NCBI GenBank assembly: GCA_029262065.1
Contig: JAJDAC010000041.1
Coordinates: 124,001-188,000 of the forward strand
Source: Candidatus Krumholzibacteriota bacterium
GTDB lineage: Bacteria > Krumholzibacteriota > Krumholzibacteriia > JAJRXK01
DNA length: 64,000 bases
Direction: 5' to 3'
Made by a program: the position numbers and the translations under genes. Under the pieces are notes generated by a model. That model saw only the letters and a program-made list of their open reading frames with translations. It had not been told where the DNA came from and searched no databases. Below are positions 1 through 64,000 of this stretch, piece after piece. Each line of letters starts with the position of its first letter. Positions within the stretch are counted from its first letter, which is position 1.

Positions 1-419
1 ACGAACACCAGTTCACATTCGGGAACCTCCACGCGCTTCGCCTGCACCCCGGACACGGCCATGAATTCGTCCCAGAACGACAGGGCGACGGACTCGCTGG
101 CGCCACGGAAACTCCATTCCTTCGGAGGATGGGCGGTTACCCCCACGATTGGAAACCGTTGCTCCCATGTGCCATTGTCCCCCCCCGGCTCGAAACCCAG
201 CGATGCAAGCTGTTCGGCAATGTATGTACGCGTGAGTTGGTCGCCCTCGGTGGCCGGACCGCGTCCGCCGTACTCGTCGCTGGCCAATATCGACACGTGC
301 TGGCGAATGGTCTGGGCCGTGATCTGACGCGCCGCTTCCTCGGCGAACACATCGGCGAGCACGAACACCGGCAACAGGACGGCGACGGTGGCGAAGAAAA
401 CAGTAACTGGATACCTCAT
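1..419 (-). CDS. M28 family peptidase, N-terminal part (runs off the left edge)
   Basis: Reading leftward from the ATG at 419, 139 residues are visible before the window ends. They open with a Sec signal peptide (MRYPVTVFFATVAVLLPVFV). The region that follows contains ILASDEYGGRGPATEGD and then TYIAEQLASLGFEPGGDNGTW, the characteristic N-terminus of exported M28 zinc aminopeptidases. These trim N-terminal residues from peptides outside the cytoplasm. The zinc ligands lie beyond the window, so activity cannot be judged. The strand and frame are clear because the other frames give only arginine-rich shadow translations. The gene is divergent from the flavin oxidoreductase at 550, leaving a shared promoter space of 130 bp. 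Confidence 0.85.
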   Translation of the reverse strand, partial: MRYPVTVFFATVAVLLPVFVLADVFAEEAARQITAQTIRQHVSILASDEYGGRGPATEGDQLTRTYIAEQLASLGFEPGGDNGTWEQRFPIVGVTAHPPKEWSFRGASESVALSFWDEFMAVSGVQAKRVEVPECELVF

Positions 420-549
420 GAAGAGCTCCCGGAGCGGGTCCGTGGAAAAAGGGACGTTGGGAAACCGAGCTGGCGCAGTATAACTTCCTGAGCCAACCCG
501 GGTCCATCGGGTCCGCTTCGAATCATCCCTCCAACTTCAGATCCAGCCC

Positions 550-1830
550 ATGTCCGCGTTGATCGAACCCACCACCTCCAATCGCACCGACCAGGTCATC
601 GTGGTCGGCGCCGGACTGGCCGGCCTGGCGTGTGCGGTGCACCTGCACCGCCGCGGGCTGCCGTGCCTCGTGCTGGAAGCCTCCGATGACGTGGGCGGGC
701 GGGCCCGGACCGACGTGGAACAAGGCTTCCTGCTCGACCGGGGATTCCAGGTGCTGCTTACGGCCTACCCCGAGGCGCAATCGATGCTCGACCTGCGCGC
801 ACTCGAACTGGGCCAGTTCTCACCTGGAGCCCTGGTGCGATTTGATGGCCGATTCCACCGCCTGGCCGATCCCTTTCGACAGTTTTCCACGGCGCTGCGC
901 AGTGTTGCCAACCCGGTGGGCTCCCTGGCCGACAAACTCCGTGTACTGAAGCTACGCCGCGCCGCCTGCGCGGGGTCGTTGGAGGGCATTTTTCTTCGAC
1001 CCGAATGCTCCACCGCCGAGCACCTGCACCGGGCCGGCCTATCGCCGGCCATGGTCGAGCGGTTCTTTCGCCCATTTCTGGGAGGCATCTTCCTGGACCG
1101 TGATCTGGCTACGTCGAGTCGCATGTTCGAGTTCGTCTTTCGCATGTTCTCGCAAGGCACCGTGACCATCCCGGCGACCGGGATGCAAAGCGTGGCGAGA
1201 CAACTGGCCGCTCTTCTGCCCGACGGCACGGTGCGACTGAGCGCAGAGGTTCTGGCGGTGGACGCGGGCGAAGTAGTGTTGGCATCGGGCGAGGCCGTCG
1301 CCGCCTCGTCGATAGTGGTGGCCACCGATGGGACGAACGCCGCGCGACTCTTGAACCAGCGGGTCGAAGAACCGGAATGGACCGCGGTGGATTGTCTATA
1401 TTACGCGGCCGATCGGGCTCCCATCGAAGAACCGGTGCTGGTCCTGAACGGAGACGGCGAGGGTCCCATCAACAATCTTTGCGTGCCCAGTCAGGTAGCC
1501 GCCGGCTACTCACCCGGCCAGCAGTCCCTGGTGTCCGTGAGTGTGTTGGGCTCGGTTCCGGGCGTTCCGGTGGAACCCGCCGTGCGCCGGCAACTGATCG
1601 ACTGGTTCGGCTCCTCGGTTGAGCAATGGAAACACCTGCGCACGTACCGCATTCGCCACGCCCTACCCTGTCAGCCCGTGGGCTGGTTGCAGCCATACCA
1701 ACGACCCACGTCGGTGCACGAAGGACTCTTCGTTTGCGGTGATCACATCGAAACGGCTTCCATCCAGGGCGCGCTTTCTTCCGGACGACGAGCCGCCGCG
1801 GCGGTTATCGATCGGCTACAGAACTCATGA
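550..1830 (+). CDS. FAD-dependent amine-oxidase-like oxidoreductase
   Basis: The protein has 426 residues. A dinucleotide-binding Rossmann motif, VVGAGLAGLACAVHLHRRG, lies at about residues 18-36, followed by LVLEASDDVGGRARTD, the FAD signature of the flavin amine oxidase, phytoene desaturase and protoporphyrinogen oxidase superfamily. Near the C-terminus, GLFVCGDHIETASIQGAL matches the usual flavin-contacting G-D motif of the family. No signal peptide is seen, so it is probably cytoplasmic or membrane-associated. The substrate cannot be read from the sequence. The last four bases (ATGA) overlap the next gene, implying translational coupling with the PqqB-like hydrolase. Confidence 0.85.
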   Translation: MSALIEPTTSNRTDQVIVVGAGLAGLACAVHLHRRGLPCLVLEASDDVGGRARTDVEQGFLLDRGFQVLLTAYPEAQSMLDLRALELGQFSPGALVRFDGRFHRLADPFRQFSTALRSVANPVGSLADKLRVLKLRRAACAGSLEGIFLRPECSTAEHLHRAGLSPAMVERFFRPFLGGIFLDRDLATSSRMFEFVFRMFSQGTVTIPATGMQSVARQLAALLPDGTVRLSAEVLAVDAGEVVLASGEAVAASSIVVATDGTNAARLLNQRVEEPEWTAVDCLYYAADRAPIEEPVLVLNGDGEGPINNLCVPSQVAAGYSPGQQSLVSVSVLGSVPGVPVEPAVRRQLIDWFGSSVEQWKHLRTYRIRHALPCQPVGWLQPYQRPTSVHEGLFVCGDHIETASIQGALSSGRRAAAAVIDRLQNS

Positions 1831-2786
1831 GCCGGCGTAGCTGGACGCTGCTTTGCGCGCTGCTTCTGACCGGCGCGAAGGCCGACGCCGCGGATCCGTT
1901 CCTGCGCGTGCTGGGCATTGCCCAGGACGGTGGTTTGCCACACGCGGCGTGCACGTGCGAACATTGCGACGCCGCGCGGAACGATCCCGCACGACGACAC
2001 TTCGTAGCCAGCCTGGGTTTGGTCATCCCTACCGATTCGCAAAACCATGTGTACCTGATTGACGCCACCGTCGATGTGCGCGAACAGCTGGATCTGTTGG
2101 CCGACGTACGGAACCCCAAGCGAGGCGGCGTAGACCGCGCTCCCCTGACGGGAATTTTCCTGACGCATGCCCATATGGGTCATTACACCGGACTCATGTT
2201 CCTGGGTTTCGAGGCCGTGCACTCTTCCGGGCTACCCGTGTACGCCACCGACCGCATGGCTGACTTCCTGCGCGACAACCAACCCTGGCGCCAGCTGGTA
2301 ACGCTGAAGAACATTGCACTGCAAGAGTTGACGCCCGGAGTCGCTGTGTTGCTGGCCGAGGGAATCCAGGTGGAACCGCTACTGGTGCCCCATCGTGACG
2401 AGCTGTCCGATACCGTGGGGTATATCGTGCGCGGCGAACGAAACGTGCTGTACGTACCCGATACGAACGGTTGGCATCTGTGGACCACGCCCGTGGAACA
2501 GGTCATCGACGACGCGGATATCGACGTTGCCTTGATCGATGCTTCGTTCTATTCGCTGGAGGAGTTGCCCGGGCGCAATCTCGACAATGTCCCGCACCCG
2601 TTGGTTGGTCAGTCCATGGATCGACTGCAAGACAACGTCGATCGCGGCCTGGAGGTGGTGTTCATCCATCTGAACCATTCGAATCCAGCGCTCGACCCCG
2701 ACTCGGCCGCGCGTGCGGAAATCGAGTCCCGTGGGTTTCAGTTGGGCACCGAAGGCATGGAAATTCCGCTGCGCCAACTGCGCTAG
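1827..2786 (+). CDS. PqqB-like MBL-fold metallo-hydrolase with signal peptide
   Basis: This 319-residue protein belongs to the metallo-beta-lactamase superfamily and most resembles PqqB. It has LRVLGIAQDGGLPHAACTCE with a Cys cluster (C-T-C-E-H-C), then FLTHAHMGHYTGLMFLG as the metal-binding histidine motif, and a later HRDELSDTVGY region. PqqB acts in maturation of the cofactor PQQ, usually in the cytoplasm. Here the first 22 residues look like a Sec signal peptide ending near KADA, so a periplasmic location is likely. No other pqq genes are visible, so a PQQ role is not supported by context. It overlaps the upstream flavin oxidoreductase by ATGA and converges on the gene ending at 2791. Confidence 0.82.
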   Translation: MSRRSWTLLCALLLTGAKADAADPFLRVLGIAQDGGLPHAACTCEHCDAARNDPARRHFVASLGLVIPTDSQNHVYLIDATVDVREQLDLLADVRNPKRGGVDRAPLTGIFLTHAHMGHYTGLMFLGFEAVHSSGLPVYATDRMADFLRDNQPWRQLVTLKNIALQELTPGVAVLLAEGIQVEPLLVPHRDELSDTVGYIVRGERNVLYVPDTNGWHLWTTPVEQVIDDADIDVALIDASFYSLEELPGRNLDNVPHPLVGQSMDRLQDNVDRGLEVVFIHLNHSNPALDPDSAARAEIESRGFQLGTEGMEIPLRQLR

Positions 2787-2790
2787 CCCG

Positions 2791-4482
2791 TCACTCGTCC
2801 TGGCCGAAATCTCCGCCGAACATCTGCAGCCAGAAGAAGTTCAATCGACCATCGCTGATGCGCGGCAGACTGGGGTCGGGTGATGTGGGCTGAGCCACCA
2901 GGGTAAACGTGCTCGGCCCCCGATGGCTGTAGATCTTGGCCGAGAGTTGATCGATGGTGCGGTCGGGACGCAGGTAGAACACGGGCCGATCAAAGAATAC
3001 CGAATGCAGGGCGTGAGGACCCCACCACACCCCCGAGATCACGACATCTTCGGTGCGATCTTCGATGGCCAGGTTCAGCTCGTGCGAATACTCCTTCTTC
3101 GCACTGAGCAGATGGACGGAATACCCCTGCATCGCCAGGCTCATGAGTAGGGGGAGCACCAACGTTGCCGCGGGCCAGCCACGGCCGTACGCGTTGACCC
3201 ACGCGCCCAGGTTGCGCGCGGCCAGGACCGCGGCCAACGGGTATACGACCAGTAGAAACCGGCACCCCCAATGGATTCCACGAGATCCAATGACCGGCGA
3301 CGCCAGTACGTGCAACAGGACGTATACGGCGAGAAGCCTACGCAGCGCCACCGTCCGCACGGAGTTGCTGGAGTCAGTGCGAACCAGCGCCAGCGCCAGG
3401 AATGGAGCCGCCGCGAACAATCCATTGCTTTGCAGCAGCCATTCCAAACGACTGTCGGCGGTCAATTGACCGGCCAGAACCAGCACCGAAACCACAAACA
3501 CGACGATCGACACGGCCGGCAGAATCCACTTGGCCCGATCCACCCACGGTCGCCAAAGGGCCAACACAACAAACGGTGCTGCGCACAGCCACGACACAAG
3601 GGACGAGGCACTCGACGCAATCAACAGATTGTAGACCACTTCGTATCGCTGGCGCAGGTGGCCCACAACATCGGTACCAGCCAATACATGTTCGCCCACA
3701 TGAAACCCGAATGGTTCGCCGATGGCCCAGTTCTGGAAAACCCACAGGGGAACGAGCGTGGCCCCGACCGTCGCCCCCATGACGGCGAGGTTGGAGAACC
3801 ACGCGCGGCTGTTGTGCCAAACCACCGTGATCATCAACGCCGCTACGAACACATACATTTCGTCGCGCAGATAGATGGCCGCCGCGCCCAACGCCATACT
3901 CCGAATCAGGTCCGGCCTCCGCGCCAACCGAACAAAGCGAAGCATGAACCGCGTGGACCACACCGCGAACGCGAGCGCGAGGGTATGTTCCCAGAATGTT
4001 ACCGCGTAGAACCATACCGGCGATGACGCCCCCGCGAGAAACACCGCCACGGGCACGGTCCAGGCCGGTCCCACGCCACCGGCCACCCGACTTACCCCCA
4101 TGAGCGCCGCCAACGCCGCAATCAACGGAATGAGAAACAAGCCGGCATGACCGAATACGCGGTAAGGCAGCGTGGAAATGGTGGCGAACACCGGCGAGAA
4201 AATGGAATACAGTTTGCCGTCTCGAACCTTCGAAAACAGGCCCGGCATGGGCTGGTAAACGAAATCGGGATCGGTATCCTGACCCAGCCAGAGGATGGAG
4301 TAGTCGGTGTAGTTCTGCTTCAGGATAGACTCCATCTGCAGGTACTTGTTTTCGTTGTCGGTGACCCAGAAGGAATCGACGGGCAACCCCGCCAGGGTTA
4401 CGCAATACATCAGGCCCACCAACGCTATGGCGACAAGCGTGGCCCGATGCAGACTGACTGGTTTCTCGGCGGCGAGTTTCAT
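2791..4482 (-). CDS. Polytopic membrane protein, probable GT-C (PMT/GT39-like) glycosyltransferase
   Basis: The product has 563 residues and about ten hydrophobic segments. After a first membrane helix comes a loop containing WVTDNENKYLQ, an acidic motif at the place where GT-C transferases keep their catalytic acidic pair. GT-C enzymes move sugars from lipid carriers to periplasmic acceptors. The fold assignment rests on topology and this loop only; an unknown membrane protein is the alternative. It starts 65 bp after the sortase stop on the same strand and is probably the last gene of the sortase operon, so it could modify or present a surface polymer. Confidence 0.55.
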   Translation of the reverse strand: MKLAAEKPVSLHRATLVAIALVGLMYCVTLAGLPVDSFWVTDNENKYLQMESILKQNYTDYSILWLGQDTDPDFVYQPMPGLFSKVRDGKLYSIFSPVFATISTLPYRVFGHAGLFLIPLIAALAALMGVSRVAGGVGPAWTVPVAVFLAGASSPVWFYAVTFWEHTLALAFAVWSTRFMLRFVRLARRPDLIRSMALGAAAIYLRDEMYVFVAALMITVVWHNSRAWFSNLAVMGATVGATLVPLWVFQNWAIGEPFGFHVGEHVLAGTDVVGHLRQRYEVVYNLLIASSASSLVSWLCAAPFVVLALWRPWVDRAKWILPAVSIVVFVVSVLVLAGQLTADSRLEWLLQSNGLFAAAPFLALALVRTDSSNSVRTVALRRLLAVYVLLHVLASPVIGSRGIHWGCRFLLVVYPLAAVLAARNLGAWVNAYGRGWPAATLVLPLLMSLAMQGYSVHLLSAKKEYSHELNLAIEDRTEDVVISGVWWGPHALHSVFFDRPVFYLRPDRTIDQLSAKIYSHRGPSTFTLVAQPTSPDPSLPRISDGRLNFFWLQMFGGDFGQDE

Positions 4483-4547
4483 TGGCGAGTTTCGACAGGG
4501 TGGCGAGTCCCTTTCACCCCAACAATCTCGCTCCAGTCACCTTCGTG

Positions 4548-5216
4548 TCAAGATCCAACCGAGAACCAGGTGGTTGAAGGACGGCGCGAACGAACCGTGG
4601 CCACGGGCACATCCATGGCTTCGGGGGACGCGGGCGTTACGGGCTCACAGTGCGCCACGAAGCGCGCCTGCGTTTCCAACAATCCGGCAAACGGGTAGCA
4701 CGTCACCAGCGAAAGACCTTCGGCGCCGGACCAGCTCACCCCCTCCACCGAATCGGCGGCCACGATACTGAGGGTCCTGACCTGGTAGGTGCGTGATCCC
4801 GCGGGGGTAGTCAGTTCGATGCGGTCGCCCACCTGGATACGCGAAAGAAACGCCATCTCGGTGTGCCGATGCCCGGCTACGACACAGTGACCGGATTGCA
4901 GCGGCGTGGCGGTTCCGTGCACATGACCCAAACCGAATGCCATGGACTCGCCGGTGGCCCCTGACAGCACCGTCCGTTCAACCCGAAGGCGAGGCACGTG
5001 CAGCTTGGCCAGGGGCTCCATGTCGGCCCAGCCCCACGGCCGGTGCGCCTTGCCATCGGCCAGACTGCGCCGCCACGCTCGCTCGATCAGAACATCGGCG
5101 ACCGAAGCCTTGGCCACCCGGTACGCCTGGCCACCCAGAAGCCACAGTCCGCAGCCGAGCAACGCCAACGATACCGCCGATGCCACCGACATGTGCCACC
5201 AACGCCTAGCCCACAT
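4548..5216 (-). CDS. Class GN sortase (Gram-negative type)
   Basis: This 222-residue transpeptidase has one N-terminal membrane anchor at about residues 11-30. Sortase hallmarks follow: VVAGHRHTE with the catalytic His near 116, LSLVTCYPF with Cys173, and QARFV with Arg near 185. LHVPRL before the beta-barrel core is also typical. Class GN sortases occur in Gram-negative bacteria beside a single dedicated VIT/vWA substrate. That arrangement is present here: the substrate gene lies immediately upstream and overlaps by 11 bp (5206-5216), so the two are translationally coupled. It probably cleaves the LPKGG site of that partner in the periplasm. Confidence 0.9.
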   Translation of the reverse strand: MWARRWWHMSVASAVSLALLGCGLWLLGGQAYRVAKASVADVLIERAWRRSLADGKAHRPWGWADMEPLAKLHVPRLRVERTVLSGATGESMAFGLGHVHGTATPLQSGHCVVAGHRHTEMAFLSRIQVGDRIELTTPAGSRTYQVRTLSIVAADSVEGVSWSGAEGLSLVTCYPFAGLLETQARFVAHCEPVTPASPEAMDVPVATVRSRRPSTTWFSVGS

Positions 5217-7368
5217 GGCCGTGACCCCCGTTCACGTTGCCGTACCCGGTGTTACGGGTCACCGCGGCCACCAGCAGAGCGCAGAGAGTAAGAACCAATC
5301 CTGTCAGCAGCTTCCGCCGGTCATCGGTACCACCCTTGGGCAGAACGGTGAGTAGTTGCGACCCAATGGGCAACGCGTTGGCGACCGACGCGGGAACGGC
5401 CACGCCCTGCGCCGTGATACGCTCTTCCACGGCCACCAAACTGGTGTACTGCGTGACCAGGTGATGCTCCAGGCCCACCGCGACTACTTCCTGCCGCACC
5501 CGTTCGGGCCGAACGTCCGCGTGGAGTGCATCCATCCAGTGTTGCACCTTGGCCCGCGCCCACCGCGTGGCCACGCCGGACTGCCCTTGTCCATCTCGTA
5601 ACGAGATCACCGTCGATACCAGTCCCGTACGCGTGCGACCGGTAAGAAGTACCTCCGAGCCAGGGTCTTCCACGAAGCGAAACGAAACAAACAAGGGGTC
5701 ACCGGCGTGCACATCGCCTAGCCTCGCCGGGTAGGTTTCCACCGTGTTCACACCCTTCCACTGGAGCTCCAGGTCGGTCAGCACCGGCCGCTGCAACTTC
5801 TGGAAGAAACCCGAAATCTGCTCGCGCGCGGTATTGAGTTCGTACACGAACGTGCTTGCCCCACCACCGCGGCTGGCCATTTCCCGCATGAGGTAACGGT
5901 TGGGAGCGGCACCGATACCCACCGTATGGAGTCGCACGTCGTCCAACTCGTTCACGATGGTGGCAAGCATCTGTGCTTCATTTCCCACCGCGCCGTCGGT
6001 AAGGAACATGATGCGCTGGTTGATGCCGTCCGGCACCGGTCCGAACTGATCCACGCCCCATCGCAACGCGGGATGAATCATGGTGCCGCCGTTGGCTTCC
6101 AGATCGAGCGTCCATTTGCGCGCGCGCTCGAGCGCCTCGGGGGTCGCGTCCTGCCAGACCGAGGTCATGGGATGCAGCGAATCGTTGAAGGCCACGATAT
6201 TGAATCGGTCGCCGGGACGTACGTGCTGTAGCGCTTCGGCCAACGCAACCTTGGCCTGATCCATGGAGGGCCCCGCCATGGAACTCGAGATGTCGATGAC
6301 GAAGATCGTCTGCGTAGCGAAACTCGATTCGTCGTTGGTCTGCTCCACTTGGGGCGGCACGATCATCAACAGACCGTACTTCTGATTGTCATGGGTCTCG
6401 GTGAGAAACGTAACCTCGGGCGTGGACCCTACCTGGGGCGACCAGCGCACCTGGATATCACGATCGGCGGCGACGCGCTCCTGAACCGGACGAACGGTCC
6501 AGGTATCGCCGTCCTGCACGATCGATGTTTCGTGCGACCCACATTGCACCTGGCGCAGAGGAATCCCCGCGTCGATCACCACTTCAAAACTCGCGCGCGG
6601 CGCGCGCGAATCCGAGGCGGCCACGAATCGGGGGGTAACGCGATCGGCGTCGGCCACTATGGTCGACGAGCCAGCCGAAGCCACGATCGTGGCCGCCGTG
6701 CCTTCTTCGATGGCCAGGGCACCCCTGGGAATGAACCGGGGCGTAAGGGTGAGCGGGTAGGTGACGCCGAACTCGCCATCGGCGAATCCTACTTCCTCGA
6801 CGTACTCCAGATGAACTTCGATGGACTCGTTGGGGTTGATGTTGGCCACCGAGAGCGTGAACAGGTTGGGACGTTCCTGTTCCACCAGCGCGGCCTTCTT
6901 TCCCTGGCTCTTGGCGGTCTCGTAGGTTTGCTTGGCCTGGGCCCGTTCTTCGACCCGAGACACAATGCGTCGATCACCGATGCGGATCTCCATGTGCTGC
7001 ACCGCCGCCCGCTCGGGTAACGGAAACACGTACATCGCCTCGATCGTCTCGTGCGAAGGGTTTACGAATCTCTGCCGCACGCGGCCATGCGACATGATGC
7101 CGGTCACGCGGACCCGAACATCGGTTTCTACCTGAGGCAACACGTGGTACGCGTCACCACGTCGGGCCAGGAGCTCCCCACCGGCAATATCGGTCAGGTT
7201 CACCGCCGGGCCCCACACCGTTGATTCGCGGGACGACTCGGCGGGTGTTCCGGCGGGCGGATCCGATGCGGCAGCGGCCGCACTCCATATCGCAAGAAAG
7301 GCAAAGGTCGTCAGACCGATCCGTAGGATCTGTTTGGTCACGTGTAGCTTCTTCGTGGTTTCGAGCAT
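5206..7368 (-). CDS. VIT and vWA domain protein, dedicated sortase substrate
   Basis: Starting from the ATG at 7368, which follows a strong AGGAGG, the protein has 720 residues. An in-frame extension to 7587 exists but lacks coding character. Features in order are a signal peptide (about 14-34), a VIT domain (about 80-205, with YVFPLPERAAV and the YETAK region), and a von Willebrand A domain (about 352-525) with an intact MIDAS motif DISSS. A sorting signal ends the protein: LPKGGT at about 676, a hydrophobic stretch, and a single Arg before a Gly/His-rich tail. LPKGG departs from LPXTG at the fourth position. The family is known as the marine proteobacterial sortase target. The protein is presumably exported, cut by the adjacent sortase and fixed to an unknown acceptor. 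Confidence 0.9.
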   Translation of the reverse strand: MLETTKKLHVTKQILRIGLTTFAFLAIWSAAAAASDPPAGTPAESSRESTVWGPAVNLTDIAGGELLARRGDAYHVLPQVETDVRVRVTGIMSHGRVRQRFVNPSHETIEAMYVFPLPERAAVQHMEIRIGDRRIVSRVEERAQAKQTYETAKSQGKKAALVEQERPNLFTLSVANINPNESIEVHLEYVEEVGFADGEFGVTYPLTLTPRFIPRGALAIEEGTAATIVASAGSSTIVADADRVTPRFVAASDSRAPRASFEVVIDAGIPLRQVQCGSHETSIVQDGDTWTVRPVQERVAADRDIQVRWSPQVGSTPEVTFLTETHDNQKYGLLMIVPPQVEQTNDESSFATQTIFVIDISSSMAGPSMDQAKVALAEALQHVRPGDRFNIVAFNDSLHPMTSVWQDATPEALERARKWTLDLEANGGTMIHPALRWGVDQFGPVPDGINQRIMFLTDGAVGNEAQMLATIVNELDDVRLHTVGIGAAPNRYLMREMASRGGGASTFVYELNTAREQISGFFQKLQRPVLTDLELQWKGVNTVETYPARLGDVHAGDPLFVSFRFVEDPGSEVLLTGRTRTGLVSTVISLRDGQGQSGVATRWARAKVQHWMDALHADVRPERVRQEVVAVGLEHHLVTQYTSLVAVEERITAQGVAVPASVANALPIGSQLLTVLPKGGTDDRRKLLTGLVLTLCALLVAAVTRNTGYGNVNGGHGHVG

Positions 7369-7624
7369 TTCGGACTCCTCCTGGGCGTTCGGGTCAAACC
7401 ACGTCAAGGCACGCAACGTTCCTGTTTGTAAGCCGTTGATAATGCGGCGGTTGCAGAGATTTTCGCGCGTCAAAGCGTGGTCACGCAACCACACGTTGTG
7501 TCCATTCCGACACGCCATCGGAAAACTTTTGTGGGCTTGTGATGGGAGAACCCCGCATCGTGTCAAACTATTCAGCGTGACGGCCACGCTGAGCCTGTCC
7601 CTCTCCTAGGCTGAGGAAATTCAA

Positions 7625-8074
7625 ATGTACGCTCACCCGTTTTCCCTCCTTTTGGCTATTGGCGCCCTCCTCGTCTCCTCCACCCTGCTCGGGTGCAACG
7701 AAACCCAGATTCCCGAAGACTTCGAACTTTCGCTTGGCGAGGGCGGCGGAGTGACGGGTCGCTGGACTGTTCATCGCGTAGCGAACAACGGAGACGTATT
7801 TCTTCGCGGCCAGGGCAGTGATCCGAAGGACGAGTTGGTGGGCACGCTGAGCGAAACCCATATGAACGAACTCTGGCAGGCGTTGCGGGACAGCGCGCTC
7901 ATGACCGAAGCCCCCAACGAAACCGGAAACATGACCCGCATGCTGCGTGTCACCGCAAACGGGCAGGACTACGACGCCCGTTGGCCCATGCAGGTAGGTG
8001 GTGACCCGTCGACCATCGAACAGCTCTACATGACCTGCACGGGAATCTTGCAAGAGGCCAATTCAAAGAACTGA
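7625..8074 (+). CDS. Small hypothetical lipoprotein
   Basis: This 149-residue protein has a lipoprotein signal ending in the lipobox LLGC, after which the mature part begins NETQIPEDF. A GAGGAAA ribosome site precedes the ATG. The mature region contains SETHMNELWQALRDSALM and a C-terminal TCTGILQEA, but I recognise no family. It would be anchored in the inner or outer membrane facing the periplasm. It lies 37 bp upstream of the M4 peptidase gene on the same strand and may be co-transcribed. It is divergent from the sortase operon, and the 256-bp gap between them should hold both promoters. Confidence 0.75.
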   Translation: MYAHPFSLLLAIGALLVSSTLLGCNETQIPEDFELSLGEGGGVTGRWTVHRVANNGDVFLRGQGSDPKDELVGTLSETHMNELWQALRDSALMTEAPNETGNMTRMLRVTANGQDYDARWPMQVGGDPSTIEQLYMTCTGILQEANSKN

Positions 8075-8111
8075 ACTCGCAATCGCTTCCAACCATTGAA
8101 GGAGTCATCCC

Positions 8112-11100
8112 ATGCGTCGCCGTGGACTCAATTCAAACCCCGCTCTACGTTTGTTCCTTTGTTGTTTCTTCAGCGTCGTTCTGCCGCTGCAGGCGATGGC
8201 CCAGGAAATCCCACGGACATCGGCAATCGACCGGGACGCCGGCAAGCAAGGGGCTTCGAACGACGGCACGGCCGCGTTCGCGCAGAAGGCTCGCGCTCGG
8301 GAAGCCGCGGCCGCGAGCGCTCCCCAGATGTCGCAGCCTCAACTGGAAGCCAGCCTGAACCAGGGCTTGGCCACCTACCGGGCCACGCAGGCGCTGGATC
8401 TCGATGGACGGTCCGACCTGGCCTACCTGGCCACTCCGGAGGCGGCGCAGGACCTGGCCGCCATGGTTCAGCGCAACCCAAGCGATTTTGTAGCACGTTG
8501 GCGGCCCCGCGCCGGCACGCCGCGACTGCTGGCCGGAACCGATCTGATGCCAGGGACACGTGCGGCAAGCGGCGACCAGACGGTCGACGTTGCCCACGAG
8601 TTCCTGCACCAGAATCGCGCCCTGCTGAAGCTGGAGGACCCGCGCGAGGAGATGGAACTCATCGCGCGAGTCGACGATGGAACCGGCCTTCGCGCGGTCC
8701 GGTTTGCGCAGACAATCAACGATCTCCCCGTATGGGGCTCCGACGTAGTGGTACGGTTTGATCGCCAGGGGCGCGTCACCGGCTTCTCGGGACACTACGC
8801 ACCGGCGCCCGAGTCATCGTTGGGCAAGTCGGCCGCCATAGCCGCGCAAAGCGCGGAACGCACCGCGCTGCAGTTCATGCGAGACCGTGACAGCGCCGGA
8901 TCCAAGGTCGACGAAGCCCAGCTCATGTATTTCCCACAGGACGAACGACTGCGACTCAGCTGGATGGCCGTGGTACGCGAAGGCCTTCACTACGCGCAGG
9001 AAGTGTTCGTCAACGCCGTCACCGGCGAATACCTCCACTCGGTCAGCCTCGTGGCCACCGATGGACCCGTGGCGGCCAGCGGTTCCGACCTCAGCGGCAC
9101 CAACCGGAGTTTCGACGCCTACGAAGTAGGTACCGACATCTTCGCCATCGACACCACCAAGTCGATGTTCGACGCCAGCGGCGCCCTGCCGCAGGAGGGC
9201 AAGGGCGTCATACAGATCCTGAACGCCAACAATGGAAACGGTGAGCAGCTGTTCTTCGCGTCCAGTCCGAATGCCAACAACTGGACGGGACTGGAGAACG
9301 CGGTGAGTTGCGCGTTCAACGGAAGTATCGTGTTCGATTACTTCGAGCAACGCCACGGGCGCAACAGCCTGGACAATGTCGGCATGAACATGAACATGAT
9401 CGTGAACTACGAAAGCAACTTCAACAACGCCTTCTGGACCGGACAGTTCATGGTGTTCGGCAATGGCGACGGAAATCAGTTCAGCGACCTGGCGGGCTCG
9501 CTCGACGTGACCGGCCACGAAATGAGCCATGGCGTGGTGCAGAACACGGCGGGCCTGGTGTACCAATTCCAGTCGGGCGCATTGAACGAACACTTTGCCG
9601 ACGCGTTTGGTGCGGGAGTCGAGTTCTTCGAGCGTGGCGCCGGCGGCAACTGGCTCATGGGCGAAGACATTACGTCACCCAACGTGGCCGGGGACGCCTT
9701 GCGGGACATGGAAAATCCCGACGGACCGCTGGTGGCGTTCAACGGCCAACAACCGGCCCACATGGACCAGTTCCAGAATCTTCCGATCGAAACCGACAAC
9801 GGTGGCGTGCACATCAACAGTGGAATTCCCAACCGCGCTTTCTTCCTGGCCAGCGATCCCGCTAGTTCGATAGGTGGCATTGGCATCGATAAGACCGAGG
9901 ACATCTGGTATCGCGCGCTTACGCAGTACCTCAATCGCAACTCCAATTTCAACGACTTCGCCACGGCCGTCTCACAGTCGGCCGCCGACCTGTTCGGGGC
10001 GAATAGCCTGGAGCAACAGCGGGTCCAGGCTGCATTGGCAAGCGTGGGTCTGGCCGAAGGCAACGATGAAAACCCCGGTGACTGGGACGGTGAGTTGTGC
10101 GACGGCGGCGGCACCGGATTCCTGGCCGTGATCGATCCGGCCAACGGTCAGATCGTGCGTTCAGACACCGGTGCTACCGAATTCGTAACACTTTCGCCCA
10201 ACAGCATCCACGACTTCGCCGGTCGTCCCAGCGTGACCGACGACGGTTCGGTGCTGTGCTGGGTGGGCGACGACTTCAATATCTGGATCGGCAACACCAA
10301 CGGCACGGGCGCGACCCCGCTGACCAGCGATGGCGCCTGGTGGAGCGTAGCCATCAACGCCGACGGCAGCCTCATCGCCGCCACTCCGCGTCAGTCCGAA
10401 CCCATCATCGTGGTGTTCGACACCTCGAGCGGTCAGGGAACTGGATTTCCCATTTTCACCGAGTCATCGTCCGACGGCGGAGCCACGAACAACGACATGG
10501 CGTACGCCGACGTGCTCGAGTTCGCGGTCGTCGGCGACCGCCTGGTATACGACGCGCTTCACTCGTTCGAACTGAACGGAACCACCAACGAGTACTGGGA
10601 CATCAACATCCTGCGCCTCGTGGACGGCGTGAACGTCCGTGTATTCCAACCGCTGCCGTCCAACGAAAGCATCGGTAACCCTACGTTGGCCAAGAACAAC
10701 GATCTGATCATTGCTTTCGATCATCTGGCCGGCGACGGAAACATCTACGTGGAAGCGGTGAACATCCAGACCGGTGCGACCGGTGTCATCACCAACAACT
10801 TTGGCTCGCTGGGCCGCCCCAGCTACACCGGCGACGATTCGCAGGTGGTGTACCAGTTCGAGACCAACAACCCGCCTCAGGTGTGGGTGGTAGGTACGAC
10901 CGCCGATCGACTCTCGGGATTGGGCGACGACTTCGCGTTCCTGAACGGTGCTCTGGCACCCGTGTTCTTCAGCATCGGCCAGCGCTGTCCAGTGCCGGTT
11001 GCATTGTCGGACTTCGAGGGCGCCTGGCGCAGCGATCACGTGGCCCTTCAATGGAGAGTGAACGGTTTGGACGACGTGGCGGGTTTCCATGTCGAACGAC

Positions 11101-11597
11101 GCGTGGATGGCAACGACTGGGACCGACGAACCGTCAGCCCCATGGCCACGGACGCCGCGACCGCCGACGGGTTGTTCCAGTACGACGATCGGACTCCCAC
11201 CGGAGCGACTGCGGTAGCCTACCGGGTCATGGCCCAACAATCCGACGGTCGCCTGCTCGATCTGGGATCAGTGGAACTGGGCAAGGACGCCGGCGAACTC
11301 ATTGCCAGCCGTGTGGAACTGATGCGCAACTATCCCAACCCATTCAATCCGCGGACCACTCTGCGTTTCGCCATTGGCGAAACTGAGGCTCAGGTTCCGG
11401 TTTCGTTGGCTATCTACGACATTCGTGGGCGTGAGGTAGCGCGTCTTCTGGACGCCGAAGTAGTCGGAGCCGGGGTCCACGAAGTATCATGGAGCGGCAC
11501 CGATCACACCGGTGACACGGTGGCGGCGGGCAACTATTTCGTGCGCTTGGAAGCCGCTGGGAAGGTACGAACGAATTCGATCACTCTCATCAAGTAG
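8112..11597 (+). CDS. M4 (thermolysin-family) metallopeptidase with FlgD-like C-terminal domain
   Basis: The 1161-residue secreted protease begins with a signal peptide ending near QAMAQ. An FTP/PepSY propeptide region covers about residues 100-310 and is followed by the thermolysin core. Zinc and catalytic residues are intact: GHEMSH supplies H469, E470 and H473, ALNEHFADAFG supplies E493, and GGVHINSG carries the transition-state His. A WD40-like or Ig-like repeat region occupies about 660-1060. From N1073, NYPNPFNPRTTLRF opens an FlgD-like domain that ends in SITLIK and is probably a secretion or anchoring tag. AAGGAG precedes the ATG at 8112. The likely role is extracellular protein degradation. 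Confidence 0.93.
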   Translation: MRRRGLNSNPALRLFLCCFFSVVLPLQAMAQEIPRTSAIDRDAGKQGASNDGTAAFAQKARAREAAAASAPQMSQPQLEASLNQGLATYRATQALDLDGRSDLAYLATPEAAQDLAAMVQRNPSDFVARWRPRAGTPRLLAGTDLMPGTRAASGDQTVDVAHEFLHQNRALLKLEDPREEMELIARVDDGTGLRAVRFAQTINDLPVWGSDVVVRFDRQGRVTGFSGHYAPAPESSLGKSAAIAAQSAERTALQFMRDRDSAGSKVDEAQLMYFPQDERLRLSWMAVVREGLHYAQEVFVNAVTGEYLHSVSLVATDGPVAASGSDLSGTNRSFDAYEVGTDIFAIDTTKSMFDASGALPQEGKGVIQILNANNGNGEQLFFASSPNANNWTGLENAVSCAFNGSIVFDYFEQRHGRNSLDNVGMNMNMIVNYESNFNNAFWTGQFMVFGNGDGNQFSDLAGSLDVTGHEMSHGVVQNTAGLVYQFQSGALNEHFADAFGAGVEFFERGAGGNWLMGEDITSPNVAGDALRDMENPDGPLVAFNGQQPAHMDQFQNLPIETDNGGVHINSGIPNRAFFLASDPASSIGGIGIDKTEDIWYRALTQYLNRNSNFNDFATAVSQSAADLFGANSLEQQRVQAALASVGLAEGNDENPGDWDGELCDGGGTGFLAVIDPANGQIVRSDTGATEFVTLSPNSIHDFAGRPSVTDDGSVLCWVGDDFNIWIGNTNGTGATPLTSDGAWWSVAINADGSLIAATPRQSEPIIVVFDTSSGQGTGFPIFTESSSDGGATNNDMAYADVLEFAVVGDRLVYDALHSFELNGTTNEYWDINILRLVDGVNVRVFQPLPSNESIGNPTLAKNNDLIIAFDHLAGDGNIYVEAVNIQTGATGVITNNFGSLGRPSYTGDDSQVVYQFETNNPPQVWVVGTTADRLSGLGDDFAFLNGALAPVFFSIGQRCPVPVALSDFEGAWRSDHVALQWRVNGLDDVAGFHVERRVDGNDWDRRTVSPMATDAATADGLFQYDDRTPTGATAVAYRVMAQQSDGRLLDLGSVELGKDAGELIASRVELMRNYPNPFNPRTTLRFAIGETEAQVPVSLAIYDIRGREVARLLDAEVVGAGVHEVSWSGTDHTGDTVAAGNYFVRLEAAGKVRTNSITLIK

Positions 11598-11608
11598 CTA
11601 GGCATCCC

Positions 11609-12838
11609 ATGAAGGTTCGAACGTCCCGCTGGTGGTTGGTCCTGTTGCTTCTCGTCGCGGCCTGCGGTGAGGACTCCATGGGCCCGGATCCTGATCCCGA
11701 CCCGGATCCTGACGATCCGTCGGTTACCGTCAGTCCGCCCAGCACGAACCTGCAAACGGGCAACCAGATGACGTTCACCGCAACCACCGCGAACCTGGCC
11801 ACACAGAACGTGACCTGGTCGGTCAGTGGTGGTGCATCCAACGGTACGATCACTGGAGCGGGCGTGTACCAGGCGCCCGCTCAGGTCCCTTCCCCCGCCA
11901 CGGTCACGGTGCGAGCCACATCGGTCGACGATACCTCGGTATCGGACACGGGTACGGTGACCATTACCGCGCCCACGCCCGAACTGTTCAGTAACCTTGG
12001 CGTGGCGCTGCGCGGTTCGTCGGAGTCCACGGTGGCGGTCGAACAAGGCTTCGGCGCCTCGATGAGCGCCATCTTCGACGTGAGTGTGGCGCAGCAGCAA
12101 ACCGTCACCACGGGAACATTCACGCTGGTCGGCCAGAGCTGGCAATACCAGGCCCAGCCCAATGATCGCATGGTGGTACAGGCCACGGGAGCGCCCGAAC
12201 TGACGATCACATGGACCAAGTTCCTCTTCGCGGACGACATCGAGTCGGCCGACGACCTGATGCAGGCCCACGATGTGGCCGGGCAGATGGCCGCCGACGG
12301 ACTGTTCGACATTGCGTTCACGTCGATCAACGACAGCCGTTGCTGCGGCAACGGCGGCTACTCCTACTCGTACAACGGCAGCTTCCAGTTCGCCGGTGAA
12401 TCGTGGATCGTCATCGAAACGGGCAGTGCCAGCTCGTTCTTCGACGTGGGCGGCGGCAGCACCGAATACGAAAGCGACGAACGCGTCACGGGCAACTACA
12501 CGTCAGCTACCCGCCAACTACAGATAGACTACCGTCACGAATACGAGAGCATCTTCGTGGACAACTTCGTCGACGACAGCAGGGAGTCGATCGCAAGCGC
12601 GTACACCGAAAACGGCACCACGTACCAATACGTGGGTGCCACGCAGGGCTCTCCGGCCTTCATTCGCCAGCTCACGTTCAATAGCGAACCCAGCGAGCTG
12701 GATAAGTGGCGCGCCGAAGGCGGCATTCTCCGCAACGGGCAACTCTTCGGTGTTCTGAGTTGGGAACAGCAACTCGACAACAGCTTCAAGTTGGTACTGC
12801 GCAGCCCCGACGGAACCACCATCCTTACCGAGTTCTAG
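11609..12838 (+). CDS. Lipoprotein with Asp-Pro linker and Ig-like (Big-2 type) domain
   Basis: The protein has 409 residues with a lipoprotein signal ending in VAAC (Cys20). A DPDPDPDPDDP spacer follows, probably to hold the folded part away from the membrane. An Ig-like domain at about 35-125 has the pattern VTVSPPSTNLQTGNQMTFTA and ends VTITAP. The remaining 280 residues are rich in Tyr, Ser and acidic residues and match no family I know. It starts 11 bp after the M4 peptidase stop, so the two are probably one transcript and may act together at the cell surface. Confidence 0.78.
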   Translation: MKVRTSRWWLVLLLLVAACGEDSMGPDPDPDPDPDDPSVTVSPPSTNLQTGNQMTFTATTANLATQNVTWSVSGGASNGTITGAGVYQAPAQVPSPATVTVRATSVDDTSVSDTGTVTITAPTPELFSNLGVALRGSSESTVAVEQGFGASMSAIFDVSVAQQQTVTTGTFTLVGQSWQYQAQPNDRMVVQATGAPELTITWTKFLFADDIESADDLMQAHDVAGQMAADGLFDIAFTSINDSRCCGNGGYSYSYNGSFQFAGESWIVIETGSASSFFDVGGGSTEYESDERVTGNYTSATRQLQIDYRHEYESIFVDNFVDDSRESIASAYTENGTTYQYVGATQGSPAFIRQLTFNSEPSELDKWRAEGGILRNGQLFGVLSWEQQLDNSFKLVLRSPDGTTILTEF

Positions 12839-13066
12839 GTCGGTCGCGCCTGAAGCACCTGTCCTCTCACGACTACAGCTGTCCGTCCTCCGGGCCCTAC
12901 GAAACGGCGGTCAGCGTACCGCCAGGTACGCCCTGGTACACCATGACGTGTTGAAAACAAACAACTTATGGATATCACCCGGGATGGCACAATCCTCGAT
13001 ATGGCTAGTGGGTGTCCACGTCGATTCACGCACCGTGATCGATACCGCGCAAGGAGGAGGACGACG

Positions 13067-13597
13067 ATGAAGACTTTGAGAATGAACACTACCGGGAAGC
13101 AGTTTGCGCTGGTGCTGGGTGCCGCCCTGACGTTGCTGAGCATTGATGCCATCGCACCGCAGCTTATTCGAGCCGACGTGAAGATCCGCGCCCGCGTGCG
13201 CACCCCGAACGTCGTAATCGATGTGAACAATGGAGGCCATCACGGACCGCAGGTTCGCCAGCGTCGCCACAACCAACGTCAGTACAACCAACGTCAGTAC
13301 AACCGCAATCATCGGTACCGTCGATGGAACCGGCCCATCCGTCCGGTCATCACGCGTCACTACGTGGTCAACCAGAACGAACGCAAGATCGCCAAGCGGC
13401 TGAGCTACATGACGGGTTGGGAAACGCAGACCATTCTGCGACTGAAGAAGGAAGGGTACGGATGGCACGCCATCGCGAACCACCTGGACTTCCCGAACCA
13501 CTTCGTGGCCATTGCCAAGGACAAGTATGCGTTCCGTCGCTTCAAGCAGAACAATCGTCAGGCTGAGTGTGTGGCCGTAGGCTACTACGACGACTAG
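13067..13597 (+). CDS. Hypothetical exported protein, Arg/Asn/His-rich
   Basis: The start at 13067 is chosen because AAGGAGGAGG lies directly before it; an in-frame extension to 12968 has no ribosome site. The 176-residue product has a signal peptide (to about residue 33) followed by a very basic segment with QRQYNQRQYN. The second half contains NERKIAKRLSYMTGWETQ and LDFPNHFVAIAKDKYAF, which look folded and helical. No family is recognised. A strong hairpin terminator follows, so this is the end of its transcription unit. Confidence 0.7.
   Translation: MKTLRMNTTGKQFALVLGAALTLLSIDAIAPQLIRADVKIRARVRTPNVVIDVNNGGHHGPQVRQRRHNQRQYNQRQYNRNHRYRRWNRPIRPVITRHYVVNQNERKIAKRLSYMTGWETQTILRLKKEGYGWHAIANHLDFPNHFVAIAKDKYAFRRFKQNNRQAECVAVGYYDD
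13257..13303 (+). repeat. Short tandem repeat inside the basic exported protein
   Basis: The 15-base unit CAACCAACGTCAGTA occurs twice in direct succession, encoding QRQYNQRQY. The change stays in frame, so copy-number slippage would lengthen or shorten the protein without breaking it. Confidence 0.6.
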
Positions 13598-13641
13598 ACG
13601 ACTTCCTCCGAGGGGTACAAACACCTTCGGGGCCTGGGGAG

Positions 13642-13674
13642 GGGGCGGTCGCTTGCGGCCGCCCCTTTCTCGTT
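13642..13674 (+). terminator. Rho-independent terminator
   Basis: GGGGCGGTCGC pairs with GCGGCCGCCCC across a two-base loop and is followed by the T-rich run TTTCTCGTTT. It closes the basic exported protein gene and insulates the MBL-rhodanese gene downstream. Confidence 0.85.
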
Positions 13675-13790
13675 TGGTAAGGGCTACCCGTGTGATTTGC
13701 GCCGACGCCGCGAGTCCCATAGAATCGAAGCCATAGTAGCGGGACCCGAACTATCGCCCGAACCATCGCCCAGATTATCGAAAGCCATCC

Positions 13791-15167
13791 ATGATTCTGA
13801 AGCAATACTACCTGGCATGCCTGGCCCACGCCTCGTACATGGTAGGCGACGAGAACGCCAAGTCCGTGGCCATTGTCGACCCACAGCGTGACATCGAACA
13901 GTACCTGGACGACGCCAAGGCGCTGGGCGTGGAAATACGCCACGTGTTGCTCACCCATTTCCACGCCGACTTCGTGGCTGGCCACCTCGAGCTGCAGGCG
14001 GCCACCGGCGCCACCATTCATCTGGGGAAAGCCGCCCGCGCCGACTACGAGTTTCAGGTGATGTCCGAGCAGGTCCCCCTGATGGTAGGTGATGTCCGCC
14101 TGGAGTTCCTGGAGACGCCGGGCCACACGCCCGAAGGCGTATGCATCCTGGCCTTCGATGGCCATGAAGATGCTCCCCGCGCCGTATTCACGGGCGACAC
14201 GTTGTTCATCGGCGATGTCGGGCGACCCGACCTGATGATCGACTCGGGCCTGACTGCGAATGACCTGGCTGAGCTGATGTACGATTCGCTACACGAGAAG
14301 CTGCTGAAACTGCCCGACGAGACGTTGGTGTACCCGGCGCACGGCGCCGGTTCGATGTGCGGCAAGAACCTGAGTACCGATACGGTTTCCACCATTGGCC
14401 AGCAACGCCGACACAACTATGCCCTGGCCAATATGTCCAAGGCCGAGTTCACCAGCATGCTCACCGCCGATCTTCCCGAGGCACCCGCTTATTTCTCGTA
14501 CAGCGCGCAACGCAACCAACAGAAGCGGCCACTCATGAGCGACGCGCTGCGCGAGAGCCTCTACGGCATGTCGGTGGAAGAAGTAGAGACGGCGTTGGCG
14601 ATGGGCGCACAACTTCTGGATACGCGCAGCCCCGACGACTTCATGCGTTTTCATTGGAAAGACAGCGTGAACATCGGCCTGGACGGCCAGTTCGCAACGT
14701 GGGCCGGAACCCTTCTCGACATCGACCGCCCCATCGTCGTTCTGGCCGACGCCGCGAAACAGGAGGAGTCGGCCATGCGTCTGGGACGCATTGGCTTCGA
14801 TCATATGATCGGCTACGTCGACCAGGGCATCGATGCCCTCGCGACGCGACCGGACCTGCAAGGCAACGCGGGCCGCGTCGACGCGCGCGCCTTGGCGGAA
14901 TTGCTGAAGCAGTCGGCGCCGCCGAAGGTTCTCGATGTTCGTCGAACCCCCGAGCTGAGCGTGGGCACCATTCCCAACAGCCTCAACATCCCGCTGCACG
15001 AACTTCCTGGTCGGCTCAGCGAGGTTCCCCGCGATCAGCCACTGGTGGTCACCTGCGCCGGCGGCTACCGGTCAGCGATCGCAACCAGCCTACTTCGCCG
15101 GGCGGGAATCGACGAAGTTACCGATCTGGTGGGCGGGTTCGGAGCCTGGCGAAGCTCCAAAATGTAG
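13791..15167 (+). CDS. ETHE1-like MBL-fold protein with two rhodanese domains
   Basis: This 458-residue protein starts with a metallo-beta-lactamase domain carrying LTHFHADFVAGHLEL (H56, H58, D60, H65), the pattern of persulfide dioxygenases. Two rhodanese domains follow. The first, about 262-350, lacks a catalytic Cys at the expected place and is probably structural. The second, about 365-458, has VVTCAGGYRS with Cys422, an intact active-site loop. Known relatives oxidise glutathione or protein persulfide to sulfite and pass sulfane sulfur through the rhodanese part. It lies upstream of dps, a Fur-type regulator and thioredoxin, which supports a role in sulfide or redox homeostasis. Soluble and cytoplasmic. 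Confidence 0.9.
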   Translation: MILKQYYLACLAHASYMVGDENAKSVAIVDPQRDIEQYLDDAKALGVEIRHVLLTHFHADFVAGHLELQAATGATIHLGKAARADYEFQVMSEQVPLMVGDVRLEFLETPGHTPEGVCILAFDGHEDAPRAVFTGDTLFIGDVGRPDLMIDSGLTANDLAELMYDSLHEKLLKLPDETLVYPAHGAGSMCGKNLSTDTVSTIGQQRRHNYALANMSKAEFTSMLTADLPEAPAYFSYSAQRNQQKRPLMSDALRESLYGMSVEEVETALAMGAQLLDTRSPDDFMRFHWKDSVNIGLDGQFATWAGTLLDIDRPIVVLADAAKQEESAMRLGRIGFDHMIGYVDQGIDALATRPDLQGNAGRVDARALAELLKQSAPPKVLDVRRTPELSVGTIPNSLNIPLHELPGRLSEVPRDQPLVVTCAGGYRSAIATSLLRRAGIDEVTDLVGGFGAWRSSKM

Positions 15168-15278
15168 AGCGCCCCGGGAATTTCAGGCACCCCCGGTCCC
15201 TTTCGATTCAGCTGCATAGTCATAACCTGTTTCTAGGCATTAGCTTAGAGCCCAGCCGAACTTTTGCGTCTGGCTTTC

Positions 15279-15306
15279 TTGACAACGTCCAGAAAAGGTA
15301 TATACT
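15279..15306 (+). promoter_or_regulatory. Consensus sigma-70-type promoter of dps
   Basis: TTGACA at 15279-15284 and TATACT at 15301-15306 are separated by 16 bp. The pair is a near-perfect housekeeping promoter placed 46 bp before the dps ATG. A promoter this strong would need repression, which fits the operator-like sites that overlap and follow it. Confidence 0.75.
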
Positions 15307-15317
15307 GGACATTGTCC
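15280..15317 (+). promoter_or_regulatory. Paired operator-like sites flanking the -10 of dps
   Basis: GGACATTGTCC at 15307-15317 is an inverted repeat (GGACA/TGTCC). Its reverse complement, GGACAATGTCC, matches TGACAACGTCC at 15280-15290 in nine of eleven positions. The centres are 27 bp apart, one site over the -35 and one just after the -10. The Fur-family gene downstream in the same cluster is the obvious candidate to bind here. Confidence 0.6.
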
Positions 15318-15351
15318 GAACAAACGAACACGAACCCCGGAGGCAGGGGCA

Positions 15352-15816
15352 ATGAGCGGAGAGTTGAAGATGAAGGTCAGCGACGCGAACAAGAACCAGG
15401 CGGAATCCCTACAGGGCATTTTGTACGACCTGATCGACCTGGCGCTGCAGACGAAGCAGGCCCACTGGAACGTCGTGGGGCCCCGGTTCCCGGTGCTGCA
15501 CGAGATGCTCGACACCATGACCGCCGGCTTTCATCTGAACGCCGATCGCGTGGCCGAACGCATCAATGCTCTGGGTCTGTGGCCGTCAGGTCAGGCAGGA
15601 GCGGTTTCTTCGAAGTCGGCGTTGTCGCCGCTGCCCGAAGGACCGCAAGCGGGCGAAGCTGTCGTGGAGGGGCTATCGGCGCGTATCAGCGCGGTGGCCG
15701 ACAGCACGCGCAAGCGGGCCGCCAAGATCGACGATGTCGTAACCGAGGGCATTCTCCTAGACATCGTTGAAGAGATGGAGAAGCAGCGTTGGATGCTGAA
15801 CGTGCAGGGAATGTAG
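15352..15816 (+). CDS. dps: Dps family DNA-protecting ferritin-like protein
   Basis: The 154-residue protein contains the Dps ferroxidase signature KQAHWNVVGPRFPVLHEMLD and then HLNADRVAERINALG, which supply the His, Asp and Glu iron ligands shared between subunits. Dps dodecamers oxidise ferrous iron with hydrogen peroxide and shield DNA. GGAGGCAGGGGCA precedes the ATG. The strong promoter and paired operator-like sites upstream suggest repression relieved under peroxide or metal stress. The 3' end overlaps the Fur-family gene by 28 bp. Cytoplasmic. Confidence 0.92.
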   Translation: MSGELKMKVSDANKNQAESLQGILYDLIDLALQTKQAHWNVVGPRFPVLHEMLDTMTAGFHLNADRVAERINALGLWPSGQAGAVSSKSALSPLPEGPQAGEAVVEGLSARISAVADSTRKRAAKIDDVVTEGILLDIVEEMEKQRWMLNVQGM

Positions 15817-16226
15817 CGCAAGACACCGCGACCGCGTTGCGTGAAGCCGGGCTTCGCGCGACCCGACCGCGAGCCTTGATTCTCGAGTTGTTCCGCGAAA
15901 TGCGCGGGCATCATTCGGCTGACGGATTGGTAGCGCAACTGAACGAGCGCGGCCACCGTCTGCCGCGGGCATCGGTGTACGGAGTTGTCGAAGCGCTTAC
16001 GCGCGGAGGGCTGCTATCGATTGCCCATGCAGGGTCGGGAAGAACGTTGTACGAGCTGACCACGGTTCCTCACAGTCACTTTCTGTGCGTAACCTGCGGC
16101 GAGCTTACCGACGTGGTGTGTACTTCTTCGTCGATTCCATGCGCCGATGATACAAGTGTGCCAGGGCGAGTGCTCGAGGCGCAGGTGATCTTTCGCGGAA
16201 TATGCCGCGATTGTGACGAGACATGA
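15789..16226 (+). CDS. Fur/PerR family transcriptional regulator
   Basis: This 145-residue regulator has the family's winged-helix region (LRATRPRALILELFREMRGHHSADGL, about 20-45) and a C-terminal dimerisation part with HSHFLCVTCGELTDV and a final CRDC. The two Cys pairs make the structural zinc site. PerR and Fur act by metal-dependent DNA binding, and PerR is inactivated by peroxide; the context of dps and thioredoxin favours a PerR-like role. The first in-frame start is TTG at 15789 inside dps; a later TTG at 15837 would give a shorter protein, so the exact start is uncertain. Likely autoregulated from the dps promoter. Confidence 0.85.
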   Translation: MDAERAGNVAQDTATALREAGLRATRPRALILELFREMRGHHSADGLVAQLNERGHRLPRASVYGVVEALTRGGLLSIAHAGSGRTLYELTTVPHSHFLCVTCGELTDVVCTSSSIPCADDTSVPGRVLEAQVIFRGICRDCDET

Positions 16227-16239
16227 GGGGAGAACAATC

Positions 16240-16584
16240 ATGAGCAACAATACGCAACACTTCAACAGTGCCGATTTCCAATCGCAGGTAATCGACAGCA
16301 AGGTGCCAGTGCTGGTCGACTTCTGGGCTCCATGGTGTGGTCCGTGTCGAGTTCTGGGCCCCACCATCGATGAAGTCGCCGATCAGTTCGACGGCCGGGT
16401 GAAGGTGGGCAAGGTAAACGTCGACGAGAATCCCGATCTGGGACAGACGTACCAGGTGCGATCGATTCCAACCGTGCTGGTGTTTCAGGACGGCAAGGTC
16501 GTGGCCCAGTTGGTGGGCGCGCAACCGGCCAGCCAGTACGCCAGCGAGCTCGAAAAGGCGTTGGCCAACACCCCAGCGACCTGA
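16240..16584 (+). CDS. trxA: Thioredoxin
   Basis: The 114-residue protein is full length for thioredoxin. FWAPWCGPCRVLGP holds the redox pair C33 and C36, and VRSIPTVLVFQDGK contains the conserved cis-Pro after the central helix. It reduces disulfides in cytoplasmic proteins such as peroxiredoxins and ribonucleotide reductase. The start at 16240 follows GAGGGGAGAA; an upstream ATG at 16213 overlaps the regulator gene and lacks such a site. It is third in the apparent dps operon, just before a strong terminator, which points to use in oxidative stress. Confidence 0.95.
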   Translation: MSNNTQHFNSADFQSQVIDSKVPVLVDFWAPWCGPCRVLGPTIDEVADQFDGRVKVGKVNVDENPDLGQTYQVRSIPTVLVFQDGKVVAQLVGAQPASQYASELEKALANTPAT

Positions 16585-16624
16585 TCGACCGCAGCTCTCC
16601 CCTGGTTGAGGATCGACCATACTA

Positions 16625-16660
16625 CCCCGCTCGCGGACACGCTCCGCGGGCGGGGTTTTT
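16625..16660 (+). terminator. Rho-independent terminator after the thioredoxin gene
   Basis: CCCCGC-T-CGCGGA pairs with TCCGCG-G-GCGGGG around the loop CACGC, followed by five T. This is a near-perfect 13-bp stem that closes the dps operon. Confidence 0.9.
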
Positions 16661-16727
16661 GTTACCGGTAAGGCAATCCCCGTCGCCGGCATGGCACCCA
16701 AGTAAATACCAAGCAAAGACTTAGACG

Positions 16728-16747
16728 CCTGACCCGCACTGGTCAGG
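16728..16747 (+). promoter_or_regulatory. Inverted repeat upstream of the OmpA pair
   Basis: CCTGACC and GGTCAGG form a perfect 7-bp inverted repeat with a 6-bp spacer, 106 bp before the first OmpA gene. It could be a repressor site or a leader hairpin; the sequence alone does not decide. Confidence 0.4.
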
Positions 16748-16852
16748 GGTTGCCATGGCGTAGCCTGCCGGTCCGTGGTATGTGGGGCGCACTCCTTGCA
16801 GATCGCGGGAGCGGATGGCTCGAATTTCATTGGGCCGAAACAGGAGAATCAG

Positions 16853-18319
16853 ATGTACGCACGGATGAGAACCTACCTCGCGCTCACTTCCACGCTCGGG
16901 CTGTTGCTTGGGCTAACAACAGTAGCGCTCGGTCCAGCCGACCCTGTCCAGGCGGCGGTCGAAGGCCCACAGGTGACATTCTCACCCCACGCCGGTGGAG
17001 CGATCTGGGCATCGGACGTCGCACTGAACACCGACATGATCATGGGTGGCCGTATTGCGCTCATGCCCACGCCTCGCTTTGGGTTCGAAGGCAGTCTCGA
17101 CGTCAACCCCACCGCCTACAAGACTGACTCGCCCATTTCGCCCGGTGTGTTCAACCGAATTACACGTTTGAGTGGCAACCTCATTTTGAACCTCGCCCCG
17201 TTCTCGTCCGTGAATCCTTATATAACCGGTGGCTGGGCCAACGTGCATGTAGACCCGGGCGACACGTTCGAACGAAATTTCAACGCGTGGGAATTCGGCG
17301 GCGGCTTCAAGTTTCGGTTGTTGCGCGCTGAAGGTCGCGAAATCGCGCTGCGGTTGGATGCGCGTGATCTCATGGTGAAGTTCGACCCGCCCTTCACCGG
17401 TACCGAAATGCAACAGCACAACATCTTCGTGGCGCTGGGCGTCGATTTCACCCTGGGCGCGTCCGACCGCGACAGTGACGGCGATGGCATTTCCGATCGC
17501 AGCGACGACTGCCCCGGCACACCAGCCGGCGTTTTGGTTTCCCGCCGGGGATGCCCGCTCGATGGTGACGGTGACGGCGTGGCCGACGGCCTGGATGTAT
17601 GCCCCGAAACGGCACTGGGTGCCGTGGTCGACGCGCGCGGTTGCCCCACCGATGGCGATGGTGACGGCGTGCCCGACGGCATCGACCGCTGTGCGAATAC
17701 TCCCCGAATGGCATCGGTGGATGCATTGGGCTGTCCCATCGATACCGATCGCGATGGTGTACCCGACGGCGTGGACCAATGCCCCGGTACGCCCGCCGGC
17801 GTTGCCGTGGACAATCAGGGCTGCGTCGCCGACTCAGATGGCGATGGCGTGAATGACATCGCCGACAAGTGCCCCAACACCCAAGCCGGTCACCCGGTCG
17901 ACACTGATGGTTGTCCCATCGTCTTGAACGAGAAAGAAACCGAACTGCTCGACACGGGGCTGATTCGCCTGGACAGCGTGTACTTCCAAAGCGGGCGTGC
18001 GGTACTTCAGCCGCGTTCGTTCCCGTCGCTGGATGAAATGGCCAACATCCTGGCCAAGTGGCCGCAGCTGAAGATCGAGATTTCGGGCCACACCGACTCG
18101 CAGGGCGATGACGCGCTGAACCAACGACTGTCCGAGCAACGCGCCCAGGCCGTACTCGACTACCTGGCCGCGCGCTACCCCGATCTGGCTCTGGGTCAAC
18201 TTTCGGTAAGGGGCTACGGAGAGTCGCAGTCCATTGCCACCAACGACACCGCCGACGGCCGCGCTCGGAACCGCCGGGTGGAATTCCGGGTACTCAACCG
18301 CGAAGTTCTGCGCCAGTAG
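16853..18319 (+). CDS. OmpA family protein with TSP3 calcium-binding repeats (first paralogue)
   Basis: From the ATG at 16853, preceded by CAGGAG, the protein has 488 residues. A signal peptide ends near VQAA. An eight-stranded beta-barrel-like domain fills about 37-200. Thrombospondin type 3 repeats follow, each of the form DGDGDGVADGLDxCPxT, about six in a row, and should bind calcium. The C-terminal OmpA domain has SGHTDSQGDDALNQRLSEQRA and GRARNRRVEFRV, the peptidoglycan-binding Asp and Arg motifs. It links the outer membrane to the cell wall. The next gene, 27 bp on, is a paralogue. Confidence 0.93.
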   Translation: MYARMRTYLALTSTLGLLLGLTTVALGPADPVQAAVEGPQVTFSPHAGGAIWASDVALNTDMIMGGRIALMPTPRFGFEGSLDVNPTAYKTDSPISPGVFNRITRLSGNLILNLAPFSSVNPYITGGWANVHVDPGDTFERNFNAWEFGGGFKFRLLRAEGREIALRLDARDLMVKFDPPFTGTEMQQHNIFVALGVDFTLGASDRDSDGDGISDRSDDCPGTPAGVLVSRRGCPLDGDGDGVADGLDVCPETALGAVVDARGCPTDGDGDGVPDGIDRCANTPRMASVDALGCPIDTDRDGVPDGVDQCPGTPAGVAVDNQGCVADSDGDGVNDIADKCPNTQAGHPVDTDGCPIVLNEKETELLDTGLIRLDSVYFQSGRAVLQPRSFPSLDEMANILAKWPQLKIEISGHTDSQGDDALNQRLSEQRAQAVLDYLAARYPDLALGQLSVRGYGESQSIATNDTADGRARNRRVEFRVLNREVLRQ

Positions 18320-18346
18320 GCAGCGGAACATTCAGGAGTAGTTTCG

Positions 18347-19801
18347 ATGACTCGCACGTTGTTCGCAGTTCTCGCCGTGGTGTTGCTGACGCTTTCGATC
18401 GCCCCGGCCAAGGCCGAGGTCGAAGGTCCGCACATTTCGCTGTCGCCGCACATCGGCGGCGTCTGGTGGGGCGACACGCTCCCGCTGCAGGACAAGTTCC
18501 TGGTGGGCGGCCGCGTGGGCGTGCACCCATCGGTATGGTTTGGGTTCGAGGGTACCTTCGATCTGGCCAATTCCCTCAACCAGGCCACGAACGTGGATGT
18601 GAAGGCCAATCATCTCGGCGGTGATCTGATAATCCATCTGGCGCCGTACAGCAAAGTGAACCCGTACATCACCGGTGGTTGGGCCCAGCACGAACTCGAC
18701 CCCGATGATGTTTCCCGGTCGGTGTTCACCGGATGGGAAGCCGGCGGCGGCGTGAAGATTCGCCTGGCCAACGGCGACGGCAAACGCCTGGATCTACGAC
18801 TCGATGTGCGCGACGTGTTTGCGCGATTCGACTCGCCTTTCGACGCCACCCAGGAAACGCGCCACGTCATCTTCGCCACGGCCGGTGTGCAACTGGCGCT
18901 GGGATTGAACAACAAGGATACCGACGGCGACGGCGTGAGCGATCGCAAGGACCAGTGTCCTTCGACCCCGCTCGGTGCCTGGGTCGACGAGGTCGGCTGT
19001 CCCGCCGACGAAGACCGCGACAAGGTTCTCGACGGATTGGACGAATGCCCCGAAACACCGTTGGGTGCCACCGTCAATGGTCAGGGATGCCCCAGTGACC
19101 GCGATGGCGACGGCGTGCTCGACGGACTCGACGCGTGTCCGGATTCGCGCGACGGTGCCCCGGTCGACGAACGCGGTTGTGTTCTGGACGGCGACAGCGA
19201 CGGCGTGCCCAACGACCTGGATAAGTGCCCCGATACTCCGTCGGGATACCCAGTGAATACCGAAGGCTGCTCACTCGATACCGACGGCGACGGCGTGCCC
19301 GACGGTGCTGACCGTTGCCCCGGCACTCCGGCCGACGTGGAAGTGGACGAGGTGGGCTGCCCCGTTCCGCAAAGCGAACAGGAAGTCGAGCTGCTCGACA
19401 CGGGCATGCTGCGCATGGACAACATCTACTTCGACAGCAACGAGGCTACGCTGCAACCGCGGTCGTTCCCCGCTCTGGACGAGGTAGGACGCATTCTGGC
19501 GAGCTGGCCGCAGCTGCGCATCGAGGTAGCCGGTCATACCGACTCGCAAGGCCCGGAACAGCACAACCTGGATCTGTCGCGTCGCCGCGCCCAGTCGGTA
19601 CTGGACTACCTGAGCGAAAGATACCCGGATGTTCGCTTCGGACAGTTCCAGGTACGCGGTTACGGTGAGACGCAATCCATCGATACGAACAAGACGAGCG
19701 AGGGCCGCGCGCGGAACCGGCGCGTGGAGTTCCGGGTGTTGAATCGCGAAGTGCTGAAGCGATCGGCCGATCCGACCCCGCCGAAACCCGATGAGCAATA
19801 A
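18347..19801 (+). CDS. OmpA family protein with TSP3 repeats (second paralogue)
   Basis: The 484-residue product repeats the layout of its upstream neighbour: a signal peptide (to about 23), a barrel opening EVEGPHISLSPHIGG, about six TSP3 calcium repeats, and an OmpA domain with GHTDSQGPEQHNLDLSRRRA and GRARNRRVEFRV. CAGGAG precedes the ATG. The two proteins are clearly related along their whole length, a tandem duplication that has since diverged. The last codons and the stop are part of a 55-bp duplication continuing downstream, so the C-terminus (PTPPKPDEQ) may be a recent alteration. Confidence 0.93.
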   Translation: MTRTLFAVLAVVLLTLSIAPAKAEVEGPHISLSPHIGGVWWGDTLPLQDKFLVGGRVGVHPSVWFGFEGTFDLANSLNQATNVDVKANHLGGDLIIHLAPYSKVNPYITGGWAQHELDPDDVSRSVFTGWEAGGGVKIRLANGDGKRLDLRLDVRDVFARFDSPFDATQETRHVIFATAGVQLALGLNNKDTDGDGVSDRKDQCPSTPLGAWVDEVGCPADEDRDKVLDGLDECPETPLGATVNGQGCPSDRDGDGVLDGLDACPDSRDGAPVDERGCVLDGDSDGVPNDLDKCPDTPSGYPVNTEGCSLDTDGDGVPDGADRCPGTPADVEVDEVGCPVPQSEQEVELLDTGMLRMDNIYFDSNEATLQPRSFPALDEVGRILASWPQLRIEVAGHTDSQGPEQHNLDLSRRRAQSVLDYLSERYPDVRFGQFQVRGYGETQSIDTNKTSEGRARNRRVEFRVLNREVLKRSADPTPPKPDEQ

Positions 19802-19888
19802 CCTCAGGGGGACAACGGCGGGGTCTCTTCGGGCCCCGCCGAAACCCGATGAGCAATAACCTCAGGGGGACAACGGCGGGGTCTCTTC
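19776..19888 (+). repeat. 55-bp perfect direct repeat across the end of the second OmpA gene
   Basis: The sequence 19776-19830 recurs without change at 19834-19888, a period of 58 bp. The unit starts with CCCCGCCGAAACCCG, contains the ompA stop codon, and ends with GGCGGGGTCTCTTC. A third, partial copy of its GC-rich hairpin lies at 19927-19950. Confidence 0.9.
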
Positions 19889-19950
19889 CGCCGCCCGAGG
19901 AAGAACAGTCGGCGAGAGGGAACAACGGCGGGGCACCTTCAGGCCCCGCC
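19817..19950 (+). terminator. Hairpins between the OmpA and S8 peptidase genes
   Basis: GGCGGGG at 19817-19823 pairs with CCCCGCC at 19834-19840, and GGCGGGGC at 19927-19934 pairs with GCCCCGCC at 19943-19950. Neither has a T run, so they may act as attenuators or transcript-end stabilisers between two convergent genes. Confidence 0.5.
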
Positions 19951-20015
19951 GGAACCGGTGGGCAACTTCAGGACACCGTTTTCGATCGCGGCGCGACGCC
20001 ACTTCACCTCCGCCC

Positions 20016-22913
20016 TCACTCCACGTGCACGACCCCGAGCGTCGCTGACAGATGCGAATCCGCACTCCGCGTTCCCGATTCCGCTGATCCACAGCCTTCG
20101 TTCTGGCACCAGCTCAGCGAGACGAACTTGTGGAATCGTGTCACGAAGGAATACCGTCCCGGTTCGATGGTCCCCGAGCCGCCGATGGTGGTACAGCCGT
20201 CGTCGCCGGTACACTCGAAGCCGTTCTCGCCCGGACCGAAGATCCACACGAAGTATCCATTGGGATTGCCGGACTGAGAGCCGGTGACGGTGAACGTAGC
20301 GGGATCACCATAGACCCAGAAGTTCACATCGCTGCCGGCTCGCGCTCGGACGTAGGCCGAGTACGTCTGGACGTCGGTATTCGGATTGTTGAGTTGCACG
20401 GATCCCGTCGAGGTCGCCTCGACGGAAGCTCCGCTGAATGCCGCTTCGCTGCCGGTGATGGTCGAACGGGAGTGTACTTCGATCTCGCCGCGAGCCGACA
20501 TTCCTTCCCCAGTACCCGACTCATCCAATGAAGTCGTGAGGTCGAACGTCTCGGTGCCAGAAGGCGCGATCACCGAGTCCACATCCGCGTTGAACACGAT
20601 CTCCGCCCCGGGAGCAGGCGTTGGATCATAGAAGAAGTAGGATTCCAACTCCACGCTCTCGGATCGGGACTTCAGCACGATGGCGTTGGGCCGTCGGGCC
20701 GTCACCGACGCCTGGACGTCGCCGGTCTCGAAGTGTGCGGTCGCCTCGATCCGCAGTTCGTTGACATAGTCGTTGGCGTCGAACTCCGCCCGCATGCTTA
20801 CGTCCACGGCGAATTCCCCGCTGGCATCGGTAATGCCCGATGTGGCCGTCGCGGTTCCGTTGGTCAGGCGGAGGTTGATGGAGACTCCCTCCTCATACGT
20901 CACAGTGCCGCCGGCCCGGGTTCCTGCACGGATGAGGATGCTATGGGACCCCTCGGGGATGACGCGCTCGGGAAGCCCCACGATCTCCACCATCTGGTCT
21001 CCACACAGCAGTTCGACACGGCGTTCTTCATCCCCTACGTAGAGCGGGGAATAGGCGTAGTACCGCAGGATATCCAGATCGCTCACGTGGTCCTCGTCGA
21101 AGCCCTCGACACCGGAGCAGGTCGTCTGGCTCACCGTTCCGAACGTGGGGATCGCGTTCACGTCGAGGTCGAAGCCGTCCTGGAAACCACCGCCGGTCAG
21201 CCCATCGCCATTGAGGTCGTAGCGCGAGTAGTCGTCGTTGCCACCGTTGAGCCCGCGTTCGAGTTCGTAGTGCTCGAACCACATCAAGAAGGCTTCGAGA
21301 TCGATTTCGTCGAATCGGCCGTTTGGACCGGATTCGACAGTGCCGCCAACAATATCGAGAAGCGTCTGCCGGATCGGAGCATCGGCCTGGGACACGTCGA
21401 GCGACAGGACCGCAACATAGCTGTCCACGACACCAGGCTGCCGCGATTCGGCATAGGCATGCTGCAGCTTGGCGCCGATCTGCTGCGGAGACAGATCCGG
21501 TTTGAGGCTCCACAGGTACGACGCCAGGCCAGCGACGGCCGGGGTAGCCATGGACGAGCCACTGTAGCGGGCCACCGATCCGTCGCACGCGTCGGGATCC
21601 GCGGGGAAGTCGGAGTCCTGCACCGCGCAGGGGGCATAGACCCGCACGCCCACTGCGCGCAGGTCGGAGTTGCGATTCGAGAAGGCTGCCTCGGTGCCGC
21701 CGTCGTCGGAAGCCCCGACCACCTTGATGTTGGTCATGACGTCGGCGGCGTAGGGGTGGGCGGCGAGCATTGCGTCGTAGGCAACATCGAAACCCTGTTG
21801 TTCAGCTGCGGTAAGGGAGTCGGGGGGCACGATGTCGCGCGGATTGCCCCAAAGCGAGCTGACGTTGAACTCGCTTCCATAACGCGCGTCGCCCGAGTTG
21901 CCGGGGAGTTCGCCTTCGTTGCCGGCGGCCGTCGCATGGAAGAACCGGGTTGCGTCCGGCCCGGCGAGAACGCGCCAGCTGAGTCCCTCGAATGCGCGGA
22001 GGATGAGGTCGTTCTTGTCCAGGTCGGGGTCCTCCACGTAGCCCAAGCTGGTGCTCAGTACGAAGTTTCCATTCTCCGGGAACGCCTCGACCATGGTGCG
22101 GAGCCAATCGACGCCGGCCAGCCCGTTCACGTGCAGGGATCGGATATCCAGCAGTTGGGTCGGGTCCGGGCTCGTCCCGGTGGGGCCGGTTGCGTCGAAG
22201 TTTGCGCCGATGATGCCCGAAACGTGGAACCCGTGGTTCTCGCCCGGATCGGGCGTGCCGCCGTTGATCCCCGGCAGGAAGTTCTGCGCGCCGATCTCGG
22301 CGAGTGAGGTGCTCGAGTGGTAGTAGTCCGGCACGACTACCGTCACTCGATTTGCGTTGAGGGTCGCGAGCCGACGAACGTTCCATGCGGCGGGCATGGA
22401 CATGGCGATCAGATGATCGATGTTGCTATCCCCGGTCCCGGGCAGGAGCTTGTCGGGATCGGGGCGCGGAAGTTCGGGGCGGCGGTCCGCGGCCGGCATG
22501 GCGAAGTGAAAGGCGTCGCTGGACGCCAAGCGCGTCGCGAGGGCGTCGGCGGCCGCGCGGTCCACCAAGAGCGGAACCTTGAGTGTCAGCAGCACGTTCT
22601 GCGGGGACATCGAGACGATGCGGGCATCTTCAGCCTCAAGAGCGGCATTCACCTGCCCCACGGTGGCCGCCGGATCGAGAACGGCGATCATGCGTGACGC
22701 CAATAGGCCGTCGACCCGCTCGCCCATGGCGGCCGGAGTTGGCGGTAGGTGACCGGTCGCATCGAACGCGACGTCGTTCGGGTTGCCCTCCAGCAGCACG
22801 CCGTCCGGCGCTGGTTGGGGTCGGGGTGCCGAGTCTGGCGTGGTGACCCCGGTGTCTCCGCACGACACCAAGAGAACCAGGGTCAAAACGAGGACCGTAC
22901 GGAGAACGGACAT
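20016..22913 (-). CDS. Subtilisin-like (S8) serine peptidase, lipoprotein
   Basis: The 965-residue protein starts with a lipoprotein signal (LLVSC, Cys18). The catalytic set is present though unusual: VVVPDYY gives Asp196 in place of the usual DTG or DSG motif, HGFHVSGIIGA gives His227, ATAAGNEG carries the oxyanion Asn, and YSGSSMATP gives Ser454. An EF-hand-like or dockerin-like segment (DLNGDGLTGG) follows near 570, then an Ig-like domain near 700 and a Cys-containing C-terminal domain. GGAAG precedes the ATG. It is probably an exposed outer-membrane protease. It converges on the OmpA pair and is divergent from the large lipoprotein at 23128. Confidence 0.88.
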   Translation of the reverse strand: MSVLRTVLVLTLVLLVSCGDTGVTTPDSAPRPQPAPDGVLLEGNPNDVAFDATGHLPPTPAAMGERVDGLLASRMIAVLDPAATVGQVNAALEAEDARIVSMSPQNVLLTLKVPLLVDRAAADALATRLASSDAFHFAMPAADRRPELPRPDPDKLLPGTGDSNIDHLIAMSMPAAWNVRRLATLNANRVTVVVPDYYHSSTSLAEIGAQNFLPGINGGTPDPGENHGFHVSGIIGANFDATGPTGTSPDPTQLLDIRSLHVNGLAGVDWLRTMVEAFPENGNFVLSTSLGYVEDPDLDKNDLILRAFEGLSWRVLAGPDATRFFHATAAGNEGELPGNSGDARYGSEFNVSSLWGNPRDIVPPDSLTAAEQQGFDVAYDAMLAAHPYAADVMTNIKVVGASDDGGTEAAFSNRNSDLRAVGVRVYAPCAVQDSDFPADPDACDGSVARYSGSSMATPAVAGLASYLWSLKPDLSPQQIGAKLQHAYAESRQPGVVDSYVAVLSLDVSQADAPIRQTLLDIVGGTVESGPNGRFDEIDLEAFLMWFEHYELERGLNGGNDDYSRYDLNGDGLTGGGFQDGFDLDVNAIPTFGTVSQTTCSGVEGFDEDHVSDLDILRYYAYSPLYVGDEERRVELLCGDQMVEIVGLPERVIPEGSHSILIRAGTRAGGTVTYEEGVSINLRLTNGTATATSGITDASGEFAVDVSMRAEFDANDYVNELRIEATAHFETGDVQASVTARRPNAIVLKSRSESVELESYFFYDPTPAPGAEIVFNADVDSVIAPSGTETFDLTTSLDESGTGEGMSARGEIEVHSRSTITGSEAAFSGASVEATSTGSVQLNNPNTDVQTYSAYVRARAGSDVNFWVYGDPATFTVTGSQSGNPNGYFVWIFGPGENGFECTGDDGCTTIGGSGTIEPGRYSFVTRFHKFVSLSWCQNEGCGSAESGTRSADSHLSATLGVVHVE

Positions 22914-23127
22914 GGTGGGCTTCCGGCCGGGGTGTCAGGTGACCTAGGGGTTTCACGACCTCTGTTTGCCGAGGCCGTGGGATCTCCCGCATCCCATGCG
23001 TTCCTTGGCTTGATCTACCCCTGATAGTGCGTCCGATAACTCTCTGACCGCCAATGCATGTCCGCTTTTCCTGCCGAATTGCGTCCTTACCATCGACGGA
23101 GATTGTTCCCTACCCGGAGATGGTTCC

Positions 23128-25560
23128 ATGCGTACATATCCACGCCTGTTCGCGCTGATTCTGGCAATCCTGCTGCCGATGGGCTGTGGCGGAGACGACA
23201 CACCCAGCACGCCGGCCACCAACGCATTGGACGGCACCACTCTGTCGGCTAGCACAGTGTCCAGCCTGGCGCGGGTGTACTTGAGCGGCCTACCCACGAC
23301 CAAGACTCCTGGCAACATCGGCGTGCTCGTGGCGGCTGGCGAACTAGAGGTTTCCCTCCCGACTGAGATTGACGACGAGGGGACATTTTTCTGGGCACCG
23401 CTTCACCCTGTCACCCCCAACCAGGGCGGTGAGGTTGCTGTTCGCGTGACTCAGGGAACGGACCAGGGCCCGGATCTGGCGTTGAGTCTGGATGCCCTAC
23501 CAGCCGCGCCAGGGGCATATGAGCGCATGGTAACCACGCTCACAGCACACGTAGAACAGCGCGCCACCTGGGCGGGCACAGCGTTCAGTGGTTTGCAGGC
23601 CACCACCTTTGAGGATGTCGAACCCTCGCTACTGCCGCTCAAGGTTGCCCAGAGTTTCGTGGACTCCGACGAACCCAACGACATGGCGAGTCTTGTTGCG
23701 AACAGCAACGATTTTCTGAGTGCCGATGAACGCGAGTTGTTGGATCGAATCTTCGGCTACGCGCCGGTGTACGAGATCATTCAGGCCGAGATCGATGAAT
23801 TCAGCTCCCTCAACCCCGCAATGATCCCGCCGGTCAAGAACAGGCAGAGAGTCTCCAAGCGTGACTGCATTGACCAGGGGCCAGATATTTCTTCGCCCGA
23901 AGCGCTCTCCAGCGCCATGTTGTTGGGTGCATTCTCCAACGCAGCAATCGACCCCACTGGCCCCGCCGGCCGAACGCTCGAGGCCATGGGGACCGTCCTC
24001 AGCGCGGGGGGCACCATCCCAGGGTACGGTGCCGTGTTTTCGGTAGCCGGAGTAGGCTTGGCCGCCTGGGAAGCTTCGGCCGGATTTTTCAGTGGCGTGT
24101 ATCCAAGCCGCTTTACGTCGCTCATGTTCGACATGGACAAGACCGAGTTTCCCGAAGATGAAGTCGGCGTTGGAGAATGGTCGGGCGTGAGGGTCGTGGC
24201 TGTTTCCAACGGCTGGACTGCCGATGCGGCCATCGCCCGAAGCGTGCTATCAACCCTTGGGGCTTCCGTCAGCGTTACTCAGCAACTTCAGATTCAGACG
24301 GCAGAATTTTTGCGTGATGGTGGGATTGCCGCCATCAACGCGGGGCTCGGCAACTATCTGGAGGGTCAAGGGGGCGTCGTAGAGTTCTGTCCCAAGACGT
24401 TCGACGTCACAATCACAGGGTTGCCCTGGAGCACGGGGGGTGTACTCGACCGTAGATTCTCCGTAGATCCAGATACCCGTCAGGTCAGGCCGCTCGAAGT
24501 TGGGCCCGATGTGTTGCGGATCGCGGTACAACCCAGCCAGTTCGCGGGCCAGGAAATTCATACGGACTTGCCGCTGAACACTCGGGCCATCAACGTGGAT
24601 GTGTCTCCGACCGACATCCTGGTCTCTGCTCCGGGCGATACTGTGCAGATCACGGCGGCCATTGCGAATGCCAACAACGAGAGCCTGGAGTGGATCAATC
24701 AACAAGGTACCTGGTTGGACGGTCTGAGTAGTGCCACAAACGATGGTAGAACGCGACCGTTGAAGACGCCTACTGAAGAAAACGACTTTCCGTTTCTTGT
24801 CACCGTCGAATCGATGTCGCGCGACGGTCTTCGCGCCACCGGGATTCCGCCCCGACTGGGCATCGTGACGGTGCGCCTGGTGGAGCAGGAGATTCTGGTT
24901 TCTCCGGCGGGAGTATGCATCGAGAACGGCGACCCTCAGGTGTACAGCGCGACTCTCGACGGCGAAGATGTCGATGTGGTGTGGTCGTTGGAAGACCCGT
25001 CCACCGGAGTGCCATCGGGCAGTGGATCCATCGACCAGAATGGTCGATATACAGCTCCGGCCAGCGGCATTGGAGACGTTCTCGTAGTCGCGACCAGCGT
25101 TGACAACGAGAACGTTCGCGGCGGAACTATCGCGCAATACGGCGCATGTGTTTGTTACTGGACGGTATCCATTTCGAATGACGGGTCATGGTCCGGAGAT
25201 GTGGCGACGCATCAATTCCCCGGCGACCTTCCTGGGTTCTCCCTGAGCCTGGTTCATTTTGACACCTCCCAGCCGGGGATCGGATCTGTACTGGTATCTG
25301 AGGGAGCACCGGGCCCAGGGGACCTGGGTACTTGGGATGCCCAGTTCACGTTTTTGGCCGGGCAGAGGGCTTGGGTGGCCGGTGACGAAGACACGCCGGC
25401 TACGTTGTCGATCACAAGTAACGACGGGGCTGTGATTGTAGGGTCCGTGTCCGGAACGGCCGCGACTCCCACTGCGCAGGGTGTTGAATTCAGATCGTTC
25501 ACGATTGGATTTCGGTCTGCGCTGCAGGTAGTCGGTGAAGCATTCTGCGGCGATCAATAG
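23128..25560 (+). CDS. Large lipoprotein of unknown function
   Basis: The protein has 810 residues with a lipoprotein signal ending PMGC (Cys20), then a Thr/Ser/Pro-rich linker. Residues of about 285-340 are Gly/Ala-rich and hydrophobic (AGGTIPGYGAVFSVAGVGLAAW), resembling a membrane-inserting hairpin. Ig-like strands (VDVSPTDILVSAPGDTVQITA and a later GSIDQNGRYTAPASG) lie in the second half. Cysteines cluster near the C-terminus (YGACVCYW). No family is recognised. The central glycine-rich hydrophobic hairpin recalls pore-forming or polymorphic-toxin-like proteins, but there is no toxin motif to support that. Confidence 0.7.
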   Translation: MRTYPRLFALILAILLPMGCGGDDTPSTPATNALDGTTLSASTVSSLARVYLSGLPTTKTPGNIGVLVAAGELEVSLPTEIDDEGTFFWAPLHPVTPNQGGEVAVRVTQGTDQGPDLALSLDALPAAPGAYERMVTTLTAHVEQRATWAGTAFSGLQATTFEDVEPSLLPLKVAQSFVDSDEPNDMASLVANSNDFLSADERELLDRIFGYAPVYEIIQAEIDEFSSLNPAMIPPVKNRQRVSKRDCIDQGPDISSPEALSSAMLLGAFSNAAIDPTGPAGRTLEAMGTVLSAGGTIPGYGAVFSVAGVGLAAWEASAGFFSGVYPSRFTSLMFDMDKTEFPEDEVGVGEWSGVRVVAVSNGWTADAAIARSVLSTLGASVSVTQQLQIQTAEFLRDGGIAAINAGLGNYLEGQGGVVEFCPKTFDVTITGLPWSTGGVLDRRFSVDPDTRQVRPLEVGPDVLRIAVQPSQFAGQEIHTDLPLNTRAINVDVSPTDILVSAPGDTVQITAAIANANNESLEWINQQGTWLDGLSSATNDGRTRPLKTPTEENDFPFLVTVESMSRDGLRATGIPPRLGIVTVRLVEQEILVSPAGVCIENGDPQVYSATLDGEDVDVVWSLEDPSTGVPSGSGSIDQNGRYTAPASGIGDVLVVATSVDNENVRGGTIAQYGACVCYWTVSISNDGSWSGDVATHQFPGDLPGFSLSLVHFDTSQPGIGSVLVSEGAPGPGDLGTWDAQFTFLAGQRAWVAGDEDTPATLSITSNDGAVIVGSVSGTAATPTAQGVEFRSFTIGFRSALQVVGEAFCGDQ

Positions 25561-25586
25561 CCGATGTAGGTCGGGGGCCGAGTACA

Positions 25587-26645
25587 CTAGGCCAGTCCGT
25601 ACCACACCCCGCGCCCCGACCCGTGCCGCACCAAGTGACCGTTCCGGGCTAGTGAACTCACGTGGTATTTCACCGTGTTGCGACTCTCGCCGGTTGCGGC
25701 CACGACACCCGCCACGGTGACCCGCCCCTGCTCCTGAACCAGTTCCAGGATCTTGGTCGAGAGTTCGGGCAGGTCTCCCTGCATGATACGTTCGCGCTGG
25801 ATCTTCTGCTGCAGGTGAGACTTCTGCTTCTCGAGCGCTCTGAGAAAGAACAGGAGCCAGGGCTGCCAGTCCGGTGTCTCGGTGCGAATCGTCTTCTGAG
25901 TGTTGCGCAGGGACAGGTAGTAGGCTTCCTTGCTTTGCTCAACGACCGATTCCAATGAACTGTAGGGAACGTAGGTGTACCCGGCCCGCAGCAAGAGCAA
26001 CGTGGTGAGGATTCGGGATATTCGACCGTTTCCATCCTGGAACGGATGAACCTCCAGGAAGACCACCACCAAAACGGCAATGACCAGTAGCGGGTGAAGA
26101 TTGGATTCGCGAAGACTGTCGTTCGTCCAATCAACCAGCTCCTGCATGAGCCTTGGCGTGTCGAACGGGCTGGCCGTCTGAAACACCACTCCCAACGAAT
26201 TGCCGCTGGGGTCGAACGCCTCTACGTGGTTGTCCAGGGTCTTGTATTCACCACGATGACGTTCGTCCTTCTCTGAGTGTCGCAGCAGGTCACGATGGAG
26301 TTGCTTGATATGGTTTTCGGTGAGGTCGATCGCCGCGTGATTCTCGAACACGGTCGACATGACGTTGGCGTAGCCCACCACCTCTTGCTCGTCGCGGGAT
26401 TCGAAACGCTCGATCTGAAGATTGAGCAGGAGACGCTCTACTTCCCGGTCGGTCAGATTGGCGCCTTCGATTCTGGTCGAAGAACCAATGCTTTCGATCG
26501 TGGCCACGCGCAGCAACTTGTGGAGTCGCTCCGGCGCCAGGCGTCCAATCACGCTCCACGTCCCCTTGAACTCATCGATCGCGGAAACGATCGTGAGGAT
26601 CTCGGGCGTGATCTCCATGGTTTCGATGTTGAAGGTTCTATCCAT
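25587..26645 (-). CDS. Fic family AMPylase with N-terminal inhibitory helix and C-terminal winged HTH
   Basis: This 352-residue protein has the complete Fic active-site motif HPFQDGNGRISR (H200 to R211), which transfers AMP or another nucleotide to a target hydroxyl. The inhibitory motif [S/T]xxxE[G/N] appears as STRIEG (S56 to G61), upstream of the Fic core, so this is a class II self-inhibited Fic. The C-terminal 60 residues (LVQEQGRVTVAGVVAATG and NTVKYHVSSLARNGHLVRHG) form a winged helix, suggesting DNA binding and possible autoregulation. The start is the ATG inside the first TATCCAT repeat, and no strong ribosome site is visible. The upstream DNA is AT-rich and repeat-laden compared with the surroundings, hinting at acquisition. 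Confidence 0.93.
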   Translation of the reverse strand: MDRTFNIETMEITPEILTIVSAIDEFKGTWSVIGRLAPERLHKLLRVATIESIGSSTRIEGANLTDREVERLLLNLQIERFESRDEQEVVGYANVMSTVFENHAAIDLTENHIKQLHRDLLRHSEKDERHRGEYKTLDNHVEAFDPSGNSLGVVFQTASPFDTPRLMQELVDWTNDSLRESNLHPLLVIAVLVVVFLEVHPFQDGNGRISRILTTLLLLRAGYTYVPYSSLESVVEQSKEAYYLSLRNTQKTIRTETPDWQPWLLFFLRALEKQKSHLQQKIQRERIMQGDLPELSTKILELVQEQGRVTVAGVVAATGESRNTVKYHVSSLARNGHLVRHGSGRGVWYGLA

Positions 26646-26723
26646 TTATCTATCCATTTCTATCCATTTCTATCCATTAAATACTAGCCATATTTATCCA
26701 TTCATCTATCCATTTTTATCCAT
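26639..26723 (-). repeat. Seven TATCCAT (ATGGATA) repeats before fic, spaced by helical turns
   Basis: TATCCAT occurs at 26639, 26651, 26661, 26671, 26695, 26707 and 26717. The spacings are 12, 10, 10, 24, 12 and 10 bp, so the copies fall near one face of the helix. Read on the gene's strand, each copy starts with ATGGATA, and the first contains the fic start codon. It may be an operator array for the Fic winged helix or another regulator. Confidence 0.8.
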
Positions 26724-26843
26724 AAATTAGATTTAGAAAGCTATGTAACTGTTTGTCAATGGGTTACCCGGGTGACGAAATTGTCTATGTGATGACCAAT
26801 GACCTCATCCGGTCTCTCGGCGCCGCTCTTTCGAGAGCGCGGA

Positions 26844-26867
26844 GGGATGGGACCCGGGTCCCATCCC
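26844..26867 (-). terminator. 24-bp perfect palindrome after the OPT transporter gene
   Basis: GGGATGGGACCC is followed directly by its exact complement, with no loop, 17 bp past the OPT stop codon. A second small hairpin, CGCTCT-TTCG-AGAGCG, lies at 26825-26840. Together they probably end OPT transcription, although T runs are lacking; a protein-binding site is possible. Confidence 0.55.
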
Positions 26868-26883
26868 TAGGATTTACTTGGCC

Positions 26884-28866
<1,983 letters not shown>

Positions 28867-28922
28867 AGTGTTCGTGCGAAACGTCGAGTCTAGGAGCCAC
28901 CATGAGCAGCGTCAACGAACGC

Positions 28923-29162
28923 TCAGTGAACGGTCCCATCGGGCTCGTCCATGAAGTTCTCGGCGAAGCCGATTTCGAACTCCTCGGCGCTCATGAGCCG
29001 ATCGGTGGCATTGGGGCCCTGCCAGGCCGATCCGTATTCCAGCGGCACCAGCCGGGCTACCGGCCGGCCGAACTTGGAAATTACGATCTCCTCGCCCGAG
29101 GAAGCGCGTTCGAGCAGATTCGAGAGGTGAGTCTGGGCTTCGTGCAGATCGACCTGGATCAA
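28923..29162 (-). CDS. Phd/YefM-type antitoxin without an adjacent toxin
   Basis: The start is the TTG at 29162, seven bases after CGGAGG, giving 79 residues. IQVDLHEAQTHLSNLLERAS followed by EEIVISKFGRPVARLVPL is the conserved N-terminal DNA-binding and dimerisation half of Phd/YefM antitoxins. The C-terminal half (SAEEFEIGFAENFMDEPDG) is acidic, as toxin-binding tails usually are. A toxin gene of PIN, RelE or Doc type would be expected next to it, but only 56 bp separate it from the OPT gene and no ORF precedes it. It may be a solitary regulator or a module that lost its toxin. The Fic protein nearby, a relative of Doc toxins, is not adjacent. Confidence 0.85.
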   Translation of the reverse strand: MIQVDLHEAQTHLSNLLERASSGEEIVISKFGRPVARLVPLEYGSAWQGPNATDRLMSAEEFEIGFAENFMDEPDGTVH

Positions 29163-29604
29163 GTGGGTGCCTCCGATAGGGGATACTCTTGAGAATAGGC
29201 TAGTTGGGGTCGATTGCCCACCGGGGGAAGCACCGGGCCCGAAACTTCTCGTCCCAGGCCCCCTTGACGCGCCCACCTGCATGTCCCCACCTTCAAGTAC
29301 AAGGTGGCCCTGACCTAAACGACGCGGATTCTTGCCACAATAAGGGGACAGCATGCCTATCCTTGTCTCCCCGTGGCCGCGACGACGTTCTCACGTTCCT
29401 TCTCCAGCTCAGGCAGTCTAGCCCAGCGCTAGGTTCAGCCTCCGGGGGGGCGGCGCGAGCGCGGTGCCGCGCACATGGGGTACGGGTGTTTCCCGCCTGC
29501 GGAAACATCAAGCGGCCACCGGCCGCCCTCCCGACTGGTTGACCACGCAAATTGGGTCTATCCTCTATAGGTCGCCCACGATCGTTCCCCTCCGGAGCCT
29601 CGCA
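29163..29604. other. 442-bp intergenic region with nested inverted repeats
   Basis: No gene is supported here. TGTCCCC at 29282-29288 and GGGGACA at 29344-29350 bound a 69-bp segment containing a 7-bp hairpin, CCACCTT/AAGGTGG (29287-29307). It might be a small mobile repeat or a structured leader. The rest should hold promoters for the antitoxin gene and the BNR gene. Confidence 0.4.
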
Positions 29605-32295
29605 TTGTTTCGCAGACGTCTCGTTCTCGTCGCCGGCGTAGCGGCGATCATCCCATTGGTTTGGTCGCAGCGCGGTTCCAACCCGCCCGCGCTGCCGCCC
29701 ATTGCCGCGTCGCGTCAGGTTGCTGAAGATCCTGGCGCCCGGCAACGTTGGGAAGAACAACGACTCGTCGACCCCGCCACCGGCGAACTCCCTCGTGACA
29801 TCCGTCGACTCGAACAGATTCACGCCAAGCGACTACCCGTGCGCGCGGTGTCGAAGCGACAGGTGGAAGATTGGCAGTGGCGCGGACCCACGAACGTGGG
29901 CGGGCGAACCCGAGCCCTGGCCGTCGACATTTCCGATCCCACGAATCAGACCCTGTTGGCGGGTGGAGCATCGGGCGGCATGTGGCGCACCGTGGACGGG
30001 GGCGAAAGCTGGACCCTCACTACCGGTTCGAGCCAGCTTCAGAACATCACCGCCGTGGCGCAGGACACCCGACCGGGCCGCACCCAGACCTGGTACTACG
30101 GCACCGGAGAGTATCGCGGCGGCTCGGGCGGAGCATCGGGCGCGCAACACCTGGGCGATGGTGTCTTCCGCTCGGACGACGGTGGCGTTACATGGACGCA
30201 GCTTCCCGCGACCGCGAGCAACTCTCCCGCATCGCAGCAGAACTTCGATCTGGTGTGGGAAATCGTCACCGACCCCACCAATCTGGAAGAAGACGAGGTC
30301 TACGCCGCCACCTTCGGAGGCATCTATCGGTCGGTGGATGGCGGTGGCAACTGGACCTACGTGCTGGGTAGCATCGGCATGCGATCGCGCTTCACCGATG
30401 TGGCCATTGCCAGCAACGGCGTGCTGTGGGCGTCGCTCAGTTCCGACGGCCAAATCAAGGGCATCTGGCGTTCGGAAGACGGCATTCTCTGGGAGAAGAA
30501 CGAACCCGACGGCTTCCAGGCCAGCCACCGCGTGGTGTTTGCCATTGCTCCATCGGATCCTTCGACCGTGTATTCCATCTTCGCGAACTACAATGTCCTG
30601 GGCAACAACCAGATGTTTCGCTACGACGAGACCACCAGCCAGTGGACGCCACTCGACGACATCCTGTTCGACCTGCCCAACCCCGTGGACCAGGAACCCT
30701 GGGCGTACCAGACCTATCTGAGCTACTGCCAGACCCTCACCGTACACCCACAGGATCCAGAAACGGTGTTCCTGGGCGGTGTGAACCTCTACCGGCATCG
30801 CAGCGGCTTTCGCGGGTCGGCCGGCACCGAACTCATCGGCGGCCACCTGTACCCCGACTTTCACGCCGACCAGCAGGTGTTGGTGTTTCCTCCTGGATCC
30901 ACGCGCGTGGCCTTCGCGGGAAACGACGGCGGCGTTTATCGGACTGACGACATCCTGGCCGCCGTGGTGGAATGGACCCCGTTGAACAACGGGTACAACA
31001 CCTCGCAATTCTATACGGTGGCATTGGACGAACACACGCCCGGCAGTCCGATTCTGGTGGGAGGACTCCAGGACAACGGGAGCTACTGGACCGGAAGCGG
31101 CACCTCGACCACCGACTGGATTCACACCCTGGGCGGAGACGGTTCGTTCTGCGCTATCGGCAACACCAGCGGTCCCGTGGACACCTACTACCTATCGGCC
31201 CAGGTGGGTCAGGTGTTCCGGGTTCGTCTGGGCGACAACGGTGATCTGGTCAATTGGACTCAGGTGGATCCGGTGGACGCGGGCTTCTACCTGTTCATCA
31301 ATCCGTTCATTCTGGACCCGCTTGACCCCAACGTCATGTACGTGACCACGGCCCAGGGCGTCTGGCGAAACGTGGATCTGGACTCCATCCCCGACTACCA
31401 GGAATCGCCTACCGACGTAGGCTGGGAACACTTCACGACCGAGCCAGATCTGCAGAACCTGTCGGCCATTGCCCTTTCGCGCGCGCCGGGGCGCACGTTG
31501 TACTACGCAACCTCCGAGGGCGCGATCTTCAAGGTCGCCGATGCCCCGAACCAGGTGGCCGGTGTTACGCCGACGAACATATCGGACGGCCAGGGCCTAC
31601 CCGTGGCCTACGTAAGCTCGCTCGCCGTGAACCCCCAGGACGACGCCCACGTGCTGGTTGGCTATTCCAACTATGGCGTGGTGAGCATCTACGAAACCAC
31701 CGACGCGGGCGCCACGTGGACTGCCGTGGAAGGAAACCTGGCCGGGGACAACGGACCCTCGGTGCGTTCGTTGGCAATTGCGCCGTCGGCGTTCGGGTCC
31801 ATTTTCTACGCCGGAACCAGCACCGGCCTGTACTCGACGCTCACCCTCAACGGGAATGCGACCGTGTGGGCGCGGGAATCGAACGATCTCATTGGCGCAA
31901 ACGTGGTGGACATGGTCACCACACGGGTCAGCGACGGTACCGTGGCCGTGGCCACGCATGGCCGCGGAGTGTACACCCAGCAATTGGCCACGGGCCCCAC
32001 CGCGGTACCCGACCTCAGCCAGACGCAACTGAAACAGAACGTTCCCAATCCCTTCAATCCGCGCACGACCATCTCGTACACGGTTTCCGAGCCCGGACAC
32101 GCCGAACTGGCGGTGTACGACACGCGGGGTCGACTGGTGCGGACATTGGTCGACGGACCGCACGAGGCCGGGCCCCACACCTCCACCTGGGCGGGTCAAG
32201 ACGAAGAAGGTCGCGCAGTCGCGAGTGGTGTGTACTACTATCGTCTGGTAACCACGCGCTCGGTCGAAACGCGCGAAATGACCCTGATTCGCTGA
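29605..32295 (+). CDS. Exported BNR/sialidase-like beta-propeller protein with FlgD-like tail
   Basis: The likely start is TTG at 29605, seven bases after CCGGAG, giving 896 residues; an in-frame extension to 29464 has no such site. A signal peptide (to about 24) is followed by repeated Asp-box motifs: WRTVDGGESW, FRSDDGGVTW, YRSVDGGGNW, YETTDAGATW and others. These build one or two beta-propellers of the VPS10/sortilin or sialidase type; catalytic sialidase residues cannot be confirmed. From about residue 812, NVPNPFNPRTTISY opens the FlgD-like C-terminal domain ending MTLIR. It is a secreted or surface protein, perhaps glycan- or protein-binding. Confidence 0.85.
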   Translation: MFRRRLVLVAGVAAIIPLVWSQRGSNPPALPPIAASRQVAEDPGARQRWEEQRLVDPATGELPRDIRRLEQIHAKRLPVRAVSKRQVEDWQWRGPTNVGGRTRALAVDISDPTNQTLLAGGASGGMWRTVDGGESWTLTTGSSQLQNITAVAQDTRPGRTQTWYYGTGEYRGGSGGASGAQHLGDGVFRSDDGGVTWTQLPATASNSPASQQNFDLVWEIVTDPTNLEEDEVYAATFGGIYRSVDGGGNWTYVLGSIGMRSRFTDVAIASNGVLWASLSSDGQIKGIWRSEDGILWEKNEPDGFQASHRVVFAIAPSDPSTVYSIFANYNVLGNNQMFRYDETTSQWTPLDDILFDLPNPVDQEPWAYQTYLSYCQTLTVHPQDPETVFLGGVNLYRHRSGFRGSAGTELIGGHLYPDFHADQQVLVFPPGSTRVAFAGNDGGVYRTDDILAAVVEWTPLNNGYNTSQFYTVALDEHTPGSPILVGGLQDNGSYWTGSGTSTTDWIHTLGGDGSFCAIGNTSGPVDTYYLSAQVGQVFRVRLGDNGDLVNWTQVDPVDAGFYLFINPFILDPLDPNVMYVTTAQGVWRNVDLDSIPDYQESPTDVGWEHFTTEPDLQNLSAIALSRAPGRTLYYATSEGAIFKVADAPNQVAGVTPTNISDGQGLPVAYVSSLAVNPQDDAHVLVGYSNYGVVSIYETTDAGATWTAVEGNLAGDNGPSVRSLAIAPSAFGSIFYAGTSTGLYSTLTLNGNATVWARESNDLIGANVVDMVTTRVSDGTVAVATHGRGVYTQQLATGPTAVPDLSQTQLKQNVPNPFNPRTTISYTVSEPGHAELAVYDTRGRLVRTLVDGPHEAGPHTSTWAGQDEEGRAVASGVYYYRLVTTRSVETREMTLIR

Positions 32296-32314
32296 CCCCG
32301 GGAACGCTCCGTCC

Positions 32315-33064
32315 ATGGAATCCTCGCCCAACTGGTACGAAGGCTTCTTCTCTGGTCTGTGGCTCACCGTGCAACGCCAGGCGTGGACCGAGGAGCAGAC
32401 GGCGAGCGACGGCGAGGCCATCGTAGACATTCTCAAGCCCACGGAGCCTCTGCGCATACTGGACGTGCCGTGCGGTAACGGCCGTATTTCCCTCGACCTG
32501 GCGCGGCGCGGCCACCAGGTAACGGGAGTCGACTTCACCCCGTCTTTTCTCGAGTCCGCGCGCGAGAGCGCAAGCGCCCAGGGGCGCGACGTCGACTTCC
32601 GCGCGGGCGACATGCGCGAACTGGCCTTCGACAACGAGTTCGACGCCGCGATCTGTATGTGGGGAAGCCTGGGCTACGGCACCGAAGATGACGACCGGCG
32701 CACGGTAGCGGGCGTGGCGCGGGCCCTGAAGGCCGGCGGCGTATTCATTCTCGATCTGCACGTTGCCGAAACCCTGTTGGTGCAATTTGAAGAGCGCTCG
32801 TGGTACTGGGCCGGAGATGTCCTGGTGGCTGAAGAGCGTGCCTTCGATCACGCAACCGGCCGCTGCGAGGCAAGCTGGACCTTCCAGTCACCCCGCGAGC
32901 GCGAACAGAAGCACTCGTCGATTCGCATCTACACCTATCGGGAATTGGCCAACTTGTTGTCCGACTGTGGCTTGGAAATCCAGGAAACGTTCGGCTCGAT
33001 GGACCTGGAGCCCTTCGAGGTGGGGTCATCGCGCCTGGTGCTGGCCGCCGCCAAGGTGTCCTGA
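32315..33064 (+). CDS. Class I SAM-dependent methyltransferase
   Basis: In this 249-residue protein, LRILDVPCGNGRISLDLARRG is motif I, binding S-adenosylmethionine, and VTGVDFTPSFLESARE supplies the acidic residue for the ribose. FDAAICMWGSLGYGTEDDD corresponds to motifs IV and V. The fold is clear, but the substrate is not indicated. No signal peptide. It starts 19 bp after the BNR protein gene and may be co-transcribed with it, with no visible functional link. Confidence 0.88.
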   Translation: MESSPNWYEGFFSGLWLTVQRQAWTEEQTASDGEAIVDILKPTEPLRILDVPCGNGRISLDLARRGHQVTGVDFTPSFLESARESASAQGRDVDFRAGDMRELAFDNEFDAAICMWGSLGYGTEDDDRRTVAGVARALKAGGVFILDLHVAETLLVQFEERSWYWAGDVLVAEERAFDHATGRCEASWTFQSPREREQKHSSIRIYTYRELANLLSDCGLEIQETFGSMDLEPFEVGSSRLVLAAAKVS

Positions 33065-33192
33065 ACTGCAGTTCCTTCCCGCTTGATCGCTCCCCGGCAA
33101 ATCATTCCACTCCGCCCGTTCTGGCCTCGTTCCCGCCAGGGGTTTCAGCGTCAGGTAGTTGTACGACTCCCCGCTAAGCGTGCTGGTCGCCC

Positions 33193-35193
33193 ATGAGCAC
33201 CCGAAAACCATCGCCAGGTTCCACCGCCCGGCCCAAGGTAGCGAACGATACCTACCGCAAGGTGTTCGATCGCGTAGCCGACGCGATCATCATCCACGAT
33301 CGTAAGACCCACAAGATCATCGATGTGAATGCCACCGCGCTGAACCGCTACGGCTACACGCTCGAAGAATTCCGGACCATGACTCCCTTCGATCTACATC
33401 CGAAGGAAGAGTTGGATGTGGTGCACGAGAAAATCGACGTACGCAACGCCGACGATCCCAACGAGTACGTTCATCTGTCGAAGGACGGTCAGACGTTCTC
33501 GGTGGAGATACTCAGCGATCAGGTTTGGTACGAAGGCACCGAGGCATGGCTGAGCATCGTACGCGACATCACCGAGCGTAACCGCGCGCAGGAAGAGGTC
33601 GCTCGCGCCCGCGATGAAGCCCTTATGGCTTCCAAGCACAAGTCGGCATTCCTGGCCGCCATCAGCCATGAGTTGCGTACCCCCATGAACGGCGTGCTGG
33701 GAATGGTAGCGCTGCTACTGGATACGGGGCTGTCCACCGAGCAACGCGACTTCAGCGAGACCATCCAGATGGCCGGCGAGTCGATGCTTCAGCTGATCAA
33801 CCAGATCCTCGACCTGTCCAAGATAGAAGCCGGCAAGCTGGAGATCGAGCCCATTCCTTTCGAGTTGAAGAACGAAATCGAAGCGGTCCACAAGATCCTC
33901 ACACCGCGCGCGGTGGAATCCGGAATCGAGCTGAAGCTCCAGCTCGCACCCGAAGTGAATCGCCAACGACTCATCGGCGACCCTGGACGCATTCGTCAGG
34001 TCGTAACAAACCTGGCTGGCAACGCGATAAAGTTCACCAAGGAAGGACACGTGGCCATGCGTGTCCGTTGCATTGGTCAGTCCAACGGGAGCATGTCACT
34101 TCAGTTCGCGGTGGAAGACACCGGCATTGGAATTCCCGAAGAGAAGATCCACAAGATATTCGAAGAGTTCGCCCAGGCCGACACATCCACCTACCGTCAG
34201 TTTGGGGGCACCGGACTGGGACTGGCCATCAGCAAGAAGCTGGTGGAGCTCATGGGCGGCGAGCTGCACGTTTCGAGTACGCCCGACGAAGGCTCCACGT
34301 TCTGGTTCACGCTGGACCTCGAGACCGATGGCAAGACCCGCGACAAGCACATCGGAGACCCTGGCTCAGGCGTGCTGGTAGTGCACGGTGACCAAGGACG
34401 ACGACACTCACTCGAGGCCGCGGTCCGGGCCGAAGGACTGCCGGTCACGTCGGCCGAAACCAGCGTCGAAGCGCTGCACCTGATTGCAACGGCCGGTGCA
34501 CACGGCCGCCCGTTCCGCTGCGGGCTGATCAGCTACGAACTGCCTGATCTCGACGGCGAAACACTGGGTCGGGCCATCAGCCGTCACCGCGGCAACGACG
34601 AACTGCAACTCCTGCTGTTACACGCCGAAGGCAACGACCTACCCGACGAGCGGGTGCAGGGAGCGGGCTACCAAGGACAGTACGTCGAGCCCGTCGATCT
34701 GCGACGCGTGGGCGCTTGGTTGCACGAAATCTTTCCCGATGATCCCGAGTCCGAAGCAAAGCAGCCGCCCGAGTCGCTGGCGGTGGAAGACGACAATACC
34801 CCGGCCAAGGTACTGGTTGTGGAAGACAATCTGGTGAACCAGAAGGTCGTAGCCCACATGCTGTCGAAAATGAACTGCGAAACCGATCTGGCTACCGATG
34901 GACGGGTTGCGTTGGAAATGATGGAAGCCAAGCGCTACGAACTCATTTTCATGGACTGCCAGATGCCCGTCATGGATGGCTACGAAGCGACCCGGGCAAT
35001 TCGTGAACTGGCGGACGACATGAGCCGTACGCCCGTGTGCGCACTTACTGCGAATGCCATGGAAGGCGACCGCGAGCGCTGTTTGGAGGCGGGCATGGAC
35101 GACTACATGAGCAAGCCCGCGACGTCCAATCAGTTGGCGGAGAAACTGGAAAAGTGGGTGTTTGCGCGACGAAGGGTCACCGCCCCGGCCTGA
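33193..35193 (+). CDS. Hybrid sensor histidine kinase with pseudo-receiver and true receiver
   Basis: The 666-residue protein has no membrane segment. A PAS domain (about 20-125) is followed by the dimerisation domain with AAISHELRTPMNGVLGM (His159), then the ATPase domain with the N-box NLAGNAIKFT (about 273), DTGIGI and GTGLGL. Two receiver-like domains follow. In the first, the position of the phospho-accepting Asp is Ser447 (ISYELPDLDG), so it is probably inactive. The second has VLVVEDN and FMDCQMPVMDGYEA with Asp588, and a Lys in MSKPA. It likely passes phosphate to an Hpt protein or acts alone. No partner regulator is nearby and the signal is unknown. Confidence 0.92.
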   Translation: MSTRKPSPGSTARPKVANDTYRKVFDRVADAIIIHDRKTHKIIDVNATALNRYGYTLEEFRTMTPFDLHPKEELDVVHEKIDVRNADDPNEYVHLSKDGQTFSVEILSDQVWYEGTEAWLSIVRDITERNRAQEEVARARDEALMASKHKSAFLAAISHELRTPMNGVLGMVALLLDTGLSTEQRDFSETIQMAGESMLQLINQILDLSKIEAGKLEIEPIPFELKNEIEAVHKILTPRAVESGIELKLQLAPEVNRQRLIGDPGRIRQVVTNLAGNAIKFTKEGHVAMRVRCIGQSNGSMSLQFAVEDTGIGIPEEKIHKIFEEFAQADTSTYRQFGGTGLGLAISKKLVELMGGELHVSSTPDEGSTFWFTLDLETDGKTRDKHIGDPGSGVLVVHGDQGRRHSLEAAVRAEGLPVTSAETSVEALHLIATAGAHGRPFRCGLISYELPDLDGETLGRAISRHRGNDELQLLLLHAEGNDLPDERVQGAGYQGQYVEPVDLRRVGAWLHEIFPDDPESEAKQPPESLAVEDDNTPAKVLVVEDNLVNQKVVAHMLSKMNCETDLATDGRVALEMMEAKRYELIFMDCQMPVMDGYEATRAIRELADDMSRTPVCALTANAMEGDRERCLEAGMDDYMSKPATSNQLAEKLEKWVFARRRVTAPA

Positions 35194-35194
35194 C

Positions 35195-36502
35195 TCAGCG
35201 AACCAGGACCATGGCCGCTACCCGCTGCTCCCCACCGGCCATCACGCGGGCCAGATAGACACCCGACGCGACCGACTCTCCGCGTTCATCTATTCCTGAC
35301 CACCGCGTGTGGTGAGAGCCGGCACCGACCCGTTGGTCCACCAGATCAACCACGTGGCGTCCTCGCAGGTCCACGACCTGTAAACGCACGTGGGTCGCCT
35401 GCGAAACCTCGTACCGGATATTGGTGCTGGGATTGAACGGGTTGGGGAAATTGTCGACCGCACGAACCACCACATCGGGTAAGCCTTCGGCCGCCGTCGC
35501 GTTCTGGTTGAAGTAGAAGGCGCCCACGTCGGCCACGGTCCCGTCTGGATCCAAAGGGAGCAAAGGATCCCCCGCGTCGATGGCCGCACTCATGGGCGCC
35601 AACGCGAAGTCGAACGCCACCGTATCCCGAAAGAGCGGATCCCCATCCAGGTTGCCATAGATACCATCGGTACTACTGAAGTCGTTGGCTCCCTGCGCAT
35701 CGACGTCGATGGTGCCGGGCAATACCATGGAGGCAATTGCGTTGTCGAAGAACAGGTTATGGGCCACTACCGCGTTGTTGGTACCGAACGCACAGATCCC
35801 CCGACCCCGAACCCCGGGGATTCCGTTCTGATAGAACACGTTGTGGCGGATCGTGGGTTCGCTGCTCTCCTGGTAGAACAAGCCGTTGCTGTCGGTGCGC
35901 CCAACCACATTGTGCTCACAAATACCCGCGCTGCTATCGCGATACTGCATGCCATGCGGATCACCGATATGCGCCAGATCGGTATCGTAGTTTTCCCACA
36001 CCACGTTGTGATGGACCCACGCGGTGGACGTTCCCTGGAGGTTGATTCCCGACCCACTCAACTTCGCGCCGTTGTTCCAAACCAGGTTGTTGGCCAGTTC
36101 GGGGTTGCCGCGTCGTACCTGAATACCGCCACCGCGATCGGGTGAGAATCCACCGGTAATGGTGAATCCCTCGATACCTCCTCCCAGCAGCGCGTCGAAC
36201 ACCACGGTCGTCGCGGTCTGCTCGGCGTCGAGAATCGAAGATCCCCAACCAGTCCCGACCAGTCGTACATCGTTGGTAACGGTGATAGGAAAACTCTCAC
36301 CGTTGGTGGACGGAGAATAGATGCCGGCCGCCACCTCCACCCGATCACCGTCGCTGGCCGCGACCAGGGCCTGGCCAATGGTCGCGAAATCGGCGGGAAC
36401 GGCAATCGTGACGGCCGACACCGGAGAATTCATGGCCATGACCACGGCCAACGAGAACGCCGTGGTCGAAAACCGACGGTAGCCCAACGCGAGAGATTGC
36501 AT
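35195..36502 (-). CDS. Exported right-handed parallel beta-helix protein with FlgD-like tail
   Basis: The ATG at 36502 gives 435 residues; a GTG at 36538 is possible but less likely. A signal peptide ends near SAVTIA. DFATIGQALVAASDGDRVEVAAGIY is the opening typical of NosD and pectate-lyase-like beta-helix proteins, and the repeats NNLVWNNGA, HHNVVWENY, EHNVVGRTD and RHNVFYQNG form the coils. From about residue 349, NFPNPFNPSTNIRY starts the FlgD-like domain ending MVLVR. It could bind or cleave surface polysaccharide, but no catalytic residues are evident. It converges on the kinase gene with one base between. Confidence 0.85.
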   Translation of the reverse strand: MQSLALGYRRFSTTAFSLAVVMAMNSPVSAVTIAVPADFATIGQALVAASDGDRVEVAAGIYSPSTNGESFPITVTNDVRLVGTGWGSSILDAEQTATTVVFDALLGGGIEGFTITGGFSPDRGGGIQVRRGNPELANNLVWNNGAKLSGSGINLQGTSTAWVHHNVVWENYDTDLAHIGDPHGMQYRDSSAGICEHNVVGRTDSNGLFYQESSEPTIRHNVFYQNGIPGVRGRGICAFGTNNAVVAHNLFFDNAIASMVLPGTIDVDAQGANDFSSTDGIYGNLDGDPLFRDTVAFDFALAPMSAAIDAGDPLLPLDPDGTVADVGAFYFNQNATAAEGLPDVVVRAVDNFPNPFNPSTNIRYEVSQATHVRLQVVDLRGRHVVDLVDQRVGAGSHHTRWSGIDERGESVASGVYLARVMAGGEQRVAAMVLVR

Positions 36503-36591
36503 GATGTGTTTCCGGGTCGGGGTTTCTCGTACGCGCACGCCGCCGTGTGCCTGTCTATTCTACGCCATGGCCGAAGGAACGTGACGCGCGA

Positions 36592-37440
36592 CTAACGGCG
36601 CAATTCGAAACCGGCGGGAACTCGCGTACGGAGGCCAGTAAGTGCTGCTTTCTCGGCGGGAAGCATATCGCCTCGGTCCACGCCGGCCTGGTCGGGAATG
36701 AACGTCAACCGACGCCCCGACTCGATCGATTCCATGGAACCACCGGGAGGACAGGCTCGTACCTTTCCCTCGAGCACGCACACACAGGTCGAGCTCTCGC
36801 CGTTGATGACGGTCAACGTGGTACCGGTGATTTCGATTTCGGCTTGGCCGGTGAAAATGGCGTAGCGACTACCCACAAAACCAGGTCCTGTGGTAACGCG
36901 TACCAGCCCCGCGGGATCCATCTCGGAATGGACGTGGCGTCCGAACCAGCGGCCCGGCGCCGAGGGCACCGTCATGGCCGTACCGCCTTCGAGTTGCAGC
37001 AACAGTTTGTTGCCAGCCAGCAGTTCGAGCGAACCACCCTCGGGCACCTGCACGCGACCGCCGCGGGCCACGGCCGGGGCCAGCTCCGGTGAGTCCAGAC
37101 TCAGACGTTGTCCGTCGACAGTGATGTGGTCGAGCTGCGAATAAGCATGCACTTGCCAATCGGGGCCGCGATTGGCCAACCCCAAACCCAGTACCAGGAG
37201 TGCGGCAATGGCCACCGGAACAGCCACGAGTTGAATCGACCTACGCGGGGCGCGCGACCGGCGCGGGCGAACCGAGGAAGGGCTGTCATCGGCCGATCGG
37301 TCGACTGGAGTGTTCAAGAACTGGGCACGCAGACTGGACCGGAACTCCTCGCGCGCGGTGGGCACGGGCAGGGAGTCGAGGGCATTCCGCGCCACTCGCT
37401 GTTCGTCGGTCAGAGCCTCGTTGTGTTCTTTGTCATTCAT
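36592..37440 (-). CDS. FecR-like membrane anti-sigma factor (paralogue 1)
   Basis: The 282-residue protein has a cytoplasmic N-terminus with a predicted sigma-binding segment, one membrane helix at about 70-90, and a periplasmic FecR-like domain (GGRVQVPEGGSLELLAG onward). It contains GTTLTVINGESSTCVCVLEGKV with a Cys-x-Cys pair (C219, C221) and a further Cys at 230. Known FecR proteins hold an ECF sigma factor at the membrane and release it on a periplasmic signal. It begins 18 bp after the stop of the sigma gene. The second FecR-like protein at 46833 has the same Cys-x-Cys motif. Confidence 0.85.
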   Translation of the reverse strand: MNDKEHNEALTDEQRVARNALDSLPVPTAREEFRSSLRAQFLNTPVDRSADDSPSSVRPRRSRAPRRSIQLVAVPVAIAALLVLGLGLANRGPDWQVHAYSQLDHITVDGQRLSLDSPELAPAVARGGRVQVPEGGSLELLAGNKLLLQLEGGTAMTVPSAPGRWFGRHVHSEMDPAGLVRVTTGPGFVGSRYAIFTGQAEIEITGTTLTVINGESSTCVCVLEGKVRACPPGGSMESIESGRRLTFIPDQAGVDRGDMLPAEKAALTGLRTRVPAGFELRR

Positions 37441-37458
37441 TCGATTCTCCGCGCCCGA

Positions 37459-38112
37459 TCAGGACGCCGGCCCATCCAGCCAATCTTTCAGAACCACCCC
37501 AAGGCTGGCCAAGGCCCGGGAGTACCGCTTGCGCACGGCGGCGTGGGTCGCACCGATCATGGTCGCGACCTCGTCGTGGGTAAATCCTTCGTAGTCGTGC
37601 AGTAGCACAACCTCCCGCTGCTGTTCGGGCAGCTGATCGAGTGCTCGACGCACCAGACTGGCCCGCTCACTCCGAAGGACGCTGTCCTCGGGCGACTCAT
37701 CGGGGTGCGTCAGCCGATTCGCCAGCTCGGGCTGGTGTTCCAACGACGACGACTGCCTCGACATCTTGTCGGCCGATGACCGCCAACGGTCCCGGCAGAC
37801 GTTGTAGGCGATGGTGGTTAGCCAGGGTCCCGGATCCCGCTCAGGGTCGAGACGACCGATGGCCCGATGGACCTTCAGGAATACTTCCTGGGCGGCGTCC
37901 TCGGCCGCCGCCTCGTGGCCCAGCAGGCGGAACACCAGTCCATATATATGCGGGAAGTAGGCGTCAAAGAATGCGCCCAATGCCCCAGGATCCCGTTCCC
38001 TTACCCGACGTAGCTCGTCTGGGGTCCAGGTGGGCCTTCCACCGTCACCTTGTCTTACGGTCGAGCCGGACGAATGTGTCGGCTCTTTCTCGGACCAGGT
38101 CACGTTCACCAC
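37459..38112 (-). CDS. ECF-type RNA polymerase sigma factor (pair 1)
   Basis: The 217-residue factor has region 2 with FFDAYFPHIYGLVFRLLG and AAQEVFLKVHRAIGRLD, and region 4 with ALDQLPEQQREVVLLHDYEG and THDEVATMIGATHAAVRKR. It would direct RNA polymerase to promoters controlled by the adjacent anti-sigma gene. The start is GTG; two GTG codons in a row, and a third shortly after, make the exact start uncertain. Neighbouring exported and envelope genes are plausible members of its regulon, but this is not shown by sequence. Confidence 0.88.
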   Translation of the reverse strand: MVNVTWSEKEPTHSSGSTVRQGDGGRPTWTPDELRRVRERDPGALGAFFDAYFPHIYGLVFRLLGHEAAAEDAAQEVFLKVHRAIGRLDPERDPGPWLTTIAYNVCRDRWRSSADKMSRQSSSLEHQPELANRLTHPDESPEDSVLRSERASLVRRALDQLPEQQREVVLLHDYEGFTHDEVATMIGATHAAVRKRYSRALASLGVVLKDWLDGPAS

Positions 38113-38294
38113 CTTTCGCCGCCATTGGGATCCAGGGCCAGAATAACACGGGCTCCCCAGAATGCGAATTTGGGGCTTTGGCGAATGTTCATGTCCCTAA
38201 ATGGCCGGACACGCGTAGGAACCTAGACAGGGAGCCGATAGCGCGGGAAACTCACGCCCCCACGCCCTCACACCCAAGATCGAGGACCGATTCC

Positions 38295-40568
38295 ATGATG
38301 GGCTGGATTCAACGCTACACCCGCTGGCTGCACACGGGGTGGCCAGCTGGAACCATAGAACAACTGCCAGAGGTCCGGGAAGACGGATCCACGAAGGTCT
38401 CTGGGCTCTACGTAGTGGGCGACCTCACCGGAATCCCGCTCTTGAAGTTCTCCTCCGATACCGGTGCCCGCGTCATTCGCACCTTCCTGGCCGACGCTTC
38501 GTTCGAACAAAGGACGCCGGCCGAAGGAATCCACGACGTGGTGATCCTGGGGGGGGGCGTATCGGGAATGGCCGCGGCCCTCGAGGCGCAGACCGCGGGC
38601 CTGGACTTCGTGCTGCTGGAAGCCGCCGAGCCGTTCTCGACCATCATCAACTTCCCGCGCGGCAAGCCCATCTACACCTATCCAACCGACATGACGCCGG
38701 CCGGCGATCTGCAGTTTCGTGCCGACGTGAAGGAAGATCTGGTGCGGGAACTGCGTGAACAGACCATCGAGCGCGGCATCGTGCCACGGTTGGGACGCGC
38801 AGTTCGCGTTACACGAAAATCGGGCACGTTGCTGGTCGACGTGGAACGCGGCGAACCGTTGCGCGCTCACCGCGTCGTGGTGGCCATTGGACGCTCGGGC
38901 AACTACCGCCAGCTTGGCGTGCCCGGCGAGGACAAGGACAAGGTGGTCAACCGCCTGCACGACCCCAAGGATTATCGCGACCAGGACGTTCTGGTTGTAG
39001 GCGGCGGCGATAGCGCGCTCGAAGGCGCCATCGCGCTGCACGAAGCCGGCGCACGCGTAACCCTGAGCTATCGCAAGGGCGAGTTCTCCCGCCCCAAGCC
39101 CGAGAACGTCGAGCGCACGCAGTCGCTGGCCGCGCAGGGGCTGACGCTGCGAATGGAAAGCAACGTCAAGCGCATCGATGACACCACCGTGGTGATAGCC
39201 GACCCCGACGGCGAAACCGAACTACCCAACCACACGGTCCTGGCCATGCTGGGGCGAGAAGCCCCCCTCGACTTCTTTCGCCGTTCAGGAGTACCGATAT
39301 CGGGCGAGTGGAATGTCGCGCGAATCGCCACGCTGGCTGCCTTCGTATTGTTCTGCGTTTTCCTGTACCACTGGAAGACCGACGCGGGCATCCCCATCAA
39401 GAAGGTCTTCTCCGAACACGGCTGGTTCCCGTTCAACCTTCCCACTCCCGACAATTCGTCGTCGCTGGCCGGAACCCTGGCCATCTCCATGCGTACCCCG
39501 AGTTTCTACTACACGCTGGTGTACAGCGCCTGCATCGTGGGATTCGGTTTCATGCGCATACGAAGGCGGGCCACACCGTACGTTACCGTGCAAACGTCGA
39601 CCCTCATGGCCATTCAGGTCATTCCCCTGTTCCTGCTACCGTATATCGTCCTGCCGCTCATGGGTCACAATGGAGTTTTCGATAGTGGCTTCGGGCAGAC
39701 CTTTGCCGATTGGTTCTTTCCCATAACCGAATGGGACGAACACGGCCGCGAATACTGGCGCTCGGTGGGCTTCATACTGGCCTGGCCACTCATGTTCTGG
39801 AACGTGTTCACTCACCAACCCATCGTGGCCTGGCTCATCGTGAGTTTCGTGCAGACGTTTGTCATCATCCCCGGACTGGTCTACTTCTGGGGCAAGGGCG
39901 CCTACTGCGGCTGGATCTGCTCGTGTGGGGCGTTGGCCGAAACAATGGGCGACACGCATCGCCACAAGATGCCGCACGGGCCCAAGTGGAACCGGCTGAA
40001 TATGGTAGGTCAGGTGGCCTTGGTGCTGGCGGGCATTCTATTGGTACTGCGCACCATCACCTGGCTAACCCCCGACGGCAGCACTCTCGACAACGCCCTT
40101 TCGAGCGCGTACATGGGAGTGTTCCTGGGCAAGACCACCCAGTGGGGCAACCTCCCCTTCCCACTCACGTTCTTGAACTACAACTGGATCGTGGATGTAA
40201 CCCTCGCCGGTATTCTGGGCGTGGGGCTGTACTTTCATTTCAGTGGCCGCGTGTGGTGTCGATTTGCCTGCCCGCTGGCCGCCCTCATGCACATCTACGC
40301 ACGCTTCAGTCGTTTCCGGATTCTGGCCGACAAGAAGAAGTGCATCAGTTGCAATGTCTGTACTTCGGTGTGTCATCAGGGCATCGACATCATGAATTTC
40401 GCCAACAAGGGATTGCCCATGGCCGACGTGGAATGCGTTCGTTGCTCGGCTTGTGTGCAGAGTTGCCCGACCGGGGTGCTCGAATTCGGTCAGATCAACC
40501 CCAGTACGGGGGAAGTGATCTCCGTGGATCTCCTGTCGGCGTCGCGGGTTCGGGTGGCTGAGCACTAG
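38295..40568 (+). CDS. Flavoprotein fused to NapH/NosR-like membrane ferredoxin, GD-box at the N-terminus
   Basis: This 757-residue protein joins a soluble flavoenzyme to a membrane iron-sulfur module. Order: the GD-box GLYVVGDLTG (about 37-46), an FAD Rossmann motif GGGVSGMAAALEA (about 86-98), an NAD(P) Rossmann motif VVGGGDSALEGA (about 232-243), several membrane helices from about 340, a NapH-like CGWICSCGA segment, and two CX2CX2CX3C clusters (Cys683-693 and Cys714-724) for two [4Fe-4S] centres. In thioredoxin-reductase-like enzymes the GD-box follows the NAD(P) domain; here it comes first. It probably takes electrons from NAD(P)H through FAD into a membrane redox chain. The ATG at 38295 is used; the open frame upstream is a shadow over the sigma gene. 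Confidence 0.88.
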   Translation: MMGWIQRYTRWLHTGWPAGTIEQLPEVREDGSTKVSGLYVVGDLTGIPLLKFSSDTGARVIRTFLADASFEQRTPAEGIHDVVILGGGVSGMAAALEAQTAGLDFVLLEAAEPFSTIINFPRGKPIYTYPTDMTPAGDLQFRADVKEDLVRELREQTIERGIVPRLGRAVRVTRKSGTLLVDVERGEPLRAHRVVVAIGRSGNYRQLGVPGEDKDKVVNRLHDPKDYRDQDVLVVGGGDSALEGAIALHEAGARVTLSYRKGEFSRPKPENVERTQSLAAQGLTLRMESNVKRIDDTTVVIADPDGETELPNHTVLAMLGREAPLDFFRRSGVPISGEWNVARIATLAAFVLFCVFLYHWKTDAGIPIKKVFSEHGWFPFNLPTPDNSSSLAGTLAISMRTPSFYYTLVYSACIVGFGFMRIRRRATPYVTVQTSTLMAIQVIPLFLLPYIVLPLMGHNGVFDSGFGQTFADWFFPITEWDEHGREYWRSVGFILAWPLMFWNVFTHQPIVAWLIVSFVQTFVIIPGLVYFWGKGAYCGWICSCGALAETMGDTHRHKMPHGPKWNRLNMVGQVALVLAGILLVLRTITWLTPDGSTLDNALSSAYMGVFLGKTTQWGNLPFPLTFLNYNWIVDVTLAGILGVGLYFHFSGRVWCRFACPLAALMHIYARFSRFRILADKKKCISCNVCTSVCHQGIDIMNFANKGLPMADVECVRCSACVQSCPTGVLEFGQINPSTGEVISVDLLSASRVRVAEH

Positions 40569-40577
40569 CAACTCGTG

Positions 40578-41159
40578 TCAGGCCTTCAGCAGGCGACGAA
40601 CCCGGCGTCGCAATTTCGGCAGTACGTCTGTTTCGAACCAAGCATTGTTGCGAAACCAGCGTTGGTTGCGCGGACTGGGGTGAGGCAACGGCAGCATGGC
40701 CGGCCACACCGATTCCCAGTCTTCCACCGCCGCGGTCAGAGACTTGTAGCGCTTGGGCAGATGATACGCCAAGGCGTACTGGCCCAGCACGACCGTCAAC
40801 TCCACCTTGGGAAGCGCTTTCAGCAGCGGCTCGCGCCACGCGGGTGCGCACTCGGGTCGCGGCGGAAGGTCGCCCGACTTCCCGGTGCCCGGATAGCAGA
40901 AGCCCATGGGAAGGATCGCGATTCGTTTCGGATCGTAGAACTCTTCGGGAGTCACGCCCAACCAGTCCCGAAGACGATCGCCGCTTGGATCCTGGAACGG
41001 CACCCCACTCTCATGCACGCGCCGCCCGGGAGCCTGCCCCGCGATGAGAATCTTCGCGGACCGACCCACCTGGATCACGGGCCGCGGACCGGCCGGAAGG
41101 TGTTCGATGCAAATGGTGCAGGCACGAACTTCGGTTGCGAGCGACTTCAGACTGGCCAT
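40578..41159 (-). CDS. Uracil-DNA glycosylase family protein
   Basis: The 193-residue protein carries ILIAGQAPGRRVHESGVPF, the motif A region of the UDG superfamily, a central GFCYPGTGKSGD stretch, and LPHPSPRNQ as the motif B loop that inserts into DNA. It would excise uracil or another damaged base from DNA. It has CTIC near the N-terminus but not the full Cys set of the iron-sulfur UDG family, so it is probably cluster-free. It converges on the flavoprotein gene with nine bases between. Confidence 0.85.
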   Translation of the reverse strand: MASLKSLATEVRACTICIEHLPAGPRPVIQVGRSAKILIAGQAPGRRVHESGVPFQDPSGDRLRDWLGVTPEEFYDPKRIAILPMGFCYPGTGKSGDLPPRPECAPAWREPLLKALPKVELTVVLGQYALAYHLPKRYKSLTAAVEDWESVWPAMLPLPHPSPRNQRWFRNNAWFETDVLPKLRRRVRRLLKA

Positions 41160-41246
41160 GGAGTTCCTCCTGGAAACAGAGAAGCGGGAACCGTGGCTCC
41201 CGCTTCTCCGCTCCGATCAGGCTGAGACGTTCCTACCCGTCCTGGC

Positions 41247-42599
41247 CTAATAGATTCGAGTCACCGTGAGCTTGGCCGCAGGATCATCCCATCCCCACTT
41301 GGCCGCGTCCAGATCGGCAGTGCCCTGGATGCCCCGATGGTGACGGATGCGCTCGTGCGTGTCGTTTCCTTCACCGGCTCCGGTGCAGCACGGCCCGGGA
41401 ATGTGCTCGAACAGCTCGGTGTTCTCTTCCGAGCCAGCGTCGTAGGTATGCAGATAGTAGGACACGCGACCGTCGAACCAGCGCAGCGGCAGACGGCTCA
41501 CTCCGCTGAACGCGTCGTTGGTGTTCACCAGCATGAATGCCATCGACAGGCGGTTGAACCCACGCTCGGCCACGACCGTGTAGGTGTCGGTGCCACCGGG
41601 CGGAATCACGCCGCCACCCACCTGTACTTCCGACACCCGGTCGGAGCCCTCGAGCAGGTCGACCATGGGCTGGTTGATGGCGTCTTCGGCGATCAACGCC
41701 AGCTCGTCGCTGGCAATGTGGCCCACGCGAAACATGCGAATCGCGGGGTTGTGGGTCGCAATGACCGGCGGTGAGAACACCTGCGCGCCCCCATCACCCG
41801 TATCGGCAGTCAGGTTCTCCAACGTGATCTCGTAGGTGCGGGGAATGCGACGAATGGTCAGCTTGGCCACCGGGCCTTCCCAGCCCCAGATCGCGGGGTC
41901 GAGATCGCCGTCGCCGTGGATACCCGCATGCTTGCGGATACGCTCACGCGTGTCGATGCCCTCGCCGGGCGAGCCACAGCACGGTCCGGGAATATGCGCG
42001 GTCAGCTCGGTGTTCTCTTCCGAGCCGGCGTCGTAGGCCGACAGATAGTATTCGGACACACCATCGCGCGGAAGTCGAATGGCGTCGGTGCCGCTGAACG
42101 CGTCGTTGGTGTTCACGAGCATGAAGGCCATGGACAGGCGGCGCGCGCCCCCGCGCGTCTGCACGGTGTAGGTGGCCGAGGTGCCAGGCGGAATAACGCC
42201 GCCACCTTCCTGCACGTCGAACGCGGCGGGTGAGTTGTCGAACCGGTCGAACATGGGCTGATTGATGGCATCTTCGGCGATGAGCGCCAGGCCTTCCGAG
42301 GCAAACTTACCGACGCGGAACATGCGCAGAGAGCGGTTGTGGGTGGCGATGACGGGCGGTGAGAACACCTGCGCGGCGCCGCCGCCGTTGTCGGGCGTGA
42401 GGTTTTCGAGCGTGATCTCGTAGCTGCGAATCGTCGCGCCAACGCCATGGCCCTTCTCGATGATGGGCGTCAGGTCAAATTCGACGTTGTCTTCGGTTTC
42501 GATTCCGACGGAGGGGGTAGGAGCGGTGGGGACGGTTTCATCTTGGCCGCACGCGGCGAGTGCGAATACAGCCAACAAGGCAAGACTGAGTTTTCTCAA
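41247..42599 (-). CDS. Lipoprotein with two tandem spondin domains
   Basis: The start is TTG at 42599, six bases after GGAG, giving 450 residues. A lipoprotein signal ends in LAAC. Two spondin-type domains follow, about 55-240 and 245-450, related along their whole length. Shared phrases include SMAFMLVNTNDAFSG, AEDAINQPM and DAGSEENTELxxHIPGPCC. Spondin domains are calcium-binding beta-sandwiches first described in F-spondin, and bacterial forms occur in secreted or surface proteins. The function is unknown. A 290-bp gap lies upstream, with AT-rich DNA and GTTACCCGGGTGA as its reverse complement at 42806-42818. Confidence 0.88.
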   Translation of the reverse strand: MRKLSLALLAVFALAACGQDETVPTAPTPSVGIETEDNVEFDLTPIIEKGHGVGATIRSYEITLENLTPDNGGGAAQVFSPPVIATHNRSLRMFRVGKFASEGLALIAEDAINQPMFDRFDNSPAAFDVQEGGGVIPPGTSATYTVQTRGGARRLSMAFMLVNTNDAFSGTDAIRLPRDGVSEYYLSAYDAGSEENTELTAHIPGPCCGSPGEGIDTRERIRKHAGIHGDGDLDPAIWGWEGPVAKLTIRRIPRTYEITLENLTADTGDGGAQVFSPPVIATHNPAIRMFRVGHIASDELALIAEDAINQPMVDLLEGSDRVSEVQVGGGVIPPGGTDTYTVVAERGFNRLSMAFMLVNTNDAFSGVSRLPLRWFDGRVSYYLHTYDAGSEENTELFEHIPGPCCTGAGEGNDTHERIRHHRGIQGTADLDAAKWGWDDPAAKLTVTRIY

Positions 42600-42890
42600 G
42601 GTGCTCTCCTGCAAGGATTGCGAATGGAGTTCGGGCTCAGACACCGGACGAGAGAATCCCCGAGGAACGCAACAACGTCCAAGCGCTGCATGGATCGATG
42701 GGGACTACGCGGCGGCGGTGGGTCTGTGACAGCCCGATTCGCCGGCAATCACGCGATGTCGATTCACGCGCGTCGCCCTGGGTGAAAAAACTTCGAAGCG
42801 AAAGTTCACCCGGGTAACACGTTGCAAAATTGTATTTTAGATTTTCTCGACAACAGCCCGGCACGCGAACGGCGGCGCTTGTGATACGAG
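42600..42890. other. Intergenic region upstream of the spondin lipoprotein
   Basis: No gene is seen. The stretch 42780-42860 is AT-rich compared with the rest, with GCAAAATTGTATTTTAG. It holds TCACCCGGGTAAC at 42806-42818, the reverse complement of a 13-mer found upstream of fic at 26763-26775. Confidence 0.4.
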
Positions 42891-43427
42891 CTAGTACGCC
42901 GCCTTGATCGCGCTCCAAGTGGAACCATCGACACGCACGGCTCCCGGCCGCGTCAGATACCAGACTCCGGTGTCGGCGCAATTGGTGTGACTGATCGCGA
43001 TGCACGGTGGATGAGGACAAAAATCGAAATCATAGAACGGGTACGATATAGGCTCGGACATGTACGACCACACGGCCGGATCGCACTCGCTGGCGAAAGG
43101 AAACAGGTCGAAGTCCTCGCCTTGGGGCGTCGTCGTGACGAGCAGCCGCCCCTCGAACTCGGGATCTTCCACGCACTCGATGTTCAGGTCGATTGGCCCG
43201 GGTTCGTCCGGTCGCTGCAGACGAAGGATGTCACTCTGGATGGAGACAAGCTGGCGCTGACCGACGTTGAAAAAATTCCACGCGTTCACGTTGCCGAAGT
43301 AGGCGGAGGACAGCTCCCAGGCTCCGTCAAACTCGGGTGTAAGCTCCGCAGGCGCGTCCGCCACAACCACCAAGAGCACTGCGGCGAGCAAAGCCAGTTG
43401 AGCATAAGCACGTTCGTGCCGAAGCAT
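42891..43427 (-). CDS. Small exported protein, unknown function
   Basis: From the ATG at 43427 the product has 178 residues with a hydrophobic signal sequence ending near ADAPAEL. The mature part has six or seven cysteines, including FCPHPPCIAISH, which suggests disulfide bonds in the periplasm or outside. I recognise no family. A longer frame upstream lacks coding character. It lies 32 bp after the next exported protein gene on the same strand, and the two are likely co-transcribed. Confidence 0.65.
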   Translation of the reverse strand: MLRHERAYAQLALLAAVLLVVVADAPAELTPEFDGAWELSSAYFGNVNAWNFFNVGQRQLVSIQSDILRLQRPDEPGPIDLNIECVEDPEFEGRLLVTTTPQGEDFDLFPFASECDPAVWSYMSEPISYPFYDFDFCPHPPCIAISHTNCADTGVWYLTRPGAVRVDGSTWSAIKAAY

Positions 43428-43459
43428 GGCCAACCTCAATTCGTTGCCTCGAAGGCCAC

Positions 43460-44050
43460 CTAGAACCGGCTCCGAACCGTTCCCCAACTCTCCGACTCGG
43501 TGGCGACCGTACAAGTAGGGTACAGCACGGCACAGCCCGGCGGAATCTCGGGGCACGGGGACGGTACTGTCGAGAGGGTTCTCAGTTCACTGTCGCAGGT
43601 GAGGTAGCCGGGCACTGGCGGAGAGAAACTGCTGGGACTGGCCTCGAGGAGGCAAATTTCCATATCGGAGGCATGTTCCGGGGCAAAAATACCGAAGTTC
43701 CATTCCACGAGCACGGTTGGGCCGCTGGCCGGGGCGCACTGCGACAGACTGACGATGAACTCGAATGGTCCGATGTCAGTACAGCACTGCGGAGACCCGA
43801 TGGGGATGCCCGGAAATCCGAACAACAGAATGTGTGGATCGATTCTGGAATCGAACTCGAATCCCAGGATCTCGCCCTCAGGGATCCCGTTGACGGCGAA
43901 GTACATCTTTTCCTGGGTCGTGAAAAGAGGCGGGGTGGCGACCGTCATCGTCGCCTCAGGATCGAAGTACACGCCGATCGTGCCCTCCGCTCGGGCGTCG
44001 TCCAAGAGAGGCACGGCCAAGACGGCGAGGAGCAAGACAATTTGTTTCAT
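43460..44050 (-). CDS. Small exported protein, unknown function (Cys-rich)
   Basis: The ATG at 44050 opens a 196-residue protein with a signal peptide ending near DARAEG. The mature part begins TIGVYFDPEATMTVATPP and has paired cysteines (SPQCCTD) with more near the C-terminus (PSPCPEIPPGCAVLYPTC). Proteins of this general look occur in FCB-related bacteria, but I know no function. It is transcribed before the Cys-containing protein ending at 42891, and a terminator-like hairpin separates it from the FlgD-tailed gene upstream. Confidence 0.65.
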   Translation of the reverse strand: MKQIVLLLAVLAVPLLDDARAEGTIGVYFDPEATMTVATPPLFTTQEKMYFAVNGIPEGEILGFEFDSRIDPHILLFGFPGIPIGSPQCCTDIGPFEFIVSLSQCAPASGPTVLVEWNFGIFAPEHASDMEICLLEASPSSFSPPVPGYLTCDSELRTLSTVPSPCPEIPPGCAVLYPTCTVATESESWGTVRSRF

Positions 44051-44152
44051 GCGATGGCCTCGAGCGAGAACCTTCGTTTGAAGGAACCCCAGCTGACCCG
44101 CGTCGCGCAACATCGGAAGCGTGACACGAGAGGCTTCAAGGAGAACAAATAG

Positions 44153-44183
44153 AGAGGCCCCCGACTTCTGCCGAGGGACCTCT
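44153..44183 (-). terminator. Terminator-like hairpin after the FlgD-tailed protein
   Basis: AGAGG...CCTCT with inner GC pairs forms an imperfect stem just past the stop at 44204; on the minus strand it is followed by TCTATTTG. Confidence 0.5.
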
Positions 44184-44203
44184 TCCAGTGACGCGCGATA
44201 CTC

Positions 44204-46105
44204 CTACCGCACCAACATCATCTTCCTCGTCGCTGCGAACTCAGTCGCCGACATGTGCAAGAAGTACGATCCTGAACTCACCGAACGCCCGTCGGCGTCC
44301 AGACCATCCCACGTGACCTGGTGACGACCGGGCGTCATGGCCTCGTCCACCAGCGTTCGCACCAAGCGCCCCGCCAGATCGTACACGGCCACCCGCACCA
44401 AGCCAGCATCGGTCGGCACTTCGAACGCCGCCGTCGTACGCGGATTGAACGGATTGGGAATCACGTCGTGCAGCACGAACCGCGATGGCGAACTATCGGC
44501 CGCGGTCACCTGTCCGGGAATAACCACGGGGCTCTCGTTCCCCGCATCATCCACCGCCGTAAGCTTGTAGAACTGAGCGAACGGATCTCCCACCGTATCG
44601 ATCAGTCCCAGGGCCGCCGTTTCCTGCACCAGGTTTCCCGGCCCGGGAACGAAATTGGGGTCCGTACTCCGATAGAGGCGATACCCCACCAGATCCGGTA
44701 CCGTCACTTCACTCCACGACAGCGTGTTGCCCAGAGCGGCGTAGTCGGCCGCGAACGCCGCCGGTGGCGGTGGTGCCAGGTCGTCGACCGTGGATACTTC
44801 CGCTTCGCAATTGTCATAGTACGCGCCGGGCGAAGCGGTCGCTGCACGAATGAAGAAACCGGTAAGCACACCATCGACCAACGTTGGCACAACCATGTTG
44901 TACTCCGGCTCGATGTGGGCGGGAATAGCCCCCACGAATTCGTAGCCCAGGGTCTTCGTCGACAATTGATCGGGGTGGCGTACGGCCTCTTTCGAGTTGT
45001 CGATCCGCCGGAACGCCTCGTACTGAATGATAGGCGTAGAAGATCCCAAGGCGTCGAAGGGCGAGCGAAGGAAGTTTATGCGAGCCTGCAGCCCCTGGTC
45101 GTCGGGCACATCCTCAATGCTCTGGATCTGATGCCCCCCCACGACATGCGGCCCCGAAGCCAGGGTGTTGTTAGCCTCGTTCACCTCGATCACGTCGTCG
45201 CCGGGATCAACGATAACGCCCACGTAGACATCGCCGCTCCACGGAACCGGAGGCAGGGCCAGATTAATGGAACCAAACGCTCCTCCCGGCGGCACCGAAT
45301 TGATTACCAGCCCGCCCAGGAAAATATCGGTGGCGTCGATCGTGGCATCCTGGGACAAACGGAACTCCAACCCAAAGGGCCCAGGCAACGCACACGCCAC
45401 GTTCTCTTCAACGCGGTACGTAACGTCGAAATTCGAGCAATCGGTCAGCGGATCAACCGTCAGCTCGGTGGGCTCAAGATCGCCATCCACGATCACCCCC
45501 GCGTTCAGAGTCAGATCCATCGACGATGCGAACGGGTATCTTACGTCGGTGAATGGAAGACATTCGACCCACCCGGGTGCGTCACCGCCGGGTGCCGCAC
45601 CGAAGGATGATTCCGTCGCGGCCCCGACCGTGATGAACTGATTCGACACGGGAGCGGTCGCAAAGAACTGAATCTCCGCCAGCACTACCAAGCCACCTCC
45701 CACGGGCACGCATTGTCCCGCGCCGTAGCGAATATCCTTCGTGGTAGTTGTACCGTTGGTGAACGTGTTTCCGAAGTCAGGAAACCCGCCCGGCAAGACG
45801 GTGCTCACCAGGATAAGTGCGGAATTGTCGAAGGCCACCGAGAATTCCCACGCACCTACGCCATCGGTTGCGTTGCGCCCGGGGTCTCCAATGTCGGCGT
45901 AGTCGATGTCGGCAAGCACGTAGACGCTGAAAATTACGAAAGGCGACACGACGGCACAGTCGACCAGCGATGCGGAGTCCGCGCTTACGGATATCTGACC
46001 CAGCTGAGCGCCATACGTAGGCTGGGCTACCGCCAAACCAGGAATAGTCAGGGCCAAGCACGCAACCATCAACGAAACCAGAACCAGTAAGCGGAAAAAC
46101 TTCAT
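44204..46105 (-). CDS. Exported multidomain protein with CARDB-like domain and FlgD-like tail
   Basis: The ATG at 46105, after GAGGAGG, gives 633 residues. A signal peptide ends near GLAVAQP. The first part (TYGAQLGQISVSADSASL) looks cohesin- or Ig-like. A CARDB-type adhesion domain follows near 240-340 (VGVIVDPGDDVIEVNEANNTL). A fibronectin-III-like part has VPDLVGYRLYRSTDPNF and YKLTAVDDAGNES. From about residue 548, VIPNPFNPRTTAAF opens the FlgD-like domain ending MMLVR. It is probably a secreted adhesin or structural protein. The exported protein 52 bp upstream is likely in the same operon. Confidence 0.85.
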   Translation of the reverse strand: MKFFRLLVLVSLMVACLALTIPGLAVAQPTYGAQLGQISVSADSASLVDCAVVSPFVIFSVYVLADIDYADIGDPGRNATDGVGAWEFSVAFDNSALILVSTVLPGGFPDFGNTFTNGTTTTKDIRYGAGQCVPVGGGLVVLAEIQFFATAPVSNQFITVGAATESSFGAAPGGDAPGWVECLPFTDVRYPFASSMDLTLNAGVIVDGDLEPTELTVDPLTDCSNFDVTYRVEENVACALPGPFGLEFRLSQDATIDATDIFLGGLVINSVPPGGAFGSINLALPPVPWSGDVYVGVIVDPGDDVIEVNEANNTLASGPHVVGGHQIQSIEDVPDDQGLQARINFLRSPFDALGSSTPIIQYEAFRRIDNSKEAVRHPDQLSTKTLGYEFVGAIPAHIEPEYNMVVPTLVDGVLTGFFIRAATASPGAYYDNCEAEVSTVDDLAPPPPAAFAADYAALGNTLSWSEVTVPDLVGYRLYRSTDPNFVPGPGNLVQETAALGLIDTVGDPFAQFYKLTAVDDAGNESPVVIPGQVTAADSSPSRFVLHDVIPNPFNPRTTAAFEVPTDAGLVRVAVYDLAGRLVRTLVDEAMTPGRHQVTWDGLDADGRSVSSGSYFLHMSATEFAATRKMMLVR

Positions 46106-46157
46106 GACAAGCCTCCTCAAACTGGGTGAAACGAAACAATGCTTCGTGGCTCTGGGT

Positions 46158-46745
46158 TCACGGTGCGCAGAAGTCGACAAAGAACGATGAGAACACCGAA
46201 ATGTCGGCAATGTCGGTTACATCGTCGCGCCACAGGTCCGAGCGGAACGCGGTGGGAAGGGCCAGGTCGGCCGCGAAATTCACGACATCGACGATGTCCA
46301 CCTGGAGACTTGCGTCGTTGTCGGGCGAGTTGATCTCGATATCGATAACCGACGGTATCGCGACGCCGTCCACGTAGACACGCAGGTCGCCCTGTTTGAA
46401 ACCGCCGCCAAACAGGATGCCGCTGAAAGTCGTGGTGCCCGTGCCATCGGTAGCGCCATCGGCGATATTGTCAGCCGCGCACTCGACCAGGTCGGCCGGG
46501 TTGCTTGAGTCCAGGCGAATCCGGTCGGCCGCAACGCCTGAAATGGGACTACCACCGGAGTCGTTGATGACCACGGTGATCGTGAGGCCGGCGTCGGCGA
46601 GGGACTCGTAGCCACCGCCGGGTGACATCAGAATATGACCAGAAGCACTCGTCGCAGTACTCATGGCAGGGTCAGGGACCTGGGCCAACGCAGGCTGCGC
46701 CAGCGCTACGATACCCAGAGCCAAGGCGAAAACTCGGCGATACAT
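46158..46745 (-). CDS. Small exported protein with dockerin-like C-terminus
   Basis: The 195-residue protein has a signal peptide ending LAQ and a GGAGG ribosome site. The middle resembles a beta-sandwich (ITVVINDSGGSPISGVAAD). The C-terminal 60 residues (VDIVDVVNFAADL and DVTDIADISVFSSFF) repeat a D-x-x-D pattern like a degenerate type I dockerin duplicated EF-hand. If it binds anything cohesin-like, the candidate is the following protein at 44204. The dockerin call is tentative. Confidence 0.65.
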   Translation of the reverse strand: MYRRVFALALGIVALAQPALAQVPDPAMSTATSASGHILMSPGGGYESLADAGLTITVVINDSGGSPISGVAADRIRLDSSNPADLVECAADNIADGATDGTGTTTFSGILFGGGFKQGDLRVYVDGVAIPSVIDIEINSPDNDASLQVDIVDVVNFAADLALPTAFRSDLWRDDVTDIADISVFSSFFVDFCAP

Positions 46746-46832
46746 GGGACCTCCTACATCAGATAGGACCTCGGCGGCGAGAGAGTGGACACGCCGAGCT
46801 ACCTATAGAATGCAGTGAGAAGGCCCCAAAGG

Positions 46833-47618
46833 TCAATCGGGCGCAATACCAGTCCCCGCGTCCTGGATCATCTGAAGCTTCATTTGCTCGCCGCCGTCGA
46901 TGGGCTCGATCAGCGCGGGCCGGCCGTCACGATAAATGGTAACGCGCTTGCCCACGGGTAGCGTGGCCGCCTGACCCGTGGCTAGTGGCGTAAATTCGAT
47001 GGATCCTTCGTACAGGCAGAAGCAGGTGGCTTCGGCGTTTCGAATGACCGCGAAGGTCGTACCCACCAGATCGGCCGTCGCTTCGGGCGTACGTAGCCGA
47101 AACGAGAATCCCAACGGGCCGTCGGTAGTACCGAATACCTCACCCGCTTCGACCAGCAACTCCCGGTCGCGGTTGAACCAGCGCGCCGGTGTAGATGGAA
47201 CCTCGGCCTGCGTGTCGGGGCGAAACCGCATGCGCATGATGCCATCGAGCGTGAGTTCAAACTCACAATCGGCGGCCGTCTGCACCGACCCGCCCGCGAA
47301 CGTCTGACCCAGCTCGGGTGTATGTCCAACAATGGAAATCGCGCTGGCCGGCTCGGCCTGCGTGACGATCCAATGGCCGTTGGGCATGGCGCCGTAGATC
47401 AACAACGCCACCACCGCCGCCGCCGCGGCCACCGCAGTCCAAACGCTTCCCCGCACGCCGACACTCGCATCGTCTTCGGTTACAACCGTGTCGGGGTCGA
47501 TGAAGAACGCCTGACGGGCACGCGCCCGCGTCGTGTCCGGCGCCTTCAGCGCCGGCATCTTCTTCAACGCATCCAGGGCGCGTTGCTCGGGGGAATGTTG
47601 ATCATGGCGTTGGTTCAT
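46833..47618 (-). CDS. FecR-like membrane anti-sigma factor (paralogue 2)
   Basis: The 261-residue product has one membrane helix at about 62-78 and a FecR-like periplasmic domain. GTTFAVIRNAEATCFCLYEG carries C199 and C201 and lines up with the matching region of the other FecR-like protein in the window. PSTPARWFNRD also has a counterpart there. It overlaps the upstream sigma gene by four bases (ATGA), a strong sign of coupling. It presumably sequesters that sigma factor until a periplasmic cue is received. Confidence 0.85.
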   Translation of the reverse strand: MNQRHDQHSPEQRALDALKKMPALKAPDTTRARARQAFFIDPDTVVTEDDASVGVRGSVWTAVAAAAAVVALLIYGAMPNGHWIVTQAEPASAISIVGHTPELGQTFAGGSVQTAADCEFELTLDGIMRMRFRPDTQAEVPSTPARWFNRDRELLVEAGEVFGTTDGPLGFSFRLRTPEATADLVGTTFAVIRNAEATCFCLYEGSIEFTPLATGQAATLPVGKRVTIYRDGRPALIEPIDGGEQMKLQMIQDAGTGIAPD

Positions 47619-48223
47619 GACGACATGGATTCTCCGCTAGTGAGATCTTGATAGGCAACACCCAGACGTTTTACCGCCCTCGAGTGACGCTGACGTACTG
47701 CCTCGACGGTGATGTCGAGAGCATCGGCGATCTCCTCGGTTCCCATCTCCTCGTAGCTGCGTAGCAGGATGATCTCCCGATCGGCCGGCGAAAGTTGACC
47801 CAGCGCCCGCTGGATGAGTTCCGCCTCCTGCTCCTGTTCCAGATTTTCCTGGGCCGACCGCTGGTCTCGCGCTGGCGGTTCGTTCCAGTCGTCGCCCATC
47901 TCCACTTCGAGCCGGCCCATGCCGCGACGCCTGGATCGCCAGTGATCGCGAATGGCGTTCGTGGCCACCGTGAAGACCCAACCATCGGAATCTCGCGTGG
48001 GGTCGATTCGATCCAGAAACCGATTCATGCGAAGAAACGCTTCTTGCGTTACGTCGTCGGCCACGGTGGGATCGCCCACCACCCGAATCACGTGCGCGTA
48101 CACGCGATCGAAATAGTGGTCAAAGAAATGCTCCATCGCCGCCGCATCACGCGCACGGACCCGCCGGAGCGTGGCCTCATCGAAGGAGGCACGCCCGGTT
48201 TTCTGGGACTCGGAGCGGTCCAT
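47615..48223 (-). CDS. ECF-type RNA polymerase sigma factor (pair 2)
   Basis: This 202-residue protein has region 2 with FFDHYFDRVYAHVIRVVG and TQEAFLRMNRFLDRIDP, and region 4 with ALGQLSPADREIILLRSYEE followed by EIADALDITVEAVRQRHSRA. TAGGAGATC precedes the ATG. It is divergent in sequence from the other ECF factor but built the same way and also coupled to a FecR-like gene. The following genes on this strand (46158 and 44204) are exported proteins, possible regulon members. Confidence 0.9.
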   Translation of the reverse strand: MDRSESQKTGRASFDEATLRRVRARDAAAMEHFFDHYFDRVYAHVIRVVGDPTVADDVTQEAFLRMNRFLDRIDPTRDSDGWVFTVATNAIRDHWRSRRRGMGRLEVEMGDDWNEPPARDQRSAQENLEQEQEAELIQRALGQLSPADREIILLRSYEEMGTEEIADALDITVEAVRQRHSRAVKRLGVAYQDLTSGESMSS

Positions 48224-48312
48224 GATCTCCTACCGAACGGTTTCTAACAGAAGTCTACGCGGCCGGGTCGAATGTATGACACATCGACCCGGCTGAGAAC
48301 CTCGTTCGCGGA

Positions 48313-49419
48313 TCAGTGTCCGAAGCGAACCGAGTATACGGGGGGCAGATTGTTGCTCAGACACTCCCAGGAGTCGCCACGATCATGCGAGAAATACAGG
48401 TTTCCCGTAGTACTACCGAAACACAGCGTATCTCCATCAATATCAAGGGCATGGCGGTAGATCACGTCGTAAGCGTGTTCCTGGGGCAAGCCGTTGCGCT
48501 GAGGCTGCCATGACTTCCCACCGTCTTGCGTCCGGTAGACGCACAGCTGTCCGTCGATGGTCATCCGTTTCTCGTCGCTGACGCCCGGGATGACCCACGC
48601 GGTGTCCTTTTCGGTGGCGTGGGCCGCCACGGGAAATCCAAACTTCACGGGGCCATCGTCGGTATGCAACGTATCCCAGCTCTCGCAACCGTCGGTGGTC
48701 CGAAATACTCCGCAGTGGTTCTGCATCCACAGCACGTCGGGATGCTCCTGGCAGGCCATGATGAAATGCGGGTCGTGGCCCACGTCGACCGAAGGATCGG
48801 GAAGAAAATCGGCAGCGAGTCCCTTGTTGCGCGGCTGCCAGGTATCTCCGTCATCTCGCGACTCGAAGACGCCGGCACAAGAGATAGCTACATATAGATG
48901 CTTGCTGTCACGGGGATCCACCACGATGGAATGGATACCCGGCGTATCGCGGCCACCGCCGAACCAGTTCCCCATGCGCGATGGGTGATTCCACAGGGGC
49001 GTGACCAGGTCGAACGAATCTCCACCATCGTCGCTCTGGAATAGTCCGCCAGGGTTGGTACCCAGGTACATTCGGTTCGGCTGATCGTCTGCCCCGGGGG
49101 AGATGACCCAGATATTCTCGACGCGAGCCGGCTTGGTTGCCCCTTTGTTGCCGAAACGATCGGGAACTACCTCGCCTTGGGGAAACTTGGGGATTTCCAC
49201 TTCTTCCCAACTGTCACCTCCGTCACGCGATCGATGGAGTTTTTCGCCCCAATGGCCGTGGTCCAGACTGGCCCACTGCATATCCGAGCGCGCGTCGTGA
49301 AAGGCATATTCCACCGGATTGCCCGCGTGCGAAATGCGTTGAGTCTTCCACGATCCACCCGCGGGGCGATATTCGATCAGACCTTTGCGCGTGCCAACCA
49401 ACAGTGTCTTGGCAGACAT
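48313..49419 (-). CDS. Cytoplasmic BNR/sortilin-like beta-propeller protein
   Basis: The 368-residue protein has no signal peptide (MSAKTLLVGTRKGLIEYRP). Asp-box repeats HRSRDGGDSWEE, FQSDDGGDSFD, FESRDDGDTWQ, FRTTDGCESWD, YRTQDGGKSWQ and FSHDRGDSWE indicate a propeller of six or seven blades. Related proteins are annotated as exo-alpha-sialidase or glycosyl hydrolase, but a cytoplasmic location argues against that. It starts 26 bp after the MoaD-like gene on the same strand, after ACGGAGG, and the pair is probably one operon. No experimental function is known to me. Confidence 0.85.
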   Translation of the reverse strand: MSAKTLLVGTRKGLIEYRPAGGSWKTQRISHAGNPVEYAFHDARSDMQWASLDHGHWGEKLHRSRDGGDSWEEVEIPKFPQGEVVPDRFGNKGATKPARVENIWVISPGADDQPNRMYLGTNPGGLFQSDDGGDSFDLVTPLWNHPSRMGNWFGGGRDTPGIHSIVVDPRDSKHLYVAISCAGVFESRDDGDTWQPRNKGLAADFLPDPSVDVGHDPHFIMACQEHPDVLWMQNHCGVFRTTDGCESWDTLHTDDGPVKFGFPVAAHATEKDTAWVIPGVSDEKRMTIDGQLCVYRTQDGGKSWQPQRNGLPQEHAYDVIYRHALDIDGDTLCFGSTTGNLYFSHDRGDSWECLSNNLPPVYSVRFGH

Positions 49420-49445
49420 GATGCCTCCGTGTCCGCGGCGCGGAA

Positions 49446-49718
49446 CTACCCGCCGCTAAGTGCCTGAATGATGTGGATGCTCGACGTCTCGTCGACCGAA
49501 TCGGACAGGGTTTGGCGATCGCCAATGAGTTCCTGATTCACGAATACGTTCACATGGCGGCGCAGAGAACCACCGCCGTCCAGGAGATAGTCGCGAATGC
49601 CCGGGTAGGTTTTTTCCAGATTCGTGAACACTTCAGCCACCGTCGCGCCCTCGACCTGGCCTTCGGTCAGGTCGGGAAAGAAGCGCAGCAGGTGCCGCGT
49701 GAACTGGAGATGCGCCAA
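49446..49718 (-). CDS. MoaD/ThiS family ubiquitin-like sulfur carrier
   Basis: A TTG start at 49718 after CGAGGG gives 90 residues, the normal length for the family; the longer frame upstream is not needed. The C-terminus ends ALSGG, the diglycine that becomes a thiocarboxylate in MoaD, ThiS and relatives. LRRHVNVFVNQELIGDRQ is the typical MoaD beta-grasp core. Molybdopterin or thiamine genes are absent nearby, and the partner is a BNR propeller, so it may serve another sulfur transfer or protein tagging task. Confidence 0.85.
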   Translation of the reverse strand: MAHLQFTRHLLRFFPDLTEGQVEGATVAEVFTNLEKTYPGIRDYLLDGGGSLRRHVNVFVNQELIGDRQTLSDSVDETSSIHIIQALSGG

Positions 49719-49887
49719 GTCGAACCCTCGAAATGCAAGAGCGTGGGGGGAAGCGCGACGATGTTCCCATGCAAGCGTGGCTAGGGCAAGTCCCCAGCCA
49801 TTCCAGCGCCGCGGAAGCACTGTGTCGCGGCCATCAACTACCAGCAACTCATTATCAAATATGCGGTTGAATCATGGTTGATTTAAT

Positions 49888-49909
49888 CAATTGACTAGTC
49901 AGTCAATTG
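49888..49909 (+). promoter_or_regulatory. TetR-type operator palindrome
   Basis: CAATTGACT and AGTCAATTG form a perfect 9-bp inverted repeat with a 4-bp spacer. A second palindrome, TTGATTTAATCAA, abuts it at 49878-49890. The site lies 48 bp before the TetR start and is the likely autoregulatory operator. Confidence 0.75.
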
Positions 49910-49956
49910 TTTTTACCGTTTCAGCAGCTTCACTTCCCCAGCGAGAGGTTTGGCCC

Positions 49957-50670
49957 ATGAGTGCCACCGGCCCCAGCCCCAAGACCAAGCGCACCCGCGA
50001 TCCCGAACGCACGCGAGCCGCCCTGCTCTTGGCGGCGCGCAGCGAATTCATGGAGCACGGATTCAATGGAGCCCGTACCAGCACCATCGCCAAGCAGGCG
50101 GGGGTTCCTTCGGGGCTCATCTACCACTACTTCGAAAACAAACAGACACTCTACCAAGCGGTCATGGAGGGCTCCCTCGCGCCCTACTTCGAGAACCTGC
50201 ACGAGTTGCTCGAAGGCGCCACAAGCCCTGATCTTCAACTGCTCGAGAGCTCGATCCGCATGTACTTCGAGTTTCTGCAGGACAACCCGCACGCGGCACG
50301 ACTCATGGCCTGGTGGCACGCCGACGAAGGTTGGCGTCGTGGGGCACCGATAAAAGAAGCCGAACTGTGCGCCGACACGCAGTCGCTGGGCCTGCAACGC
50401 ATTCGCGAGGCACAGGCCGCGGGTTGCATCAAGCCGCACCTCGACCCCGGCTTCGTGGTGAAGGTGTTCGTGGACTTGTGCATGCAGTGGCACGTGTCGG
50501 TGGGCGAGCACGTAGCCGCCCACGGCGGCGACCCCGACCACGCTCCCTCGGTTCGCGCACTCGGGGAACGTTACATCGACCATGTCATCGAAATCTTCAT
50601 GAGCGGGGTTCGTGCCGACTCAGCTCCCACCCCCCCACCATCCAACTCCTCCGAGGAGAAGCTGTCATGA
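49957..50670 (+). CDS. TetR family regulator of the first RND efflux operon
   Basis: The ATG at 49957 gives 237 residues. The N-terminal helix-turn-helix shows TRAALLLAARSEFMEHGFNG and STIAKQAGVPSGLIYHYFENK, the TetR pattern. The C-terminal part would bind an inducer such as an efflux substrate. The gene overlaps the membrane fusion protein gene by ATGA, so it is first in the efflux operon. A palindromic operator-like site lies between it and the divergent MoaD-like gene and could control both. Confidence 0.92.
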   Translation: MSATGPSPKTKRTRDPERTRAALLLAARSEFMEHGFNGARTSTIAKQAGVPSGLIYHYFENKQTLYQAVMEGSLAPYFENLHELLEGATSPDLQLLESSIRMYFEFLQDNPHAARLMAWWHADEGWRRGAPIKEAELCADTQSLGLQRIREAQAAGCIKPHLDPGFVVKVFVDLCMQWHVSVGEHVAAHGGDPDHAPSVRALGERYIDHVIEIFMSGVRADSAPTPPPSNSSEEKLS

Positions 50671-51764
50671 ACGAACAGTCCGTACCGCGCTCGAACAAGC
50701 GCCTTCTTTCCGCTCTTGCCGGCGTATTGGTGGTTGGTGTCGCCGTCATCACCGTGACCCAGTTCGGTCGCAGCGCGCAAGCCGACACCAACGCCGTTTC
50801 TACGACCCGCGCGGCGATCACGGTCGAAACCACGGTGGCCACATCCGTCGCCGCGTCCGAACGGCCCCAAGGGACCGGGACCCTCGAGGCGAGCCGCTCG
50901 GTGTCGCTGGCGTTCGCGGTCGGCGGCGTCGTCCACAAACTTGTGGCGGCTGAGGGCGGCTGGCTTTCCAAGGGAGACCCACTGGTGGAATTGGACCAGG
51001 TTCCCTTCCGCAGCGCGGTCGATCAACACGCCGCGCGCGTGCGCTTTCTGGAAAAGAGCCTGGCGCGCAGTGAGATGTTGCTCAGCAACCAGGCCTTGTC
51101 GCCCGAAGAATTCGACGCTCAGACGGCCGAGCTCGACGCAGCCAAAGCGCAGCTGAGGCTATCGCGTTGGAACCTGGAACGTGCCACTCTGCGCGCTCCG
51201 TTCGACGGTCGCGTTGCCCGCCGCCACGTCGAACGGGGCCAGGTTCTCAGCGCGGGCGTACCCGTGGCTGACATGCTCGACACGCGCCGACTCGAGGTCT
51301 GGACCGCGGTGTCCGCGCGCGAGGCCAGCGCCATTGCCGCCGGCCAACCCGTGACAGTTCGAGCCATCGACCGCGACGACGTAGCCATTGCCGGCGTGGT
51401 AGATCACGCCCCCGTTCGCAGCGACGTACGTTCAGGCACCGTCCCCGTTCTGGTAACCCTGCCCGACGAAGCGCACGGGTTTCTGGCCGGCATGGTGGTT
51501 CAATGCACGTTCACCACCAATCGCACCACCGCCCGATTGTCGTTGCCTACCCGGTCAATTCGGGTCCAGAACGACGGCAACTTCGTAATGCGGGTGGTTG
51601 ACGGGCGCGCTCGCCGGGTTGCCGTGCAGCTGGGTGCAATCGGCGAGGCCGAGGTGGAAATCGTAAGTGGAATAGAGGCGGGAGATGAAGTCATCACGCG
51701 CGCTCCCGACCGACTGCGCGACGGCGACGCCGTCGTGGTTTCGACCACCCTTTCCGCGAGATAG
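50667..51764 (+). CDS. RND efflux membrane fusion protein (periplasmic adaptor), first operon
   Basis: The 365-residue adaptor has one N-terminal membrane anchor (about 13-33), a barrel-sandwich region with QGTGTLEASRSVSLAFAVGG and a long coiled-coil hairpin (QHAARVRFLEKSLARSEMLL and AELDAAKAQLRLSRWNLERA). LRAPFDGRVARRHVERGQVL closes the lipoyl-like domain. It would bridge the pump and the outer-membrane channel. GAGGAGAA precedes the ATG. It is separated from the pump gene by three bases. Confidence 0.92.
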   Translation: MNEQSVPRSNKRLLSALAGVLVVGVAVITVTQFGRSAQADTNAVSTTRAAITVETTVATSVAASERPQGTGTLEASRSVSLAFAVGGVVHKLVAAEGGWLSKGDPLVELDQVPFRSAVDQHAARVRFLEKSLARSEMLLSNQALSPEEFDAQTAELDAAKAQLRLSRWNLERATLRAPFDGRVARRHVERGQVLSAGVPVADMLDTRRLEVWTAVSAREASAIAAGQPVTVRAIDRDDVAIAGVVDHAPVRSDVRSGTVPVLVTLPDEAHGFLAGMVVQCTFTTNRTTARLSLPTRSIRVQNDGNFVMRVVDGRARRVAVQLGAIGEAEVEIVSGIEAGDEVITRAPDRLRDGDAVVVSTTLSAR

Positions 51765-51767
51765 ATC

Positions 51768-54700
51768 ATGAGTACGACCGAGTTCGCCGTACGCAATTAC
51801 CGCTTCATCATCGTGGTCACGGCCGCGACGCTGGCGCTGGGAACTTTGGCCTACGTCGCCATGCCACGGCAGGAAGACCCCGCCCTGAAGGCGTTCGGCT
51901 CCACCATCACCGTCATCTATCCGGCGGCCACGCCCGAAGAACTTGAAGACCGGGTGCTCGAGCCGATCGAACGCGCGGTACACACACTGGTGGAGATCGA
52001 CGAGATCGAATCAACGGCGGGCGATGGCGTGGCCGTAGTAGTGGCGCGCTTCCGCGACGATGTAGACAAGGACCGCGCGTACGATCTTGTGGTACAGCGC
52101 GTTTCCGAAGCCCGCGATGAACTGCCCGACGACGTGCTCGAAGTGCGCGTGCGCGAGATCAAGCCCACCAACGTGGTGGTCATGCAGGCCGTATTGCACG
52201 GTCCCGGCGCCACGCATCGCGAACTGCGCGAGTGGGCCGAAGAACTCGAAGCGCGTTGGCGGGTCCTGCCCGACGCCAAATTGGTGGAACTGGAGGGCGT
52301 GCAAGAACAGGAGATCCACGTACTGGTGCAGCCCGAACGCCTGGCCGCCGCGGGTATTTCGCTGGGCCAGGTGGCGCAGGCGTTGGCTGTGGCCAACGGC
52401 GACACGCCCGCGGGTTCGCTGCAGTCAGGGCCCGACCGCCTGACCATTCGCCCCAACCTACGTTTCCGCGACCTCGACGACATTCGCAACACGGTGATCG
52501 CCTCGATCGACGGCCGCGCAGTACGCGTCCAGGATCTGGCCGAGGTGGCCTGGGGAGATCAGGACGCGATCTACCTGGTACGACACGACGGTGAGCCCGC
52601 GGCTATGGTCACCATGACAATGAAGGATGGCAGCAACGTTTTCGACCTGGCCAAACAAGCACGAGCCACGTTGGTCAAGTTCGAGCAGGACATACCCGAA
52701 CACCTGACCGTTTCGTTGGCTCTCGACCAATCCGAGGACGTTTCCGAGCGGCTCGGTCGGTTCGGCCGTAGTCTCCTGTTCGGTGCCCTGATCATCTCGG
52801 CGTTCGTGGCTCTGCTGGTGGGTTGGCGACCGGCGGTGGTCATCGTGACCGCCATGTTGCTTTCGGTGGGCATCGCATTCTGGTTGATGCACGCGCGTGG
52901 CATCGCCCTCCAGCAAATGTCCATCGCCGGGCTGGTCGTGGTACTGGGCCTGCTGGTCGACAACGCCATCGTCGTGGTCGAGGCCATTCTACAAAAGCGC
53001 CAAGGCGGATTGGACTCGCGCGCCGCCGCCATCGCCGGCACCGATCGCGTAGCCTCGGCCGTGGCCAGCAGTACCGGAACCACGGTCGCCGCGTTCGTCC
53101 CCATGCTGTTCATGGCGGGTTCCGTGGGCGACTTCACGCGCGACATCCCCAGTGTAGTTGTCCTTGTGCTCGTAGTGAGCCTGGCCGTGGCCCTCTTCGT
53201 TACCCCCCTCGTTGCCGTTTATGTGTTTCGCGGCAAAGGCTCAAAGGGATTCGAAACCCCGGCTTCGCGTTGGCTGCACCGGCAGGCCACCAGCGGTAGC
53301 TACGCACGTTTGCTGAGCCTGACGTTGGTGCACCCGAAATCGACCATCGCACTTCTGTTGCTGGGTGCCATGGGCACGCTGGCGCTTTCGCCACTGGTGG
53401 GAATGAACTTCTTCCCCCGGGCCGACGACAAACCGCAGTTCCTGGTGCGCGTCAAGTTGCCGCAGGGTAGCAGTCTGTCCAACACCGACCGTAACGCCCG
53501 TGAGGTCGAGTCGTACTTGTTGGAGCAGGACTGGACGGTAGGCGTCACGACCAACGTCGGCCGTGGCAATCCCATCATCTACTACAATCTGCTGCGCAAC
53601 GCCGAGGCGCCGCACCGGGCCGAACTGCTGGTCAAGGTCCCACGCGAACGCTCCATGGATATTCCTTCGTTCGCGCGCGAGCTGCGTGAACGCTTCGCAT
53701 CCCATCCGGAACTGGAAGTCGAGACCAAGCTGCTGGTGCAGGGACCACCGGTGGGCCTTCCCGTTTCCATTCGCTTGTACGGGCCCGACCTGGACCGACT
53801 CCGAGAGCACGCCGATACGGTGGCCATGCGATTGCGCGAAATACCTGGAGCCATCAACGTCGCCCACGAACTGCGCCCCGGCCCGGCCCGCCTGGACCTA
53901 CGAGCCGACCCCGTGAAACTTCAGAAGCTGGGGCTGGACAGTGGGTTCCTGGCGCGAGAGATTCGCGCCGCCATGGCCGGCGTGCAAGCCACTACTCTGC
54001 GCCGGGACGATAGCGACTACGGCGTGGTGGTGCGCGTGGCCCCCGAGGGCCACGAGACTCGCGCCGACCTGGAACGCCTGCATGTCCCCGTTCCCGGGGG
54101 GACCACGGCACCGCTTGCGCAACTCACCCGACCCACGCTGTCATCCACATTCGCGCAGATTGAACACACCGACCTTGAACGTTCGGTGGTCGTGGGAGCC
54201 GATCTCGACGGCCGACTGGCCACGGAGATCGTGGCCGATCTGCTGCCCTACGTGGAAGATCTGCCCTTCAATGCCAACGAGCGATTCGAGGTAATCGGCG
54301 AAGACGAAGAACGCGACGCGGCTTTTCTGAGCATGCTGAACAACGTGGTCATTGCCATGGGACTCATCTACGGAATTCTCGTGCTGCAGTTCCGTTCGTT
54401 CGCACTGCCATTCATCATCTTCACGTGCATTCCCGTGGCCCTCGCGGGGTCGGTGCTGGGCCTGCTCATGGGTCAGTGGCCGTTTGGCTTCACCGCGTTC
54501 ATTGGGCTATTGGCTCTGGTAGGAATCGTGGTGAACGATGCCATTGTACTCGTGGACCAGGTCAATCAACTGCGGCGCGGTGGGGCCGATCTCATCGACG
54601 CAATACGCCAGGGATGCGCTTCGCGCGTACAGCCCATACTGCTGACCACGCTCACCACCATTGCCGGCCTGCTTCCGTTGACGCTGACCGGCGGCAGCAT

Positions 54701-56231
54701 GTGGGGTCCCATGGGATGGGTCATCATCGGCGGACTGCTGGCTTCGACCCTGGTTACCCTGGTCATGGTGCCAGCCATGTATTTACTGATGGAGCGTGGT
54801 CGTGAGACTTCAACCGCACGTAGTGGCTTGCGCTGGCCCTGGGCCAAACCGATGGTTTCGACCGCCATTGCCATGCTCGTGGTTGGGAGTATGTCCCTGG
54901 CCAACGCGCAGCCTGATAGCGAGAACCAGGAGCCACCGCGTGTGCGCGCGTGGGAAAACGGTCGGGACCTGAAACTCACCTTGGCCGAGGTGGTGGCTCG
55001 CATCGACAGCCACAACCTTGAAGCCGCTACGCTCGAAGCCGACCTGGCCGCGGCCGACGCGCGTTGGCGCCAGGCGAAAGCAGCTCGTTGGCCATCGTTG
55101 ACGCTGGGCGCCGACTACGTTTCGACCAACGATACTGGTACAACATTCGGTCTGGCGGTTCGAAACGTGCAGGATCCCATGGACCTGTTTGCGTTCGACG
55201 GCAGCGCCTCGGCCGAGCTGTTGCGCGCCCGCGCCAGTATCCAGTGGCTCCTCTACGATCGCAGTCGTGGCTTCGTGGTGGCCGCGGCCAAATCATCGCG
55301 TGCAGCCACGGCCGAGGGCCGCCGGGCCGCCGTGGCTCAGTTGCAATTGGCGGCGGTGGCGCAGTACTTCCTGGCCATACAGCTGGCGCAGGAAGAGGAA
55401 GTTGAGCTGGTCGCCTGGAAAGCAGTGGAGCGGGAATTGGCCGATGCCCGGTTGCGCGAAGAGGCCGGACGCGGACTACGGGCCGATGTTCTGGGCCTGC
55501 AGGCGCGCAGCGCCGAAATCGTTGCGCAGCTCAGCAATGTACAAGCGGCAAGCGAAGTGGTCGCCGGCCGCCTGGCCGAGCTTCTGAACCTGGAAGACGG
55601 GGTGCGCGTCGTCCCCTTGACCGACGCGACCATTCAGCCCACCGCCGTTTCCACGTTGGACGAACTGTTCGCCTTGGCTCAGGAAACACGCGCGGAGTTG
55701 GCCGCGTCGGAACTAGCGGTTGATGCCGTAGAGGCCGGCGTGGGCGCGAGCTCCGGCGCGCGATGGCCGCAGTTGGTGGCTGAACTCAGCGCCGACACGC
55801 TCATGCCCGAAGCCAATCTCGATCAGTCGAGCGAATCTTACACGGCACTGTTGGGGCTGCGCTGGCGTCCGTTTGAAGGTGGCGCCATCGGCGCTCGCGT
55901 GGGCGAGGCCAAAGCCCAGCTACGTCGGGCGCAGTACGAAGTGGAGCGTGAGCGGCTTGCCATCCGCAAACAGGCCCTGGACGCGTGGACGAACCTGCAA
56001 CGCACGCAGCGCCAACGCGAGGCGGCCCAATTGCAGTTCGACGCCGCCCAGGAGGCCTATCGCATTGTGTCGCTACGGTTTCGCGAAGGACGCGACACGT
56101 TGAGTCGCTTTCTGGACGCCGAGGCAAGCCTCACCGGCGCACGTACCGCGTTGGTTCGATCCCGAGCGCAGATGAATGCCGCGCAGGCACAGGTACGTTG
56201 GGCCGGGGGCATGGAACTGGTGGTAAACTGA
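51768..56231 (+). CDS. RND pump fused in frame to a TolC-like outer-membrane factor
   Basis: A single 1487-residue frame holds two proteins. Residues 1 to about 1013 are a complete RND permease with two groups of membrane helices and the TM4 motif GLLVDNAIVVVEAI, in which the second Asp of the usual VDD is Asn. Then comes a full Sec-type signal peptide (from Met1029, cleavage predicted after ANA at 1047). Residues about 1060 to 1487 form a TolC family channel with two repeats (LTLAEVVARIDSHNLEA and the coiled-coil regions). No stop codon or ribosome site separates the parts. It may be processed at the internal signal. Substrates are unknown; the pump works with the adaptor before it. Confidence 0.88.
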   Translation: MSTTEFAVRNYRFIIVVTAATLALGTLAYVAMPRQEDPALKAFGSTITVIYPAATPEELEDRVLEPIERAVHTLVEIDEIESTAGDGVAVVVARFRDDVDKDRAYDLVVQRVSEARDELPDDVLEVRVREIKPTNVVVMQAVLHGPGATHRELREWAEELEARWRVLPDAKLVELEGVQEQEIHVLVQPERLAAAGISLGQVAQALAVANGDTPAGSLQSGPDRLTIRPNLRFRDLDDIRNTVIASIDGRAVRVQDLAEVAWGDQDAIYLVRHDGEPAAMVTMTMKDGSNVFDLAKQARATLVKFEQDIPEHLTVSLALDQSEDVSERLGRFGRSLLFGALIISAFVALLVGWRPAVVIVTAMLLSVGIAFWLMHARGIALQQMSIAGLVVVLGLLVDNAIVVVEAILQKRQGGLDSRAAAIAGTDRVASAVASSTGTTVAAFVPMLFMAGSVGDFTRDIPSVVVLVLVVSLAVALFVTPLVAVYVFRGKGSKGFETPASRWLHRQATSGSYARLLSLTLVHPKSTIALLLLGAMGTLALSPLVGMNFFPRADDKPQFLVRVKLPQGSSLSNTDRNAREVESYLLEQDWTVGVTTNVGRGNPIIYYNLLRNAEAPHRAELLVKVPRERSMDIPSFARELRERFASHPELEVETKLLVQGPPVGLPVSIRLYGPDLDRLREHADTVAMRLREIPGAINVAHELRPGPARLDLRADPVKLQKLGLDSGFLAREIRAAMAGVQATTLRRDDSDYGVVVRVAPEGHETRADLERLHVPVPGGTTAPLAQLTRPTLSSTFAQIEHTDLERSVVVGADLDGRLATEIVADLLPYVEDLPFNANERFEVIGEDEERDAAFLSMLNNVVIAMGLIYGILVLQFRSFALPFIIFTCIPVALAGSVLGLLMGQWPFGFTAFIGLLALVGIVVNDAIVLVDQVNQLRRGGADLIDAIRQGCASRVQPILLTTLTTIAGLLPLTLTGGSMWGPMGWVIIGGLLASTLVTLVMVPAMYLLMERGRETSTARSGLRWPWAKPMVSTAIAMLVVGSMSLANAQPDSENQEPPRVRAWENGRDLKLTLAEVVARIDSHNLEAATLEADLAAADARWRQAKAARWPSLTLGADYVSTNDTGTTFGLAVRNVQDPMDLFAFDGSASAELLRARASIQWLLYDRSRGFVVAAAKSSRAATAEGRRAAVAQLQLAAVAQYFLAIQLAQEEEVELVAWKAVERELADARLREEAGRGLRADVLGLQARSAEIVAQLSNVQAASEVVAGRLAELLNLEDGVRVVPLTDATIQPTAVSTLDELFALAQETRAELAASELAVDAVEAGVGASSGARWPQLVAELSADTLMPEANLDQSSESYTALLGLRWRPFEGGAIGARVGEAKAQLRRAQYEVERERLAIRKQALDAWTNLQRTQRQREAAQLQFDAAQEAYRIVSLRFREGRDTLSRFLDAEASLTGARTALVRSRAQMNAAQAQVRWAGGMELVVN

Positions 56232-56232
56232 A

Positions 56233-59085
56233 CTACGCGGCCACCCGGTTTCGCCGTACCGCGAATGCGGCGATCAACGCCACCACGACTGGCATGGCCC
56301 ATACCCAGGGTATGCTCGCCGTCCGTCGCTCCAAGGGGACCAGCGTCGAACCATCGCCAATGAGTACGTAACCAGCCCAGTAGAACGGGTGCCGGGTACG
56401 CGGATTTTCCCGGAGTTTTGCCTGCGCACGAGAGAGCGCTCCGGCCACCGAGTGGCCGTTGGACAGTTCCCGGTAGAACACCCGCATGAAACCACTGGCT
56501 GTACCGTCATCCAGCGGCCACAACGTGGCCACGACCACCGACACCTGCGCACTGAGAAATGCGTGGGCCAGACCCTGCACGCCCTCGCCGGCCAGGATGC
56601 GCCCGCCTGCCGATTCGCAACCCGACAGCACGGCGAGGGTCGCATTCAGGTCCAGGCCGGCGATCTCGGAGGCCCGCAGATACCGCTGCTCCGGCGCGTC
56701 GGTTTCGGATCGCAACACCGCCGCACCCGTGAGCGAGCTTACCGATCCCAGATACGAACGCTCGGGAGCGGCCAACAGCAACCCCGAACGCCACGGTCTC
56801 TGTCCATCCACACGGGTATGTGCGGCCAGATGCAGCACGCGACCCTGGGACAACACCGACTCATCGGGCAACACACCCATGTGGGTGGCTACGCGTTGGA
56901 ACCGGCGGCCGAGGTCCCTGACTTCATCCATTGCGCCCAACAACTGCTGGCCGGCGTCGTTGGCACCGCCGGCAATGGCGACGATATCGGTGGGAACGTC
57001 GCCGGTCGGCAAGTCCCGTCGCCGCAGTCGCTCGAGAATGGTGACCGAGGGAATGCGTTGGATTTCCTTGTTGGCCAAGCCGAGATCACGACCCGCTTCA
57101 CACTGGGCCAGGCTGGCCAATGGCAATAGGTGCAAGGGCCCATCGGGAAGAAACAGGATTCGGTCGGCGGCGGCGACCTCTTCACGCACGCCAGAAAACA
57201 ACATCTCGATGACCGCGGTCGCGGCCGCGTCCAGGATCGTGTGGTCGGCGGCAGGAACCGACTCCGGGTCCGACAGCAACTGTTGATGCAAGAGAAGTTT
57301 CTCGGCCAGCTCGTTTCCGCCCGGAAGCTCGACCCATCGGCAGGAAGAACGAGTCACCGCGAACAACAATGACGCGGAATCACCAACGTACGTATCGAGC
57401 AGCAGTTCACCTTCCTGCAATAGGTTGTTCTGCAGCTCATCCAGCCTAGGGGGACTGAACTCGGCCTCGTGTACCTCCACGGCGGGACCCACCATGCGCT
57501 CCCACAGCGTGCGCGCCTTGTAGCGTTGCGCGGCCTCGAACGCAGCCCTGGTACGTTCAGCCGGGGATACCGTAAGCGGATGGTTCGCGAGGTTGCGTGC
57601 CAGATCTATGTATACCTCGCGCCCAAATGAGCCCCGCTGCTCGCGCCACTCGGGGTCATCGGGCGTACTTCGTTCTTCCTCCCACGCTCCCGAAGCTCGT
57701 TTCAACACGGCCGCCACGCTGTCGGGCATATCCATCGACTCGTAGCATTCGGCCTGCCCGGTCAGCGATTCCAGCATGGCAAGTGTGTGCCCGATTCCCC
57801 GTGCCTCGGCCTCGATCTCGATCCACCGCCGAAGCGCATCGGCGGTATTTCCCATGCGAAACTGAATGTCGCTGAGCGCGTCGCGCATGGGCAGGTACTG
57901 CGTAACCGAGGCGCGACCGGCCAGGTCCTTTTCGGCCTGCAACAGCAGGTCCCGGGCCAGCTGCTCTTCGCCCTTGGCATCCTTCACATCAGCCAGCCGG
58001 TGTAGGGCCCTGATCTCGCCCGTTACATACTGTTGGGCACGGGACAACTCGAGTGCTTGATTCAGATGAACTTCGGCCTCATCGAGGCGATCGGTCTTGA
58101 GAAGAAAATAGCCCATGTGTATGTGCACGTTGCACACCGCTTGTGCGTCTCCGAGCGACGGCACCTCCGCGAGCAACTCGCGCAGCAAGGCCTCGGCCTC
58201 GTCGTCACGCCCGATTTGCGCAAGGGTGTGCGCGTAGTTGGTTCCCACGGTGAACACGTTGTTCACCTCGCCCATTTCCTTGGCGTACTCGTAGTTCGCC
58301 TTGTACGCTCGGGCGGCTTCACTGGGATCGCCAAGATGATTTTCCAGGTAGGCGAGGTTGGTCAGTCCCTGGATGAGACCGTACGGGTAGTCGATCTCGC
58401 GACTCAACGCCACGCAACGGTCGAAACACTCTCGCGAGGCCGCGAATCCTCCCTGGTAACTGTGGACAAGGCCCAGCATGTTCAACGCCATGACCTCATC
58501 GGCTTTCATTTCTTTCTGTCTTGTCAATGCCACCGCCCACTCCAGATGCTCGCGGGCTATGTCATAATCGCCCGCGAACGCGGCGCGACGACCCAACGCG
58601 CTGCGCGCGCGGGCCTGGTAGACCTCATCATTGCGAAGCTTGGCCAGCTCGAGCACGCGGGCGTAGAGCGTGTCGGCGCGCGCGACATCGCCGGCGCCTT
58701 GCACCGCGAGCCCCAACTTGTACAACTCACTGCAAAGCCGGGTGGTGTCGCGCAGCGCCGCGGCCATCTCGGCGCCATGCGCGCCGATGTCGATCGCCAC
58801 CTGTAGCTGACCGAACTTGCGCAACCAATACGACTGCAGACGCATGGCGTCGAGCGTCGCCACCGAATCGGCGGCGGCCTCGGCTTCGTTCCGCAGGTCG
58901 GCCAGAAACGCGATCGCCCCATCAACGTCTCCGGTGCGACGGATAGAGTCGGTAGCCGCGAAACCCATGCGCCCCACACGCTCTCGGAGGGTTGGTTCTT
59001 CTTGGGCCGTGGACACCGCCGCAACGCTGGCCACCACCAGCGCGACCATCAGAGCAACGCGATTTGGGGATCGGGTGGGCGACAC
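56233..59085 (-). CDS. TPR-CHAT protein, membrane-anchored caspase-like peptidase
   Basis: The GTG at 59085, six bases after GGGAG, gives 950 residues; a TTG at 59223 would run into the divergent promoter. A signal peptide ends near STAQ. TPR-like helical repeats fill about 70-420. The CHAT (caspase-related) domain has LHLAAHTR with His756 and LSGCESAGG with Cys823, an intact catalytic pair, and VATLWPLDD. One membrane helix (about 922-942) near the C-terminus is followed by basic residues. CHAT proteins include proteases involved in cell death and phage defence. Export of this one to the periplasm is unusual. It converges on the RND-OMF gene with one base between. Confidence 0.88.
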   Translation of the reverse strand: MSPTRSPNRVALMVALVVASVAAVSTAQEEPTLRERVGRMGFAATDSIRRTGDVDGAIAFLADLRNEAEAAADSVATLDAMRLQSYWLRKFGQLQVAIDIGAHGAEMAAALRDTTRLCSELYKLGLAVQGAGDVARADTLYARVLELAKLRNDEVYQARARSALGRRAAFAGDYDIAREHLEWAVALTRQKEMKADEVMALNMLGLVHSYQGGFAASRECFDRCVALSREIDYPYGLIQGLTNLAYLENHLGDPSEAARAYKANYEYAKEMGEVNNVFTVGTNYAHTLAQIGRDDEAEALLRELLAEVPSLGDAQAVCNVHIHMGYFLLKTDRLDEAEVHLNQALELSRAQQYVTGEIRALHRLADVKDAKGEEQLARDLLLQAEKDLAGRASVTQYLPMRDALSDIQFRMGNTADALRRWIEIEAEARGIGHTLAMLESLTGQAECYESMDMPDSVAAVLKRASGAWEEERSTPDDPEWREQRGSFGREVYIDLARNLANHPLTVSPAERTRAAFEAAQRYKARTLWERMVGPAVEVHEAEFSPPRLDELQNNLLQEGELLLDTYVGDSASLLFAVTRSSCRWVELPGGNELAEKLLLHQQLLSDPESVPAADHTILDAAATAVIEMLFSGVREEVAAADRILFLPDGPLHLLPLASLAQCEAGRDLGLANKEIQRIPSVTILERLRRRDLPTGDVPTDIVAIAGGANDAGQQLLGAMDEVRDLGRRFQRVATHMGVLPDESVLSQGRVLHLAAHTRVDGQRPWRSGLLLAAPERSYLGSVSSLTGAAVLRSETDAPEQRYLRASEIAGLDLNATLAVLSGCESAGGRILAGEGVQGLAHAFLSAQVSVVVATLWPLDDGTASGFMRVFYRELSNGHSVAGALSRAQAKLRENPRTRHPFYWAGYVLIGDGSTLVPLERRTASIPWVWAMPVVVALIAAFAVRRNRVAA

Positions 59086-59218
59086 GGAAACTCCCAGCGC
59101 ACTCGAGGGTGTCGGCTCTCGTTCCCTATTGTGATCGACCAGCGACCCGGGAATCACGCTGAATCCATATTTGCCAGCAATCCAGATTCGCCAGCCATGA
59201 GCCTTGCGGCGACCAGGA

Positions 59219-59249
59219 TTCAAACGTACGTTTCAATCACTCGTTTGAA
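59219..59249 (+). promoter_or_regulatory. Operator-like inverted repeats before the second TetR gene
   Basis: TTCAAACG at 59219-59226 is repeated as its complement CGTTTGAA at 59242-59249. The left part also contains the perfect palindrome AAACGTACGTTT (59222-59233). The GTG start of the regulator lies 8 bp downstream, so binding would block its own promoter or translation start. Confidence 0.6.
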
Positions 59250-59257
59250 AGGACCCC

Positions 59258-59887
59258 GTGAGCCAGCTCGAGACCAAGGATCGGATTCTCGACGCCGCTG
59301 AGAACCTCTTTAGTGACAAGGGGTTCAGCGCCACGTCGTTGCGTTCGATCACGACCCTGGCCGGCGCGAATCTGGCCGCGGTGAACTACCATTTCGGATC
59401 GAAAGACGCCCTCATCCAGGCGGTGTTCCGACGCATTCTCACGCCCCTCAACAACGACCGACTCCAGCGACTGGACGCGTTGGAGGCTCGCGTCCAGGAG
59501 CCCTCGGTCGACGAAGTCCTCACCGCGTTTCTGACCCCGGTGGCCACGCTCTGGAGTGAATCGAAACGCGGTCCGGTGCTCGTACGTTTGTTTGCGAAAA
59601 CGTTTGCTGAGCCTTCCACCAATATCCGCGACCTCGTGTTCAGTGAATTCGAAGGCATCGCGGCCCGTTACATTCCCGCGCTGGCCCGCGCGGTACCTCA
59701 CCTCAGCCGCCGCGAAGTCATGACGCGACTGCACTTCCTGATCGGCAGCATGACCCACACCGTGACCAACTGGGACATGTTGGCCGGAGCGCCCGGCGCC
59801 GACGAACTCATTGAACAGATGGTGACCTACGGAGCGGCGGGATTTCGCGCGCCGGCGGCGCTGACTACGTCAAAGGGAACGCCATGA
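59258..59887 (+). CDS. TetR/AcrR family regulator of the second RND efflux operon
   Basis: A GTG start after GAAAGGA gives 209 residues. The helix-turn-helix TKDRILDAAENLFSDKGFSA and ITTLAGANLAAVNYHFGSKD is typical of AcrR/CmeR relatives with a DUF1956-type C-terminus. Its ATGA overlap with the outer-membrane factor gene marks it as first gene of the second efflux operon. It is divergent from the TPR-CHAT gene, with 172 bp between the starts. Confidence 0.92.
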   Translation: MSQLETKDRILDAAENLFSDKGFSATSLRSITTLAGANLAAVNYHFGSKDALIQAVFRRILTPLNNDRLQRLDALEARVQEPSVDEVLTAFLTPVATLWSESKRGPVLVRLFAKTFAEPSTNIRDLVFSEFEGIAARYIPALARAVPHLSRREVMTRLHFLIGSMTHTVTNWDMLAGAPGADELIEQMVTYGAAGFRAPAALTTSKGTP

Positions 59888-61338
59888 AGAAGGCTTTTGC
59901 ATTGGCCACGTGGCTTTCGATCGCCGGCTGCGCATCGGCGCCGTCCGTGAATCATCCCAACCTCGAGGTCAGCGTGCCCGACACCTGGGAGATTGCCGGA
60001 ACTCGCAATGTCAGCGACGGCTGGTGGATGGAGTTCGGTGATCCCGCGCTCGACATGGTCGTGGAGACGGCGTTGTCGGACAATCTCGACCTGCGCGTGG
60101 CCGTGGGCCGGGTAGAGGCAGCGCTAGCCCAGGCCGGCATCGACGGGGCCGCGCTATGGCCGCAGATCCAGGCCGTCGGCAGTGGAAGTCGGCAGAAAAA
60201 CATCTTCGTGGGCTTGCCGATCCCCAGTGCCGACGGTGGTGTGATCACCAACTACTTCAACAGCTACTCGGCGTCGCTGCAGGCGAGCTGGGAACTGGAT
60301 CTGTGGGGCAGAGTCCGAAACATGAAAGGCGCCGCACTGGCCGAGGTGCAAGCATCGGCGGCCGACCTCGCTGGGGCCCGCCTGTCAATCGCCGCTCAGA
60401 CCACCCGCGCCTGGCTGACCGTGCGAAGCGCGCGGATGCAGCTGGATCTGGCCCGGGTCACGCTCAAGGCTTTCGAGGGCACCGCGAATATCGCCTGGGA
60501 ACGTTACAAGCGGGGACTCCTATCGTCGGTCGACGTGTACCTCACACGCAACAGCACCGCCAGCGCCGTCGCGCTGGTGGCTCGGCGAGAGCAACAGTTG
60601 CAGACCGCGGTGCGTCAGTTGGAGGTCCTGTTGGGACGCTACCCCGCCGGAATCCTCGAGGATGGTACCCAGCTTCCCAGACTCAACTCGCCGGTTCCCG
60701 GTGGATTGCCCTCGGAGCTGGTAGCCCGACGCCCCGACTTGGCCGCCGCCGAACGTCGGTTGGCCGCCTCTGGCTCACGGATTTCGATTGCCAAGGCCAA
60801 CCGCTATCCGCAGTTCAGCCTGACCTCCAGCGTCGGTACCACCAGCGATGAACTGAGCGATCTGACCAACGGCAATTTCAGCGTGTGGAATCTGGTGGGC
60901 AACATCGTTCAGCCGTTGTTCCAGGGCGGTCGCATCAGGGCCCAGATTCATGGTGCGCAGGCACAAGAACGAATCGCCCTGGCGAACTACGCGCAGTCGG
61001 TACTCGACGCCTACGCCCAGGTAGAAATCAGGCTGGGTTCGGAACTGACGCTGTCGCGCGAAGAAGAAGCACTGGCCAATGCGGCCAGCGAAGCACGTTC
61101 GGCGTGGGATCTGGCGGAAGAGCGCTACCAACTCGGTGTACAGGACCTGCTCTCCGTGCTCGAATCGCAACGACGTTCGCTGAACGCCGACTCATCGCTG
61201 ATCGAAGCCCGCCGACAACGATTGCAGAATCGAGTGGACCTGTACGTCGCATTGGGCGGCGGCTTCGAGTCACCCACCAATACAACATCAACTATCGACC
61301 GGGCCCCGGGCCCGACAGACACGAAGGGTCGGCCATGA
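59884..61338 (+). CDS. Outer-membrane factor lipoprotein (NodT/OprM family), second operon
   Basis: The 484-residue protein has a lipoprotein signal ending IAGC (Cys16). WWMEFGDPALDMVVETALSDN is a family hallmark near the N-terminus of OprM-type channels. Two long coiled-coil hairpins follow, with the repeated region ELVARRPDLAAAERRLAASG. It forms the trimeric outer-membrane duct of a tripartite pump. It overlaps both neighbours by ATGA: the TetR gene before and the adaptor gene after. Confidence 0.92.
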   Translation: MKKAFALATWLSIAGCASAPSVNHPNLEVSVPDTWEIAGTRNVSDGWWMEFGDPALDMVVETALSDNLDLRVAVGRVEAALAQAGIDGAALWPQIQAVGSGSRQKNIFVGLPIPSADGGVITNYFNSYSASLQASWELDLWGRVRNMKGAALAEVQASAADLAGARLSIAAQTTRAWLTVRSARMQLDLARVTLKAFEGTANIAWERYKRGLLSSVDVYLTRNSTASAVALVARREQQLQTAVRQLEVLLGRYPAGILEDGTQLPRLNSPVPGGLPSELVARRPDLAAAERRLAASGSRISIAKANRYPQFSLTSSVGTTSDELSDLTNGNFSVWNLVGNIVQPLFQGGRIRAQIHGAQAQERIALANYAQSVLDAYAQVEIRLGSELTLSREEEALANAASEARSAWDLAEERYQLGVQDLLSVLESQRRSLNADSSLIEARRQRLQNRVDLYVALGGGFESPTNTTSTIDRAPGPTDTKGRP

Positions 61339-62513
61339 ACAAGGCCATGAAAGTCGTCCTGCCGCTTCTCATTCTTCTGGGTGGGGCGCTGGGTGGCTTC
61401 GCTATCATCTCGGCCAAGCCCGAGGTGAAGACCCAGCCCGCCGACGCCCCCGCCCCCGTCGTGCGCACGGTAACCGTCGAACCGGTAACCCACCGCTTCA
61501 CGGTACGCGCCCAGGGAAGCGTGGAGCCACGCATCGCAAGCACCCTGGTAGCTGAGGTTTCGGGCCGCGTCACCAGCACCGCCGACGCATTCGTGTCCGG
61601 TGGCTTCTTCAAGAAGAACGAAGTACTGCTGACCATCGACTCCAGCGACTACGAGGCTGCGTTGGCCCGAGCCGAAGCGGAATTGACCGCCGCCCAGCTC
61701 AGCTTGGCGCGGGAACAAGAAGAAGCAGTCGTAGCCGAGCGCGAATGGAAGCGCCTGGACAGCGGCGAAGAGCCCTCGACCCTGGTGAAACGGGAACCAC
61801 AACTCGCCAATGCCCGGGCGTTGGTAGCCGCGGCCCGGGCCGCGGTCGAAAAATCAAGGAGGGACCTGGCCCGAACCCGTATCCGCGCGCCATACGACGG
61901 AAGAGTGCGTCAAAAGCAAGTTGACCTGGGCGGCTACGTCCGCGCGGGATCGCCCGTCGGAAACGTCTACGCGGTCGACGCCGCCGAAATCCGGCTGCCG
62001 CTTCCCGATGCCGATCTGGCGTACCTCGACTTGTCGTTCAGTTATCGCAACGATAGCACCCCCAGCCAGAATGCCACCACGGTTCTCGTGCACGCAACGT
62101 TCGGGGGGCGATCGCATACGTGGCGTGGAGTTCTCGATAGAACCGAAGGCGAAATCGACGCGCGTACTCGCATGGTCAACGTAGTGGCTCGCGTGGACGA
62201 TCCCTACGGTCGTGGCGACAACCCGGAGCGCCCGCCACTGGCCGCGGGCATGTTCGTCGAAGCCGAGATCCTGGGGCGCGAAGTCAATCAGGTGTACCTG
62301 GTTCCTCGCGATGCCCTGCGCGATGACACAACCGTGCTGGTGGTCGACAACGACAACACCCTGCGCTTCCGACGCGTCGAAGTGCTTCGCCGTGGTTCAA
62401 CCACCGTGGTTATCGCCAGCGGCCTGAGGCCGGGCGAGCGAATCTGCATCAGCCGACTGGAAACCGTGGTCGAGGGGATGCGTGTTCGCGTGGCCGGCGG
62501 GGAAACGTCATGA
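61335..62513 (+). CDS. RND efflux membrane fusion protein, second operon
   Basis: The ATG at 61335 overlaps the stop of the channel gene and gives 392 residues. An N-terminal anchor (about 6-25) precedes a lipoyl-like and hairpin region (SGRVTSTADAFVSGGFFKKNE, then ALARAEAELTAAQLSLAREQE) and ARTRIRAPYDGRVRQKQVDL. It connects the pump to the outer-membrane factor. It overlaps the RND gene by ATGA. Confidence 0.92.
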   Translation: MNKAMKVVLPLLILLGGALGGFAIISAKPEVKTQPADAPAPVVRTVTVEPVTHRFTVRAQGSVEPRIASTLVAEVSGRVTSTADAFVSGGFFKKNEVLLTIDSSDYEAALARAEAELTAAQLSLAREQEEAVVAEREWKRLDSGEEPSTLVKREPQLANARALVAAARAAVEKSRRDLARTRIRAPYDGRVRQKQVDLGGYVRAGSPVGNVYAVDAAEIRLPLPDADLAYLDLSFSYRNDSTPSQNATTVLVHATFGGRSHTWRGVLDRTEGEIDARTRMVNVVARVDDPYGRGDNPERPPLAAGMFVEAEILGREVNQVYLVPRDALRDDTTVLVVDNDNTLRFRRVEVLRRGSTTVVIASGLRPGERICISRLETVVEGMRVRVAGGETS

Positions 62514-64000
62514 ACGCCATGATTCGTTGGTTCGCCCACAACGATGTTGCCGCCAATCTCCTGATGGTGCTGATCATGGCCAGCGGCGTGGTCGCCTTTT
62601 CCAACATCAAGCAGGAAATCTTTCCCGAGTTCGAGTCCAACGCCATCACCGTGTCCGTCGTGTACCCCGGGGCCACGCCGGCCGAGGCAGAAGAGTCCAT
62701 CTGCATGCGCATTGAAGAGCAGATCCAAGGGCTCGACGGTGTGAAGCAAATCCGATCTACCGCCACCGAGAATGTGGGCGCGGTGATCGTGGAGGTACTG
62801 GAAGACGCCGACGCGCGCGAGGTGCTCGACGACGTGAAGAGCCGCGTCGATGCCATCGACACGTTCCCCGAAGACGCGGAACGACCCGTGGTCAGCGAGC
62901 TTCAGATCACGCGCCAGGTCCTGAGCATTGCGCTATCTGGTGATACCGACGAGCGAAGCCTGAAGGAACTGGGCCAGCGACTGCGCGACGATATCGCCTC
63001 GCTCGACGGCATCACCCTGGTCGATTTGGTAAACGTCCGACCCTATGAAATATCCGTCGAAATCTCCGAGGAAGCACTGCGACGCCATGGACTCACCATG
63101 GACGCGGTGGCGCAAGCCATTCGCGTTTCGTCATTGGACCTGCCGGGAGGATCGGTCAAGACCGAGGGCGGAGAAATCCTTCTACGCACCAAAGGGCAAG
63201 CGTATCGTGGCGATGAGTTTGAGGACATTGCCCTCGTGTCGCGATCGGACGGTACGCGGTTGCGCCTGGGCGACGTGGGAACCGTGATCGACGGCTTCGA
63301 GGACACCGACCAATCGACCCGTTTCAACGGCAATCCCTCGGCCATGGTGAAGGTCTACCGGGTTGGTGACCAGGCGGCTCTGGAAGTCGCGGCTACGGTA
63401 AAGGAATGGGTCGCGGCGAACGAGTCTCGCATGCCGGCCGGAATCGATCTCACCATCTGGGATGACAACTCGGTGTACCTGAAGGGCCGTATGGATCTCA
63501 TGGTCCGCAATGGTCGCAGTGGATTGATCCTGGTGTTCCTGGTGTTGGCTCTGTTCCTGCGCTTTCGACTGGCGTTCTGGGTCAGCGTGGGCGTGCCCAT
63601 ATCGTTCCTGGGCGCCATCTGGTTCATGCCCATACTGGGCGCGTCGATCAACCTCATCTCGTTGTTCGCGTTCATTCTGGTACTGGGAATCGTGGTCGAT
63701 GACGCCATCGTGGTGGGCGAAAGCATCTACACCCACCAGAAGACAACCAAGGACCGTCGCAAAGCAGCCGTCGACGGCACGTTGGAAGTGGCTCTACCCG
63801 TGGTGTTCGCGGTTCTGACCACCATTGCGGCGTTCTACCCGCTACTGAACGTTCCGGGCACCACGGGACAGATCTGGAAAGTCATTCCACTTATCGTAAT
63901 TCCCACGCTGCTGTTCTCGATGCTCGAGTCGAAGCTGATTCTGCCCTCTCATCTGGCCCACCAGAACACGGCCGAGCGCGCGGTTGAAAGGTTCCTGCAC
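62510..64000 (+). CDS. RND efflux permease, second operon (5' part, runs off the right edge)
   Basis: The first 497 residues are visible. They start with a membrane segment (NDVAANLLMVLIMASGVVAF), a periplasmic loop with VSVVYPGATPAEAEESICMR, and the TM4 motif LGIVVDDAIVVGESIYTH with both Asp residues kept, as needed for proton relay. This part matches the HAE-type RND pumps. Substrates are unknown. The gene order TetR, channel, adaptor, pump forms a complete tripartite system under one regulator. Confidence 0.92.
   Translation, partial: MNAMIRWFAHNDVAANLLMVLIMASGVVAFSNIKQEIFPEFESNAITVSVVYPGATPAEAEESICMRIEEQIQGLDGVKQIRSTATENVGAVIVEVLEDADAREVLDDVKSRVDAIDTFPEDAERPVVSELQITRQVLSIALSGDTDERSLKELGQRLRDDIASLDGITLVDLVNVRPYEISVEISEEALRRHGLTMDAVAQAIRVSSLDLPGGSVKTEGGEILLRTKGQAYRGDEFEDIALVSRSDGTRLRLGDVGTVIDGFEDTDQSTRFNGNPSAMVKVYRVGDQAALEVAATVKEWVAANESRMPAGIDLTIWDDNSVYLKGRMDLMVRNGRSGLILVFLVLALFLRFRLAFWVSVGVPISFLGAIWFMPILGASINLISLFAFILVLGIVVDDAIVVGESIYTHQKTTKDRRKAAVDGTLEVALPVVFAVLTTIAAFYPLLNVPGTTGQIWKVIPLIVIPTLLFSMLESKLILPSHLAHQNTAERAVERFLH

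Follow-up and report, generated by a model that had tools for sequence, protein, structure and literature searches.

Can an efflux pump of the inner membrane and its outer-membrane channel be encoded as one polypeptide, and how would the channel then reach its own membrane? The question is raised by a gene on a contig of a Candidatus Krumholzibacteriota bacterium, of which a stretch of 64,000 nucleotides (hereafter the window) was analysed. A sequence-only reading of the window had described a pump and a TolC-like channel in a single reading frame, the two being joined by an embedded Sec signal peptide. Neither RND pumps nor TolC channels are new in themselves, and the recurrence of their fusion is the main interest of the present analysis.

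Gene organization

The fused gene (Table 1) starts with ATG and runs through 1487 codons with no stop or frame change between its halves, as inspected codon by codon across 54600-55100. Pfam places ACR_tran first and OEP after it, so that a complete RND permease and a complete TolC-fold channel lie in one uninterrupted frame, as the sequence-only reading had claimed. The stop codon of the adaptor gene lies 3 bases upstream of the ATG of the fusion. Orthologues in two genomes of the same family, G003 (58% identity) and G002 (53%; Candidatus Krumholzibacteriota bacterium Dive96_bin3.147, record JAJRXK010000108.1), are colinear over residues 1-1484 and free of stops. The family genomes are drafts, at least one of them metagenome-assembled. 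All three loci share the order TetR-MFP-fusion followed by TetR-OMF-MFP-RND, the regulators in G003 and G002 being assigned by eye.

Table 1. Features of the efflux region, in positions of the window
Feature	Position	Strand	Basis and remarks
TetR-family regulator	49957..50670	+	Pfam TetR_N; overlaps adaptor start; gene order shared with G003 and G002
Periplasmic adaptor (MFP), separate gene	50664..51764	+	TIGR01730 RND_mfp, 199.9 bits, above cut-off
Fused gene: RND permease, embedded signal peptide, TolC-type outer-membrane channel	51768..56231	+	1487 aa, single ORF; orthologues in G003 and G002
RND permease domain, TriC/MexK-like, HAE type	51780..54791	+	Residues 5-1008; Pfam ACR_tran, 559 bits
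Short, net-positive cytoplasmic linker	54792..54851	+	Residues 1009-1028; 5 K/R vs 2 D/E before the hydrophobic segment
Embedded signal-peptide h-/c-region	54852..54908	+	Residues 1029-1047; signal peptidase I predicted to cut behind residue 1047 (ANA|QP)
Mature TolC-type channel (predicted)	54909..56228	+	Residues 1048-1487; Pfam OEP, AlphaFold2, Foldseek
CHAT-domain protein with TPR repeats	56233-59223	-	Between the two efflux operons
TetR-like regulator, second operon	59258..59887	+	Not part of the fused pump; ORF read by eye
NodT-type OMF, second operon, separate gene	59884..61338	+	TIGR01845, 342.6 bits, above cut-off
Adaptor, second operon	61338..62513	+	TIGR01730, 177.6 bits
RND permease, second operon, unfused	62510..64000	+	Pfam ACR_tran; continues past the window end; full gene unfused

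The neighbouring second operon encodes its OMF, adaptor and RND permease in separate ORFs, as had also been read from the sequence. Its unfused OMF begins with MKKAFALATWLSIAGC, which contains a lipobox, and is probably a lipoprotein; the fused channel instead has a site of the signal peptidase I type. The CHAT/TPR gene stands tail-to-tail with the fusion, their stop codons 1 base apart, and is missing at the same place in G002.

The permease half

The ACR_tran match covers profile positions 3-1020 of 1021, a full-length domain, and the permease half shows 12 hydrophobic peaks. Its best matches in the PDB are 6vej, MexK and MdtB, the former two being nearest; 6vej is TriC, and its deposition names it a probable RND efflux transporter. 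Among NCBIfam models RND_permease_2 scored 451.7 bits and CusA/CzcA 325.7 bits, both under cut-off, and trees placed the permease away from CusA and nearer to the HAE than to the HME references. The CusA metal-binding methionines 573, 623 and 672 are absent from the window permease, the aligned positions being R, R and a gap. By these comparisons the pump classifies as HAE-type and not as HME (CusA/CzcA), in agreement with the earlier assignment, and we infer drug- or lipid-like substrates for it.

In TM4, D398 aligns with AcrB D407, and the TM11 Arg/Thr positions are kept. The position of AcrB D408 is occupied by N, and that of K940 by Asn, as it also is in the second RND permease of the window; because of the latter substitution, the proton relay would be unlike that of AcrB.

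The channel half

Pfam OEP matched the C-terminal third of the fusion in two stretches (130 bits). The AlphaFold2 model of the channel (mean pLDDT 88.3) combines long helices with four long strands and is poorly predicted or disordered solely at the signal and linker. A Foldseek search with this model returned TolC, OprN, OprM and CusC as best matches (E 1e-15 to 1e-19), at about 16% identity to TolC. The model is thus that of a whole TolC fold. In the tree the fused channel groups not with the OMFs of sister pumps but, on a long branch, with an OMF of G002. This nearest unfused OMF (L077 1643-5971, G002:C71) adjoins ORFs annotated by eye as HlyD-like and DHA2-like MFS, which suggests that the closest kin of the fused channel may serve an Emr-type pump.

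The junction and its predicted cleavage

The junction of the window fusion reads ...MYLLMERGRETSTARSGLRWPWAKP-MVSTAIAMLVVGSMSLANA|QPDSE..., and the channel proper starts at about residue 1048 to 1063. The charge of the linker agrees with the positive-inside rule. All eight fusions of the phylum carry a hydrophobic 12-mer between the domains (mean Kyte-Doolittle 1.7-3.3). A net-positive linker comes before it, and a few residues behind it stands a motif of small residues, which is a strict AxA in seven of the fusions and CLA in G001. The corresponding motifs in fusions of other phyla are ASA|QE, AHA|DT, GLA|AD and CLA|ET. As a control, AxA followed 5 of 73 hydrophobic peaks within the RND halves of the same proteins. 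Correctly bounded tails of unfused permeases held no such segment with motif, and two apparent exceptions were mis-bounded, truncated matches. The sites were called from hydropathy and motif, and in this form the embedded Sec-type signal proposed earlier was recovered directly before the channel.

The published intermembrane distance is 21 nm (PMC4754349), and the lipidated N-termini of OMFs are located at the outer membrane (PMC13082787). The OMF match of the G003 and G002 fusions starts at or before the motif, leaving no linker. Since the channel there begins at the motif and 21 nm would have to be spanned, cleavage would be all but necessary for a channel that works in the manner of TolC, which supports the earlier statement that the channel must be cut free to reach the outer membrane.

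Proposed assembly

The locus most probably encodes a two-gene tripartite pump, consisting of a separate adaptor and a pump-channel polyprotein that signal peptidase I would cut once to release the channel. We infer that the junction is exported by Sec, that cleavage and assembly in the outer membrane follow, and that the two parts are supplied 1:1. The RND part would insert as a 12-helix permease with a cytoplasmic C-terminus; as RND C-termini are cytoplasmic, an extra segment there would be correctly oriented for channel export. The next hydrophobic segment, the thirteenth, would then enter the Sec translocon and export the channel part, and signal peptidase I would cut at ANA|QP. The freed TolC-type chain would pass to the outer membrane, trimerise there and, with the separately encoded adaptor, complete an RND-adaptor-OMF pump whose three components stem from two polypeptides. 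The stoichiometry of such pumps is 3:6:3, with RND and OMF at 3:3 and six adaptors (PMC4754349). The fusion may accordingly be seen as uniting exactly the two components of equal number, while the six-copy adaptor stays apart.

Alternative explanations

An improbable alternative is that translation of the channel begins anew inside the gene, at ATG 54852 (codon 1029) or at a GTG or TTG close by, so that the shared frame would be an extreme gene overlap. ATG codon 1029 does sit right before the hydrophobic stretch, but a start there would yield a signal devoid of Lys and Arg. The codon is also unconserved: G003 has only GTG codons and no ATG in this place, and the sole upstream ATG of G002 has no Shine-Dalgarno match (+1.0 kcal/mol). 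When the free energy to the anti-Shine-Dalgarno was calculated at in-frame ATG, GTG and TTG codons from which a product would still contain the signal segment, the internal sites before the signal in type I genes were about at background (ATG 1029 of the window at -2.8 against a median of -2.7 kcal/mol), whereas the true starts of G003, G002, G011 and G044 scored -9.5 to -13.8. The start of the window fusion is itself weak (-3.0 kcal/mol) and probably coupled to the adaptor stop just upstream, which makes a missing strong internal site indecisive there; the argument from weak internal sites is therefore moderate for the window and stronger from its relatives. In G001, where a GTG at codon 1012-1013 scores -9.2, which is the 5% background level of that gene, the case against an internal start is less clean. 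For the window, the earlier remark that the two halves are not divided by a convincing ribosome site is upheld, ATG 1029 being of background strength and not conserved.

It is very unlikely that the hydrophobic segment instead stays in the membrane as a thirteenth transmembrane helix and tethers the channel covalently to the pump. With 18 uncharged residues the window segment is moderately long, enough for one membrane crossing, but a cleavage motif of small residues is correctly placed in every fusion examined, and the G003 and G002 proteins have no linker that could bridge the 21 nm to an OMF N-terminus at the outer membrane. A sequencing or assembly error that erased a stop or frameshift between two ordinary genes, of which the earlier reader had warned and which a draft genome invites, is effectively refuted: the same fusion occurs in separately assembled genomes at 53-58% identity, and unrelated fusions occur in other lineages. 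The cleaved pump-channel polyprotein is accordingly retained as the preferred reading.

Distribution and origin of the fusions

A scan of genome contigs found a single fused relative, L024, identical with the G002 genome. Profiles built from the fusion sequences were used to search 80 genomes of the phylum and about 209 genomes of other phyla. A fusion was counted only if the RND and OMF profile matches shared one frame, because long stop-to-stop frames mean little in GC-rich genomes; two candidates per genome were scored, and the counts are lower bounds. A long open frame by itself was rejected as proof, many 1400-aa frames over RND genes being single genes with spurious extensions and the OMF in another frame. 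G082 and G141, which had been scored as apparent fusions, were also rejected, each consisting of two ORFs split by a stop.

Homologues with the same architecture, which the sequence-only reading had proposed to look for, were found beyond G003 and G002 in further RND subfamilies and in other phyla. Within the 80 phylum genomes, type II fusions occur in G011 and G044, with partial ones at contig ends in G007 and G052, and a type III fusion occurs in G001. At least four fusions were found among the genomes of other phyla (G161, G189, G155 and G200); both domains were confirmed by Pfam in the last three, whose loci have GC contents of 46%, 48% and 40%, respectively, so that the long frames there are no effect of composition. 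In G189 and G155 an adaptor gene (Pfam) lies directly upstream of the fusion. The type II fusion of G044 (L023 4060-8481) has one in-frame TAG in its permease half, for which a nonsense mutation, a sequencing error or recoding are candidate causes; the parts examined of G011, G007 and G052 have none.

Parsimony on the RND tree calls for about six gains or losses of the fused state; at least four are imposed by well-supported branches, with three within the phylum, and type III groups with G189 across phyla. Losses or transfer can stand in for some of the gains. For the nearest unfused permeases of the phylum (G026 and G049) the OMF is encoded separately and upstream, the order being OMF-[adaptor-sized gap]-RND, whereas in the fusions the channel lies downstream. 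Because of this position, and because the OMFs of sister pumps are not the tree neighbours of the fused channel, we tentatively suggest that the fusion arose with a changed channel partner rather than by simple loss of a stop codon.

These observations lean, if slightly, towards a repeatedly evolved class of polyproteins across phyla, in which pump and channel are translated as a single chain that is divided at an internal signal peptide, which would fix their synthesis at 1:1 and free the channel beside its own pump. If the chain is cleaved as predicted, a trans-envelope pump would be built from two polypeptides, with one channel dedicated to one pump in place of the usual sharing of TolC. 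How an internal signal peptide is recognised when twelve transmembrane helices precede it becomes testable, as does matched synthesis of pump and channel as the reason why fusions recur. For annotation, the fusions are a warning that the channel of such pumps can be hidden within the permease gene.

Comparison with known systems

The tripartite logic is shared with the HAE-type systems TriABC-OpmH and MexJK of Pseudomonas aeruginosa, which contain the nearest solved permeases (6vej and MexK); their permeases end after TM12 and the OMF has its own gene, whereas the window permease continues into the channel. AcrAB-TolC and MexAB-OprM consist of the same three components, including the TolC fold found in the channel half here, but encode pump, adaptor and channel in separate genes, and the proton-relay Lys is Asn in the window. 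A parallel in processing is the cytochrome b/c1 polyprotein fbcH of Bradyrhizobium, in which a polytopic inner-membrane protein is followed by an internal signal that is cleaved to release a second subunit. Both of its products remain at the inner membrane and neither forms a transporter, while the window channel is predicted for the outer membrane. A literature search found no paper on this polyprotein, and the literature searched held nothing on point on RND-TolC fusions or a fused HAE-type architecture.

Fusions of CusA/CzcA-type permeases with TolC, in the domain order RND then OMF, are reported for Bacteroidota. They involve heavy-metal permeases, whereas the window permease has no CusA methionines and groups elsewhere. 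The sequence-only reading had cited such fusions as precedents, which could not be confirmed: in a plasmid search with E. coli CusA and with a Haliscomenobacter CzcA-like permease and its TolC as queries, the CusA-type loci inspected in Haliscomenobacter, Hymenobacter, Pontibacter and Magnetospirillum were all separate genes, those of the Bacteroidota plasmids having separate TolC genes. None of the 5000 best plasmid records covered 80% of the fused protein, and the fused channel half had no plasmid match. On two of these plasmids, from Haliscomenobacter (L082 6001-9218) and Hymenobacter DG01 (L084 3679-6916), the CusA-type permease is annotated as a pair of adjoining genes, the first of 429 or 450 aa and the second of 641 or 630 aa, with a TolC gene following at once; it would seem that these RND permeases are split by nature, which is the opposite of a fusion.
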